NCBI GenBank assembly: GCA_903889445.1
Contig: CAISXF010000040.1
Coordinates: 41,001 to 105,000, forward strand
DNA from: an uncultured Pseudomonadota bacterium
Lineage (GTDB): Bacteria; Pseudomonadota; Gammaproteobacteria; Methylococcales; Methylomonadaceae
DNA length: 64,000 nt
Direction of reading: 5' to 3'
The position numbers were made by a program, and so were the translations under genes. The notes under the pieces were generated by a model, which worked only from the letters and a program-made list of their open reading frames with translations, did not search any database and was not told the origin of the DNA. Positions within the stretch are counted from its first letter, which is position 1. Each line of letters starts with the position of its first letter. Of this stretch, positions 1 through 64,000 are shown piece by piece.

Positions 1-257
1 AACGATTAAGTCGCGGGGATTTGGTGATTACCGGCGATATTCCGTTGGCGAATGACGTGATTGAAAAAGGTGGTCACGCCATCAATCCACGCGGCGAACT
101 TTACACTCTGGAAAATATCAAAGAGCGTTTAAATATGCGTGATTTTATGGACAATTTACGCAGCAGCGGGATTCACACGGGCGGTTATGCACCACAAAAT
201 TCACAAGATGTTCAAGCGTTCGCCAATCAATTAGACAATTTTTTAGCGCATCGTTAA
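1..257 (+). CDS. yaiI: YaiI/YqxD (DUF188) family protein, C-terminal part (gene runs off the left edge)
   Basis: [49 protein letters not shown] is a characteristic DUF188 C-terminus. Confidence 0.85.
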
Positions 258-315
258 ATCAAAAACATTCCTCTAATTTTTCAATTCCCCCACTTAAATT
301 TCAAATTAAAAAAAC

Positions 316-807
316 ATGACGAAAAAATTACTCACGCATTTCAACGCCGCCGGTGACGCGCACATGGTGGATGTGGGCAACAAAAATTTCACCTATCGCG
401 TGGCAATTACCGAAGGATTCATTCATTTGCAACCAGCGACGCTGGCGTTAATTCTCACTGGAGAACACAAAAAAGGGGATGTCCTCGGCATTGCGCGAAT
501 TGCGGGCATTATGGCGAGTAAGCACACCGCTGATTTGATTCCGTTGTGTCATCCGTTGCCGCTGACGCACGTTGAAATTATCTTAACACCTGAACTCGAA
601 AATCAACGCATTCGTTGCCAAACGACGGCAAAAACACATGGTCAAACGGGTGTCGAAATGGAAGCCTTAACTGCGACACAAATCACGCTGTTGACCATTT
701 ACGATATGTGTAAAGCGGTGGATCGCGGCATGGTGATTGACGGCGTGCGCTTGCTTGAAAAATCGGGCGGAAAATCCGGACATTGGCACGCAGATAACGT
801 AATTTAA
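316..807 (+). CDS. moaC: cyclic pyranopterin monophosphate synthase MoaC
   Basis: full-length MoaC motifs ([51 protein letters not shown]). Confidence 0.95.
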
Positions 808-829
808 TTTAAACTAACAGGAAACCAAT

Positions 830-1870
830 ATGGCTCTGAAAATTCACGAATTAGCGACCGCCTGTGGCGCGACGATGGAAGGCGATAACCCCGCGCAAAT
901 CATTACGGCGACAAACGATATTACCGCCGCGCAAATTGGACAAGTGACGCAATTGACGCAGGCGCGTTATCGCCATTATTTGCAAACGTCACAGGCTTCG
1001 GCGTGTTTTGTGGCGACCGATTTTGATGCACGAAACGTCCCAGAATCGTTAGTTTTACTGCGTTGTGCGGATCCAGAAATGGCATTTGTCAATGCTGTGA
1101 AATTGTTGCATCCGCCTATCAATTATCCCGCGACGATTTCGCCGCAAGCGGTGATTTCAGAAAGTGTGATATTGCCTGAAAGCTGTCATGTTGGCGCATT
1201 TGTAGTGATAAATGAGGGCGTGGAAATTGGCGAAAATAGTGAGATTTTGGCGGGCGTTTATTTGGGGCAGAATGTCAAAATTGGCAAAAATACGCGCATT
1301 TATCCTTACGCGGTGATTTATGACGGCGTGGAAATTGGCGATAACGTGATAATTCATTCGGGGGCGATTATTGGCGCGGATGGTTTTGGTTATAAATTTC
1401 GCAACGGGCAACACGTTAAAGTGCCGCAAATAGGGAATGTGGTGATTGGTGACAACGTAGAAATTGGTGCGAATACTTGCGTTGATCGGGGCGCGTTGGG
1501 CAGTACGGAAATTGGTGAGGGCAGTAAAATCGATAATTTAGTTCAGATTGGACACAATAATAAAATCGGGCAACACGTTATTGTGTGTGGACAAACAGGC
1601 ATTTCGGGGTCGTGTACGATTGAAAATTACGCGATTCTGGCAGGCAGCACGGGCATTGCGGATCATGTCAAAATTGGGCAGGGTGCGGTGGTGATGGCGC
1701 GGGCGGGTGTAGCAAATGACGTGGCACCGAAAACGCAGGTTTTTGGCAGTCCCGCAAAAGAAAAGCGGGTGGTGTATCGTGAACAAGTGGCGTTGAGTCA
1801 ATTGCCGGAATTAGTGAAAACGATTAAGCAATTAGAAGCACGATTAGCACAATTGGAACTAAAAATCTAA
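830..1870 (+). CDS. lpxD: UDP-3-O-acylglucosamine N-acyltransferase LpxD
   Basis: left-handed beta-helix hexapeptide repeats, [26 protein letters not shown]. Confidence 0.95.
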
Positions 1871-1882
1871 AGCTCTATAAAC

Positions 1883-1925
1883 AACTTAGCCCGACTTTTG
1901 AGAATGTCAAAAGTCGGGCTAAAGT
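1883..1925 (+). terminator. intrinsic terminator after lpxD
   Basis: perfect stem TTAGCCCGACTTTTGA-gaatg-TCAAAAGTCGGGCTAA. Confidence 0.7.
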
Positions 1926-1964
1926 TAGAACCAGAACACTTTTAATAACTGGAAGAAATCTCTT

Positions 1965-2150
1965 TTAGTTATTGTTGTTCATGTGTTTGTTTTCAATTTT
2001 TTTGAAAACTTCTGCTTGGCTTTGTGCTACTGCACCACTTTGCAAATGTTTCGTTTCATCAGCTTTCAGCATGAAAACTAAAACAATCGTCGCTGCAATT
2101 AAGCCACCAATCCAGAACCAAAAATAATCTTTTTCTTGTGTGTCAGACAT
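1965..2150 (-). CDS. small single-pass membrane protein of unknown function (start probably MSDTQEKDYFWFWIGG)
   Basis: ORF with one hydrophobic helix; internal Met preferred over the Arg-rich upstream extension. Confidence 0.5.
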   Translation of the reverse strand: MSDTQEKDYFWFWIGGLIAATIVLVFMLKADETKHLQSGAVAQSQAEVFKKIENKHMNNNN

Positions 2151-2367
2151 TGTTAAATCCTCGTAGTTATTATAATAATTTTTTTGTCTCTTTCTTCGAA
2201 GAGGTCGTCCTAAACGACGGCGTATTTTTATCATGAATTTAGGTATGATGTCAAAATCATAAATAAAAATTTACCTAAAAAACGAATAAATCATATCAAA
2301 TGCTTTTATGAATTCTGAAAAAATTCAACTAAAATGCCATTCAACTCAATCTTAACTCGGACATTTT

Positions 2368-2940
2368 ATGCCACAAATTATCCTAGCTTCAGCCTCGCCC
2401 CGCCGCCGAGAATTACTTAATCAAATAAATGTGCGGCATTTTGTTCAAACTGTGGAGATAGACGAAACGCCTTTTTTTAACGAATTACCGACACATTATG
2501 TTCAGCGTTTAGCCGCCGAAAAAGCCGTCACATGTGTCCAAAAATTTAATCCAAAAATCCCCATTCTTGCCGCAGATACCGCCGTCGTTTTAGGCGATAA
2601 AATCATGGGCAAACCGACCAATGAAAATGACGCTATGACCATGTTGCGCTTGCTCTCCGGCAGAACGCATCAAGTATTTACCGCGATTGCGTTAGTCGGA
2701 CGCGAAAATCACACCGCCCTCAGCATCACCGACGTGACCTTTAAAAATTTATCCGAAACAGAACTCCGCGCGTATTGGCGCAGCGGTGAACCGCTCGACA
2801 AAGCCGGAAGTTACGCCATTCAAGGGCAGGGCAGTTTATTTATTGAAAATATTAACGGCAGTTTTTCTGGCGTGATGGGTTTGCCGCTGTTTGAAACCGC
2901 ACAATTATTAGCCCGTGAAGGCATCGAGTTACTCGCATGA
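2368..2940 (+). CDS. maf: Maf family nucleotide pyrophosphatase
   Basis: ILASASPRRRELL, LAADTAVVLGDKIMGKP, SGRTHQVFTAIAL, DKAGSYAIQG. Confidence 0.95.
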   Translation: MPQIILASASPRRRELLNQINVRHFVQTVEIDETPFFNELPTHYVQRLAAEKAVTCVQKFNPKIPILAADTAVVLGDKIMGKPTNENDAMTMLRLLSGRTHQVFTAIALVGRENHTALSITDVTFKNLSETELRAYWRSGEPLDKAGSYAIQGQGSLFIENINGSFSGVMGLPLFETAQLLAREGIELLA

Positions 2941-4391
2941 GCGAAGAAATTTTAATTAACGTCACGCCACCCGAAACCCGTGTCGCCGTGATTGAAAATG
3001 GCGTGTTACAAGAACTCATTATTGAGCGAAGTTGCAAAATCGGTTTAATCGGCAACATTTACAAAGGCGAAGTATGCCGCGTGTTACCTGGAATGCAGGC
3101 GGCATTTGTGGATATTGGTTTATCACGTTCCGCCTTTTTACATTTGTCGGATTTGTGTTCTAACGAACTGGAAAAAAAAGGCTCGGCGAACATCGAGCAT
3201 TATTTGCGCGAAGGGCAACGCATTATCGTCCAAGTGTTTAAAGACCCGCTCGGCAGCAAAGGCGCACGTTTAACCACCGATATTTCAATTCCATCACGCT
3301 TTCAAGTTTATATGCCATATTCGACTAACACTGGCGTTTCGCAGCGTATCGAATGTGCTGAAGAACGCGCCCGTTTAAAAGTTTGTTTGGAGCAATTTAA
3401 AAACGAAAACCAATGTGGCGGATTCATTGCTCGCACAGCGGCGGAAGGCGTTGAGGAATCTGTGTTGCGGGCGGATATGGAATTTTTGTTGAAACTCTGG
3501 GAATCCATCAATGCGAAAATTGCGACTGCCGCGCCCAAACAATTCATTCATAAAGATTTGCCGTTGAGTGTTCGCACGTTGCGTGATTTGTACCGCGAAG
3601 GCATTGAACGCATTCGCGTAGATTCCAAAGAAACGTATGTTCGACTAGTCGAATTTGCTGAAGTTTTCGCACCAGAAATTATTCCCGTGATTGAACATTA
3701 CAACGGCGAATGCCCCGTTTTTGATATTTATAGCGTTGAAGATGAACTCGAAAAAGCCCTGGCGCGAAAAGTAAATCTCAAATCTGGCGGACATTTGGTG
3801 TTTGATCAAACCGAATCGATGACCACCGTTGACGTAAATACGGGCGGTTATGTGGGCGGACGAAATTTAGAAGAAACGATTTTTAAAACCAATTTGGAAG
3901 CCGCTCAAGCCATTGCGCGACAACTGCGTTTGCGAAATTTAGGCGGCATTATCATCGTCGATTTCATCGATATGAAAGGCGCAGAACACAGGCAGCAAGT
4001 GTTACAAGCGTTTGAACGGCATTTAGAAAAAGACCGCTCAAAAACCAAAATTTCGGAAGTATCGATTTTAGGTTTAATCGAAATGACCCGCAAACGCACG
4101 CGCGAAAGTTTGGAGCATATTTTATGCGAACCTTGTTGCGCGTGCGGCGGACGTGGCGTAATGAAAACAGCGGAATCGATTTGTTTGGAAATTTTTCGGG
4201 AAATTATCCGCGAAGTTCGACAATATAAAGTTCAACAAATGTTAGTGTTAGCATCGAACGAAGTCGTGGAAATGTTGCTCGATGAAAAAGCCGATATGTT
4301 GTCGGATTTAGAAACTTTTTTGAATGTGCAAATTAAATTCCGTTCCGAATCCGGCTATAATCAGGAGCAATACGACGTTGTTTTGTTGTAA
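2937..4391 (+). CDS. rng: ribonuclease G
   Basis: RNase E/G family, overlaps maf by 4 nt; FIARTAAEGV, MTTVDVNTGGYVGGRNLEETIFKTNLEAA, PCCACGGRG. Confidence 0.95.
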   Translation: MSEEILINVTPPETRVAVIENGVLQELIIERSCKIGLIGNIYKGEVCRVLPGMQAAFVDIGLSRSAFLHLSDLCSNELEKKGSANIEHYLREGQRIIVQVFKDPLGSKGARLTTDISIPSRFQVYMPYSTNTGVSQRIECAEERARLKVCLEQFKNENQCGGFIARTAAEGVEESVLRADMEFLLKLWESINAKIATAAPKQFIHKDLPLSVRTLRDLYREGIERIRVDSKETYVRLVEFAEVFAPEIIPVIEHYNGECPVFDIYSVEDELEKALARKVNLKSGGHLVFDQTESMTTVDVNTGGYVGGRNLEETIFKTNLEAAQAIARQLRLRNLGGIIIVDFIDMKGAEHRQQVLQAFERHLEKDRSKTKISEVSILGLIEMTRKRTRESLEHILCEPCCACGGRGVMKTAESICLEIFREIIREVRQYKVQQMLVLASNEVVEMLLDEKADMLSDLETFLNVQIKFRSESGYNQEQYDVVLL

Positions 4392-4395
4392 TTTT

Positions 4396-6675
4396 TTATT
4401 TTTTAAACGCTTTCGCTAACGCATTCGCCATTAAATTATTTTGTAACGGCGGCAGCAGTTTCACTTTGGGCGTGGGTTCGATTTTGCGCGATTCACGTTT
4501 CATTTCATTTGGTTCAATTGTACTTTTCATGGTGAGCGCAATGCGTTTGCGTGGCGCGTCAATTTCCGTCACGGTGACGGTGACGACATCACCCGTTTTG
4601 ACCACGTCGCGTGGATCTTTGATAAACGTATCAGCGAGTTGCGAAATATGAACCAGTCCATCTTGATGCACGCCAATATCGACAAACGCGCCAAAATTCG
4701 CCACATTCGTGACCACACCTTGCAAACGCATTCCAACTTCCAAATCCGTCATTTTTTCGACACCCGCTTTAAATTCCACATTTTTAAATTCGGGTCGTGG
4801 GTCGCGTCCTGGTTTTTCGAGTTCTTGCAAAATATCTGTCACGGTAGGCAAACCAAAATGTTCGTCGGTGAAATTCGCCGCATTTAACCCGCGTAAAAAT
4901 GCGGGTTGTCCGATTAAATCACGGATATTTTTGCCCGTGTTTTTGATGATATTTTCAACCACGGGATACGCTTCAGGATGAACCGCCGACGCATCGAGCG
5001 GATTATTACCGTTCAAAATCCGTAAAAAACCCGCTGCTTGTTCATACGCTTTTTCGCCCAAACGTGGCACTTTTTTCAACTGTTTACGATTTTTAAACGC
5101 GCCATTTTCATTCCGAAACGCGACGATATTTTCACTCACGCTCGCCGATAAACCCGACACTTGTTTGAGCAACGAAACCGATGCCGTATTCACATCCACG
5201 CCGACTTTATTCACGCAATCTTCCACAACATTATTGAGCATTCGCGCCAGTTGCGTTTGATTTACGTCGTGTTGATATTGCCCCACGCCGATGGATTTGG
5301 GATCGATTTTCACCAATTCCGCCAACGGATCTTGCAAACGTCGCGCAATCGACACCGCGCCGCGCAAGGTTACGTCTAAATCGGGAAATTCTTTTGCCGC
5401 TAATTCCGAAGCCGAATAAACCGACGCACCGGCTTCAGAAACGGTAATTTTGTTGAATTTCAACTCGCTGTGACGTTTCAAAATATCAGCGACCAAAGCA
5501 TCGGTTTCGCGCGACGCGGTGCCGTTGCCAATGCTGACCAGTTCCACATTATGCAGCGCAATCAACGTCGCTAATTTGGCAATCGAACCGTCCCAATCGT
5601 TGCGCGGTTGATGCGGATAAATCACGTCGGTGGCAACCACTTTGCCAGTTTTATCGACAATCGCCACTTTCACGCCCGTCCGAATGCCAGGATCCAAACC
5701 CATCGTCGTTTTCGCGCCAGCTGGTGCCGCTAATAATAAATCACGCAAATTATGGGCAAAAACCCGAATCGCTTCCGCGTCTGCCGCTTCACGAAGTTGA
5801 CTTTTTAAATCCAAATCCAAGCGCGTAAACAATTTCGTTTTCCAACCCAAACGCGCGGTTTCTGCCAGCCACGCATTCGCGGGTTGCGACATATCGCCCA
5901 CGTTTAATTGTCGTGCCACTTTCTGAGCGCACAATTCATGACCCAATTTTTCGTCTGCCGCAGGTTGTAATGTCACCACTAAACAATCTTCATTTCGTCC
6001 GCGCAACATCGCTAAAATGCGGTGCGACGGCATTTTTTGCAGCGGTTCACGGTAATCAAAATAATCTTTGAATTTCTCGGCTTGCGCTTCTTTGCCCGCG
6101 ACAACGTGAACGTGCATTACGCCTTGTTGCCAAACGTGTTCGCGTAAATCTGCCAGCAATGGCGCGTTTTCAGATAATTCTTCCATCACAATTTGCCGTG
6201 CGCCTTCCAATGCGGCGGCAACATCAACCACGCCTTTTTCAGCGTTCACATAGTTGGCGGCAAATGCTTCGGGCGCGACGTTTCGATTAGCCAAAATATC
6301 GTGCGTCAACGGCTCTAAACCCGCTTCACGGGCGATTTGCGCTTTCGTGCGGCGTTTCTGTTTAAACGGTAAATATAAATCTTCGAGCAACGTTTTCGTT
6401 TCGGCGGCGTTAATCGCAGTTTCTAATTCGGGCGTGAGTTTTTCTTGCGACGCGATACTTTCCAAAATCGTGGCGCGACGGGCGTTCAGTTCGCGCAAAT
6501 AGCCCAAACGTTCTTCCAGCAACCGCAATTGCGTGTCGTCCAAACCGCCAGTGATTTCTTTTCGATAACGGGAAATAAACGGCACCGTCGCGCCTTCGTC
6601 TAAAAGTGCGACGGCGGCGTTAATTTGATTGACGTGAACGGCTAATTCTTGGGCAAGTGTTTGATTGATGGTCAT
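4396..6675 (-). CDS. tex: Tex family RNA-binding transcription accessory protein
   Basis: [21 protein letters not shown], YqgF-like [16 protein letters not shown]-terminal S1 domain. Confidence 0.95.
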
Positions 6676-6691
6676 GATTGGATGATTTGGA

Positions 6692-7483
6692 TTATTCGGC
6701 GTTTAACAAAATGACTTCGAGTTCTTCGGTGATTTCTTCTTGGCGATAAATTTGGGATTTGTGATGTAGTTTTTGGGTTTGTGCGTCGAGATGTTGCACC
6801 GCGCCTTCCAAATGCTGGAGTCGGCGACGATTTTCAGCCAGCGACGAAAGATAAATAATTTCGTGCAATATTGGCAGCAATACCTGTTCCAGCATTTTTA
6901 CGAAAAAAAGTTCGGGCGACACATTCAACAGCGGTGCTTCTTCTTCGGTTTTGGGCGGTCGCGGCAGTGGCAAAATTTGTCGGTGTTGAATTTGATTGCT
7001 GTGCAGGTCGTGATAAACCGCCATCAAAGTGCAATCAGCGTCTAAATTGTTAAGGCATTGCATCAGTTGTTCGAGCAATAGCGGCACGTCTTCCACGACA
7101 TTCATGCCGTTCAAGCGTGCAATTAGCCGATAATCGTACGCTTCAGCTCGCGCAATTAACCGATTGCCGACCGCAATAATGCCGGCATACGGTTTATTTT
7201 TCAGGCTGTCCAGCAACTTTTCATTAAAATCACCACAAAATCCGCGTTCTGAACCTAGCACCAGATAAACGATTTGACCGTTATCGTCGCTGACAAAATG
7301 CGGATACGCCGCCAGAAAACGCGCCGAATTTCTTTCAACGTGTGCGACTATTTGCGATTGCAACAGCTGTAACTGCGTGAGTTTATGCACCGCCATCAAC
7401 GCGAGATTTTTCATGGCATTGAGAATACCGCGAATATCTTCGAGTTGGTGAATGTGTTGGTATAAATCGCGGCTTCGGCTCAT
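6692..7483 (-). CDS. atpG: F1Fo ATPase gamma subunit (N-ATPase type)
   Basis: N-terminal [31 protein letters not shown]; last gene of the ATPase operon. Confidence 0.85.
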
Positions 7484-7484
7484 T

Positions 7485-8951
7485 TTAGGCTAACCAATTG
7501 GCGACAGCGTGTTGCCATTGTTCATGGGAACTGTCGAGCGTTAAATCGGTATTTTTCACGCCTTGCGCGAGGCGTTCTAAAGCCTGCTCAAGGTCAGAAA
7601 ATTCTAACGCATTGAGGCAATCACTGTTGAAAGCCACCAGCCACGCCAGTTGACACAAACTCGATAACGGCGTGAACCGATCTTGTTTCAGCAATTCACG
7701 CAATAATCGCCCACGTTGAATACGTTGTTCCATCGACGCTTCCAAACGTTGACCAAAACGGGTGAACATTTCGAGTTCTAAAAACTGCAAATAATCCAGT
7801 TTCATTTGTCCAGCTTGATTGCGAATCGCAGGATGTTGCGCTTTGCCGCCAATGCGTGACACCGATTTTGCAATATCAATCGCCGGACGAAAACCCGACG
7901 TAAATAAATTACTGTCCAAATAAATTTGCCCGTCGGTAATCGAAATTAAATTCGTCGGAATGTACGCGGCAATTTCGCCTTGTTGCGTTTCGACAATCGG
8001 CAATGCCGTCATCGTGCCGCCGCCGTGTTCGGGATTGTAACGAGTGGAACGCTCTAACAAACGCGAATGAATAAAGAAAATATCACCCGGATACGCTTCT
8101 CGACCCGGCGGACGACGCAATAATAACGACAATTCCCGATACGTTCGGGCGTGCGTGGACAAATCATCGTAAACAATCAGCGTGTCGCGTCCTTTTGCCA
8201 TCCAATACTCTGCCAAAGCACAGCCAGAAAACGGGGCGATATATTGCAAACCAGGTAACGCATTGGCTTCGGCAACAACACACACGGTGTACGCCAATGC
8301 GCCATGTTGTTTGAGCGTTTCAATTGTGCTGACGACGGTCGAACGTTTTTGCCCAATCAACACCACGATGCAAATGACATTTTTATCTTTTTGATTGATA
8401 ACGGTATCGAGCGCAATCGAACTACGCCCCAGTCCTTCATCACCAATAATCAGCTGGCGTTGTCCTTTGCCAATTGGAATCAGCGCGTCGATAATTTTAA
8501 TGCCGGTGTAAAGCGGTTCATTAACGAAATCGCGAGCGGTAATCACGGGGGAATTTTTTTCCAATTTTTCGCGGGTCGAAGCCTCCGGTGGCGCGTCGCC
8601 GTCTAACGGCAAACCGAGTGGATCAATGATGCGCCCTAAAAATGCCTCGCCCACTGGTATGCTCAACGGATGACGGGCAGGGCGCACGGTAGTTCCGGCG
8701 GTGAGCGAAGGTGTTTCATAAAGTAAAATTACGCCAATGCGGTCGCAACTTAAATCAAACACCATGCCGCGACTGCCTTCCGCAAAAATCAAAATGTCTT
8801 CAATCGCTGCCGACGGTAAACCGTTAATCCACGCAATACCGTCGCCCACCGAAACCGTCGTGCCTTGTTCTTCCACGCCCAACGCCGGTTTGTAGCGATT
8901 TAACCAATCGGTTTGTAACTCCAATAAATCAAATGAATTATTCAAAATCAT
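7485..8951 (-). CDS. atpA: F1Fo ATPase alpha subunit, divergent P-loop GDEGLGRS (start probably MILNNSFDL)
   Basis: alpha-subunit fold sequence, [56 protein letters not shown] track start (9056) is too long. Confidence 0.9.
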
Positions 8952-9687
8952 GCGCCAACTCCGCAAAACCGCTGAGTTCGTGTTGTAAATTAGCTTGCAA
9001 CACCCACGAACCCAGCTCAATTCGTAAACCCGCCAGCAGCATTGCCTCTTCGGCATAATGAAACGTGAGCGGCAGCACTATCAACGTCGAAAAACAGTCC
9101 GCCAATTGTTGTCGATAAATCGCATCCAGCGGAAACGCGCTGCTGATATTGACGACGGGCGGATTTTGAAGACGTTGAAAACTCGCATTCAAGGTGTCGG
9201 GTAAGGTTTTCAATTGCTCCACCAAAAATTGCACCAATTTCGTTTCCAATTCAGCACTCGCGGTGTGTTGCACCAGAATATGAGCAAATCGAGCCGCATT
9301 TTTCAACGCGAGTTGTTGCGCGTGTTGTTCAAATTCATGTTGTTGACGGCTGAGATTCGCTTGGTTTCGTTGGCGTTCCTGCTCTAACTCTTTTTGCAGC
9401 AGGTCGAATTGCGCCCGACGTTCTGTGTCAAGGTCTTGATGCAATGCTACCAGCGCAATTTGTTTTTCTTGTTCCCACAATTTTTGCCGATTTTCATACA
9501 ATTCACGCTGCGTTTCAGCTTCTTGTTGCACGCTTTGCGCTTTCGCCAAGGTGTCTTCAATATGCAGTTTGCGTTGGGCAATGGTGGCGAGCAAGGGTTT
9601 ATAAAATAATCGCTGCAAAATCCAAACTAAAACCAGGAAATTGAGCATTTCCAAAATAAACGTCGAAAAATCAAATTCCATAGACAT
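8938..9687 (-). CDS. atpF: F-type ATPase b subunit (extended, b/delta-like as in N-ATPases)
   Basis: N-terminal TM and long coiled coil; 249 aa; position between c and alpha. Confidence 0.85.
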
Positions 9688-9689
9688 AG

Positions 9690-9956
9690 TTATTTCACAA
9701 TGTATTCAAGCAACGGATTTTTGAACAGCACAATTAACACAATTACCAAACAATAAATGGCGAGCGATTCAATCATCGCCAAACCAATAAACAATGTTCG
9801 CATGATGGATTGTTCGGATTCGGGCTGTCTCGATAAGGCTTCTAATGCGCTGCTAATGGCTTTGCCCATTGCTAACGCAGGCAGCATGGTTCCTAAGGCA
9901 ATCGCAATCAGCGAGACAATACTTGAACCGAAAACAATTAGGGAAATATCATTCAT
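9690..9956 (-). CDS. atpE: F-type ATPase c subunit
   Basis: ALEALSRQPE loop and AMIESLAIY carboxylate helix. Confidence 0.92.
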   Translation of the reverse strand: MNDISLIVFGSSIVSLIAIALGTMLPALAMGKAISSALEALSRQPESEQSIMRTLFIGLAMIESLAIYCLVIVLIVLFKNPLLEYIVK

Positions 9957-9959
9957 AAA

Positions 9960-10643
9960 TTACTCCAGTGGGGGTTGATGTTGTTGAGTTTGAATTGCGC
10001 TGGCTAAATAAATTAACGCCAACGTGCCAAAAATATAGGCTTGCACAAGAGCTTCGATAATATGCAGCATTAAAATTGGAATAGGGGCTAAAAATCCCGC
10101 CACCAATAAAACCAGCATCGCGGCGGTTTCTAAACTCATCATATTGCCAAACAACCGAATCGCCAACGCTAACGTGCGGGTGAATTCGCTGATGATGTGA
10201 AACGGCAGCAAAATGGGGCTAGGCGTTATGTAATGATGCAGGTGTTTTTTAATGCCTTGAGTTTTGATACCAAACCAATGCACCGATAAAAATACCAATA
10301 TCGCCAGCGCAGAGGTGACGGATAAATCACGAGTGGGTGAATGCAGCGTAGGAATTAAACTGACGAGATTCGCCACGGTGAGAAAAATCCATAACGTCGC
10401 AATCAAGGGCAAAATACGGCGACCGTTTTCGGGTGCGACGGCGAGAATCGATTCATCCATTATCGTCACGATACTTTCCATTAACGTTTGTAACGGTGTC
10501 GGTAACAATGACAAACGGCGCGTCGAAAGCCACGCTACCAATGCCAGCATGAGCATAATCGCCCACGTCGTCATGACCGAACCGTTAATGTGGATGCTGT
10601 CTAAATTGAACGGAAATTCATGCTCCATAAATGATAGTCTCAA
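9960..10643 (-). CDS. atpB: F-type ATPase a subunit
   Basis: IISEFTRTLALAIRLFGNMMS with the essential Arg; polytopic. Confidence 0.92.
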   Translation of the reverse strand: MRLSFMEHEFPFNLDSIHINGSVMTTWAIMLMLALVAWLSTRRLSLLPTPLQTLMESIVTIMDESILAVAPENGRRILPLIATLWIFLTVANLVSLIPTLHSPTRDLSVTSALAILVFLSVHWFGIKTQGIKKHLHHYITPSPILLPFHIISEFTRTLALAIRLFGNMMSLETAAMLVLLVAGFLAPIPILMLHIIEALVQAYIFGTLALIYLASAIQTQQHQPPLE

Positions 10644-10915
10644 TTTTTAATCAGCGAATAAACGTTGAACATTCCCACGACGACACCGGTAAACAATAAA
10701 CTCAATGTCCAACGCGCGGAATAGCCGGCACTTAAACTGTCTAACCAGTGACCTAAATACGCTCCGGCAACTATCGGCAACACCATCACCAGTCCCAGCG
10801 TACCGACATAAACGGTTTGTGATAATAAGGTGGATCGCTCGTTTTGCGCTTTTTTGATGCGTTTCACTTGCTGTTCAATTTGGTTTTTTAATTTCAATGG
10901 CATTATCATTCCCAC
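10640..10915 (-). CDS. AtpI/AtpQ-like small membrane subunit of the N-ATPase operon
   Basis: two TM segments, GAYLGHWLDSLS motif, lies between epsilon and a. Confidence 0.7.
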   Translation of the reverse strand: MGMIMPLKLKNQIEQQVKRIKKAQNERSTLLSQTVYVGTLGLVMVLPIVAGAYLGHWLDSLSAGYSARWTLSLLFTGVVVGMFNVYSLIKN

Positions 10916-11312
10916 TGCAAATCGTGTTTTAAATTCTTAACTTTCTTGAGGATTGCCCATTCCATTTGCTGCAAACTATCACGAATGGCTTGTCGGCTTT
11001 CTTGTTCTTTCGCCGCTTGTTGTTCTAGCAAATCGCTAATGCGGTCAAAATCGGTATCGATTAAAAAAAACCGCGTGCTAATAGTGAGTTGATTCGCGCG
11101 AAAAGAAGCCAATCCACTCGGTAAGGCTAAATAATGCCAGGTTTCATTATCCAAACGAAAACGCGATAAACCTTGCGCCAAAACAGTCATAAAATGCGCG
11201 TGATTCGCTTGAATACCAAACGAACCGCTGGCATCGACACCGACAAACGAACACACATTCGGAAACGATTGTTGTTGATTGCTGGAAAGAATATGCAGGT
11301 TAAAATTATTCA

Positions 11313-11313
<1 letters not shown>
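10906..11313 (-). CDS. atpC: F1 ATPase epsilon subunit (start probably MNNFNLHIL)
   Basis: position after beta; epsilon-like beta-sandwich plus C-terminal helices. Confidence 0.8.
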
Positions 11314-12737
<1,424 letters not shown>

Positions 12738-12878
12738 TTACGTTTAAAATTTAAGTTGCCGTTATCGAACGAGCTAATCGTTCTCTGGTAACAATTGCAA
12801 AGAATTTTAACACATGAAAGATTTTGTACGCTTGAAACTTAAAGCAGCGCAAGGCTTGCGCCGAATATGCTGCTATTT

Positions 12879-13622
12879 TCATTTCGAACAGGTCAGACAA
12901 TGCGGATTTTTTTTCAGTTTCAACGTATTAAATTCCATCGCCAATCCGTCAATTACCAATAATCTGCCCGTTAAGGTCTCACCGATTTCTGCAATGAGTT
13001 TAATCGCCTCCAACGCTTGAATACTGCCAACAATTCCGACAATCGGTGAAATCACGCCGTTTGTCGAACACGTTTGTAATTCTTCGCCGTCACTTTGATA
13101 CAGACAGTTGTAACACGGACTTTCGTTTTTACTCGGTGTGAAAACAGATACTTGCCCTTCAAAACGAATTGCTGCGCCCGAAACGAGCGGTGTTTTTTGT
13201 CGTACACACGCGGCGTTAATCGCAAAACGAGTAGTGAAATTATCGCTGCAATCTAAAACCACATCGGCATTTTTTACTTCATTTTCTAGTGTTTCACCTG
13301 CCAATTGTTCTTTTACCGCGCGAACATTCACATCAGGATTTAAATTTTTTATCGTGTTGCGGGTTGAAATGACTTTATCGACCCCTATATCTGCCGTGTG
13401 ATGAGCAATTTGCCGTTGTAAATTGGACAAATCCACGCTGTCATCGTCATAAATGACCAAATGACCCACGCCCGCCGCCGCTAAATACATGGCAACGGGT
13501 GAACCTAAACCGCCCGCGCCGACAATTAAGACTTTGGCATTGAGTAATTTAAGTTGCCCGTCAATGTCGATTTGAGGCAGCATTATTTGACGGCTGTAGC
13601 GATAAAGTTGGTTGTCATTCAT
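12879..13622 (-). CDS. moeB: HesA/MoeB/ThiF family adenylyltransferase
   Basis: RYSRQIMLPQIDIDGQLKLLNAKVLIVGAGGLGSPVAMYLAAAGVG; CYNCLY. Confidence 0.85.
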   Translation of the reverse strand: MNDNQLYRYSRQIMLPQIDIDGQLKLLNAKVLIVGAGGLGSPVAMYLAAAGVGHLVIYDDDSVDLSNLQRQIAHHTADIGVDKVISTRNTIKNLNPDVNVRAVKEQLAGETLENEVKNADVVLDCSDNFTTRFAINAACVRQKTPLVSGAAIRFEGQVSVFTPSKNESPCYNCLYQSDGEELQTCSTNGVISPIVGIVGSIQALEAIKLIAEIGETLTGRLLVIDGLAMEFNTLKLKKNPHCLTCSK

Positions 13623-13658
13623 GGTTTTTCGATTGGCAGTAAGTGGTTCAAATTTTTC

Positions 13659-13672
13659 CCCACAATTGTGGG
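13659..13672. promoter_or_regulatory. 14-nt perfect palindrome CCCACAATTGTGGG upstream of groES, candidate operator
   Basis: perfect dyad about 35 nt before the groES start codon. Confidence 0.3.
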
Positions 13673-13707
13673 ATTGTTTTTTATTTTAATCTATCTAGGA
13701 GTTTTAC

Positions 13708-13995
13708 ATGAAAATTACCCCATTGCACGACCGCGTTATCGTTAAACGTGTTGCAGAAGAAACCGTCACATCAGGCGGCATCGTTTTACCTGGTTCTGCC
13801 GCAGAAAAACCAAGCCAAGGCGAAGTTTTGGCCATTGGCGCAGGCAAAGTTTTAGACAACGGAACAATTCACCCGATGCACGTCAAAATCGGCGACAAAG
13901 TGTTATTCGGCAAATACTCTGGCAGCGAAGTTAAAATCGAAGGCGAAGACGTTATCGTGATGCGCGAAGACGACATTTTAGCGGTTTTAGGTTAA
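13708..13995 (+). CDS. groES: co-chaperonin GroES
   Basis: [40 protein letters not shown]. Confidence 0.98.
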
Positions 13996-14026
13996 TCCTT
14001 TTTCAAACAAACATTCTCAAATTTAA

Positions 14027-15685
<1,659 letters not shown>

Positions 15686-15713
15686 TCATGTTGGCTTAAA
15701 CGCCTTTTAAAAT

Positions 15714-15758
15714 CCAAAAAGCCCCGATTTGCTGTGATGCGAGTCGGGGCTTTTTATT
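15714..15758 (+). terminator. groEL terminator, hairpin type B (T1)
   Basis: AAAAAGCCCCGATTTGCTGTGATGCGAGTCGGGGCTTTTTA. Confidence 0.85.
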
Positions 15759-15913
15759 TTCAATCTGACATTCATCTGACAATTGGACGGTAGAATGATC
15801 TTGGTCACAAGATCAATTAGTTTTTCGTAACATAATAGCTAGGCGGTCTGCTCCCCCAAGATCATCTAAATTTCTTTCAGGGGGCGTTTTTCAATTTAAT
15901 GGGGAATTCTATA

Positions 15914-16288
15914 ATGGGGAGCTACGTTCAAAACAACCTTAATACGGGCGAAGAAGTGGTCTATGAAACTTATCTTCACCCGATCGTTTTAGTTTCATTT
16001 CGCGCTTTTTGTACGTTATGGGTCGCCCCGTTGGTCGAGATATTCACCAGCGAATTCGCTATCACAAACAAACGTATTATCATCAAAGTCGGCTTCATTT
16101 CTAGGAGAACTCTCGAAATGAACCTACAGAAAATAGAGTCCATAAACGTTAATCAGAGCGTTCTTGGAAGAATTTTGGGTTATGGCACTATTGTAGTTAT
16201 TGGAACTGGCGGCACGAAAGAGCGATTTGCTAACATCAGTAATCCACTGAAGTTTCGCAAGCAGTACCAAAATAACGTAAATGCCTAA
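15914..16288 (+). CDS. PH-like (DUF304 / bPH2) domain small protein
   Basis: EFAITNKRIIIKVGFISRRTLEMNLQKIESINVNQSVLGRILGYGTIVVIGTGGTKERF. Confidence 0.75.
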   Translation: MGSYVQNNLNTGEEVVYETYLHPIVLVSFRAFCTLWVAPLVEIFTSEFAITNKRIIIKVGFISRRTLEMNLQKIESINVNQSVLGRILGYGTIVVIGTGGTKERFANISNPLKFRKQYQNNVNA

Positions 16289-16343
16289 CTTATAAGGCGT
16301 AATAGGCGATAGCCGACGATTATTAAACATTGAGCGGATGATT

Positions 16344-16382
16344 AAAAAAGCCCCGATTGCATCACGCCATCTGGGCTTTTTT
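16344..16382. terminator. hairpin type A (T2), slightly degenerate stem
   Basis: AAAAAAGCCCCGATTGCATCACGCCATCTGGGCTTTTTT. Confidence 0.7.
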
Positions 16383-16397
16383 GTGTAAAATTGCCGC

Positions 16398-17237
16398 ATG
16401 AAAAAATTTCTAAAAGAATCAAACCAATCAACAACCCTCTACAACGGCAATTGCTTCGATTGCTTATCTGATATTCAAGACGAATCGATTGATTTAATTT
16501 TCGCAGATCCACCGTATAACATTGGCAAAAAATTCGGTGGTTTTGTTGATTCGTGGGCATCTGACAAACATTACGCTGAATGGTGTTATCAATGGTTAGA
16601 ATTGTGTTTGCAAAAACTCAAACCAAACGGCAGTTTGTACGTTATGACCAGCACACAAGCCATGCCATATCTTGATTTGTGGCTGAGAGAACGCATTACA
16701 GTTTTATCTCGAATTGTCTGGCATTACGATAGCTCAGGCGTTCAAGCTAAAAAACATTTTGGTTCTTTATACGAGCCGATTTTGTTTTGTGTGAAAGATG
16801 CCAAAAATTACACTTTCAATGCGGATGACATTGCGATTGAAGCCAAAACAGGTGCAACGCGCAAATTGATTGATTATCGCAAACCCGTTCCAACGCCTTA
16901 CAACACAACAAAAGTACCTGGAAATGCGTGGTACATCCCACGAGTGCGTTATCGAATGCCTGAATATGAACAACATCCGAGCCAAAAACCAGAGGCATTA
17001 CTCGAACGGATTATTAAAGCGAGTAGTAACGAAGGCGATTTAATTCTCGAACCGTTTGCGGGAACTTTTACCGCTTGTGCAGTCGCGCAAAAATTGGGAC
17101 GCAAAGCGATTGGCATTGAATTAGAAACGGAATACTTCAAAACAGGATTAAGACGACTTCGAATTACCGATAATTTCAACGGTGAATTATTGAAACCACT
17201 CAACAAAACTTTCGTTAGAGCCAACAGCAGAATTTGA
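16398..17237 (+). CDS. adenine-specific DNA methyltransferase, YhdJ-like (candidate specificity ATGCAT)
   Basis: DPPYNIG near N-terminus, FAG(T) motif at C-terminus; strong remembered similarity to E. coli YhdJ (RIVWHYDSSGVQAKKHFGSLYEPILFCVKDAKNYTFN, KTGATRKLIDYRKPVPTPYN.TKVPGNAW). Confidence 0.85.
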   Translation: MKKFLKESNQSTTLYNGNCFDCLSDIQDESIDLIFADPPYNIGKKFGGFVDSWASDKHYAEWCYQWLELCLQKLKPNGSLYVMTSTQAMPYLDLWLRERITVLSRIVWHYDSSGVQAKKHFGSLYEPILFCVKDAKNYTFNADDIAIEAKTGATRKLIDYRKPVPTPYNTTKVPGNAWYIPRVRYRMPEYEQHPSQKPEALLERIIKASSNEGDLILEPFAGTFTACAVAQKLGRKAIGIELETEYFKTGLRRLRITDNFNGELLKPLNKTFVRANSRI

Positions 17238-18400
17238 AAATGACAAAATACAAAATCAATCACCATTCGTTCACTGCAAAAATTATCGAAATCCTTGAAA
17301 GTCATTTTGTTGAAAATGCACCAGACGTATTTGAAGCCAGTCCTTTGCTTGGTTATTTGAACACCAAAACAAAATCAGCAAATAGTGGTTCAAAAGCGCG
17401 TGGTGCATTTGCCAATCATTATGCGTTGTATGTTGTTATTGAGGATTACATCGCTAAAGGATTTTTAGAAAATAGCGAAGGTTATTCAAAATACGAAGGG
17501 GCAAGATTTACGGATCTTTTCCAGCGGCAGCGTGAATTGCCTTTTGGTGCGAAATTACAAAATCATGCGTTGAATGCGCGTTTGAACGATGAGTTTAAAA
17601 AATTCTATCCAACATTGGATAAACAACCAATTATTCGAGATTTAGAAAAACAACGTTATTGGATTCAAGACGATTTGCTTCAAGTTGAAATTCGTCGAAA
17701 AGATGGTGTTGATTGCAGTTACAACATTGCTCGCGCCGTTATCGAAATTATTGATGCTTATGTTGCAACGAAAAAAGCGGCGTTTGAGGATTTTCTTGAG
17801 GCGTGTCGTCAAATTTCAGAACTTGGCAAAACCAATCCAGAACAAGCCATTGATTTCGTAATTGAACAATTAAAACCAACGGTTGATGCGCGTGTTTTTG
17901 AGATTGTGAGTTATGCCGTTTTAAAAGCGAAATATGGACAACAAACCGTTTGGTTGGGTGAGAAAAAAGAAACCGTGACAGAGGAAGCATTGATTTTGTA
18001 CAAAACAGGACGCACTAACGCAAATGATGGTGGCATCGATTTTATCATGAAACCGTTAGGGCGTTTTTTTCAAGTTACCGAAACTATTGACGTTACAAAA
18101 TACTTTCTCGATATAGACAAAGTTCAACGTTTTCCAATCACGTTTGTGGTGAAATCTGACGAAACCGTTGAACAAATCCGCAACACAATTCGATTACAAG
18201 CAATTTCAAAATACAAAATCGAATCCGTTGTTGATTTGTACATGGCGGCGATTGAAGAAATTATTAACACGCAAAATTTAGTTGATGCGTTTTCAGAGGT
18301 TATTGAATCAAATCAATTACAAGAAGTTATGGACGAAATTGTTTTGCAGAGCAAAGTTGAATTTAACTATAACGACGATAAAACTGAATCTGAAGATTGA
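17234..18400 (+). CDS. putative type II restriction endonuclease partner of the upstream MTase
   Basis: ATGA overlap with MTase; 388 aa; genetic linkage typical of type II R-M; family not identified by eye. Confidence 0.65.
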
Positions 18401-19485
18401 TAGTTTTTGCAATTGAAGGAATGCAATTTGACCGTGGTTATTTGTCGCCGTATTTCATCAACAAACAAGACAGCATGAGCGTCGAATTAGACGACCCGAT
18501 GATTTTGATTTATGACAAAAAAATCTCAAACATCCGCGACATGTTGCCAGTGTTGGAAGGCGTTGCAAAAGCAGGTCGTCCATTACTGATTATCGCTGAA
18601 GACGTTGAAGGCGAAGCGTTGGCAACTTTAGTTGTGAACACAATTCGTGGCATCGTGAAAGTTGCCGCTGTAAAAGCCCCAGGTTTTGGCGACCGTCGTA
18701 AAGCAATGCTTGAAGACATCGCAGTTTTAACAAACGGCACCGTGATTTCAGAAGAAATCGGTTTGAGTTTAGAAAAAGCAGAATTGTCACAACTCGGCAC
18801 GGCAAAACGTATTCAAATTACGAAAGACAACACCACCATTATTGACGGTGCAGGTTCGGAAGAAGCGATTAAAGGACGTGTTGCACAACTTCGCACACAA
18901 GCTGAAGAAGCCACTTCGGATTACGACAAAGAAAAATTGCAAGAACGTTTGGCGAAATTGGCTGGCGGCGTTGCAGTAATTAAAGTCGGCGCGGCAACTG
19001 AAATCGAAATGAAAGAGAAAAAAGCGCGTGTTGAAGATGCGTTGCATTCTACTCGTGCGGCGGTTGAAGAAGGCGTTGTGGCGGGCGGCGGTACGGCGTT
19101 AGTGCGTGCATTGTCTGCGTTAGTCGGTTTAGAAGGCATCAATCACGACCAAACGGTTGGTATCAACATTTTGCGTCGTGCAATGGAAGAACCTTTGCGT
19201 CAAATCGTTGCGAATGCGGGCGATGAACCGTCGGTTGTGTTCAACGAAGTTCAAAAAGGTTCTGGTAACTTCGGTTACAACGCGGCAACAGGTCAATATG
19301 GCGACATGATTGAAATGGGCATTTTAGACCCTGCAAAAGTCACTCGGACTGCGCTGCAAAATGCGGCTTCAATCGCGGGTTTAATGTTGACGACTGAAGT
19401 GATGATTGCTGACGCGCCTAGCGATGACAAAGGTCATGGTATGCCTGATATGGGCGGAATGGGTGGTATGGGCGGCATGATGTAA
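18397..19485 (+). pseudogene. groEL: partial groEL, copy 2 (residues 191 to end; open reading frame intact, TTG start overlapping the REase stop)
   Basis: 356 codons near-identical to copy 1 (I count 4 aa differences); homology begins at 18411-18412. Confidence 0.9.
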
Positions 19486-19520
19486 TCATGTTGGCTTAAA
19501 CGCCTTTTTGCTTTGAATAA

Positions 19521-19563
19521 TGAAAGCCCCAATTTGCTGTTATGCGGATTGGGGCTTTTTTAT
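19521..19563 (+). terminator. hairpin type B (T3) after groEL copy 2
   Basis: GAAAGCCCCAATTTGCTGTTATGCGGATTGGGGCTTTTTT. Confidence 0.8.
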
Positions 19564-19584
19564 ACAAAATCTTTTGGAATAAAT

Positions 19585-19872
19585 ATGGCAACACTACAAT
19601 CAAAAATTAAAAATCGATTTAAATCTTTAGAAGAACTTGATGGGGTTTCTGTTGATATAACCGATGGATTTGGTCAAATACTCGTTTCTCATAAAAAACA
19701 TCATGTGGCGGATTTTCAATTTAAATGGGTAGATGAGAGCCACTATGTAGGTTATTTTATCGATGCTCACGACAATAAAAGTCAAGCTATCGTATCTTTA
19801 TGGTCTGCAATGGATGCCATAAAATTTATGGTGCTTTATTCTACGCTCATTGATTTAAGAGCAATGCGGTAA
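19585..19872 (+). CDS. small protein of unknown function (95 aa)
   Basis: ORF bounded by hairpins T3 and T4. Confidence 0.5.
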   Translation: MATLQSKIKNRFKSLEELDGVSVDITDGFGQILVSHKKHHVADFQFKWVDESHYVGYFIDAHDNKSQAIVSLWSAMDAIKFMVLYSTLIDLRAMR

Positions 19873-19880
19873 TCAACCAT

Positions 19881-19917
19881 GCAGCCTCGATTGTGTGGCG
19901 CAATCGAGGCTTTTTTA
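19881..19917. terminator. terminator hairpin T4
   Basis: GCCTCGATTG-TGTGGCG-CAATCGAGGCTTTTTT, perfect 10-bp stem. Confidence 0.8.
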
Positions 19918-19926
19918 ACCGCAAAT

Positions 19927-20340
19927 TTATCTAATTTGCTTTCCATTTTCATCCCACTCATGGAACGATTTCGGAATCCGTCTACCATTATCAAAAAGCT
20001 CTTCAAGCGATTTCTGACCATTTTTATGCCAGCTTGTTTGTAAGCCATCTGGCTTGCCATTTTTGTAATTAGATTCATTGCTCTTTTGACCGTTGTCCCG
20101 ATAGCCAGTCATTAACCCATTCAATGTACCATTTTCATAGTGAGTTTCCATTTCCACTTGTCCATTCTGACGAACAGCACGCTCAACGCCAGTAAATGGT
20201 GTATCTTCACCTTTGATAGATATAAACCCCGCTTTATTTATTTCCAATTTATCAGAAGTGACCACTTTTTCCGCCGAGCATCCTGTAATTTGGAAATATA
20301 AAAGAAATACGAAGATTGCTGTTTTTGTAATTATTTTCAT
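19927..20340 (-). CDS. MORN-variant / YwqK-like repeat lipoprotein
   Basis: repeated YxNGxxxGLxxxYxxNGQKxxExxYKNGKPDG units; lipobox-like ITGCSAEK. Confidence 0.7.
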   Translation of the reverse strand: MKIITKTAIFVFLLYFQITGCSAEKVVTSDKLEINKAGFISIKGEDTPFTGVERAVRQNGQVEMETHYENGTLNGLMTGYRDNGQKSNESNYKNGKPDGLQTSWHKNGQKSLEELFDNGRRIPKSFHEWDENGKQIR

Positions 20341-20437
20341 AAAAATCTCGCTAGAATTAAAAAAAGGATTGTTTAGTTTGGATGAAAAAACAAACTCGGC
20401 AATGATTTTACTCTGTTACTCCGAAATAAATCCATAT

Positions 20438-20478
20438 TAAAAAGCCCCGATTGCATCACGCCGTCGGGGCTTTTTTTG
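20438..20478. terminator. hairpin type A (T5)
   Basis: AAAAAGCCCCGATTGCATCACGCCGTCGGGGCTTTTTTT. Confidence 0.85.
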
Positions 20479-20514
20479 TTAAATATGCCGATTGCTTCAT
20501 TTAGGTATAAAATG

Positions 20515-20529
20515 TAGACTATAAGTCTA
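20515..20529. promoter_or_regulatory. C-box-like operator upstream of the m5C methyltransferase gene
   Basis: TAGACTATAAGTCTA; core GACTATAAGTC is identical to a half-site at 22911-22921. Confidence 0.65.
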
Positions 20530-20550
20530 AAAATAATTAAGTGAAAATAA

Positions 20551-21885
20551 ATGAAAGCAATTAGCCTTTTTTCTTGCGGTGGTATTGGTGATTTAGCGGT
20601 CAGTCATGCGGGTTTTGATATTTTGGTTGCAAACGAATTACTCGAAGACCGCGCCGAAGTATTCAAACATAATCACCCAACCACACAAATAATTGTCGGT
20701 GATATTCGGGATAAAAAACTCGAAATTCTCAACACGACGAAAAACTTACTCAACGGGCAAAAATTAGATTTAGTTTTTGCAACACCGCCGTGTCAAGGTA
20801 TGTCTAAAAACGGTCGTGGTTATTTGCTTAACGCGATGCGTAAAGGTATTAAAAGTACGATAGACCCAAGAAATCAGCTCATTATTCCAACTATTGATAT
20901 TTTTTTGCAGTGCGGCGCAGATACTTTGGTAATGGAAAATGTCCCTGAAATGGAAAACACCTATATTCCAAATCCTGATAAAGATGGCGAATTCATTAAA
21001 ATTCTCGATTTTATTAAAGGTTCGCTGAGTAATGCTTTCGTTAGTTTTGTTCAAGTCATTGAATTTGCCGATTACGGTGTTCCACAAAATCGCCAACGTT
21101 TGTTGTCCATTTTCACCCGCAACGAAAAATTAAAAAATCATTTAAAAAAATACGGTTCTCTTTTTCCGAATCCAACACACAGCAAAGATGGATTATTTTT
21201 ACCAAAATGGCAGACGTTACGCGATACGATTTCACACCTTCCACAATTAAATGCAGGGCAATCTGAAACGTCTTTTGATGATTCAATCGAATATCACAAA
21301 GTGCCGTTATTAGACGAAGAAAAGTATTTTTGGGTGAGTAACACGCCACAAGAAAAAGGTGCGTTTGATAATCAGTGCATTAACCCAACGTGTAAATTCG
21401 ATAAAAATCCGACGCATTCAGCAGGAAAAGATAAAGACGGCATCAACAAATCGAGTACCGAAACGCCATTATATTGTGTGAAATGTAATTCGTTATTGCC
21501 GCGACCTTGGGTCAAAACAGGCAATGAATACAGGTTAATGAAAGGATACACGAGTGCGTATAAACGCATGAGTTGGGATGCGCCCGCAGGAACATTAACG
21601 CGAAATTTGTCTTATGCGTGCAGTGATAAAAAATTGCACCCTGAACAACATCGAACTTTATCACTGCATGAAGCAATGATTTTGCACACGATTTCAGATT
21701 ATCGTTTTGATTGGAAACGGGCGGACGGTAAAAAAGTGAGTGACAAACTGATACGCGAATTGATTGGCGAAAGTATTCCGCCTGCGGGATTAAAAAAGAT
21801 ATTTTTGTATTTGACCGCAATTTTAAACGGTCAAACTGTTGCAACTAAAACGGAAGTAAAACAATTCTGCTTACTTGATGATTAA
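20551..21885 (+). CDS. C5-cytosine DNA methyltransferase (type II R-M)
   Basis: motif I SLFSCGGIGDLAV, motif IV ATPPCQGMSKNGRG, motif VI MENVPEM, motif VIII QNRQRLLSIF. Confidence 0.9.
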   Translation: MKAISLFSCGGIGDLAVSHAGFDILVANELLEDRAEVFKHNHPTTQIIVGDIRDKKLEILNTTKNLLNGQKLDLVFATPPCQGMSKNGRGYLLNAMRKGIKSTIDPRNQLIIPTIDIFLQCGADTLVMENVPEMENTYIPNPDKDGEFIKILDFIKGSLSNAFVSFVQVIEFADYGVPQNRQRLLSIFTRNEKLKNHLKKYGSLFPNPTHSKDGLFLPKWQTLRDTISHLPQLNAGQSETSFDDSIEYHKVPLLDEEKYFWVSNTPQEKGAFDNQCINPTCKFDKNPTHSAGKDKDGINKSSTETPLYCVKCNSLLPRPWVKTGNEYRLMKGYTSAYKRMSWDAPAGTLTRNLSYACSDKKLHPEQHRTLSLHEAMILHTISDYRFDWKRADGKKVSDKLIRELIGESIPPAGLKKIFLYLTAILNGQTVATKTEVKQFCLLDD

Positions 21886-22641
21886 ATTATCACGGTGGTA
21901 ATTATTTAAAAATTCGATATACCGATTGTCGTTTTTAACGGCGAGCCAATTGCTATAAAGTTTTTTCACACTTGAACGCGGCATAATTGAAACGCTGGTT
22001 GTTCGACCGCCACCTTCTATTGGCTGCACAATTTTCCCCCAATCATTTTCATCAAGTTTATTGCCAAAAAATACCGCAACGATTTGTGGCACTTGATTTT
22101 CAAAATCCCAAAGCAAGCCCATTAAATTATTCGTTTCGCGGTGGTGTGCTTTCCAATCGTAGGTTCGCATAACGCCAATTCTAGTTTCACCCATATCGGG
22201 TTTTGTTATGCCGAGTTTGGTGCATTGTGTCGGTGTTGGAACTGAACCACAGGTTGCTTTGATTTCGATACCGCCATTTGAAAACGGACTAAACGGCGAT
22301 TTATCTCTCAATTGTTGGTTTTGTTTTAATTGTTCAAACAATGACAATCCAATTTCGTCCATCAACAACAAATCAGGATAGCCGTCTTGATGTGGGTTAC
22401 TGATAAAAAGCCCGTTTGAAGATTTAGCAAAACTTTTTGCAAATAATTCACCGATAAAAGCTGAGAGATTACGCATTCCTAAAATGGCAAAAATATCGAC
22501 AGGAATATCGTCAGTAATCAGTTTAATTACTTGGTGAACATCGATTAAAGCGGCTTCAATTATTTGAATATCAAACTGTAATTGTTGACCATTACCCGAA
22601 ATAAAATGCGTATCGGCGTTTTTGTTAATCAGATAATTCAT
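21871..22641 (-). CDS. type II restriction endonuclease, PD-(D/E)xK-like (start probably MNYLINKNAD)
   Basis: GYPDLLLMDE...GGIEIKATCGS signature; convergent with and overlapping the MTase 3' end. Confidence 0.75.
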   Translation of the reverse strand: MNYLINKNADTHFISGNGQQLQFDIQIIEAALIDVHQVIKLITDDIPVDIFAILGMRNLSAFIGELFAKSFAKSSNGLFISNPHQDGYPDLLLMDEIGLSLFEQLKQNQQLRDKSPFSPFSNGGIEIKATCGSVPTPTQCTKLGITKPDMGETRIGVMRTYDWKAHHRETNNLMGLLWDFENQVPQIVAVFFGNKLDENDWGKIVQPIEGGGRTTSVSIMPRSSVKKLYSNWLAVKNDNRYIEFLNNYHRDNLIIK

Positions 22642-22873
22642 TTGCCGCGTCCTTGACCTTGGTAAAAAAAGTTTCAATATCAACGCCCAAAGCGTTAATG
22701 ATTTGTTCCAGTGAATCTAATGTGATATTTCGCACACCTCGTTCAACACCAGAAATATAAGTCCTATCTAAATCTGCTTTTGCAGCAAGTTCTTCCTGAC
22801 TTAAATTGCTGTTTTTGCGAAAATGACGAACTGTTGCCGCTACGGCTTGTACAAGTTTTTTATTTTTATTCAT
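22625..22873 (-). CDS. XRE-family controller (C) protein of the R-M system
   Basis: HTH LSQEELAAKADLDRTYISGVERGVRNITLDSLEQIINALG; overlaps the REase start; C-boxes upstream. Confidence 0.85.
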   Translation of the reverse strand: MNKNKKLVQAVAATVRHFRKNSNLSQEELAAKADLDRTYISGVERGVRNITLDSLEQIINALGVDIETFFTKVKDAANELSD

Positions 22874-22895
22874 TGGCTAATAATGTTAGTATGTT

Positions 22896-22921
22896 ACTCA
22901 TTAGTCCACGGACTATAAGTC
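22896..22921. promoter_or_regulatory. tandem C-box operator for the C/REase operon
   Basis: ACTCATTAGTC-CACG-GACTATAAGTC, matching the GACT..AGTC C-box pattern. Confidence 0.75.
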
Positions 22922-22935
22922 ACTAAACTAAGATA

Positions 22936-23207
22936 AGTTGAAGGGATGCAATTCGACCGTGGTTATTTGTCACCGTATTTCATCAACAAACAAGAAAGCA
23001 TGAGCGTCGAATTAGACGATCCAATGATTTTGATTTACGACAAAAAATCTAAAATATCAGTAAGTTCGGACTGCGTTGCAAAATGCGGCTTCAATCGCCG
23101 GTTTGATGTTGACGACTGAAGTGATGATTGCTGACGCGCCTAGCGATGACAAAGGTCATGGAATGCCTGATATGGGCGGAATGGGTGGTATGGGCGGCAT
23201 GATGTAA
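22936..23207 (+). pseudogene. groEL: groEL fragment, copy 3 (starts at V190/E191, large internal deletion)
   Basis: about 115 nt of apical-domain start joined to the last about 145 nt of groEL. Confidence 0.9.
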
Positions 23208-23240
23208 TCGTGTTGGCTTAATCGCCTTTTTTACTTTAAA

Positions 23241-23280
23241 GTTAGCCTCGATTTGCCGTTAGGTAAGTTGGGGCTTTTTG
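23241..23280 (+). terminator. hairpin type B, degenerate (T6)
   Basis: GTTAGCCTCGATTTGCCGTTAGGTAAGTTGGGGCTTTTTG. Confidence 0.6.
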
Positions 23281-23323
23281 ATAACAGCGTTTGCTATACA
23301 GCAAACTAGCTTGGAGTAAATTT

Positions 23324-23608
23324 ATGAAATACAAAATCAAATGTTCAGATTGTGGTAAAGAATTGGATGTAGATATTGAAATAGCTGGACTGACAGATGA
23401 ACAACTAAATGAGATTCAAGAAAATAAAACAACTGATATTACAAAAGAACAAGTGAATGCCAGTGGAATTATTCTTGACGATGATGATAAAAAGACTCTC
23501 GACGAAGAAGGCGTTATTTCTCACACATTCAACGTAAAAGATATTTGTTGCGCGTGCGGTTCAGATCAAACTTATGATGGCGACGGTAATAACATTAGCC
23601 ATTTGTAA
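23324..23608 (+). CDS. small protein with two CxxC pairs (zinc-ribbon-like), unknown function
   Basis: MKYKIKCSDCGKEL ... DICCACGSDQTYDG. Confidence 0.6.
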   Translation: MKYKIKCSDCGKELDVDIEIAGLTDEQLNEIQENKTTDITKEQVNASGIILDDDDKKTLDEEGVISHTFNVKDICCACGSDQTYDGDGNNISHL

Positions 23609-23609
23609 T

Positions 23610-23652
23610 GAAAAAAGCCCCGATTTGCAGTGATGTGAATTGGGGCTATTTA
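23610..23652 (+). terminator. hairpin type B (T7)
   Basis: AAAAAAGCCCCGATTTGCAGTGATGTGAATTGGGGCTATTT. Confidence 0.7.
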
Positions 23653-23683
23653 TAAATTAAAACATTTCAAAGGAATTTTTAAA

Positions 23684-24028
23684 ATGCCGCGACTAACGAT
23701 TAGTAATCACTTTGAAGAAGATACTATTTCTGAAACGTTACTAGGATTTATCCCAAGTTGGAAACGAGTGCGTTACCTTTCTTTATCAATTCAATATCCA
23801 GATGGAAAAGAAGAAATTTTACGTTTTGCTACTCAAAATTCATATAAAACTCCATACAATCAAGATGATAAGTTTGTGAGTCTTAGTGAATCAAAGTATA
23901 TAGGAGTTAGAGCAACTAAAATTCAAGAAATAGTCAACAGACTTGAAAAAGAGGGATATTATGTTCCTACTAGTCAGCTTGCTTTATTCATGAATGTGAG
24001 AATTGATCGTTTAATAATGAACAAATAG
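23684..24028 (+). CDS. protein of unknown function (114 aa)
   Basis: ORF with upstream AAAGGAA and bounded by hairpins T7 and T8. Confidence 0.5.
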   Translation: MPRLTISNHFEEDTISETLLGFIPSWKRVRYLSLSIQYPDGKEEILRFATQNSYKTPYNQDDKFVSLSESKYIGVRATKIQEIVNRLEKEGYYVPTSQLALFMNVRIDRLIMNK

Positions 24029-24047
24029 TTGTTAAGGCGCAAAAATA

Positions 24048-24083
24048 CAGCCCCGATTGCATCACGCCGTCGGGGCTTTTTTG
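24048..24083. terminator. hairpin type A (T8)
   Basis: CAGCCCCGATTGCATCACGCCGTCGGGGCTTTTTT. Confidence 0.85.
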
Positions 24084-24091
24084 TTTGATAA

Positions 24092-24811
24092 TTATTTGCT
24101 GATGACTAGTTTTAGTCGTGGGGTTTTGTTGAGATAAGTCGTGACGTATTTGTCGAGTGCGTCTTTCCGGTCAGCTTGCTTCAAATTGTGTTGCATCAAA
24201 ATCATATTGCGAAGGCGAATCGCTTTTAACAAACGTAAATCATAAACATCCAAATCACTTTCATCCAACGGTTCCCATTTGCCCGTTAAAGCACGATTAC
24301 AAAATAGGTTTTCGTTGGTGAAATGATGGTCGGTTGTTTTTTTGCCAACAGATTCCCGAATAAATATCAAAGCATCCATCATGGGTGAATGTACGTCGCG
24401 TTTTTCTTGAACTTCGAATGAGCGGAGGATTTCATCTATTCCGTTAGGTTTTGGCGTGCCTACTCCTTTGTCTAAAATATCGAGAACCCAAACACGAAAT
24501 TGTTTAGCGATTACTGTTTTTGCAAACATAGCGATTAGATGACAACCACGAAGGCTGAAAATACGAGTTCCGTTCTGTACGCCTTTAAATTCGCCGAGGT
24601 GGTCAAATTGACCACCCTGAAAAAGTGTCGTCATATCACTACTAAATTCATCTTTATTTCGAGTGAAAATGCGACTTACTGATTTTTCATCGGCATAACC
24701 GAGTGACTTTGCAAGCTCGACAGAAGTTAGCCAGATTTGGTTTTTGTCTGAAATTGGTGAAAGTGTTATACCGTTGAAAATTAAAACTAATTTTTTGGTC
24801 ATTTTGAGCAA
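24092..24811 (-). CDS. BRO-N domain phage antirepressor-like protein
   Basis: N-terminal LTSVELAKSLGYADEKSVSRIFTRNKDEF...GTRIFSLRGCHLIAMFAKT..AKQFRVWVLDIL. Confidence 0.75.
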   Translation of the reverse strand: MLKMTKKLVLIFNGITLSPISDKNQIWLTSVELAKSLGYADEKSVSRIFTRNKDEFSSDMTTLFQGGQFDHLGEFKGVQNGTRIFSLRGCHLIAMFAKTVIAKQFRVWVLDILDKGVGTPKPNGIDEILRSFEVQEKRDVHSPMMDALIFIRESVGKKTTDHHFTNENLFCNRALTGKWEPLDESDLDVYDLRLLKAIRLRNMILMQHNLKQADRKDALDKYVTTYLNKTPRLKLVISK

Positions 24812-24927
24812 TCCTTGAATGGGGATTATTGAATAAAAGGTTGGTGTGGCAGCTCTTATTCAAGGAGTTTTCGGGGTATCCCCCTAGCCACGCGGCAATT
24901 ATAAACGATTTTTCATTTTCATTACGC

Positions 24928-24969
24928 ACAAAAAAGCCCCGATTGCATCACGCCGTCGGGGCTTTTTTG
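24928..24969. terminator. hairpin type A (T9)
   Basis: ACAAAAAAGCCCCGATTGCATCACGCCGTCGGGGCTTTTTT. Confidence 0.85.
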
Positions 24970-25037
24970 TATGTAAAAATTCCAAATGTTACTCATCAAC
25001 TGTAGACTAATAGTGTTCATTTTGCGACCATGCACGC

Positions 25038-25205
25038 ATGAACATAAAAACATTATTTGGCAAGAATGTACGCGAATTTCGGGAATCGAGAGGTTGGTCG
25101 CAAGATAAACTTTCGGATGAATCAGGTTTGCATCGTACTTAATATCAGCGGCATTGAAAGAGGATTTAGAAAGCCACGCCATTCACATCGTGAACGAAGG
25201 GCGAT
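25038..25205 (+). pseudogene. frameshifted XRE/C-protein-like gene relic
   Basis: MNIKTLFGKNVREFRESRGWSQDKLSDESGLHRT then, after removing one A, YISGIERGFRKP; matches C-protein motif TYISGVERGVRN. Confidence 0.75.
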
Positions 25206-25261
25206 TTTTTGTTGTGGTAGAATGAAGAAGAAAATAATAATTTTTAATTTGTAGGTTTCTC

Positions 25262-26053
25262 ATGATTCATTATTGGCGAGCGATGATGGGCATTGTCGGG
25301 CGTGAATTGAGCCGTTTTTTCACGCAACGTGAGCGGTTTATTTCAGCATTGGTACGTCCGTTAATTTGGTTATTTGTGTTTGCGGCAGGATTTCGAGCCG
25401 CGTTGGGGCTGGCGATTACACCGCCTTATGAAACGTATATTTTATACGAAGTGTATATCACGCCTGGTTTAATCGGCATGATTCAGCTGTTTAATGGAAT
25501 GCAAAGTTCGTTGTCGATGGTGTATGACCGCGAAATGGGCAGTATGCGAATTTTGTTGGTGAGTCCGTTGCCGCGTTGGTTTTTGCTACAGAGTAAATTG
25601 TTGGCGGGAACCGGTGTGTCGATTTTGCAGGCGTATATCTTTCTCGCGATTGCGTGGGGTTATGATATTCGTGTGCCGTTAGAAGGTTATTTATGGGTAA
25701 TTTTTCCGCTAATTTTATCGGGTTTGATGCTGGGGGCGTTAGGTTTGTTGCTATCGTCATTCATTAAGCAACTCGAAAATTTTGCAGGCGTGATGAATTT
25801 TGTCATTTTTCCGCTATTTTTTATGTCAACGGCATTGTATCCGCTATGGAAAATGAAAGAATCGAGCGAATTTTTATATTTATTGGCGCAATATAATCCG
25901 TTTTCGCAAGCGGTTGAATTGATTCGTTTCGCGTTGTACGGGCAATTTAACTCGTTTGCATTTATTTATACGGCAGTAGCATTTGTGATATTTATGTCGG
26001 CGGCGATTATTGGTTACAATCCGTCAAAAGGAATGATGACGCGCAAGGGATAA
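25262..26053 (+). CDS. ABC-2 type transporter permease (NodJ-like)
   Basis: six hydrophobic segments, ALVRPLIWLFVFAAGFR, YDREMGSMRILLVSPLPR, FPLFFMSTALYPL. Confidence 0.85.
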   Translation: MIHYWRAMMGIVGRELSRFFTQRERFISALVRPLIWLFVFAAGFRAALGLAITPPYETYILYEVYITPGLIGMIQLFNGMQSSLSMVYDREMGSMRILLVSPLPRWFLLQSKLLAGTGVSILQAYIFLAIAWGYDIRVPLEGYLWVIFPLILSGLMLGALGLLLSSFIKQLENFAGVMNFVIFPLFFMSTALYPLWKMKESSEFLYLLAQYNPFSQAVELIRFALYGQFNSFAFIYTAVAFVIFMSAAIIGYNPSKGMMTRKG

Positions 26054-26128
26054 TCCAGGTAAAATGCCGTCACGCTCAAATGGGCGGCTTGAAAATAATA
26101 ACAATCAGAAATAAAAAGTGAGGATACG

Positions 26129-26581
26129 ATGAGTGAACCAAAAGCCAATCCACTAGCAGGCGTTATCGCTTCGGTGATGAGTTTAAAAGAAAATAATGCG
26201 AAAGTATTTTATGGTGTGGTTGCAGGTGTTGTCGGTGTTGTTTTAGTGTTAACAATGTTGGGTGGCAATGAAAAAGTATTACCCAGTTCTGCACCAAAAA
26301 ATTTAGCAGTCGGACAAAAATATACGTTACAAAGTCCAAATGCAGCGGCAGAGGATGGCGAACAAACGATTATTCGATTGGTTGCGACACCTGGTGCAAT
26401 TGCAGCTTTTGATGACGACGAAAACAAAACTGAAGAGTGTCGTAAATTCCCAGAAGGTACGCACGTTACTGTTTTAGATAAGCAAGATGCTTTCGGGAAA
26501 AAAGATGTATTTGCAAAAGTTCAAATCGATGAAGAAATGTGTAACGGAACGATTGGTTGGGTTTTAGCAGTTAATCTTTAA
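26129..26581 (+). CDS. membrane-anchored SH3-like domain protein of unknown function
   Basis: one TM helix then a 100-residue domain ending CNGTIGWVLAVNL. Confidence 0.5.
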   Translation: MSEPKANPLAGVIASVMSLKENNAKVFYGVVAGVVGVVLVLTMLGGNEKVLPSSAPKNLAVGQKYTLQSPNAAAEDGEQTIIRLVATPGAIAAFDDDENKTEECRKFPEGTHVTVLDKQDAFGKKDVFAKVQIDEEMCNGTIGWVLAVNL

Positions 26582-26652
26582 AAATTCATGAAAAAGGTTG
26601 ACGTATTAGTGATTTTTTTTTATCATGTGCAAATAGTTTCAGACATTGAAAC

Positions 26653-26727
26653 GCGGGAATAGCTCAGTGGTAGAGCACAACCTTGCCAAGGTTGGGGTCG
26701 CGAGTTCGAATCTCGTTTCCCGCTCCA
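26653..26727 (+). tRNA. tRNA-Gly (GCC)
   Basis: cloverleaf GCGGGAATAGCTCAGTGG...TTGCCAA...GTTCGAATC...TTCCCGCTCCA. Confidence 0.95.
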
Positions 26728-26773
26728 AATTTTAATTAAGCCGCGAAGTTCGCGGCTTTTTTATTTATTACTC

Positions 26774-26847
26774 GGCTGCGTAGCAAATCGGTTATGCAGT
26801 GGCCTGCAAAGCCATCTAGAGCGGTTCGACTCCGCTCGCAGCCTCCA
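26774..26847 (+). tRNA. tRNA-Cys (GCA)
   Basis: GGCTGCGTAGC...CCTGCAAAG...GGTTCGACTCC...CGCAGCCTCCA. Confidence 0.95.
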
Positions 26848-26854
26848 AAAATAT

Positions 26855-26930
<76 letters not shown>

Positions 26931-27442
26931 TAAATATCAAAGACTTAGGTTTTTTAATCTAGGTCTTTTTTATTTTTAGGTAACACATAGGTAACAGATT
27001 AACAGAAACCTAATGTTACCGAATGAAACAAGTCATCCTTTTTACTCCCTCCCACAAAACTTCTGTTAACTGGCAATCATTGCCATATCGAAACAAATAA
27101 ATTTCTTGAGCCATTTTCTCAACTAGAAAAATTCACACCACATTCATAATTCAATTAACAGCAAAAACATATCTGTTAAATCTGAAACCGCAATCAAAAA
27201 TTAAAAAATCTAGTACCACTTACCAAAAAATCATACGCAGCCTTTGCACTTCACTATCTGACAAAACTATTTTCATCTTTGTTTCATTAGGTTTCATTGC
27301 GTAACATACTGTCTATAAATAAAATTTTTTCAATTTTATTTATAGACAAGTTCCCAAAAGCCACTATCATTCTTCGTGAAGGCGGTTTTTTTTGCCAGAA
27401 ATCATTCAAAACTAGCACCCACTCGGGTAAGGACTTTAACTT

Positions 27443-27900
27443 TATGTTTACCAACTTCAATTCTTTTAATAATTCGCTCGAGCAAGCGTCATCGTTTAGT
27501 GCAAATGCTACTAATCAATTTGCAACGAATGACGAAAATGCAATATCGAATTTTACAGCTAACGGTTTTGTCGAAAATCCATTTGCCACTAATCCGTTCG
27601 ATATGCCATCAAATTTGGAATCTTCGATATGGTGCAGCACTGAGAGCTAAGAACGAATTAGCTAAACAGAAGCGTGCATTAGAACTCTCTTCGGTAGCAC
27701 CATCACCATCTTATCCTTATATTTTTTTTAAATTTACGGTTAATTCGGAACAGATCGGAAAAGTTAGTAGCTTTAGTGAGAATATAGATAGCTTTGGAAA
27801 TCCAGAAAAACTTATGGATGTTCTTACTGAAGAAGGTGACGTTGTTCGTGTGTCCTTAAAAGTACGTTTAGCAAAACTTGTAATGGTCAAGTTTTTTTAG
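27443..27900 (+). pseudogene. frameshifted orphan ORF of unknown function
   Basis: Asn/Phe-rich N-part in one frame (MFTNFNSFNNSL...) and RAKNELAKQKRALELSS... in another; plausible single gene with one indel. Confidence 0.35.
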
Positions 27901-27909
27901 ACACCATCT

Positions 27910-28080
27910 AAGGTTGGTTAACTGTCATTTGTGATTCAAAGTGACTGGGCGACAGATAACCTAGCGTTGAATGTAATCGTTTACTGTTGTAAAAATTGAC
28001 GATGTAATGAGAAATAGCCGATTTTGCTTCACGATGGTTCGCATAATCACGCCGCCAAATGGACTCCATTTTTAAGTTTA
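27910..28080 (-). pseudogene. 3' remnant of an IS3-family OrfB transposase
   Basis: reverse complement reads LKMESIWRRDYANHREAKSAISHYIVNFYNSKRLHSTLGYLSPSHFE. Confidence 0.85.
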
Positions 28081-28928
28081 AGTGCGTGTTTTAAAATCAG
28101 TCAGCCAACCCAGTTAATCATAGCAATGTGAATAAAAGCCGCACTGGAATCGGTCAAGACTTCGTAATCTTTACTCAAACGGCGATAACGGTATATAACC
28201 AAGCGAATGTTCTTTCAACGACCCAGCGACGTGCAAGTAATTGACATCGTCCGAGCGTAAAATTATTTGTAGAACGATATGGAAACGTTTAGCGACCATT
28301 CCAATCAAAGGGTTGCCACTATAGCCACCATCGACCCAAATGCGGCGCATTTTCTTGCAACCGCCTGTAAAGGCTTTAAAAAATCAGTTTGGCACCTTCG
28401 CGTTCTGGTATCGATGCAGCGGTAACAACGACAACCATAATCAGACCAAGTGCATCTACCAAAAGATGGCGTTTACGACCTTGAATGTGTTTGTAAACAT
28501 CATAACCTTTGATGCCCGCTAACGCTTTGACTGTCGATAGAACCGGCTGTTGGATGTTTGTGCTTTCCCATTTTTTGCCTGACCCGGGCGCGTAACGTAT
28601 CGTGAATCCGCGGCTAAATTCTGTCTTTTTTCCAGCGACCCAAATAACCATAAACAGTCTGCCACTTGGGAAATAGGTGAGGTAATAATTGCCATGCACA
28701 GCCTGCCCGAGTGATATACAAAATCACGTTGATTAAATTTCACAGCACGATACTTCTCGGGCGACCACCATCCCACGCTGGTGGTAATAATGGACCACAC
28801 AAGCCCATTTTTTGTCGTTTAAATCTGTTGGATAACGTTTTACTGGTCGAGGTCGCTTCTTTTTCATGCTGGTAAAATTGTGTATGTTCACATTTTTGGC
28901 TCAGTTTGATACTTTTAAAACACGCACT
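28081..28928 (-). mobile_element. degenerate IS5-family element with 16-bp perfect terminal inverted repeats
   Basis: IRs AGTGCGTGTTTTAAAA (28081-28096) / TTTTAAAACACGCACT (28913-28928); transposase pieces KRYPTDLNDKKW, GRKRHLLVDALGLIMVVVVTAASIPEREGAK, AFIHIAMINWVG in different frames. Confidence 0.85.
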
Positions 28929-29020
28929 GAGCATGAAATGTTATCCTATTGATTTAAAAAAGTTTTACAATGGCACTAACATTGCGGATTCAAAGTTATT
29001 TATTACTTTATTAGGTTTTT

Positions 29021-29512
29021 ATGAAAAAAATGCTCGCTATTTTTATCCTCGCCGCTTTTTCTTTTGCGGTAAACGCTACCGAAGTTGGACAACCCGCACC
29101 ACTATTCACTTTGCCCACTTTAAAAACGGATTCACCCACGCCGTTAAAACAATTCGCGGGAAAAGTGGTTTATTTGGATTTTTGGGCTTCATGGTGTGCG
29201 CCGTGTAAAACGTCGTTTCCCTTGTTGAATAAATTACATCAAAAACTCAAAGCGCAAGGTTTTGAAGTAGTTGCGGTAAATTTAGACGAAGACAAAACGC
29301 TTGGTGAAAAGTTTTTACAAGAAATCCCTGTTGATTTCACCGTTTTACGCGACGCAAAAGGTGAATGGGCGGATCAATATGTGGTTGAATCCATGCCAAC
29401 CTCGTTCATTATCGATAAAAATGGCATCGTTCAAAAAATTCACCACGGATTTACCAGCGACGATATAAAAGAATTAGAAGCTAAAATTACTGAACTTTTG
29501 GCGAAAAAATGA
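29021..29512 (+). CDS. TlpA/ResA-like periplasmic thioredoxin-fold protein
   Basis: signal peptide; VVYLDFWASWCAPCKTSFPLLNKL. Confidence 0.9.
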   Translation: MKKMLAIFILAAFSFAVNATEVGQPAPLFTLPTLKTDSPTPLKQFAGKVVYLDFWASWCAPCKTSFPLLNKLHQKLKAQGFEVVAVNLDEDKTLGEKFLQEIPVDFTVLRDAKGEWADQYVVESMPTSFIIDKNGIVQKIHHGFTSDDIKELEAKITELLAKK

Positions 29513-29724
29513 AATTATTCTCACCATTTTTGTTAATGATTTTTGCGCTTTCATTGACGGCGTGCAGCGAAGTTTTACCTCGCCAACGCGGCAATTTAGC
29601 GTTACCACAAATGGCATTCACGCCCGACGCATTGGAATTTGGTTTGCGTCAACACACTGCATTCAGCAAAGAAGCCGCGAGCGGTGGTTACGGTGGCGGT
29701 GGCGGCGGATGTGGTTGTAATTAA
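29509..29724 (+). CDS. DUF4266 lipoprotein
   Basis: lipobox LTACSEVLPRQRGNLALPQMAF...; Gly-rich GGGGGGCGCN C-terminus. Confidence 0.8.
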   Translation: MKLFSPFLLMIFALSLTACSEVLPRQRGNLALPQMAFTPDALEFGLRQHTAFSKEAASGGYGGGGGGCGCN

Positions 29725-29735
29725 CAGGGACAAAA

Positions 29736-31004
29736 ATGAAAAAAAATAAAAAATTGAATTCGCTGGCAGCGTTAAATTTAGCGGCTCTCGCTTTAACGAG
29801 CGTAATGCAAGACGCAAGCGCGGGGCGGGTTGAAGAAAGTTATAACAGTGATTTTCAATACGGGCATTATGCCGAAAGTGGTAATCGCATGAGCGTCGAT
29901 ATTTTTGATTTGGCGGCTTCTGCGCCAATCGGCAAAAATATGACCTTTGCAGCCAGTGCGGTGCGTGACGTGATTTCGGGTGCGTCGCCAAAATACAATA
30001 AAAAAGACAGCAAAGGCAACATTGTTCAGGCGATAAGTAGCGCGTCACCCGCGAATTGGTGTCATCAATCTATTTGTGATCAACGTGACGGCGTAAATTC
30101 GGGGTTAACCTACTTTTTCGATAATGCCGCGTTAAATTTGGGCGGTGGTTTTTCACAAGAACAAGATTATACGTCGCGGTTTATCAACAGTAATTTGAGT
30201 TTGGATTTTAACAAAAAACTGACCACGTTAAATTTGGGCGGTTCGGTTGCATTTGATGTGGTTGAACCGTCGATTACGAATGTGGATTGCAGCCAAGGTA
30301 TTGTGACGAATAAAGAAACTGGCGACGTGCGTGGCGCAACCTGCCATAAAACCAGCCAACAGTATCTGCTCGGTGTGTCGCAAGTTTTGGATAAAAATTC
30401 ATTGTTGCAGCTCAATATGACTTACAGTTTCAGCGATGGTTATTTGTCTGATCCGTACAAACAAGTTTTTTTCTACGATACGGCTAATCCATTGCGTATT
30501 TCAGATATTCAAACCGACAAACGCCCACGTCAGAAAAACCAATTTGCGTGGCTCGCGCAATATATTCACAACTTTGAAGGCTTGAATAATGCAGCATTGC
30601 ACGCGGATTACCGTTTTGCGACGGACGATTGGGGCATCAATTCCCACACTACCGAATTGAGTTGGCATCAACCGATTGGCGCGGGTTGGCAGGTAATTCC
30701 ACGCTTTCGTTATTATTCGCAAGATCAGGCGGATTTTTATGCGGCTGTTTTTTCAGGTAAAAGCAAAAGCTACGATGCGTATTCAAGCGATTATCGCTTG
30801 GCAGGATTTGGCGCGATTTCGGGTGGTTTGAAAGTCGCCAAAACCTTCACTGACGTATCGAAACCCATTGAACAACTTAAATTGCAAGCGGGCGTGGAAT
30901 ACTACGACCACCGCGCGGCGTATCAATTGGGCGGCAACAATTCCGGCAGTTTTGCCGACTTTAGTTATTATTTAGTTAACGCTTCCGTGAGTGTGAAATT
31001 CTAA
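29736..31004 (+). CDS. DUF3570 outer-membrane beta-barrel-like protein
   Basis: DUF3570-like order next to DUF4266; EESYNSDFQYGHYAESGNRMSVDIFDLAASAPIGKNMTF; C-terminal aromatic strand ending VSVKF. Confidence 0.8.
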   Translation: MKKNKKLNSLAALNLAALALTSVMQDASAGRVEESYNSDFQYGHYAESGNRMSVDIFDLAASAPIGKNMTFAASAVRDVISGASPKYNKKDSKGNIVQAISSASPANWCHQSICDQRDGVNSGLTYFFDNAALNLGGGFSQEQDYTSRFINSNLSLDFNKKLTTLNLGGSVAFDVVEPSITNVDCSQGIVTNKETGDVRGATCHKTSQQYLLGVSQVLDKNSLLQLNMTYSFSDGYLSDPYKQVFFYDTANPLRISDIQTDKRPRQKNQFAWLAQYIHNFEGLNNAALHADYRFATDDWGINSHTTELSWHQPIGAGWQVIPRFRYYSQDQADFYAAVFSGKSKSYDAYSSDYRLAGFGAISGGLKVAKTFTDVSKPIEQLKLQAGVEYYDHRAAYQLGGNNSGSFADFSYYLVNASVSVKF

Positions 31005-31006
31005 TT

Positions 31007-32890
31007 ATGAATAAAATTTTTACTATTTTCGCGCTGTGGTTGAGCATGATTTCGTTTGCCATCGCAGACGCGCCAACGGCTGACATCAAAGTCAAAACAC
31101 TCAACGCGAATTTTCCCGCGCAATATCAAATCGATTTCACCGTTCCTGCCGAACATCACGCCTATTTAGATAAAGGCGACGAACAAATGTACATTCCTAT
31201 CACGTTCGATACGAATGGCACGTTGGCGGGCGCGGGGTTGAAAATTGAAAAACTCGACAAACCTGCGGGCGTTTATGATGCCGAGGTGAAAGCCACGGTT
31301 TTACGCGCCACGGGCGAATTTGATTTAACGCTTTCAGGTACGGCAAACGCGGCGTTTTTTCCACTTTCGGTGAAATATCAAATTTGTAACGACATCACGC
31401 ACCAATGTTTTCGTCCGCAAATTGTTTCTGTTGATTTGAAATTACCGACGAATTCAGCGGCGAAAAAAGTTGAATCGACAACTGCCGAATCGGAAAGTTT
31501 CACCGATAAACTGCTCGGTTTATTTAAAAACAACAAAGACAACACGTTGATTATGTTTGGCTTGATGTTGTTCGCGGGCATGTTATCGGTCGCCACGCCG
31601 TGTGTCTATCCGATGTTGCCGATTACCTCGATGTTTATTATTGGTCGCGCCAATGGCATTGCCGCCAAAGAAAAACAACACGCGCTGGTTTATGTGGTTG
31701 GCATCGTTTGCACTTATATGTTGCTCGGTTTGATGGCGGGCATGACGGGCGGCGCGTTCAATACGTTTATGCAATCGGGTTGGGTCAATTTAGCGTTTGC
31801 GTTATTTTTCACTTTCTTTGCGATTGCGTTATTGGGATTTTACGAACTCGGTTTTATGCAAAACGAAGTCCATCATTTAGACCAAAAATCATCAAATGTC
31901 GGTGGTTTAACGGGAACGTGGATGATGGGCGCAGTCGCTGGATTAGTGATTTCTCCTTGCGTCGGGCCGATTGTGTTTGCGTTACTTTTACAAGTTGCCG
32001 ACAACATTGCCGATAAAGCCGCCGCGTTAGCGTTGCTAAATCAAACGCTGACGTTTGCGGATAAATTCACCATTTCATTACAAGGCAGCGTGATGATGGC
32101 GGGTTTTGGTTTGGGCGTAGGATTACCGTTTTTTCTGGTGAGCGTCGTCAAATTCAAAAAATTACCTCGCGCTGGTTATTGGATGAACAAAATAAAATAC
32201 GCTTTCGGGTTTCTCATTTTATATTTCGCTTATGCGTATTTAAACAAAGCGATGGGCGTATTTGGCGTGGATTCAGAAACGACTTTAGTTTTAGCAATGG
32301 GGACGCTTTTTGTCTGGATTGCCGTGGTGAATTGCAACGTGTTGAGCTTGGTTCCCGCCGACGCGCCACCGAATCACAAATTCAAACATTTTATGGGCGT
32401 TATCACGATGCTGATTGGCGTTTGGTTGGTCGTCACGAGTTTTGGACATTTACCGATTTTAAAATCTGCGATTAAAACCGCGTACGCCGATGAAAGTGTT
32501 GGTGTCAGCGCAAATCCGACCATCGAAACAGAAGCGGGAATTGCGTGGTATCGCAACTTTGACGCAGCGCAAAAACTCGCGCAACAAACTGGAAAACCCA
32601 TTTTTATCGATTTTTATGCGAGCTGGTGCGCGAATTGTGTGGAATTTAAAAACGCCACGAAAAACAATGCCGCATTAAATGAAGCCTTACGCAATAAAGC
32701 CGTTGCGGTGAAATTGGTTGATAAAGAACCCGAATTTGAAAAATTTCGTGAAAATCCCGCGCATCGTCAATTGAAAATTGGTTTGCCGTATTTTGCGATT
32801 TTAAAACCTGACGGCTCACTTTTATGGTCTGGCACTGATTACCAAGCAACTGAAAAAATGATTGCTGTGCTAAACGAAAACAATTTTTAA
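31007..32890 (+). CDS. dsbD: thiol:disulfide interchange protein DsbD
   Basis: central ATPCVYPMLPIT TM domain and C-terminal YASWCANCVEFK thioredoxin domain. Confidence 0.93.
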   Translation: MNKIFTIFALWLSMISFAIADAPTADIKVKTLNANFPAQYQIDFTVPAEHHAYLDKGDEQMYIPITFDTNGTLAGAGLKIEKLDKPAGVYDAEVKATVLRATGEFDLTLSGTANAAFFPLSVKYQICNDITHQCFRPQIVSVDLKLPTNSAAKKVESTTAESESFTDKLLGLFKNNKDNTLIMFGLMLFAGMLSVATPCVYPMLPITSMFIIGRANGIAAKEKQHALVYVVGIVCTYMLLGLMAGMTGGAFNTFMQSGWVNLAFALFFTFFAIALLGFYELGFMQNEVHHLDQKSSNVGGLTGTWMMGAVAGLVISPCVGPIVFALLLQVADNIADKAAALALLNQTLTFADKFTISLQGSVMMAGFGLGVGLPFFLVSVVKFKKLPRAGYWMNKIKYAFGFLILYFAYAYLNKAMGVFGVDSETTLVLAMGTLFVWIAVVNCNVLSLVPADAPPNHKFKHFMGVITMLIGVWLVVTSFGHLPILKSAIKTAYADESVGVSANPTIETEAGIAWYRNFDAAQKLAQQTGKPIFIDFYASWCANCVEFKNATKNNAALNEALRNKAVAVKLVDKEPEFEKFRENPAHRQLKIGLPYFAILKPDGSLLWSGTDYQATEKMIAVLNENNF

Positions 32891-32913
32891 CAAACAAAAA
32901 AATAAGAAATCTC

Positions 32914-34266
32914 ATGAAAAAGAAAGTAATTACCATTGCCACTGCGGTTTTAGGATTGACGGCGACTTTATCTTCACCAACGGCATTTTCACAAGCGCAA
33001 TACGCTTTTGATTTGGGGGTTTATCCAAAATGTGATGGCTGTCATGAAAATGCTGCCGATTACTATGGCGGAAACAAACACAATGTAATTCCAGGAGCGG
33101 CTTGGGATCATTTAGCAATTTCGACTCCTGTTGTACCGGCTGCGCCAACGTGTATATCGCCACAAATTTTAGATGTCGCCACAAATTCATGCGTGACACC
33201 TGCGCCCATTATTCCAACGTGTTTAAACGGACAAGTTTTAAATCCAGCAAAAACGGCGTGTGTAATACCTGCACCTATTATTCCAACGTGTAAAAGTACC
33301 GAAGTTTTAACAGCGAATGTTTGCGTCGCGAAACCAGTTGTTGTGATTCCCACCACGGTTATTCCAACGTGCAAAACGACAGAAATTTTAAATTCGACTA
33401 AAACGGCGTGCGTTTTGAAACCTGTAACGGTTGCACCGCCAACCTGTGCAACGGGCGAATTTTTGAATATAACAAAAACGGCGTGTGTTAAACCACCCGT
33501 TGTCGCTGTCAATACGAATCCCGTATTGAATGCCGTAGCGCAACAATGGGATGCGAAAGTCGGTGAGTTAATCACGATTCCATTGTCTGTGAAAGATGCA
33601 GAACAAGATGTGTTTGCTATGTCTGGAAGCGTTGCGGGTTCTAAATTTAGCGCGGTTCATCCGAATGCTGGGAACTTGCCTACAATTGATTTTTTATGGA
33701 CTCCGACTGCGTCACAAGTGAACAAAATTTTCACCATTTCATTCATGGCGAAAGAAACGAAAACAGCTCTAAAATTAGCGTCAAACAAAGTTGCGGTAAA
33801 AATTCGTGTTTGGGCGGCGGGTGATCGCAGTACCGCATCGATTACGAAATTAAATGTGATGACGAGTGCGTGGAGCGCAGGAAAATTAACGTTAGCGGGC
33901 AATGTCGTTTTTAATAATTTGTTAACCGCTGCTGAAAAACAAACGTTCATAGACCAAAAATTAGATTTGACCGTCACGAACGGCAAGAATCCAATCGGTG
34001 GCGCGTTAGTCGGTGCAGCAACGGTTACGCTCGACAAAATCGGTAATTGGTCAATTTCATTACCCGTTGCACAAGCGCAAATTCCTTGTGATGTCACATT
34101 GCAATATGACGGTCAAAACGCCAGCCGAACCGTCAATGGTTCGCCCACAACGTGTTTGAAAACAGCGACCACAACTAGCAACATTGCTCCATTGCAGTTC
34201 GCTAAAAATGACGATGACCATGAAAGTGGCGAACATGACAACGAACACAGTGAACACGACGATTAA
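32914..34266 (+). CDS. secreted protein with CxxCH haem-binding motif, Cys-containing tandem repeats and His/Asp/Glu-rich tail
   Basis: signal peptide; YPKCDGCHENAADYYGG; repeats PTCxxxxxLNxxKTACVxxP; tail KNDDDHESGEHDNEHSEHDD. Confidence 0.7.
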   Translation: MKKKVITIATAVLGLTATLSSPTAFSQAQYAFDLGVYPKCDGCHENAADYYGGNKHNVIPGAAWDHLAISTPVVPAAPTCISPQILDVATNSCVTPAPIIPTCLNGQVLNPAKTACVIPAPIIPTCKSTEVLTANVCVAKPVVVIPTTVIPTCKTTEILNSTKTACVLKPVTVAPPTCATGEFLNITKTACVKPPVVAVNTNPVLNAVAQQWDAKVGELITIPLSVKDAEQDVFAMSGSVAGSKFSAVHPNAGNLPTIDFLWTPTASQVNKIFTISFMAKETKTALKLASNKVAVKIRVWAAGDRSTASITKLNVMTSAWSAGKLTLAGNVVFNNLLTAAEKQTFIDQKLDLTVTNGKNPIGGALVGAATVTLDKIGNWSISLPVAQAQIPCDVTLQYDGQNASRTVNGSPTTCLKTATTTSNIAPLQFAKNDDDHESGEHDNEHSEHDD

Positions 34267-34286
34267 CCTTTTGGATTTATGACGCA

Positions 34287-34328
34287 CAAAAAAAGCCCCG
34301 ATTGCATCACGCTGTCGGGGCTTTTTTG
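34287..34328. terminator. hairpin type A (T10), distant copy outside the groEL island
   Basis: GACGCACAAAAAAAGCCCCGATTGCATCACGCTGTCGGGGCTTTTTT. Confidence 0.85.
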
Positions 34329-34382
34329 TTTTGAATCGCAGTTTGAAAAATCAGAGGCATTGAAAAAAACAATGTAACTTCA

Positions 34383-34781
34383 TCAACAAAAATTAAGTTC
34401 AACCGGTTTTTTACATGCTTTCTGAATCGCTTCATAAACTTGCTGTTGCTGAAATGGTTTTAACACATACCCTCTTGCGCCCGCTTTCAGGGCATCGAGT
34501 ACCATTCTTTCTTGTCCATGCGATGTGACCATGACGATTCTTGCATCAGGAAATTCGCTGATAATAGCTTGTGTCGCTTCAATCCCATCCATTTCTGGCA
34601 TGGTAATATCCATTGTCACAACATCCGGTTTGTATTCTTTATACGCCTCAATCGCTTCTTTTCCATTTTCAGCTGTTTTAATCACTTTGTAGCCGATAGT
34701 GTTCAAAAGTGACTTTAATTTCCTAACAACAATCGGTGAATCATCCACGACTAACACCCTCAACATAGCTAATTTTACCAT
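34383..34781 (-). CDS. CheY-like response regulator (receiver only)
   Basis: LVVDDSPIVVRKL, VTMDITMPEMDGIEA, VMVTSHGQ, LKPF. Confidence 0.93.
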   Translation of the reverse strand: MVKLAMLRVLVVDDSPIVVRKLKSLLNTIGYKVIKTAENGKEAIEAYKEYKPDVVTMDITMPEMDGIEATQAIISEFPDARIVMVTSHGQERMVLDALKAGARGYVLKPFQQQQVYEAIQKACKKPVELNFC

Positions 34782-34790
34782 TATCGTTCT

Positions 34791-35333
34791 CTACTCCACT
34801 AAACTAAAATTTGCACTAAAAAGTTTACTCGAACCCACCAAACTAACCGTCATATTCCCTAATGGCGTTTTTAAATGCTGTGCGTAAAATGTTGTATATT
34901 TCATCTCTCGAAGGGCTTTTTCGTTATTCAAAATTTTAGGTGGTGTCATTTTAATACCATTCGAGTCTAATCGCTGTAAATCTATGGTCGAATGCCCCAA
35001 AACGATATTGATAACATCACCTGCGGCGGCTTTACGATAGATTTCAATTTCGTTAGCTTCAATACCTAAATCGAAGGTCATTAAAGAATAAATGGCATTG
35101 ATTAACGATGTGTCAAAACTGAACACCACCAAAACGTTGATAGTGCCTCGCATGACAATCACGGCAGTCATATCATGTAATACAATCTCGTCCACGTTAC
35201 CGACAATGTTGTTATTTTCAATTACGTCAATTTTGAATTCACTTTTAAAATAAGCGCGTATTCTTTTTATGACAGATTCCATGACTTCTATAACTAACTG
35301 TTTTTCTGGCACGTCAAACCTCGGTTTTCTCAA
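34791..35333 (-). CDS. CheX-like chemotaxis phosphatase family protein
   Basis: CheX-like organisation, EIYRKAAAGDVINIVLGHS; between CheY and kinase genes. Confidence 0.65.
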   Translation of the reverse strand: MRKPRFDVPEKQLVIEVMESVIKRIRAYFKSEFKIDVIENNNIVGNVDEIVLHDMTAVIVMRGTINVLVVFSFDTSLINAIYSLMTFDLGIEANEIEIYRKAAAGDVINIVLGHSTIDLQRLDSNGIKMTPPKILNNEKALREMKYTTFYAQHLKTPLGNMTVSLVGSSKLFSANFSLVE

Positions 35334-37323
35334 GATTTTTCGAGAGAATTAAGGGCAATCTAAATAAAAATTGAGTGCCTTGTCCAACGGCTGTTTTGAC
35401 CCGCACTTCACCGCCCAAATTATGTACTTCATTCAACACGGCTGCTAAACCCACCCCGCGTCCGGCTAATTCCGTGACATCGCGCCGTGTACTGATATTA
35501 TCGACAAAAATAAATTGTGTCACTTCATCATCCGACATAGCGGCAATTTCATCTACCGTATGAATTCCCACTGCCGCGATGCGTTCGCGCAAGGCGTTAA
35601 GATTGATGCCCGCGCCATCATCGAAAATAGTTAATAAAATCACATTGTTTTCTTGGGAAATATGGCAAGTAATCGTCCCGTTTTCTTCTTTTTCAATTTC
35701 CAAACGTTCTTCTGGACTTTCTATACCATGAACGACGGCGTTACGAAATACATGAACCAAAGAGCGTATAAACGGCTGGTAAGTACGCCAATCAATGGTC
35801 ACATGTTCATCATCAATGATTAAGAGAGGGGCAACTTGTTTTTCTATTGTTTTTGCCGCTTGTTGCACCAGACCATCAAAGCTCATTAACATGCTTTTTA
35901 AAGAAACCTTGCGTAGCGTACACATTTCTTTAAGTAGCCTGCGAATTTCTGGTGTGGACGTATCTATCATTTCACCGCGTAACAAACACATCGCCAATTT
36001 TTCAATTTGTAATGCCAAAGAACCGGTTAAAAAAATATTTTCGTCATTCATTAGAAAATCACTACCTAATGCGTCCGTGAGAATGGCTAAATCCTTCTCA
36101 AAAGGAATTTTAAGCGTGTTCGGCAAAATAATTTCGGCAATATGTTTTGCCTTCAGCGCATCATTGTGTGTCAATAATTCAGATAAATCGTTTTCAACCT
36201 CGTGCAAAAATGGGGGCGTATTCGGAAAACAAAACTGGTTCAACAGCCCTTTGTAAGTATGGATTTCGCGGTAAAGTTCTTTGGTCAATTCTTGGGGTAA
36301 TTGAGCGATAAATGTGCGAAACCCATCAATAATGTCGAAAAAATTACGACTATCAGAAACCGCCATCACAACGAATTGAAGGTTTTTGCGCTCTATTTCT
36401 AACATTGTTGCAATATGCCGTTCTTGGGTAATGTTAGTCAAAATAACCATGAATTTATTATGTTCCAACATTTTATATTCGGTTTTCAGAACCAGTTCAC
36501 CATGTTGCATTTCGGTTGGTAACAACGACAACATATTTTCACGCACAGATTCTTCCGTTTCGTCTAGCACAGAAGAAATAATTAGGCGAAACAAATCCGC
36601 TTTGCTTTTATCGTCGGAAAAAAACACATCACTGGCATTTTTTTTTGCGGGGGATTCACCCAACATGGTTTCGCAAGCACGGCTATACTGATCATTGATT
36701 ATTAAATTTGCACCAAAAGATAAAAATCCTTGAGCTGAATTATCCAACAAATGCTTGAAATCTTCAGGAGCTTGTTCAAATTCCGCAGTCAACATTTTAC
36801 TGACTAATTCGGTCGCCCGTTTACCCGCCAAATGAACTTGTTGAATGTTGTCTTGAATGGCGAGTCGCAATACCTCATCCGTTATGTCGTGACTAAAAAA
36901 TTCACTCATCTCGTTATAACCGAGAACACAGCTCAATATATTATTAAACTCATGGGCAATGCCTCCCGTAGTGAGTAGATGAATATTTTCAATTTTTTGC
37001 ATGTAATTAACCTTTTTTACTGCCTGTTTACTTGCCAAATTAACTTCTTGGATGTTGTTTTGAATGGCGCGGCGTAATACCTCATCCGTTATTTCGTCAC
37101 TAAACATTTGATTCATGTCGTTATAACCAATAACACTACTCAAGATATTATTAAACTCGAGAGCAAGGCTGACAGAAATAAATGGCTCCATACTTTCCGG
37201 CTTTCGCATGTGATGAACAACTTGCTCCTTCCCATTTATTTTTGCCAAAATCAGTTTATCGGCACGCTGTTTTTTTTCGAAATTTGGAACAATACGTTTT
37301 TTATTTGTGCGTTCTATTTCCAA
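35314..37323 (-). CDS. histidine kinase with duplicated HisKA-like segment and CheA-type ATPase domain
   Basis: AHEFNNILSCVLGYNEM; PAS-like region; HVFRNAVVHGIESPEER, DDGAGINLNALRERI, GRGVGLAAVLNEVHNLGG. Confidence 0.85.
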   Translation of the reverse strand: MEIERTNKKRIVPNFEKKQRADKLILAKINGKEQVVHHMRKPESMEPFISVSLALEFNNILSSVIGYNDMNQMFSDEITDEVLRRAIQNNIQEVNLASKQAVKKVNYMQKIENIHLLTTGGIAHEFNNILSCVLGYNEMSEFFSHDITDEVLRLAIQDNIQQVHLAGKRATELVSKMLTAEFEQAPEDFKHLLDNSAQGFLSFGANLIINDQYSRACETMLGESPAKKNASDVFFSDDKSKADLFRLIISSVLDETEESVRENMLSLLPTEMQHGELVLKTEYKMLEHNKFMVILTNITQERHIATMLEIERKNLQFVVMAVSDSRNFFDIIDGFRTFIAQLPQELTKELYREIHTYKGLLNQFCFPNTPPFLHEVENDLSELLTHNDALKAKHIAEIILPNTLKIPFEKDLAILTDALGSDFLMNDENIFLTGSLALQIEKLAMCLLRGEMIDTSTPEIRRLLKEMCTLRKVSLKSMLMSFDGLVQQAAKTIEKQVAPLLIIDDEHVTIDWRTYQPFIRSLVHVFRNAVVHGIESPEERLEIEKEENGTITCHISQENNVILLTIFDDGAGINLNALRERIAAVGIHTVDEIAAMSDDEVTQFIFVDNISTRRDVTELAGRGVGLAAVLNEVHNLGGEVRVKTAVGQGTQFLFRLPLILSKNLEKTEV

Positions 37324-37333
37324 AATAGTTCCT

Positions 37334-38458
37334 TCAAATCAGATTTTTACTGTTTCGATTATTCCGAAAAACGAGCGGTTTTTCATTGCTTGATAACGCC
37401 GAATTTCGTGCCGTCGAAATCAATTCGTCAATAACGTGATGTTGCGGCGATTTACTGCAAACAGGATCCGTCGCGCTCGCATCGCCCGTCAACAAATAGG
37501 CTTGGCAACGACATCCGCCAAAATCTTTTTCTTTTTCGTCGCAACTTCGACACGGTTCTTGCATCCATTCAAAACCGCGAAAGAAATTAAACGCTTTTGA
37601 ATCGTGCCAAATTTCCGAAACGCTGAAATCATTCACGTTTGGACAATCAAAATTCGGTAAATCTCGTGCCGAATGACACGGCAACGCCACGCCGTCTGGC
37701 GTAATCGTTAAAAATGTCGTCGCCCAACCGTTCATGCACGCTTTCGGGCGGTCTTCGTAAAAATCTGGCACGACATAATAAATTTTCATTTTGCCCGCGA
37801 CTTTTTCTTTATACGCTTGAGCAATCGCTTCGGCGGTTTCAAATTGTTCTTTCGTGGGCAATAATAAATCCCGATTCAAATGCGCCCAACCGTAGTATTG
37901 CGTGTTGGCGAGTTCTAAATAATCCGCGCCCAACGCTTCCGCCATTGCCAAAATTTCTGGCATTTGGTGAATGTTTTCACGATGAATCACGACGCAAAGC
38001 ACCATCGGATAACCGTGTTTTTTCACCAATCGCGCCACAGTTTGTTTGTGTTCAAACGACGCAGTACCAGCAATGTGGTCGTTTAATTCTTGTGAACTGG
38101 CTTGAATACTGACTTGAATGTGATCGAGTCCAGCGGTTTTCAGTTGAATAATTTTTTCTTCCGTCAAACCATAACCCGACGTAATCAGATTCGAGTAATA
38201 ACCTAATTCCCGCGCGTGCTGCACTAATTCGACCAAATCGGTACGAGTGAGCGGTTCGCCGCCTGAAAAACCAAGTTGTACCGCGCCCATTTTTCGCGCT
38301 TCGGTCAACACACGCTTCCAATCGTCGGTGCTAAGTTCGCTTTTGTATTTTGTGTAATTGAGCGGATTCGAGCAATAAGGGCATTGCAACGGACACGCAT
38401 ACGTTAATTCCGCCAATAACCAGCGCGGTGGGGTATTAGTTTTGAGTAATCCAGCCAT
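37334..38458 (-). CDS. pqqE: PqqA peptide cyclase PqqE (radical SAM)
   Basis: [23 protein letters not shown]; CxxC SPASM motifs [18 protein letters not shown]. Confidence 0.95.
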
Positions 38459-38708
38459 TATCTAAAGCGACCTCTAAAAAAGCGGTAATGTCGGCGGTTA
38501 AGCCTGACGTTTCAAATGTGGTTTCTAATTTTTGCACCAGTTCGGCGAGGTGGCGCGTGCCGTCACACAGTTTCAGAATTTCAGCCGAACTTTGGTTTAA
38601 TTCGACCATGCCTTCAGGATACAAAATAACGGTTTTTTGCTGAACCTCTTCCCATTGCAAGCGGTGCAATGGTGAAAAAGTAAGTAATTGTTCGGGGTTT
38701 ACGGTCAT
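38436..38708 (-). CDS. pqqD: PQQ biosynthesis peptide chaperone PqqD
   Basis: [34 protein letters not shown]. Confidence 0.93.
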
Positions 38709-38733
38709 AAAAAGTGTGAGTAAGTTTAAAAAA

Positions 38734-39567
38734 TTAACTGCCTGCGTTTTGTAGATTATTCAACAAACCTTTGTAGTATTCCAGCATTTGCATCAAAAAC
38801 ATAATTGCTACGTCGATTTCATTTTTAACATCATGCACAAAATTGTGATGTTGAAAGGTTTCTTGCGTGTAAAACGACAAGCCCATATAAATCGTATTTG
38901 CGCCCATCGCAATCATGATGAATGCCGCAGATTTCAACATTAGCCCGCGAAAATGCGCGTTCATTTTGCCAAACGCCACGCTGATAAATAACATCGTCGG
39001 AAGCGTTCCCGCGCCAAACGTCAGCATCAACAAACCGCCGTCTAAAATCGTCGGAGCAGAAGTCGCTTTCACCGCCATCGCAAACGTCAGCGGACACGGC
39101 ATTAAACCGTTCATCAAACCTGCCAACGACGCGCCAATAATGCCGCCTTTAGTGCGTGACGCGGCGTAACCTTTGCGAATAAATGCCATTGGAATCAAGC
39201 GAATTGAACCTTGAAACGGAATCCAACCCAAAATCCCCAACGCTAAAATAATCACCACCGCGCCAATGAACATTTGCAAAATGCTTTGAACTTTGCCAAA
39301 AATGCCGCTTGAAATTAGCACCATTCCCATTGCCGCCGCCGCAAAACCCACCATCGTATAAACGCTGATGCGGGAAAATTGATAAAATAAATACGGTAAA
39401 TAACTGCGCGTCGCGGTCGAATTCATAAAATAACCCGACACCAACGCGCCACACATTCCCAAACAATGCCCACTTCCCAGCATGCCCGCCATAAACGCCA
39501 AGCCATAATCAAAGCCGCCCGAAGCCGCCATGACGTGCATGCTGTGATCCATTGTTGAATGATCCAT
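38734..39567 (-). CDS. TauE/SafE (UreH-like) family membrane protein
   Basis: FMAGMLGSGHCLGMCGALVSG, LNGLMPCPLTFAMA; adjacent to Cu-ATPase. Confidence 0.85.
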   Translation of the reverse strand: MDHSTMDHSMHVMAASGGFDYGLAFMAGMLGSGHCLGMCGALVSGYFMNSTATRSYLPYLFYQFSRISVYTMVGFAAAAMGMVLISSGIFGKVQSILQMFIGAVVIILALGILGWIPFQGSIRLIPMAFIRKGYAASRTKGGIIGASLAGLMNGLMPCPLTFAMAVKATSAPTILDGGLLMLTFGAGTLPTMLFISVAFGKMNAHFRGLMLKSAAFIMIAMGANTIYMGLSFYTQETFQHHNFVHDVKNEIDVAIMFLMQMLEYYKGLLNNLQNAGS

Positions 39568-39579
39568 AGAAATCCCTTT

Positions 39580-42015
39580 TTAGTTTTTATTTAAACGCAA
39601 TGAATTCACAATCACCGACACGGAACTCAACGCCATTGCCGCCGACGCAATCATTGGATTCAAACGTCCCGCCGCCGCAATCGGAATCGCAATCACGTTA
39701 TAACCGAACGCCCAAAACAGATTTTGTTTAATGACGGTAATCGTTTTTTTGCTGAGTTCAATGCCCGCCGTCACTTTTGAAATATCGCCTTGAACCAGCG
39801 TCATGTCTGCCGATTCAATCGCCACATCGGTTCCCGTTCCAATCGCAAAACCTACATCAGCTGCCGCCAATGCTGGCGCGTCGTTAATGCCGTCGCCAAT
39901 CATGCCAACTTTTTTGCCTTGCGCTTGATAATCTCGAATCACGGTTAATTTTTGTTCGGGCGTGGCGTTGGCAATCACGGTTTTAATGCCGACTTTTGCC
40001 GCAATATAATGAGCGGTTTTTTCGGTGTCGCCCGTGACCATTAACGTTTCAATGCCTTGTTTTTTCAAACGTAAAATTGCCGCCGCTGCATCAGGTCGCG
40101 CTTTATCGGCAATCCCAAAAACCGCCGCTTCTTTGCCGTTAATCGCCATGAAAACAGGCGTTTTGCCTTGCGACGCAAATTCACCTGCCGCATTTTGTAA
40201 CCCGTCAATCGAAACGCTTTGTTCAATCAACCATGCTTTGTTTCCAAGCAAGATTTTTTTGCCATCGATTTCGGATTCAATGCCGCGTCCCGTTTCACTT
40301 TGAAAATGCGTGCAAGGTTCTAAATTGATATTTTTTTCAGCCGCATAAAGCACAATGGCTTTGCCTAAAAAATGTTCTGAATTGTGTTCAGCGGAGGCGG
40401 CTAATTTGATTAAATTCGTTTCGCTCAAACGTGAAATTTTCAACAAATCCGTGACTTTCGGTTTGCCTTCGGTAATCGTGCCTGTTTTGTCGAACACGAT
40501 AACGTTGAGTTTCGCGGCGGTTTCTAAACTTTCACCGTTGCGAATATAAATGCCTTCGCGTGCCGCTTGACCAGCTCCGACCATAATTGCCGCAGGCGTT
40601 GCCAATCCTAACGCGCACGGGCAAGCAATCAACAAAACGGTGATTGCGTTGCCAAATGCAAAACTAAACGACGCGCCAGCGGCGAGCCAACCGACCAATG
40701 TTAAAGCGGATAACGCCATTACCGACGGCACGAAAACCGCTGAAATTCTATCGACGTGTTTTTGAATCGGTAATTTTGTCGATTGTGCTTGGTCAACCAT
40801 GTGGACGATTCCCGCCAACACCGTATCCATGCCGATTGCCGTGACTTGCACCCGCAACGCGCCACTGCCATTGACACAACCGCCGATGACTTTGTTGCCG
40901 CTATTTTTCACGACGGGCAAACTTTCACCCGTGACCATAGATTCGTCAACCGTTGAAACGCCGTGAATTACCACGCCGTCGGTCGGAATTTTTTCACCAG
41001 GTCTCACCAAAATAATGTCGTCGATTTCGAGCGTGTCAACGTCCACAATTTCTTCGATTTCGCCGTTAATTCGCGTGGCGGTTTGCGGTTGTAAATCCAC
41101 TAATTGTCGAATCGCTTCGCCTGCTTTGCCTTTGGCGCGTTCTTCTAAATATCGTCCGAGCAAAACAAACGTGATAATTGCCGCCGCCGCTTCAAAATAC
41201 AAATGTCCGCTACGTCGCAAAAATGCGGGCAAGCTGTAACCGTAAGCTGAACCCACGCCTAACGCGATGAGCGAATCCATGTTTGCTGCGCGTTGCCTAG
41301 CTAACCGCCATGCTTTCGCGAAAAATGGAAATCCTGCCCAAAATACCACGGGCGTGGTCAACGCTAATTGCATCCAATGTAATTTGCGCGACGTAACCAT
41401 CGCCATTCCCGCAAGAATCACGGGCGTGCTTAAAATCGCTGACCACACAAAACGATTTCGTGCCGTGGCAACGCGATTGTGTTCTTTTTCGATGAGTTTT
41501 TTACGTTGCGACAACGTGTCCATCGGATACGTTTGATAGCCGATTTGCGTAATCAATTTATTCACGTCGTCTTTCGTTAATTGCCCTTGAACGTTCAATG
41601 TTGACGTGCCGAAATTCACGCTCGCGGTTTTCACCCGTTCGTCACGCTTCAACACCATTTCAATCAACAACGCGCACGACGCGCAACTCATGCCTTCAAC
41701 CGCCAAATCAATGTCTTGAAGTTTGCCTTCAAAATGTTTCTTTTCGTGATGCGGCAACGTTAAACTTTTATGCGCGATATTCCCCAAAACCGCCTCGAGC
41801 AAAATCAGCAAATTTTTCTTCGGCAAACCAGCGGGATCAAATTCAATCACCACCGAACCGATTTCCCAGACTGTTTTCACGCGCTTAATTTCAGGGCGTT
41901 TTTTTAAAATTATTTCAAAAATATACGCGCGTTCTTGGTCATTTTTGAGAATCGGCGACACAATCCGAATGCGCCGCGCGAGTTGATGAACTATGTGGAA
42001 GTTTTTTTGAGTCAC
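39580..42015 (-). CDS. heavy-metal (Cu+) translocating P-type ATPase
   Basis: [61 protein letters not shown]. Confidence 0.95.
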
Positions 42016-42030
42016 GGGAACACTCTCAGA

Positions 42031-43131
<1,101 letters not shown>

Positions 43132-43217
43132 AATCTCAACGCAATTAGTAGAAAAACAAAACGGGTTTTTCTCGCGTAATGCTAGAAAAACCCGTTGGTA
43201 AGTTGGACGTGAAAAAT

Positions 43218-43520
43218 TTAGTCTTCTTTCGTTTCAGCGACTAAATCTTCCAAGTTTTCTTTTTGTTGTAACACGAAATCTTTGCCTGCATCCACGACTT
43301 TCGTGGTGCTAGCGATAATATCTTTGCGGTATTTGTGAATCAAAAAACCCGTGATTAAACCTAATCCAAATACCACAACTGGATTTTTTACGGCGATACT
43401 CATTACTTTACTCCCACTATAAACAACGGCTGAGGCGATAGAGCCTTTGAAAATTTCTTTAGACATTGAATCGCCGTTTTTCACGGCGTTATGTACTTGT
43501 TTTACGGCTTTGCTTTCCAT
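43218..43520 (-). CDS. small membrane protein (YtxH-like) in copper cluster
   Basis: one TM helix, C-terminal Lys/Glu-rich helix. Confidence 0.45.
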   Translation of the reverse strand: MESKAVKQVHNAVKNGDSMSKEIFKGSIASAVVYSGSKVMSIAVKNPVVVFGLGLITGFLIHKYRKDIIASTTKVVDAGKDFVLQQKENLEDLVAETKED

Positions 43521-43534
43521 AATTTCGTCTCGAA

Positions 43535-43693
43535 TTATTCGGCTAAAACTTGGTCTTCATTCAACATTTGATAAATACCTTTACAGCCATCACAACAAAA
43601 ATATTTTTGTTCACCCGTCTTTAATTTCAAGGTAAATCCTGAAACTTCAACGGTTAGCCCGCACAAATCGCAGGCTTTTTTTTCTTCGCTCAT
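43535..43693 (-). CDS. 52-aa TRASH-like metal-binding protein, below the ORF-track size cut-off
   Basis: manual translation MSEEKKACDLCGLTVEVSGFTLKLKTGEQKYFCCDGCKGIYQMLNEDQVLAE*. Confidence 0.75.
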   Translation of the reverse strand: MSEEKKACDLCGLTVEVSGFTLKLKTGEQKYFCCDGCKGIYQMLNEDQVLAE

Positions 43694-43773
43694 CACATTC
43701 ACCAAATATAGATGCCTAACTCAATTGCATAGTAGCAAAACTGAGGGGTTGCTACAATCGCGACGTTTTTACG

Positions 43774-43989
43774 TTAGCAATTTAGTTTGTCTTGTGGCAA
43801 TTTTCCACTTTGCACGGCTTTACTCGACGCTTTCATTAACGCAATTCGTAACGCTCCCGTTAAACTCGCGCCCAATCCTAATCGCATAGCAAATGCCGGT
43901 AAAATAATCATTGAGGCGACCGCCAGCCCCGCTCCGAGTAGCAACGCGCTGTTATTATGTTGTTTTGAATTAACCGATTGTGTAGCCAT
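43774..43989 (-). CDS. small hydrophobic protein of unknown function (start probably MATQSVNSK)
   Basis: ORF with one or two hydrophobic helices. Confidence 0.4.
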   Translation of the reverse strand: MATQSVNSKQHNNSALLLGAGLAVASMIILPAFAMRLGLGASLTGALRIALMKASSKAVQSGKLPQDKLNC

Positions 43990-44482
43990 GATTAAAACCT
44001 CTGCACGAAAAAATGGATTAAATTGCGAAATATCTCTCGCTCTTTTGCACACATTATGCCAAAAAATAATATCTCGTTTTTCAATAGGTTAATAAATATT
44101 CCCTCCGCAAAAATTAAAAACTGTGTGATATGCCACAGTGTTTACAGGTTATTTGCCGTAGTTTTGAAAACCTTCTGCAAACCGCCCATTGTGGCAACAG
44201 AAAGGCTAACAAGGCTAAAAATATCAACTTCATAATTCCTCCGCTTTAGTTTTTAAAATCAAATATACATCAACTGATTAATGCTATCACCAAACTAATG
44301 GATTTTGTCATTTTATAGGCTCCGAAATCGATTTTAGTTTTCAAAAAATATAAAAACATGACGCTTAATATGACCTAACATTTACGAAACCCACGCCACC
44401 ATATTTTTTTAGTGGTAATTCATAAATAAACAAGATTATAATTGCTTATGATTTTAATTTAAGTCAAGGCGCAATCATGTTG

Positions 44483-44506
44483 TCAGTCAGTCAGTCAGTC
44501 AGTCAG
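44483..44506 (+). repeat. tetranucleotide microsatellite (TCAG)6
   Basis: TCAGTCAGTCAGTCAGTCAGTCAG. Confidence 0.95.
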
Positions 44507-44584
44507 AAAAATTGTTTTGGCATTTTTCACCATGTCAACGTTTTCTTTGCGCTAAATTTCAATTCACTATCAACTTCCAAACCC

Positions 44585-44618
44585 GCTAATGCTTTTGCGT
44601 TAGCGGGTTTTTTTATTG
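44585..44618. terminator. terminator-like hairpin
   Basis: CCCGCTAATGC-TTTT-GCGTTAGCGGGTTTTTTT. Confidence 0.7.
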
Positions 44619-44644
44619 CCTTAAATTTCTCATAGGAACACACC

Positions 44645-46867
44645 ATGAAAAATCTAAAAACAACCTTTGCGGTCATTCCGCTTTTATTTCTGTTTTTGTT
44701 AGGCACAGCCGAAGCCGCAAAAGCTACGTCAAAAATTAGCACTGTTAGTGTTACGCCAACTACTGCTAAGGCTGGTAAAACATTTAAATTTACCGCCACA
44801 CTCACCTCGCTTTTAACAACAGGTAACAAAGTTAAAATCGATTTAGGCACGGGCTTAGTTGCAACGACGGGTTCAGCAAGAATTTACTCACTTTCTCGTG
44901 CGATTTACACCGTTGGAAAGCAGAATTACACATTTGGTATTTACGATGCTAAAAATGTTTTGCAAGGTTTAACAAAAGGCGGCTCTTATACCGTCACCCC
45001 CGCTGATCCAACGACTCCAACCGTTGATAATTTTGTTTTACCGACAACTGGTTTTACAAAAGTTTGTAACAATGGGTTTTATGCTGGTCAAGGGACTTGT
45101 CCGAAAGACCCGTATTTAGGCAAAAATGCCAATGAATGGGCTTGTACTCACGACAATATCGCCAAGATTCTTTGGGAAGTTAAATCGACAGACAAAGGTT
45201 TAAGAGATTTAAATTGGAGCTATAGTTGGTATGAACCGAACGCCTCACTCAATTATGGCTATGAAGGCACACAAAATGGCGGTATTTGCAAAGACGGTAA
45301 ATGTGATACCCATTCATATCCAATAGCCGTTAATGCAACGGGTTTATGCGGTGCTAAAGATTGGCGAGTTCCAACAAGTTTGGAATTAAAAAATGCTTAT
45401 CAAACCAAGGGCTACCTTGATTATTTCCCCGATATTTCAACTGGAGAAATGTATGCCACGTCAGATACCGATTTTTCTATTTACTATGACCAATGTGGAA
45501 AAAATGACTTAATTTGTTATGCAGGTACAAAACAAGGCGATAAATTCATTTACATTGATGAAAAAGGATTCAGTAACAGCACGGCAAAAATGTACTTTCA
45601 TACCGATGGAACACAAGCCGCGAATGGTACTAACGCTAATTTGAGACTGGTTAGAAATGATTCAGGCAGCGCACCAAAAATCGTATTGCCAGCCATCAAG
45701 TCTTTCGCGCCAAATAAAGTTGTTTCGGGTCAAACCGCTACTTTTACATTCACGGGAGCCAATCTTGTTAAAGGAATGGTATTTACGCTGGATAGTTGCG
45801 TCGGCATTGTTGAATTAGCGGGTGGTACAGACACTCAACGTCAATTTTCTTGCACGCCTACAGCCGTTGGTGAAAAATCAGGCACATTGAAATTAAGTGA
45901 AAATGGTACAGCTTCATTCAAAGTGACGGTTTCTGAACCACTAAAAGAACCCAAAATCACTTCTTATGTTCCAGACAAAGTAACGTTAAATCAACTCACC
46001 ACTTTTACTTTCACAGGCACTGACCTTGTTGCAGGTATGCAATTTACGCTTGATGGCTGTAACGGCATTACAGAACTTGCAAATGGTTCGGCAACACAAC
46101 GCCAATTCTCTTGTACGCCAACTTCTTCAGGTGAAAAAACAGGCAGTCTCAAAACCAGTGCAACCAATTCAAGCACGTTTGCCGTCACAGCAGCAGAATC
46201 CGCGCCTGTTTCTACCTCTGGTTACACAAAAATTGCCAACGATGGTTCGGCATTGCCAGACAGCGCAACGCTTGGCGCAAATCCAAAAGATTGGGCTTGC
46301 ACTAAAGACAACAAAACGGGGTTGATTTGGGAAGTTAAAACAGATGATGGTGGTCTGCACGATAAAGATTGGATTTACACTTGGTATGAGCCAGATACCA
46401 GTAAAAATGGTGGTTTCGAAGGTTATACAGACATAGATTCTTACTATGGTGCGCCAAAATGTTCAACCAAAGATAATTGCAATACTTATGCTTTCACCAA
46501 CGCCGTAAATAATCAATCTTTGTGCGGTAAAAATGATTGGAGGTTGCCAACACGTTATGAATTGATTGGCTTAGTTTTATGTTCTGATGGTAAATACAGC
46601 AAAGATATAGCTGAAGAGGCAGGGGCTATTTGTAAAAGTAACGAAAACTTCACATTAAATACAACGTCACCAACCATCGATACTGCTTATTTTCCTAACA
46701 CGAGCGTCGATAATTCGATGTTGTGGTCTTCCTCGCGTTATATTCCCTCTAATCCTATGATTAAAGCGGAGTTTGACGCAGGGGGAGTCTTCTTTGGTAT
46801 TGGCTATGCAAGCGGCGGTTATAAATACGACACTCACTATGTTCAATTGGTTCGTAATGCTCAATAA
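44645..46867 (+). CDS. secreted protein with two DUF1566 (Lcl-type) domains flanking two tandem Ig/TIG-like repeats
   Basis: signal peptide; WACTHDNIAKILWEVKS and WACTKDNKTGLIWEVKTDDGGLHD modules; two about 84-aa repeats TFTFTGxxLVxGMxFTLDxCxGIxELAxGxxTQRQFSCTPT. Confidence 0.8.
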   Translation: MKNLKTTFAVIPLLFLFLLGTAEAAKATSKISTVSVTPTTAKAGKTFKFTATLTSLLTTGNKVKIDLGTGLVATTGSARIYSLSRAIYTVGKQNYTFGIYDAKNVLQGLTKGGSYTVTPADPTTPTVDNFVLPTTGFTKVCNNGFYAGQGTCPKDPYLGKNANEWACTHDNIAKILWEVKSTDKGLRDLNWSYSWYEPNASLNYGYEGTQNGGICKDGKCDTHSYPIAVNATGLCGAKDWRVPTSLELKNAYQTKGYLDYFPDISTGEMYATSDTDFSIYYDQCGKNDLICYAGTKQGDKFIYIDEKGFSNSTAKMYFHTDGTQAANGTNANLRLVRNDSGSAPKIVLPAIKSFAPNKVVSGQTATFTFTGANLVKGMVFTLDSCVGIVELAGGTDTQRQFSCTPTAVGEKSGTLKLSENGTASFKVTVSEPLKEPKITSYVPDKVTLNQLTTFTFTGTDLVAGMQFTLDGCNGITELANGSATQRQFSCTPTSSGEKTGSLKTSATNSSTFAVTAAESAPVSTSGYTKIANDGSALPDSATLGANPKDWACTKDNKTGLIWEVKTDDGGLHDKDWIYTWYEPDTSKNGGFEGYTDIDSYYGAPKCSTKDNCNTYAFTNAVNNQSLCGKNDWRLPTRYELIGLVLCSDGKYSKDIAEEAGAICKSNENFTLNTTSPTIDTAYFPNTSVDNSMLWSSSRYIPSNPMIKAEFDAGGVFFGIGYASGGYKYDTHYVQLVRNAQ

Positions 46868-46936
46868 TTTTTTGGAGAAATAAAAAATGAAAATTTCAAC
46901 AATGGTTTTAAAGGGTAAATTTTGGAGGATATTTCT

Positions 46937-47350
46937 ATGTTTATAAATTCTGTTAGTCTCAAACATATTATGTTTTCGGATTATTGGAACACTTGTGACG
47001 AAAAATTCATTTACTACTCAAAAAGGTTTGATAGATTTATCGTTGTTCCTGTTGGATTTAAAACGGATTTGGCAAGTATTCCACGCTTGTTGCAATGTGC
47101 AATATCAAGAAGCGATAAAATCATTCTTGAGGCAAGTATCATTCATGATTTTCTTTACAGCACACCTAACGGCAGAATGTATCAAGCAGATTGGAATAGA
47201 GAACAAGCTGACTTGGTTTTAAGAGATGCGATGAAAGATTTAGGCGCATCTTGGTTAAAACGTAATGCTGTTTATTGGGCGATTAGATTGTTTGGTTCGG
47301 GACATTATTGGATTGAAACCGAAGAAGATGCTCGTCGTTATTTGAGTTAG
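46937..47350 (+). CDS. DUF1353 family protein (phage-associated family)
   Basis: VPVGFKTDLASIPRLLQ...ASIIHDFLYST. Confidence 0.8.
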   Translation: MFINSVSLKHIMFSDYWNTCDEKFIYYSKRFDRFIVVPVGFKTDLASIPRLLQCAISRSDKIILEASIIHDFLYSTPNGRMYQADWNREQADLVLRDAMKDLGASWLKRNAVYWAIRLFGSGHYWIETEEDARRYLS

Positions 47351-47362
47351 TTTTATCGTAAA

Positions 47363-47401
47363 AACCGCCCTTTGAGGAAACTCGAAGGGCGGTTTTTTTG
47401 G
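47363..47401 (+). terminator. intrinsic terminator
   Basis: AAACCGCCCTTTGAG-gaaa-CTCGAAGGGCGGTTTTTTT. Confidence 0.8.
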
Positions 47402-47513
47402 ATTATGCGCCAACTCAAAAAGCCAAACTAATAAATTTTGTCATTTTATGGTGTGTACTATATGATTGCGCCTTACTTTTACCGCCTTTTATAGGCTCTG
47501 AAAATCACATTTT

Positions 47514-49166
47514 ATGTATCAATATAATCACAACGACCAAATTCTTATTGAAGAACGAGTCGCGCAATTCCGGCGACAAACCGAACAGTTTTTAAAAGGT
47601 GAGATTTCCGAAGACGGTTATCGTGCCTTGCGATTACGGAATGGTGTTTACATTCAAACCCACGCGCCCATGTTGCGGGTTGCCGTACCTTATGGCGTAC
47701 TTAACAGCAAACAATTACACAAACTTGCACACATTGCGCGGACGTATGACAAAGATTATTGCCATATTACGACGCGCCAAAATGTGCAATTTAACTGGCC
47801 AAAATTAGAGCAAATTCCTGATATTTTGGCGGAACTCGCCGAAGTGCAAATGCACGCGATTCAAACCAGCGGTAATTGTATGCGTAACACCACCAGCGAC
47901 CATTTGGCGGGCGTTGGCATTGATGAAATCGAAGATCCACGTCCATATTGTGAACTGATTCGCCAATGGACAACGTTGCATCCGGAATTTGATTATTTGC
48001 CGCGTAAATTCAAAATGGCGGTCAGCGGTTCATCGACCGATCGCGCCGCGACCCAATTTCACGATATTGGTTTGCATTTGGTTAAAAACGACGCAGGCGA
48101 AATAGGCTTTAAAGTGTTGGTCGGTGGCGGTTTGGGACGCACGCCCGTTATTGGGCAAGTGATTAAACCGTTCTTGGATAAGAAACACATTTTGTCCTAT
48201 TTAGAAGCAACGTTACGCATTTACAATTTGTTCGGACGACGCGATAACAAATACAAAGCACGCATTAAAATTTTGGTGCGCGAAACAGGTTTAGAAGAAT
48301 TCTCAAAATTAGTGGACGCAGAATGGGCGTTAATTCGTGACGGTTTAGAAGTCAGCGACGCGCGTTTTGACGCGATGAAAGCGCATTTTAAACCGTTGCA
48401 TTACGATAAAAAAGCCGCTGAAAATATCACCTTTTCGCGATACAAAAAAGAAAATAAAGTCTTTGAAACGTGGGTGAAATACAACACGCTGGAACATAAA
48501 ATTGACGGTTATCGTGTCGTATTTTTATCGTTAAAAACACCCGATACACCACCCGGTGATTTAACGGCGGAACAATTAGACACCATTGCAAAGTTGGCTG
48601 AAATTTATAGTTTTGGGGAAGTGAGAAGTACGCATCGCCAAAATTTAGTGTTCGCCGACGTAAAACAAGCGGATTTATTTCAGTTGTGGCAATTGTTGAG
48701 CGCGGCAAAATTAACCACGCCCAACATCGGCACCGCGACGGATATGATTTGTTGCCCTGGTTTAGATTTCTGTTCATTGGCAAATGCTGGCTCGATTGGT
48801 ATTGCGAAAGAAATTAACGATATGTTGGACAACTTGGATTATTTGCACGATATTGGCGACGTGAATATCAATATGTCGGGCTGTATGAATGGTTGCGCTC
48901 ATCAAAGTGTGGGACATATTGGCATTTTAGGAGTCGATAAAAAAGGCGTGGAATGGTATCAACTCACGCTCGGCGGTTCATCGGCGAATGAAGCGGCAAT
49001 TGGTGAACGTTTGGGGCGAGCCGTGCCTAAAAACGAAGTCACGCAAGCAGTGGGAACTATTTTAGAGGTTTATATTCAGCAGCGTTTGGAAGAAGAATCC
49101 TTTTTAGACACCGTAAAACGTGTGGGCATAGAACCGTTTCAGGAAAAAGTTTATGCAAGTCATTAA
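47514..49166 (+). CDS. nitrite/sulfite reductase hemoprotein
   Basis: TTRQNVQFNWPKLE, GNCMRNTTSDHLAGV, MICCPGLDFCSLA, INMSGCMNGCAHQSVGHIG. Confidence 0.92.
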   Translation: MYQYNHNDQILIEERVAQFRRQTEQFLKGEISEDGYRALRLRNGVYIQTHAPMLRVAVPYGVLNSKQLHKLAHIARTYDKDYCHITTRQNVQFNWPKLEQIPDILAELAEVQMHAIQTSGNCMRNTTSDHLAGVGIDEIEDPRPYCELIRQWTTLHPEFDYLPRKFKMAVSGSSTDRAATQFHDIGLHLVKNDAGEIGFKVLVGGGLGRTPVIGQVIKPFLDKKHILSYLEATLRIYNLFGRRDNKYKARIKILVRETGLEEFSKLVDAEWALIRDGLEVSDARFDAMKAHFKPLHYDKKAAENITFSRYKKENKVFETWVKYNTLEHKIDGYRVVFLSLKTPDTPPGDLTAEQLDTIAKLAEIYSFGEVRSTHRQNLVFADVKQADLFQLWQLLSAAKLTTPNIGTATDMICCPGLDFCSLANAGSIGIAKEINDMLDNLDYLHDIGDVNINMSGCMNGCAHQSVGHIGILGVDKKGVEWYQLTLGGSSANEAAIGERLGRAVPKNEVTQAVGTILEVYIQQRLEEESFLDTVKRVGIEPFQEKVYASH

Positions 49167-49584
49167 AAATCAACAGCTCATCGATAATCATTGGACGTTT
49201 TTAACCGACGATGCACCGCTAGTAGCAGGAAATATCAGCGTTTCCTTCGCGCGTTTTCAACAAGAAAAAGCACAGTTAGTGGCACGCAATGGAAATTTAG
49301 GCGTGCGACTTTCACCCACGAATGCTGTTTCTGAATTGGTGGCAGATTTGCCGCAGTTGGCATTGGTGGAATTGGATTTTTCGGATTTTGCCGACGGACG
49401 CAGTTTTTCACAAGCGTATTTTTTGCGAAATCGATACGGTTTTGAAGGTGAAATTCGGGCGATTGGTTCTTATTTGGCGGATCAAGCATTTTATCTTTCA
49501 CGAGTCGGCGTAAATGCGTTTAGCGCAGAAAATCTGCCTCAAACACAAGCGACGCTAAATGATTTCACGGTATTTTATCAATAA
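49153..49584 (+). CDS. DUF934 family protein (assimilatory sulfite reduction-associated)
   Basis: DGRSFSQAYFLRNRYGFEGEIRAIGSYLADQAFYLSRVGVNAF. Confidence 0.9.
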   Translation: MQVIKNQQLIDNHWTFLTDDAPLVAGNISVSFARFQQEKAQLVARNGNLGVRLSPTNAVSELVADLPQLALVELDFSDFADGRSFSQAYFLRNRYGFEGEIRAIGSYLADQAFYLSRVGVNAFSAENLPQTQATLNDFTVFYQ

Positions 49585-49596
49585 AAATTCCCTGTA

Positions 49597-49636
49597 AAAA
49601 AAGCCCTGTGAGATTATCTCGCGGGGCTTTTTTGTG
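49597..49636. terminator. intrinsic terminator
   Basis: AAAAAAGCCCTGTGAGATTATCTCGCGGGGCTTTTTT. Confidence 0.7.
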
Positions 49637-49654
49637 CCTGAAATTCAACTCAAC

Positions 49655-50269
49655 TCATTTTGTTCGTACAAAAAAATGGATTTCGTCAATGATGTTATTT
49701 AAGCAAGATTTATTCATCAAAAATAATAATTTTCCTTCTATTAGGCATTGTTCAATCACTAAATCGATAGACGAAATTAAAACAAAATCCTGTTTTTTGT
49801 CGTGCAGAATAGTGGTCACAATTTCATCGCGCGATTGAATCACATAATGCGGCAATGAACTTTCAATCGAAATGTGTAACGTATCTGCAACTGATGATAA
49901 ACAGGCGTTAATTATGATATTACCTAATTCACACATCGCTTCGTTTTCAATTTCACGAATGGCATCCCTGTCCATTTCCATGCCTATCATGTTTTCCACG
50001 ATTTGAAGGGCGGCTTCTTCAGCAAACAATAACATCACTTTAGTATTTAACGCGCCGGTAAATTCTTGCGTCACAACGCCGAACACTTCAGCTTTTAACC
50101 TTAGCGTCTCGACACTTACGTCTTCTATTTTTACTAAAGAGACATTAGGAATCGATAATTGTACCGATTGATCAATAACTTGACTTAAACTTTGCGCAGC
50201 ACAACTTGTTCCGATACTGATAATGTCGCCCAACGCATCAGGAAGTCCGCTTATGTCTAAGGTTTTCAT
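49655..50269 (-). CDS. CheC-like chemotaxis phosphatase family protein
   Basis: DALGDIISIGTSCAAQSLS and EIENEAMCELGNIIINACLSSVAD. Confidence 0.8.
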   Translation of the reverse strand: MKTLDISGLPDALGDIISIGTSCAAQSLSQVIDQSVQLSIPNVSLVKIEDVSVETLRLKAEVFGVVTQEFTGALNTKVMLLFAEEAALQIVENMIGMEMDRDAIREIENEAMCELGNIIINACLSSVADTLHISIESSLPHYVIQSRDEIVTTILHDKKQDFVLISSIDLVIEQCLIEGKLLFLMNKSCLNNIIDEIHFFVRTK

Positions 50270-50272
50270 TTT

Positions 50273-50638
50273 TTAAATACCGGCGAAATAATCAAGGGCG
50301 AGCGTGATGGAGGCTTCGGTGACAGGTTTCGAAATTAAAATCGAACCTAACGCGCGGGCTTGATGTTGATAGGTTTCTTGCACGTTCGCAGAGAAAATGA
50401 CGAGGCGAATATCAGGATATTTTGCCAAGATTTCTTTCGCCGCATCGGTTCCTAACATGCCAGGCATATTGATGTCCATCGTGCAGTAATCTGGTTGTTC
50501 GCGCTCAATTGCCTCAATTGCTTCTTCGCCCGTCGTGGCTTCAGTTAAAATCCAATCGGGGTGTTTTACGCTAATATGTTTGCGAATAAACATTCTTGAA
50601 ATTCTGCTATCATCCACAACTAATACGGTTTTAGACAT
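50273..50638 (-). CDS. CheY-like response regulator
   Basis: VLVVDDSRISRMFIRKHI, CTMDINMPGMLGTDAAKEI, SKPV. Confidence 0.93.
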   Translation of the reverse strand: MSKTVLVVDDSRISRMFIRKHISVKHPDWILTEATTGEEAIEAIEREQPDYCTMDINMPGMLGTDAAKEILAKYPDIRLVIFSANVQETYQHQARALGSILISKPVTEASITLALDYFAGI

Positions 50639-50689
50639 ACGTTACTCTCTTAAAATTAAAAATACTGCGATTAAAAATCGGACAAATCA

Positions 50690-51454
50690 TCACATAAGTG
50701 GCAATAATTGACTAAGAATTTTTCCGTTAGTGATTAGAATTTGCTTTGGGAAAATACCGGCGTTACCTTGAAAATCGGTAACCGTCGCACCGGATTCTTG
50801 TGCGATTAACGCGCCCGCCGCCACATCGTACAAATTCAATTCTTGTTCCCAAAACGCATCGAGTTGTCCGTCGGCAACTAAACAAATATCGACCGCTGCC
50901 GAACCTAAACGCCGTTGTCCTGTTGTAGCTTGAGCGATGCGACAAAAACGCGCTAAATTATTATTTTCTAAATATGAACGCAAACAAGCGAATCCCGTGC
51001 CAATCATGGCTTCGCCTAAATCATCAATTTCAGAAACCCGAATCGGTTTGCCATTTCGCCACGCGCCCTGCCCTTTTGCAGCGCAATAATAATCATCCAA
51101 CGCTGGCGCAAAAACGGCACCGAAAACGATGTCGCCGTCGATTTCTAACGCCACGCTAATCGACCAATAATACTGACCGCGTGAAAACGAATGCGTGCCG
51201 TCAATCGGGTCAACAATCCAGCGATTGGTTTGATTTTCGGATTGTCCGCTTTCTTCGCCCCAAAATCCATATTGTGGATAATGTTCGCGGAGTTGCGTTT
51301 GTAAAAAGGCTTCGACCGCTAAATCTGCCGCTGTGACAAAATCGCGCGGACTTTTTTTATCGATGTTTAAGTGTTTTAAATCTCGAAAATATGTCAGCGC
51401 AATCTCGCCTGCATCGCGAATCACGCGCTCTAAAAGCGGTTGTAAAATAGTCAT
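50690..51454 (-). CDS. inositol monophosphatase family / histidinol-phosphatase-like
   Basis: GFWGEESG, WIVDPIDGTHSFSRG, LYDVAAGALIAQESGATVTDF. Confidence 0.85.
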   Translation of the reverse strand: MTILQPLLERVIRDAGEIALTYFRDLKHLNIDKKSPRDFVTAADLAVEAFLQTQLREHYPQYGFWGEESGQSENQTNRWIVDPIDGTHSFSRGQYYWSISVALEIDGDIVFGAVFAPALDDYYCAAKGQGAWRNGKPIRVSEIDDLGEAMIGTGFACLRSYLENNNLARFCRIAQATTGQRRLGSAAVDICLVADGQLDAFWEQELNLYDVAAGALIAQESGATVTDFQGNAGIFPKQILITNGKILSQLLPLM

Positions 51455-51500
51455 TTTTTATCCATATTAGTTTGAAAAATTATTGAAATATAGTTGCGTG

Positions 51501-52547
51501 CTAAATTAGCGACGTTAATAAAATTCGCGTCACCACCAATCCCACCAGCGCAATGGGTATCGCAAAACGTAGATAATTGATAATTTCTGGAACAATAAAT
51601 TTATTTGAAAACCAGCCATCCGTATTTTGTGAATTAAAAAGCGTCACTGAAAGTAGAATCATCACTATTTGATACGCCGAACCAATTACAATAAGCTGCA
51701 TGATAATTGCGTCGGGTGGTAACGTTGCGTAGCGTGCTGAATAAGTAAAACTAAGTGCTACCAACGCCAGAATGGAAGATGACCAATACCCCAATCGTTT
51801 ATCCACCTCAGTGTTCATGTAAAGCGTACCAATTGTGGGAATAAGCATAACAAGAAAAAAGGGAATAAGAATTGTAAAAAGATGTGTGGCGGGTTGCCGA
51901 GTAATCACAATATTCGCGTGCATTTCTGGGAAATACTGACCATCCCATCCTCGTTTGAATGACCTAACGAAAGTTATTTTTTTTGCATTCCAACCCGATA
52001 AGCTCACATCTTGACCAAGCCCTGAATTATTGATGTCACGCTGCCCTTGTGAGAGAATGATTTGATTAGTTTTATACTCTTCTGATGCAATACGAATCTT
52101 CAAGTTTTGTGTATCAAAAGGGAAAGCGTCTAATTGATACTTACTGTCAAAAATACCTTTCATTCTTTGGATAAAAACGACCGTTCCATCGGCATTGATG
52201 AAAACCCCGTGTTCCATACCTTGCACAGTTGCGTTTGCCAATATTAATTTTGGAGACCAGATGGTTTCAAGTTTTTTTGTTGCTTCATCATGGTTAAAAA
52301 TCAGGCGATTTGTTCCCATTTTATGAACGTCGAAGGCAAGGCTTGAATCTTTCCAGCTTAACTGTAAATCAAGAATCGCCTCAAAAGTATTGGTTTGATC
52401 ATTGATTTTTGAAATGCTAGTCACAAAAACAGATACGCCGATGCTTATCGGACGTGGTGCATTTTCAGGTATACGCCTCACATCCGCGCATAATACACCG
52501 TTTGATAGAAACGATAGTATGAAAAAAACAAGAAATTGGCGCATCAT
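51501..52547 (-). CDS. pentameric ligand-gated ion channel (prokaryotic Cys-loop/Pro-loop superfamily)
   Basis: signal peptide; beta-rich ectodomain with DAFPFDTQNLKIRI Pro-loop; four C-terminal TM helices. Confidence 0.88.
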   Translation of the reverse strand: MMRQFLVFFILSFLSNGVLCADVRRIPENAPRPISIGVSVFVTSISKINDQTNTFEAILDLQLSWKDSSLAFDVHKMGTNRLIFNHDEATKKLETIWSPKLILANATVQGMEHGVFINADGTVVFIQRMKGIFDSKYQLDAFPFDTQNLKIRIASEEYKTNQIILSQGQRDINNSGLGQDVSLSGWNAKKITFVRSFKRGWDGQYFPEMHANIVITRQPATHLFTILIPFFLVMLIPTIGTLYMNTEVDKRLGYWSSSILALVALSFTYSARYATLPPDAIIMQLIVIGSAYQIVMILLSVTLFNSQNTDGWFSNKFIVPEIINYLRFAIPIALVGLVVTRILLTSLI

Positions 52548-53572
52548 TTTGGCAACTCAGTCATTTCATTTCGGCGCACAAACATGACACTAATCGTTAC
52601 GATAACAACACCGGCCATTACCAGCACTTGTAATAACGCGAAAGCAATAGCTCGTACCACCGCAGCGGTCATTTGATTGTGATAGGCATCAAAGTTTTGC
52701 ACAGCAATGATTATTCCAATATTCTCGCCTTTGTAGTCCTGGATTGGCATGGTGACAATACCGTAATCTGCGCCATTGATTGTTTTTAAATCCGTTTTAA
52801 TATCTGCATCCGAAGTGAATAAATCCGGTGTGACTGTTGCCTTTAGAACCTTCCAATTTGTTGCTTCAACATTTCGAAAGCCTGCGACAATTCTTTCGGC
52901 ATCTGGTGGCGGAAGCAATATTGCGACTTTATTCATGATGGCATCGTCCACAAATGCCCCCGCCTCAAATCCTGTGTTCTTTTTGATATTTTCCAGAACC
53001 GTCATAAAACTTGAACCGACTTCAAAACTACCAATGTAACCGTTCGCATCTTTAACTAAATCAATCCCGCGAATGCTAAGACCACGCCGTCCGATTTCAA
53101 CGCCTTTTCGCGGTTCGTGTTCCTTATTGGTATTAACGACCATTTCACGAAAGCTACTTAAATCTTCTCCAGGTCCATCTTGAGGGGAATAAATACGCAA
53201 ATATGTAATTGCGGGTGCGGTGTGAAATTGTCCTTCTAGCACATTATAACGGTCACGCTGAATCAAGAATGAAGGTTGCAATATATCCACAAGTTGTTCA
53301 CGATTATTAGCACGAAAGGCTTTTTTAACCGAGGGTAAATTCACTATCATTGATGCACTCGCAGCCGCCCTATTCATTTGACTTTGCAAATCATTTTGAA
53401 GAAGCGTGGCGACAGAATTTAGTTCTCGTTGCTTACAACCATCAAAAACTGCTTGATGACTGATTATCGAAGAATAAGCCGAAATAGTCGCCATAAATAG
53501 CGTTGCAGGGAGAACGATAAGAAGCACTTTTTGGTATGGTGTTGCTAATTTTTTCATTTTTAATCTCGTCAC
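52544..53572 (-). CDS. Cache-type (double-Cache-like) periplasmic sensor protein with no cytoplasmic output domain
   Basis: N- and C-terminal TM helices flanking a sensor domain (GFEAGAFVDDAIMNKVAILL...DYGIVTMPIQDYKGENIGIIIAVQ); cytoplasmic tail only about 10 aa. Confidence 0.75.
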   Translation of the reverse strand: MTRLKMKKLATPYQKVLLIVLPATLFMATISAYSSIISHQAVFDGCKQRELNSVATLLQNDLQSQMNRAAASASMIVNLPSVKKAFRANNREQLVDILQPSFLIQRDRYNVLEGQFHTAPAITYLRIYSPQDGPGEDLSSFREMVVNTNKEHEPRKGVEIGRRGLSIRGIDLVKDANGYIGSFEVGSSFMTVLENIKKNTGFEAGAFVDDAIMNKVAILLPPPDAERIVAGFRNVEATNWKVLKATVTPDLFTSDADIKTDLKTINGADYGIVTMPIQDYKGENIGIIIAVQNFDAYHNQMTAAVVRAIAFALLQVLVMAGVVIVTISVMFVRRNEMTELPK

Positions 53573-53601
53573 AAACGATTGTCGCTTTCAAAGTCCGCAT
53601 A

Positions 53602-56433
53602 TTAAAACATTATTGTTTGCCAAATTCGCGTCACTTGTTCGCGTAATTCGACAAATTCTTGGGCATTGATAATCGTTTTATCGCCTTGTAAAACTCGTTT
53701 ATGTCCCGCGTCACGATAAGCGCAATAAGCATTCGTTAAAATTGCCGCATCATCTTTAGCAATGATATTTTGCATTTGTAAACTTTCCAATAATCGAATG
53801 TTATCGGTGTAAATTGTAGACATTTTCGACGCATTCGCCAACACGCCAAATTGCACCATAAATTCAATATCGACAATCCCGCCCGCACTTTGTTTTAAAT
53901 CGAATTTATCAGCGGATTTTGTCACCAAAGATTCACGCATTTTTTCACGCATTTCACGGACTTCGGTTTTCAATTTTTCAATATCGCGCGACAAACTCAA
54001 AACCCGCTGACGGATTTCAGAAAATACTTGCCCTAAATTTCCATCGCCCGCAATGAAACGAGCGCGAACTAATGCCTGCAATTCCCACGTCCAAGCGTTT
54101 TGTGTCAAATAATTTTCGTAGCTGTCAATGTGCGTGACTAACGCGCCAGAATCGCCATTCGGACGCAAACGCAAATCGACTTCGTACAATTCACCCGCCA
54201 ACAATTTCGTATCTAAAATGTGGCGAATTTTTTGACCTAATCGCGCATAAAATTGCGAACACGACAACGGTTTTTCGCCATTTGTCATCGCGTTTCCGTC
54301 GGTGCAATCGTAGACAAAAACCACGTCTAAATCCGAACCGTAACCCAATTCAAAACCGCCTAATTTGCCAAAACCGATAATCGCAAAATTGGTTTTTTCG
54401 TCATCACATTCGGGCGGATAACCGTGTTTTTCAACCAACATTTGCCACGATTTTTTCACCACACAATCAACAAGACTTTCGGCTAAAAATGTCAAATAAT
54501 CGCTCACGGTCATCAGCGGAATCACGCCCATAATGTCCGCCGCCGCAATTCGCAACACGTTCACCTGTTTAAATTGCCGCAACGCAATCATCAATGTTTC
54601 TAAATCGTCGGCATCAATTCGCGCCACGAGCTGATTTAATTGCGCGTCTAAATGGTCTTTTTTGAGTGGTTCAAACAGTGAGCGCGTGTCCAATAACTCA
54701 TCAAATAAAACAGGATAACGCGCCAAATACTCACCAATCCACGGACTCGCCGACGATAATTTTAACAATTGCGCCAGCGCGTTCGGGTTTTCAGCAATCA
54801 ACGCTAAATACACATTTCGACCCGCCACAGCCGTAAATAATGCGAGCAAACGCTTCAAAGTTTCGTCAGGATTCGACACAGTTTGCAACGTCGAAATGAC
54901 TTGCGGCATCAAGCGATTGATTACGCCCAGCCCTTTATTGCTCAAACGCCGAATCGCTGACTCATTTTTAAAACCAACAATCGCCGCCCAACTTTCAGCC
55001 GTATTTTGAAAACCGTAGTCGCTCAAATTTTTGAGTAATTCGCTTTCATCGTCCAAACCCGCCCAAATTTTTTGGCTCAACTGTTCAATTTCGTCTTGTT
55101 TTGAAACTGAAAAAACGGCATCGAAAACCGCGTGAACTTTATCTCGCACGGTGTTTAATTCAACTAAAAACGTTTCCCAATTCGCAAAACCTAAAACGTA
55201 AGCCATTGCCAATTTTGCATTTTCATTTGTCGGTAAATCGTGCGTTTGTTTGTCTTGATATTGTTGAATGCGGTTTTCAACACGACGCAAAAAATGGTAC
55301 GATTTTGCTAATTGCGTTGCGTCTTCGGGGTTCAATAATTCTAATTCTGAAAGTAGTTTCAACACGTCCAAAATGCCGCGCGTTTGCAAATTTTTGTCGT
55401 TTCCGCCGCGAATCAATTGAAATGCTTGTCCGATAAATTCAATTTCGCGAATGCCGCCGCGTCCTAATTTGACGTTGTCGATTCTATCTTTGCGCCGTAA
55501 TTCTTGAACGATTTGCGCTTTGAGCGAGCGCAATTCCTCAAACGCGCCATAATCCAAATATCGCCGATAAACAAACGCCCGCAACATTGACATCAACGGT
55601 TTGCCTTGTTCAAAATCGCCCGCAACTTGCCGCGCTTTAATCATCGCGTAACGTTCCCATTCCCGCGCTTGGGTTTGGTAATAATTTTCCATGCCATCGA
55701 ACGTCATAATCATCGCGCCGCTGTCGCCAAACGGACGCAAGCGAATATCAGTACGAAATACAAAACCATCAACAGTCGTTTCATCGAGAACACGCACCAA
55801 ACTTTGGCAAACTTTGGTGAAAAATTCGCTGTAAGTCGTTTCTTTTCGGTCGGATAAAACACCGTTTTCAGGATACGCAAAAATCAAATCAATATCAGAC
55901 GAATAATTCAATTCATACGCGCCTAATTTCCCCATGCCCAACACCACGATTTGTTGCGGCGTTCCATCCGCTAAAACAGGGATGCCCCGTTTTTCACAGG
56001 CTTGAGAATAAATAAAATCCAACGCCGTTTGAATACACGCCTCGGCAAGCCACGATAATTCGAGCAAAGTTTGGGTCAATTCTTCCCAATCTGAAATGTC
56101 GCGCCACGCCAAACGAATCATTTCATTGCGGCGAAAATGTCGTAACTCAAGCATCAAATCGGCTTCAGTTTCGATGTTTTTTTGCGCGAGTTTTTCACGG
56201 TAAGTCGATTCGTTATAAGTTTTGAATAAATCGCCCGATTGAATTAGCTCTAAAATAATTTCAGGATGACGGTCGCAATGTTGCGAAACAAATTCACTCA
56301 TTGCCCAAACTTTCACCATTGAATTTGGAAAATCGGCGGGTAATTTTAATGCGACGAAACGCTCTGACCATTGCGTTAAATCAATGGTGGCGCGTAGAGA
56401 TTCGGGGAGTTTTTGAATGTCGGTTTTAAACAT
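53602..56433 (-). CDS. glnE: glutamine synthetase adenylyltransferase GlnE
   Basis: VVLGMGKLGAYELNYSSDIDLIFAYPENG and FGKLGGFELGYGSDLDVVFVYD duplicated NT domains. Confidence 0.95.
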   Translation of the reverse strand: MFKTDIQKLPESLRATIDLTQWSERFVALKLPADFPNSMVKVWAMSEFVSQHCDRHPEIILELIQSGDLFKTYNESTYREKLAQKNIETEADLMLELRHFRRNEMIRLAWRDISDWEELTQTLLELSWLAEACIQTALDFIYSQACEKRGIPVLADGTPQQIVVLGMGKLGAYELNYSSDIDLIFAYPENGVLSDRKETTYSEFFTKVCQSLVRVLDETTVDGFVFRTDIRLRPFGDSGAMIMTFDGMENYYQTQAREWERYAMIKARQVAGDFEQGKPLMSMLRAFVYRRYLDYGAFEELRSLKAQIVQELRRKDRIDNVKLGRGGIREIEFIGQAFQLIRGGNDKNLQTRGILDVLKLLSELELLNPEDATQLAKSYHFLRRVENRIQQYQDKQTHDLPTNENAKLAMAYVLGFANWETFLVELNTVRDKVHAVFDAVFSVSKQDEIEQLSQKIWAGLDDESELLKNLSDYGFQNTAESWAAIVGFKNESAIRRLSNKGLGVINRLMPQVISTLQTVSNPDETLKRLLALFTAVAGRNVYLALIAENPNALAQLLKLSSASPWIGEYLARYPVLFDELLDTRSLFEPLKKDHLDAQLNQLVARIDADDLETLMIALRQFKQVNVLRIAAADIMGVIPLMTVSDYLTFLAESLVDCVVKKSWQMLVEKHGYPPECDDEKTNFAIIGFGKLGGFELGYGSDLDVVFVYDCTDGNAMTNGEKPLSCSQFYARLGQKIRHILDTKLLAGELYEVDLRLRPNGDSGALVTHIDSYENYLTQNAWTWELQALVRARFIAGDGNLGQVFSEIRQRVLSLSRDIEKLKTEVREMREKMRESLVTKSADKFDLKQSAGGIVDIEFMVQFGVLANASKMSTIYTDNIRLLESLQMQNIIAKDDAAILTNAYCAYRDAGHKRVLQGDKTIINAQEFVELREQVTRIWQTIMF

Positions 56434-56475
56434 AAGTATAGGATTGTTAGATGTTTGAACTTAACTGAACAAAAA

Positions 56476-56515
56476 AATCGCCCTTTTAGCGTGTGCTAAA
56501 AGGGCGGCTTGTCAT
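56476..56515. terminator. terminator-like hairpin upstream of glnE
   Basis: AAATCGCCCTTTTAGC-gtgt-GCTAAAAGGGCGG. Confidence 0.65.
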
Positions 56516-56527
56516 CGGATATTACAA

Positions 56528-57145
56528 CTACAAGGACGTGATAGCAATCTCTTGTCCCAAACTGTATCCCAGCTCAAGATTCAAATGCTTTTCAGCAGAA
56601 AAATCTTTCGGTGTGTACTCATTTGAGGGAAGTGCTTTTGTTAAAAGCCCCATTCTTTCATACGCTTCTGCTACGAGTTCGCTACAAAATAAGGAACTCA
56701 GGTCTTCTTTGTTTTCTCCAAAGATTCCACCATAAGCCGCTCTCAGTAATTCAATCATGTGCTTTTCATAAGGACGACCACTTACTTCATGACGGAAATC
56801 ATTGAGTCCCCGAATCATATCATCAGTAAGTGATTGAGAAAGCCGCCGCACACTGACTTCGTAACCACTCGCAAAACATTTTTCAAGCCGTTCAGAAAGC
56901 TCGACACGTTGAACACCTTTAGTCAATTTCCCCGTATCTGCGTCTTCGAGATTGCTCAAAGTGGTCGATTCCCAGCAAAATACAGAGTCTTTTTCGTCCA
57001 ATGAATCGTTGAATTTGTACACAAGCCCAACGTGTGACCACTTGCTAAATGTAAAAAACTTAATGCCATCCGAAATGCCTCCTTTCCCAGAAAAAAGAAT
57101 AACATCGCCCGTTTTCAACTCATTGCGTATTTCTTTGTATCTCAT
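56528..57145 (-). CDS. YiiX-like NlpC/P60-superfamily cysteine hydrolase
   Basis: LKTGDVILFSGKGG.SDGIKFFTFSKWSHVGLVY ... SSLFCSELVAEAYERMG. Confidence 0.8.
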   Translation of the reverse strand: MRYKEIRNELKTGDVILFSGKGGISDGIKFFTFSKWSHVGLVYKFNDSLDEKDSVFCWESTTLSNLEDADTGKLTKGVQRVELSERLEKCFASGYEVSVRRLSQSLTDDMIRGLNDFRHEVSGRPYEKHMIELLRAAYGGIFGENKEDLSSLFCSELVAEAYERMGLLTKALPSNEYTPKDFSAEKHLNLELGYSLGQEIAITSL

Positions 57146-57253
57146 AACGACCACCTTGTTTAGTTAATAAAAAATTAAAACATAACTCTTCTTCTCGTAA
57201 ACGTATTCTAAAGTTTTACCCCATCTTCAGAATACGTTTAACTAAACCAACTA

Positions 57254-59910
57254 CTACTTACATCCACCAAACAAAACCTTTAGAGGATTACACGTCCCAT
57301 TTTGAGTTACTACTATTTGGCAATCACCCTTGGAGTTTAGCCCAGTTGCAAATTTGTTGTCGCCAACAACTGCCACTTGTTCCGCCCCCCCCCAAAAGAT
57401 TCATATCAAATTCATTTTTTACATGGCAGAAGGTACCTGTAACAGCATTGACAGAATAAACAGGAGCTGTTCCATCGACACGATAGTAACCAGTGCAATC
57501 ATAGGTTGAAATTAGCCCACCTAGCTTGAAGTTATTATTACTCACAATGTTCATCTTTTTAGACTTATCTATATCAGATTCATTTTTCACATGGCAGAAT
57601 GTACGCGCTACAGAATTCACATAGTAAACAGCCCCCGAACTGTCATTTTTATTACGATAATAACCAGTGCTTACAACGACAGGTGGTTTTACAGTTGCTT
57701 TAGGATAAACAGTTGCTGCAAATGTTCTATCTATACTCGAGAGAGTTTGTGATCTCGGAGTTGAGAAACTATTTTTAGTCAAATTGATTGGCGTTCCATT
57801 TCTCAAAGACGCTGGAAATGGAATGTCATACACCATTATAGACATTGAATCAAAAGCACTTTCTGCTGTGTTCTCTGTCAATTTGGAATACCTAACACAC
57901 ACACCATTTATGTTCCAACTAACGCACTTTTCGTTAAATACATTATATCTTACATCTTCGTCTGACCATGTCTGATTGCGATCTTTAAAATAAATCATGG
58001 TGTTCTCGTCACTAAACCATGGAATATTTACATTTACGGAAACATGTTCATGACCAAATCCTAAAGCATGACCAAACTCATGAAGAATCGTGTACTTATC
58101 TCCATCTACTACAGTGCTTTTCCCTTTATCAGTTACGACTTTCGGTTGCACATCCATAGCATAGCTAATTGATGCGTAGTTACTAATCATCATATTTTTT
58201 GGCGATGCAGGAACGCTTTCACCTGTGGGAGTAAGTCCTTTTGTCATGCTATCAGTTCCAATAAATGAATGACTGACTGGATCGTCCTCTGTAACGGTAA
58301 CTCCATTAACTATTCTTGATATTGCCAATGGTTGTGACAACCTGATACGAATTTCAGCAGTACGGTCTTTTAACCCAGTAACATTGACAATATTCAAATT
58401 AACACTTGTACCCCATTCTTTTAAAACTAAGTTAAAAATGTTTTTTTGAACTGCACTCGAGCCATTTATAAAACGAACTCGTAATGGCTGCCCTGTCACC
58501 CATGTTTTGTCCATTAACCCAACTAAACTGAGATCATCTTTCTTTTTAGTGAAACTGCCATCGGCGTTTTTAATGTAACGAGATTCATTTGTTCCGCCCA
58601 TTCCTAAATCGTAATCACCACCTCTTAGCATTCCGTGAACTAAACGAACATTAGCGGCACTACTTTTAGCAAAAACATTACTAAAACCCGTTCCAAAATA
58701 GACTTGCCATACATTTGCGTTGCTGTCAACATCAGAATCGGATGATAAAAACCAACTATCAAAAGTATTTGGAAAATACGCTTCATCAATAGTTGGCACC
58801 TTACCCGTGCTATTTTTAACAAGGCTATTTATTTCTTCGACTGTTGGCGTTCGCCAATCTTTTGATCCACAGAAATTTTGTTTGTTCACAGCATTGGTAT
58901 AGGCGTAAGTATCACATTCACTACCAATGCAAGAGCCACCATTTTTCTTACCTGCATTACCACCATTTTTATTTAAAGTGGGTTCATACCAAGTGTATCG
59001 ATTCTCCATATCATGTAACCCGCTGTTTGGCTTAGTTTTCACTTCCCAAATCAAACCAGTTTTATTGTCTTTGGTGCAAGCCCAGTCATTTGATGCAGCA
59101 CCTAAAATTGGGTCAATAGGACAACTTCCTTCGCCAGCTAATTTGCCGTTGTTACAAATTTTCGTATAGCCACTATTTGAAACTTGTTCATTACTAACTT
59201 GAACTACACCTGATAGTTCTTCGCTACTTAACCCATTTGTTGAATCTGCGATAGCTTTCCAAGTATAGGTGCCTACGTTCTTATAAATGTGACTGATTGC
59301 AACACCACTGGAAGTAATGCCACCTTCATTTGTAATCTCTCCGTCTCCCCAAGTAACAGTAATGCTAGGATTCGACAAAACGTCATCACCATCGGTTGCT
59401 TTTAATGTAAGTGAATAATCTTTGTTCACATAAGCGGTTGTTTTAGGCGATTCGGAAAGAAATTAGAGTCGGCTGATGTGTCGAAACTAACTGAATTGCC
59501 CCTGCATCAACGGAAATAATGCCATCTTTAAATGTTGAAAATTTTGAAATTGGATAAACGTCAGATTTCACACCATTACCGAAAATAATTTGAATCCCCC
59601 AGTCATCGCCAAAATATATGGGGGCATTACTGTTTCTGTAATCTTTTAGTGTTGTGACTGAGGAGGAAGGTAAAAGCCATTCTCCAAATGAAGAATTAGT
59701 TGGATAGTCCGAATGATACAACGCTATAGTCACTTCGCCAGCATAATTGTTGTTTATCGAAAGCTGACCGATATTAACAGTGGATTTGCGAAGTGCAGAT
59801 ACGATATTTGCATCATAAGCACTGTAAGCCGAGTTTTGAAATGACAGGAAACCAACGAATAAAACAACGGGAAGATACAGACATTTTTTTGATTGCATGA
59901 ACGAAAACAT
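57254..59910 (-). pseudogene. secreted matrixin-like zinc metalloprotease with PKD and DUF1566 domains, split into ORFs 59443-59910 and 57324-59429 by a 1-nt shift, C-terminal frame altered at a G9 tract
   Basis: signal-peptide ORF followed by YVNKDYSLTLKATDGDDVLSNPSITVTWGDG (PKD), DUF1566 module, ILHEFGHALGFGHEH zinc site; with G8 the frame extends to 57254. Confidence 0.7.
57385..57393 (-). repeat. homopolymer G9 (minus strand) within the 3' coding region
   Basis: CCCCCCCCC on plus strand. Confidence 0.95.
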
Positions 59911-59980
59911 AAAACCACCCTTTCATAGTAAATTTAAGGCAAATGATTTGTAACAAACGCACCTGCAATCTAAAACTTTC

Positions 59981-60098
59981 AACCTGACTTGTCGAGCAAA
60001 AGTTTACCATCTTTGCTCAAAGCGACTATTTTCTTGCTCAAAAAATAGACGATGGCGCGTAAGGATTCGGGCAGTTTTGAAATACCAACATTAAACAT
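59981..60098 (-). pseudogene. partial duplicate of the glnE 5' end
   Basis: MFNVGISKLPESLRAIV... versus GlnE MFKTDIQKLPESLRATI...; nucleotide similarity across about 50 nt. Confidence 0.75.
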
Positions 60099-60104
60099 TG
60101 TCAT

Positions 60105-60449
60105 TTACGAATCGAGTAAATTCCGCATGAATGCCATAAAAGCATCGACGATTTCTTGGTGAGTTTTGGTGCTTTTTTCACCCGCGTACACATTTACTTC
60201 AAATTCAACATCTTTAGCGTACGATTCACTTTTGCCCAAGATATTATTTTTAATTTTCGTCCAGCGCAGCGTTTTCCAATTCGGCAGATATTGGGCGACG
60301 CTTGCGGGCGGCATTTCCTTTTTATGAAACGCCGAAAATGGCACATGAAGTTCACCGTCCAAACGTCGAATAAAAAAATGCCAATCTTCGCCAATAACGC
60401 TATTTAACAAGCTCTTCCCCACTATTGTTGCCACACTTTTTCCTGTCAT
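60105..60449 (-). CDS. small conserved-looking protein of unknown function (114 aa)
   Basis: intact ORF between glnE remnant and metA. Confidence 0.5.
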   Translation of the reverse strand: MTGKSVATIVGKSLLNSVIGEDWHFFIRRLDGELHVPFSAFHKKEMPPASVAQYLPNWKTLRWTKIKNNILGKSESYAKDVEFEVNVYAGEKSTKTHQEIVDAFMAFMRNLLDS

Positions 60450-60477
60450 AATGTCACCGTATATTTTTTGTTATTCA

Positions 60478-61542
60478 TCACAATCCCAACGGATTTTGGG
60501 GGTCAACGCCATCCATAAACGGCAAACGTCTATCTTGATGCGTAATTTTATAAATTAGCCCCAGCCAATTATTGAAAACCGCTTTTGCCGTGTCGCGCCA
60601 AGTGTTATCCATGAATAAACTCACTTCCGATTCTGGAAATATCGGCAACGGCAATTGTTGATTTTTCGCGGTGATAACGTTTTGCTCATATTCCGCAAAA
60701 ATCACTTTCACTTCCGCATTGAAATAATGCTCTGGATGCGGCGGATAATGGGCGATTTCACCGTGATAAAAACGCAGCACTTCGCGCTTATATTCTTTGA
60801 GCAAACTAATATCGTCGTATTCGGGATGCCCTTGAAAAAACACAATCCGAAAACCGTCTGGACTGGTCGCTAAATGCACGCCAGCCTCGGCACTTGTCGC
60901 GAGAACACGCAACCCATTTTGTTCCATATCACGTTGAAAAATTTCATTAAAACGTGAATGCGGCACATCGAATCGCGTGTTAATTTCCACCACGAGCGGA
61001 TGCGTTCTATCAACTAACGTGTGCGAAAAAACACCCCAGCGTTTTTCGGGCAAACGAGTTCGCGCCACACCGTAACAATAATGAATAATCGCGTGCGTCG
61101 CCAAACACGAACACAAAATCGACGTGACATTCTCTTTCGCCCACGAAAAAACTTCGGTCAACGGTTGCCAAAAATCTTCGTCAGGCAAAAACTCGCCCGT
61201 CACATTCGCGCCACTGATAATCAGCGCGTCCAAGCCGTCAATTTTAATTTGCGAAAACGGTTCGTAGTATTTATCAATATGCGCCTGCGCTTCGGGACTG
61301 CGTTTCAAACCGTCAATCGTGAACGGATGCACATGAAATTGCGCGATTTGATTACACGCGCCAACAAGTCGAAAAAATTGCCGTTCGGTTGCCTCCAAAG
61401 CCGCGTCGGGCATCATGTTCAGCAAACCAATATGAATTTCGCGGATTTCTTGCAGACTGGCGCGTTGTGGATCAATAATTTCTTCGCCTTCTTCACGCAA
61501 GCGTTGAAACGTCGGTAAATTAGTGTGAGCAATTAAAGGCAT
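60478..61542 (-). CDS. metA: homoserine O-succinyltransferase (MetA family)
   Basis: IGLLNMMPDAALEATERQFFRLVG, LCSCLATHAIIHYCYGV, FQGHPEYD. Confidence 0.92.
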   Translation of the reverse strand: MPLIAHTNLPTFQRLREEGEEIIDPQRASLQEIREIHIGLLNMMPDAALEATERQFFRLVGACNQIAQFHVHPFTIDGLKRSPEAQAHIDKYYEPFSQIKIDGLDALIISGANVTGEFLPDEDFWQPLTEVFSWAKENVTSILCSCLATHAIIHYCYGVARTRLPEKRWGVFSHTLVDRTHPLVVEINTRFDVPHSRFNEIFQRDMEQNGLRVLATSAEAGVHLATSPDGFRIVFFQGHPEYDDISLLKEYKREVLRFYHGEIAHYPPHPEHYFNAEVKVIFAEYEQNVITAKNQQLPLPIFPESEVSLFMDNTWRDTAKAVFNNWLGLIYKITHQDRRLPFMDGVDPQNPLGL

Positions 61543-61557
61543 CGTGACACCTCCATC

Positions 61558-62406
61558 TCAGCCCGTTTGCTTGGCTAATGCAGCGGCAATTAACGCAATA
61601 AAATCATCTTCCGTTTCCACTTTTGCCACGTCATTTCCGTCAATCGTGTAACCGTATTTTTCGGCAATCGCTTCATAACGTGGCAAACGTGCTTTAAATA
61701 ATTCGGGAAAAACCCACGACACAAACTCATCAGGCGGCATTAAATCCGCCGACACATAATTTCTTAACTGCAAAAATTCGGTTAATTTTTCATCTAAAAA
61801 GGCTTCACGGTAATACAACGGTTTCGGCTCATTTTTGGCACGGTCAATAATTGTTTGTTCGAGTTCAGGCGGAATTTTAATGTAAATAATTAACGTGTTT
61901 TCGGCGAGCGATTCTAAAACCTCTGGCGAATCCAATTCACACACGCTGCCGCCTGCGTCGTTAATAAAATGATGGTAACCATAAATATCTTCGGCATTAT
62001 GAATGAACGTCGGCACGTCTTTCATCGCGTCAATTTCAGCCTGACGGTGCAAATTTTGCCGACGTTTAAATTCTTGTAGCGACAAACCGCCTTGATTTAC
62101 ATGCCCTAACTTTCCCAAAAAACTCGACACCGCCGTCAGATTATCGAATGAAATTTTGCTTTTGATGTACAACGAATCGGCGCGTAATAATTCACGCAAA
62201 AACGGAACGCTCATGGCGTGGCGTTTGATATTATCCAAAATCGGCTCTTTCAGATATTTCGTGCCGATTCGATAATCACCCGAATAGTGATACCACTTTG
62301 TTTTCGGTAATTTGTCGGCGAGCGTGGTTTTCCCCGCGCCCGACATCGCCAGTAACGTAATGCGTTTTGATTTCCAATCGATAAATTCTTGAGCGGTCAT
62401 TTTCAT
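61558..62406 (-). CDS. P-loop ATPase of unknown specificity (start probably MKMTAQEFIDWKSK)
   Basis: Walker A MSGAGKTTL; adjacent to metA. Confidence 0.75.
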   Translation of the reverse strand: MKMTAQEFIDWKSKRITLLAMSGAGKTTLADKLPKTKWYHYSGDYRIGTKYLKEPILDNIKRHAMSVPFLRELLRADSLYIKSKISFDNLTAVSSFLGKLGHVNQGGLSLQEFKRRQNLHRQAEIDAMKDVPTFIHNAEDIYGYHHFINDAGGSVCELDSPEVLESLAENTLIIYIKIPPELEQTIIDRAKNEPKPLYYREAFLDEKLTEFLQLRNYVSADLMPPDEFVSWVFPELFKARLPRYEAIAEKYGYTIDGNDVAKVETEDDFIALIAAALAKQTG

Positions 62407-62481
62407 AAAGTAAGCCTTTTGTAACGTGAAAGAAGTTTGGAAATTATACGACAATTGACCCAAGTCACCTGCCTTAAAAGA

Positions 62482-62961
62482 CTAATTCGCTGCCATCAAC
62501 AAAACAATCGCTTGAACGGCAATGCCTTCTTTGCGCCCTTCAAAACCTAATTGTTCCGTCGTGGTCGCCTTGACATTCACTTGATTGACGGCAACGTTTA
62601 AATCGGCGGCGATATTCGCGCACATTTCGGCGGTGTGCGGCGACATTTTGGGTGCTTGAGCAATAATCGTTATATCGGCATTGCCCAAACGATAGCCTTT
62701 TTCTGTTACTAAATTATAAACATGACGTAATAAAACGCGACTATCCGCGCCTTTGAAATTTGAATCGGTATCGGGAAAATGTTTGCCAATATCGCCCATC
62801 GCCACCGCGCCTAGCAACGCATCACACAAAGCGTGTAACACCACATCGCCATCCGAATGTGCTTCTAATCCGCGTTCGTAGGGAATTTTTACACCACCCA
62901 AAATAACATCGCCGCCGTCTTTAAAACGATGCACATCATAACCTTGCCCAATTCTTAGCAT
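62482..62961 (-). CDS. ispF: 2-C-methyl-D-erythritol 2,4-cyclodiphosphate synthase
   Basis: [48 protein letters not shown]. Confidence 0.97.
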
Positions 62962-63118
62962 TTTAAGTTCCTATTTTTGCTCAATACGAAAATGAACATT
63001 GTAAAGGCGTGCTATGAATAAAAATACACCGACTTTTACCTATTGCCAACGCAGTTGAAAAGAGTAAAGTGTAAATTGTGTTAGTTACTGTTGTTTATTT
63101 TATTTGAGAGGATTCATT

Positions 63119-64000
63119 ATGCTAAATCATCGACACAAAGGCTTATTGCTTTTAGCGAGTAGCTTATTATTCACAGGATTGGCTCAACCGGCATTTGCCG
63201 CGACTGTCACAAAACCCGTGGTGAAACCGACTGTGAAACTTCAACCACAAAAAATTACGTCGCGATTAGCTTTAGCAAATTTACTGCTGAAGCATCACAC
63301 CAATCGTTACAATTATTATTTAATGAAAGGGTTTGGCATGGTGGATGACGTGATGACAATGGCTCCCGTTGCTATCGCATCGCCTGTCGCGGGTGAAAGT
63401 GCCACGGCGGCAACGCCCGTCAGTCATTCCGATACCAACATTCAAGTCAGCGGCGTGGATGAAAGTGACATTGTGAAAGTGGGCGACGATGGTTACATTT
63501 ATCAAATTCACAACAATCAAATCCGCATCATTAAAGGCTTTCCCGTTAAAGAACTCAATCAAACCGCGACCATTGAGATTACCGACAGCAATTTTTCACC
63601 GACGGGTATTTATATTCAAAATGGCAAATTGGTGGTGTTAGGTACGTCGTGGCAAAATTTGGTGCAACCTGAAACGCCTATCGCACCTGTCGCGCAGGTC
63701 GGAATCGCTAAAATGGCTTATCCTTATTGGTGGGGCGGTTATTCGCAAGTTTCACAAACTCGCGCCTTCGTTTATGACATGACCGATCACGCTAATCCCA
63801 AACAAATTCGCGACGTGGCGATTGATGGCGATTATTTGGATTCGCGGCGAATTGACGATAATTTGTATTTTGTGACGCGCACTTATCCGCGTTATTACAT
63901 GTATGGCGCGTTGGGTGGTTCGTCCGTGATGAAAGCGGCTGATATGTTGCCAAGTATTAACGATACGAAAGCGGGCAAAACCACGACAAAATTGCTGGCA
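63119..64000 (+). CDS. secreted beta-propeller domain protein (5' part, runs off the right edge; missed by ORF track)
   Basis: manual translation MLNHRHKGLLLLASSLLFTGLAQPAFA...HSDTNIQVSGVDESDIVKVGDDGYIYQIHNNQIRIIKGFP. Confidence 0.8.
   Translation, partial: MLNHRHKGLLLLASSLLFTGLAQPAFAATVTKPVVKPTVKLQPQKITSRLALANLLLKHHTNRYNYYLMKGFGMVDDVMTMAPVAIASPVAGESATAATPVSHSDTNIQVSGVDESDIVKVGDDGYIYQIHNNQIRIIKGFPVKELNQTATIEITDSNFSPTGIYIQNGKLVVLGTSWQNLVQPETPIAPVAQVGIAKMAYPYWWGGYSQVSQTRAFVYDMTDHANPKQIRDVAIDGDYLDSRRIDDNLYFVTRTYPRYYMYGALGGSSVMKAADMLPSINDTKAGKTTTKLLA

Follow-up and report, generated by a model that had tools for sequence, protein, structure and literature searches.

To our knowledge, the role of bacterial pentameric ligand-gated ion channels (pLGICs) is largely unknown. 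The solved channel nearest by sequence to the one described here is GLIC, which likewise has a Pro-loop and no cytoplasmic domain; it differs from the pair reported below in being proton-gated and in having been studied as a channel alone. On the sensor side, the closest described proteins are the dCache_3 chemoreceptors and kinases, which share with our protein the pocket signature and the succession of transmembrane (TM) helix, Cache domain and TM helix, but carry a HAMP and a cytoplasmic output domain, whereas the proteins of the pair have no output domain.

Associations between pLGICs and additional sensors were reported by Tasneem et al. in 2004, who described fusions with PBP-I and Cache/MCP-N domains, operons with PBP-II genes and, in Rhodopseudomonas, a predicted operon of a pLGIC and a stand-alone Cache gene, whose products were proposed to cooperate (PMC549065). 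According to these authors, such partners help to sense the ligand, and the channels act as chemotactic receptors (PMC549065). The fused channels (from Methanosarcina, Cytophaga, Microbulbifer and alphaproteobacteria) resemble the present case in placing an extra periplasmic sensor domain on a pLGIC; unlike it, they consist of one polypeptide per subunit and therefore have five sensor domains per channel, whereas here the sensor is a separate membrane protein (PMC549065). In DeCLIC, too, a periplasmic accessory region modulates a bacterial pLGIC, but this region consists of two beta-rich jelly-roll lobes fused to the N-terminus, is sensitive to calcium and is unrelated to Cache (PMC9897478, PMC12664993). 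Moreover, alpha2-delta of voltage-gated calcium channels is a Cache-containing accessory channel subunit (as cited in PMC549065); it belongs to another channel superfamily and architecture, so that the likeness is a functional analogy only, with no homology claimed past the Cache domain.

Here we describe a Cache gene and a pLGIC gene encoded side by side in a contig of an uncultured bacterium of the Methylomonadaceae (Methylococcales, Pseudomonadota); the whole stretch analyzed, 64,000 nucleotides long, is referred to as the window. The initial annotation of this DNA regarded a separate, coupled sensor as a distinct arrangement, a view that does not hold, as the Rhodopseudomonas case had been published in 2004 (PMC549065). 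Compared by its description, that operon is alike in combining a separate Cache gene with a simple pLGIC, and unlike in being one genome in a general survey, which included no analysis of missing output domains or HAMP loss, of the overlap, of co-phylogeny or of distribution (PMC549065). Our literature search, thin on subscription journals, found no later papers on Cache-pLGIC pairing. As far as could be checked, the additions made here to the known idea are a co-inherited module, its distribution, an output-less lineage, repeated loss of HAMP and horizontal spread.

The Cache and channel genes

The channel gene lies on the minus strand (51501..52547) and encodes a subunit of 348 aa with a signal peptide. 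Its product matches the Pfam family PF02931 (Neur_chan_LBD) with an E-value of 1.6e-21 and 77.2 bits, against a cut-off of 26, and in the PDB it is closest to structures of GLIC and to a GLIC-GlyR chimera (E ~2e-18 to ~1e-17). The ligand-binding, extracellular domain defined by PF02931 covers residues 25-219 (51891..52475, minus strand), and within it the Pro-loop LDAFPFDTQ (52107..52133, minus strand; FPFDTQ being residues 142-147) has no Cys pair. Three of the TM helices (M1, M3 and M4) exceed the hydropathy threshold, while the pore helix M2 was placed through alignment of the pore sequence, which puts it at approximately residues 247-272 (51732..51809, minus strand; position inferred). With a ligand-binding domain, a Pro without flanking Cys residues and four TM helices, the predicted protein falls among the Pro-loop type pLGICs, as had been proposed for it from the letters of the sequence.

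Immediately upstream, and on the same strand, the Cache gene extends over 52544..53557 and encodes 337 aa when read from the ATG at 53557; the alternative GTG at 53572 would give 342 aa. The initial annotation had delimited the two genes correctly except for this start, which it placed at 53572. Alignments with the relatives L021, L151, L152 and L147 were used to infer the start, and the ATG is more likely, since the L021 relative, also of 337 aa, begins at the matching ATG. The product matches PF14827 (dCache_3) with an E-value of 1.1e-20 and 74.6 bits, against a cut-off of 25.7. Hydropathy analysis (Kyte-Doolittle, 19-residue window) located an N-terminal TM helix at residues ~7-33 (53459..53539, minus strand); it is followed by the periplasmic dCache_3 domain at residues ~45-284 (52706..53425, minus strand), for which the Pfam match spans residues 50-289 of the translated frame, and by a C-terminal TM helix, again from hydropathy, at residues ~295-330 of 337 (52568..52675, minus strand). 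Only ~7 residues remain after this second helix, and the Pfam scan detected neither a HAMP nor an MCP signal or kinase domain in the protein, which separates it from chemoreceptors (MCPs) and sensor kinases and leaves it with the layout of a dCache_3 extracytoplasmic sensor. A sensor held between two TM helices and devoid of an output domain, as originally described, is thus what Pfam and hydropathy recover. Searches among solved structures returned no significant relative of the Cache protein, with weak CitA/DcuS-type matches only, and the AlphaFold models (one per protein, each from two sequences) reached pLDDT values of 35 and 46, too low to use.

The two genes meet in an ATGA overlap (52544..52547, minus strand), in which the TGA stop of the Cache gene shares nucleotides with the ATG start of the pLGIC gene. 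In the window the junction sequence is ...CAAAATGATGCGCC..., and it reads AAAATGATGCGCC at the Cache/channel junction; the overlap between Cache stop and channel start is 4 nt when counted from the first ATG and 1 nt from the second. The 4-nt overlap reported earlier is therefore present in the junction sequence, and it probably reflects translational coupling of Cache and pLGIC.

Distribution of the pair

To survey the gene neighborhood of pLGICs, PF02931 searches were made in Pseudomonadota genomes, covering relatives, the class, the phylum, the window's order and the order of genome G771, and the flanks of the matches were screened with Cache-family profiles. Of 41 distinct pLGIC matches, which include a few fragments, 13 have a dCache gene directly upstream: the window, L021 (a Methylovulum MAG, of which L148 is the same locus), L022, L151, L152, L147, L026, L043, L047, L131, L128, L129 and L130. 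The operon arrangement of Tasneem et al. thus recurs in the window and 12 other loci. All 13 pairs have the order Cache, then channel, and in all of them stop and start codons overlap; the overlap measures 8 nt in L026 and 4 nt in the other 12, or 1 nt in those with a second start codon behind the first. The conserved adjacency, whose absence would have spoken against the initial annotation, was hence found, and chance adjacency was ruled out by 13 of 41 matches that form one clade on both sides. The remaining 28 have no such Cache neighbor, which indicates that the Cache protein is not a general requirement in this superfamily of channels. A single-sequence scan of genome contigs returned only L021; on plasmids the pLGIC query had no match and the Cache query found only distant Cache proteins, and no relative was found among viral contigs.

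Some loci of the survey have features of their own. Genome G918 holds two divergent pairs, L128 and L129, ~160 kb apart. In L026 (G345, 167-12658), the only pair seen adjoining a chemotaxis cluster, the two genes lie a few kb downstream of MCP-like, CheW-like and CheA-like genes, named by sequence inspection. In L032 (G111, 7041-9075), an unlinked pLGIC gene with ABC-transporter-like genes upstream overlaps the end of a gene for a ZnuA-type zinc-binding protein (PF01297, E 2.4e-39), and its product may be a channel that senses metal, an arrangement reminiscent of the PBP operons of Tasneem et al. Moreover, two long pLGICs, L033 (7368-9371, 667 aa) and L046 (6526-8238, 570 aa), are extended at the N-terminus by sequence for which Pfam gave no family at E 0.01.

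The association was also examined from the Cache side, with a profile built from six linked Cache proteins and run against 399 Pseudomonadota genomes, 153 of which were matched. The top three matches (498-567 bits; the fourth scored 192 bits) all adjoin a pLGIC, a test that is partly circular, as the three are themselves rows of the profile. Most of the remaining relatives sit in long chemoreceptor- or kinase-like frames. The non-circular test is provided by the order of G771, where pairs L128-L131 lie outside the profile: the short output-less frames L081, L083 and L090 (two in G918, one in G979) are each followed by a pLGIC, and so is the Cache frame L080 of G880. Every intact output-less Cache relative that was checked is followed by a pLGIC. 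Excluded from this count were the short frames L062, L066, L085 and L124-L127, cut or possibly cut by Ns or contig ends, and L123 was set aside because it resembles a frameshifted GGDEF protein.

Shared history and conserved features

Maximum-likelihood trees were calculated for the 13 linked channels together with 23 unlinked ones, and for the 13 linked Cache proteins together with 22 others. Each set of linked proteins is a single clade, with support of 100/100 for the channels and 100/98 for the Caches, and three deep sub-clades are identical in both trees: L022 with L043; L026 with the Methylococcales set that includes the window; and L047 with L128-L131. The pairwise identity matrices of Cache and channel are correlated with r=0.93, a value that none of 20000 permutations reached, and r is 0.51 when distant pairs only are considered. 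Such matching trees signify co-inheritance, which linkage and joint transfer could yield without any contact between the products. In the trees, L022 is placed not with the window, whose family it shares, but with L043, from another family elsewhere in the phylum; this grouping points to horizontal spread of the Cache-pLGIC pair as one unit. As the linkage has a single origin on both trees, the 13 pairs cannot be counted as separate events, and the case for coupling rests on the overlap and gene order, which persist down to ~20-25% identity. In addition, purifying selection acts on both genes (dN ~0.2, dS close to saturation).

Within the channels, FPFD-Q is invariant in the alignment of all 13 linked members, and the charges close to the inner end of M2 differ among them. 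In the linked Caches, nine residues (R121, P125, D132, R137, G152, E154, G159, G176 and E179) are invariant in 13 of 13, and the same nine are almost invariant in 22 chemoreceptor-type relatives, so that the membrane-distal pocket signature has been retained. T233 and K192 are among the features specific to the linked Caches. No output domain was found in any of the linked Cache proteins scanned. A weak HAMP remnant scored in three of them, and HAMP-like sequence after the last helix is absent from the Methylococcales set of the window's clade (five members) and from L130, which implies that HAMP was lost at least twice. Repeated loss of HAMP from proteins that kept the pocket is consistent with a non-cytoplasmic output.

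Insertion site in the window

The pair is flanked upstream by glnE (53602..56433, minus strand) and downstream by a gene of the inositol monophosphatase (IMPase) family (50690..51454, minus strand), both identified by Pfam and both outside the module. In at least nine congeners these two flanking genes adjoin each other with a gap of ~30 bp or less, followed downstream by cheY and cheX, and the pair is absent; no pLGIC was found in the 17 congeners searched. The window pair occupies exactly the gap between glnE and the IMPase gene and, judged from gene order, is a two-gene insertion there. A CheY-like receiver (50273-50638) and CheX (49655-50269), assigned by Pfam, follow on the minus strand (49655..50638), and a larger operon comprising them and the IMPase gene was considered and rejected, since congeners carry glnE, IMPase, cheY and cheX without the pair; for the same reason the neighboring cheY-cheX are genus background and give no evidence of a link to chemotaxis. 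Comparison of window positions 51430-51520 and 53600-53640 showed that the pLGIC stop is directly followed by a stretch similar to the 3' terminus of glnE, with a mean column identity of 68% across the aligned part, and that the ancestral IMPase leader resumes after it; this glnE-like stretch may be a trace of the pair's insertion, or may be due to chance. Further upstream of glnE, positions 56528-57154 encode a YaeF/YiiX-type C92 peptidase family protein (PF05708, E 3e-7).

Proposed function and alternatives

Adjacency, order, overlap, co-cladogenesis and exclusivity together lend strong support to a functional tie of the Cache protein to the channel, as first suggested from the sequence. As for the nature of this tie, described initially as that of an "auxiliary subunit or ligand presenter", we infer a role from these genomic patterns, and consider it rather probable that the pLGIC has, in the dCache protein encoded with it, a dedicated accessory subunit for sensing. 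Under this reading, the two proteins would be made together through translational coupling and would meet in the inner membrane, where binding or release of a ligand in the Cache pocket would shift the second TM helix, the periplasmic surface, or both. The shift would favor or disfavor opening of the pentamer, so that a periplasmic solute would be converted into an ion flux or a change in membrane potential, and the pLGIC itself would take the place of the output domain missing from the Cache protein. Cache sensors are usually dimers and pLGICs are pentamers, and the stoichiometry of a Cache-channel complex is therefore not obvious. A stronger version, in which assembly with a double-Cache membrane subunit of their own, holding the physiological ligand site, is obligatory for the channels of this clade, is put forward more tentatively, at somewhat less than an even chance.

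The Cache protein might instead act upstream of the channel and outside the gating complex, as a ligand concentrator or presenter, or as a partner in assembly or folding. Preliminary concentration or sensing of the ligand has been proposed for stand-alone PBP and Cache neighbors (PMC549065), and the unlinked L032 channel gene repeats the theme with a soluble binder; nevertheless, a protein anchored by two TM helices would be a poor carrier, and the second TM helix, as well as the HAMP remnant kept in several members, are features of signaling, which makes this explanation unlikely. Less likely still is that the Cache protein is co-regulated with the channel but acts elsewhere, for example with dCache_3 chemoreceptors or histidine kinases, the channel being a separate response to the same condition. 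Its nearest relatives are indeed of chemoreceptor type, and the L026 pair stands beside chemotaxis genes, but flanking genes otherwise vary between pairs, the HAMP needed for docking with a receptor was lost repeatedly, and the cheY-cheX genes of the window are present in the genus without the pair. Finally, neutral adjacency, in which genes joined once were kept together by joint horizontal transfer with no functional coupling, agrees with the single origin of the linkage but is highly improbable, as bacterial neutral neighbors normally separate over such divergence, while here overlap and order survived through three deep sub-clades and transfer between distant families into many insertion sites, with selection maintaining both genes.

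The accessory-subunit reading bears on how the ligands of bacterial pLGICs could be approached, since a sensor co-encoded with one pLGIC clade, with a pocket drawn from a large and assayable family, offers a handle on the channel's ligand. If true, the sensing half of a chemoreceptor would have been re-used with an ion channel as its output, and the obligate assembly would be a hetero-oligomeric sensor-channel made from half a chemoreceptor. It would also be the first case of a prokaryotic neurotransmitter-receptor homologue with an auxiliary subunit, and would open a route to the natural ligand and role of such channels.
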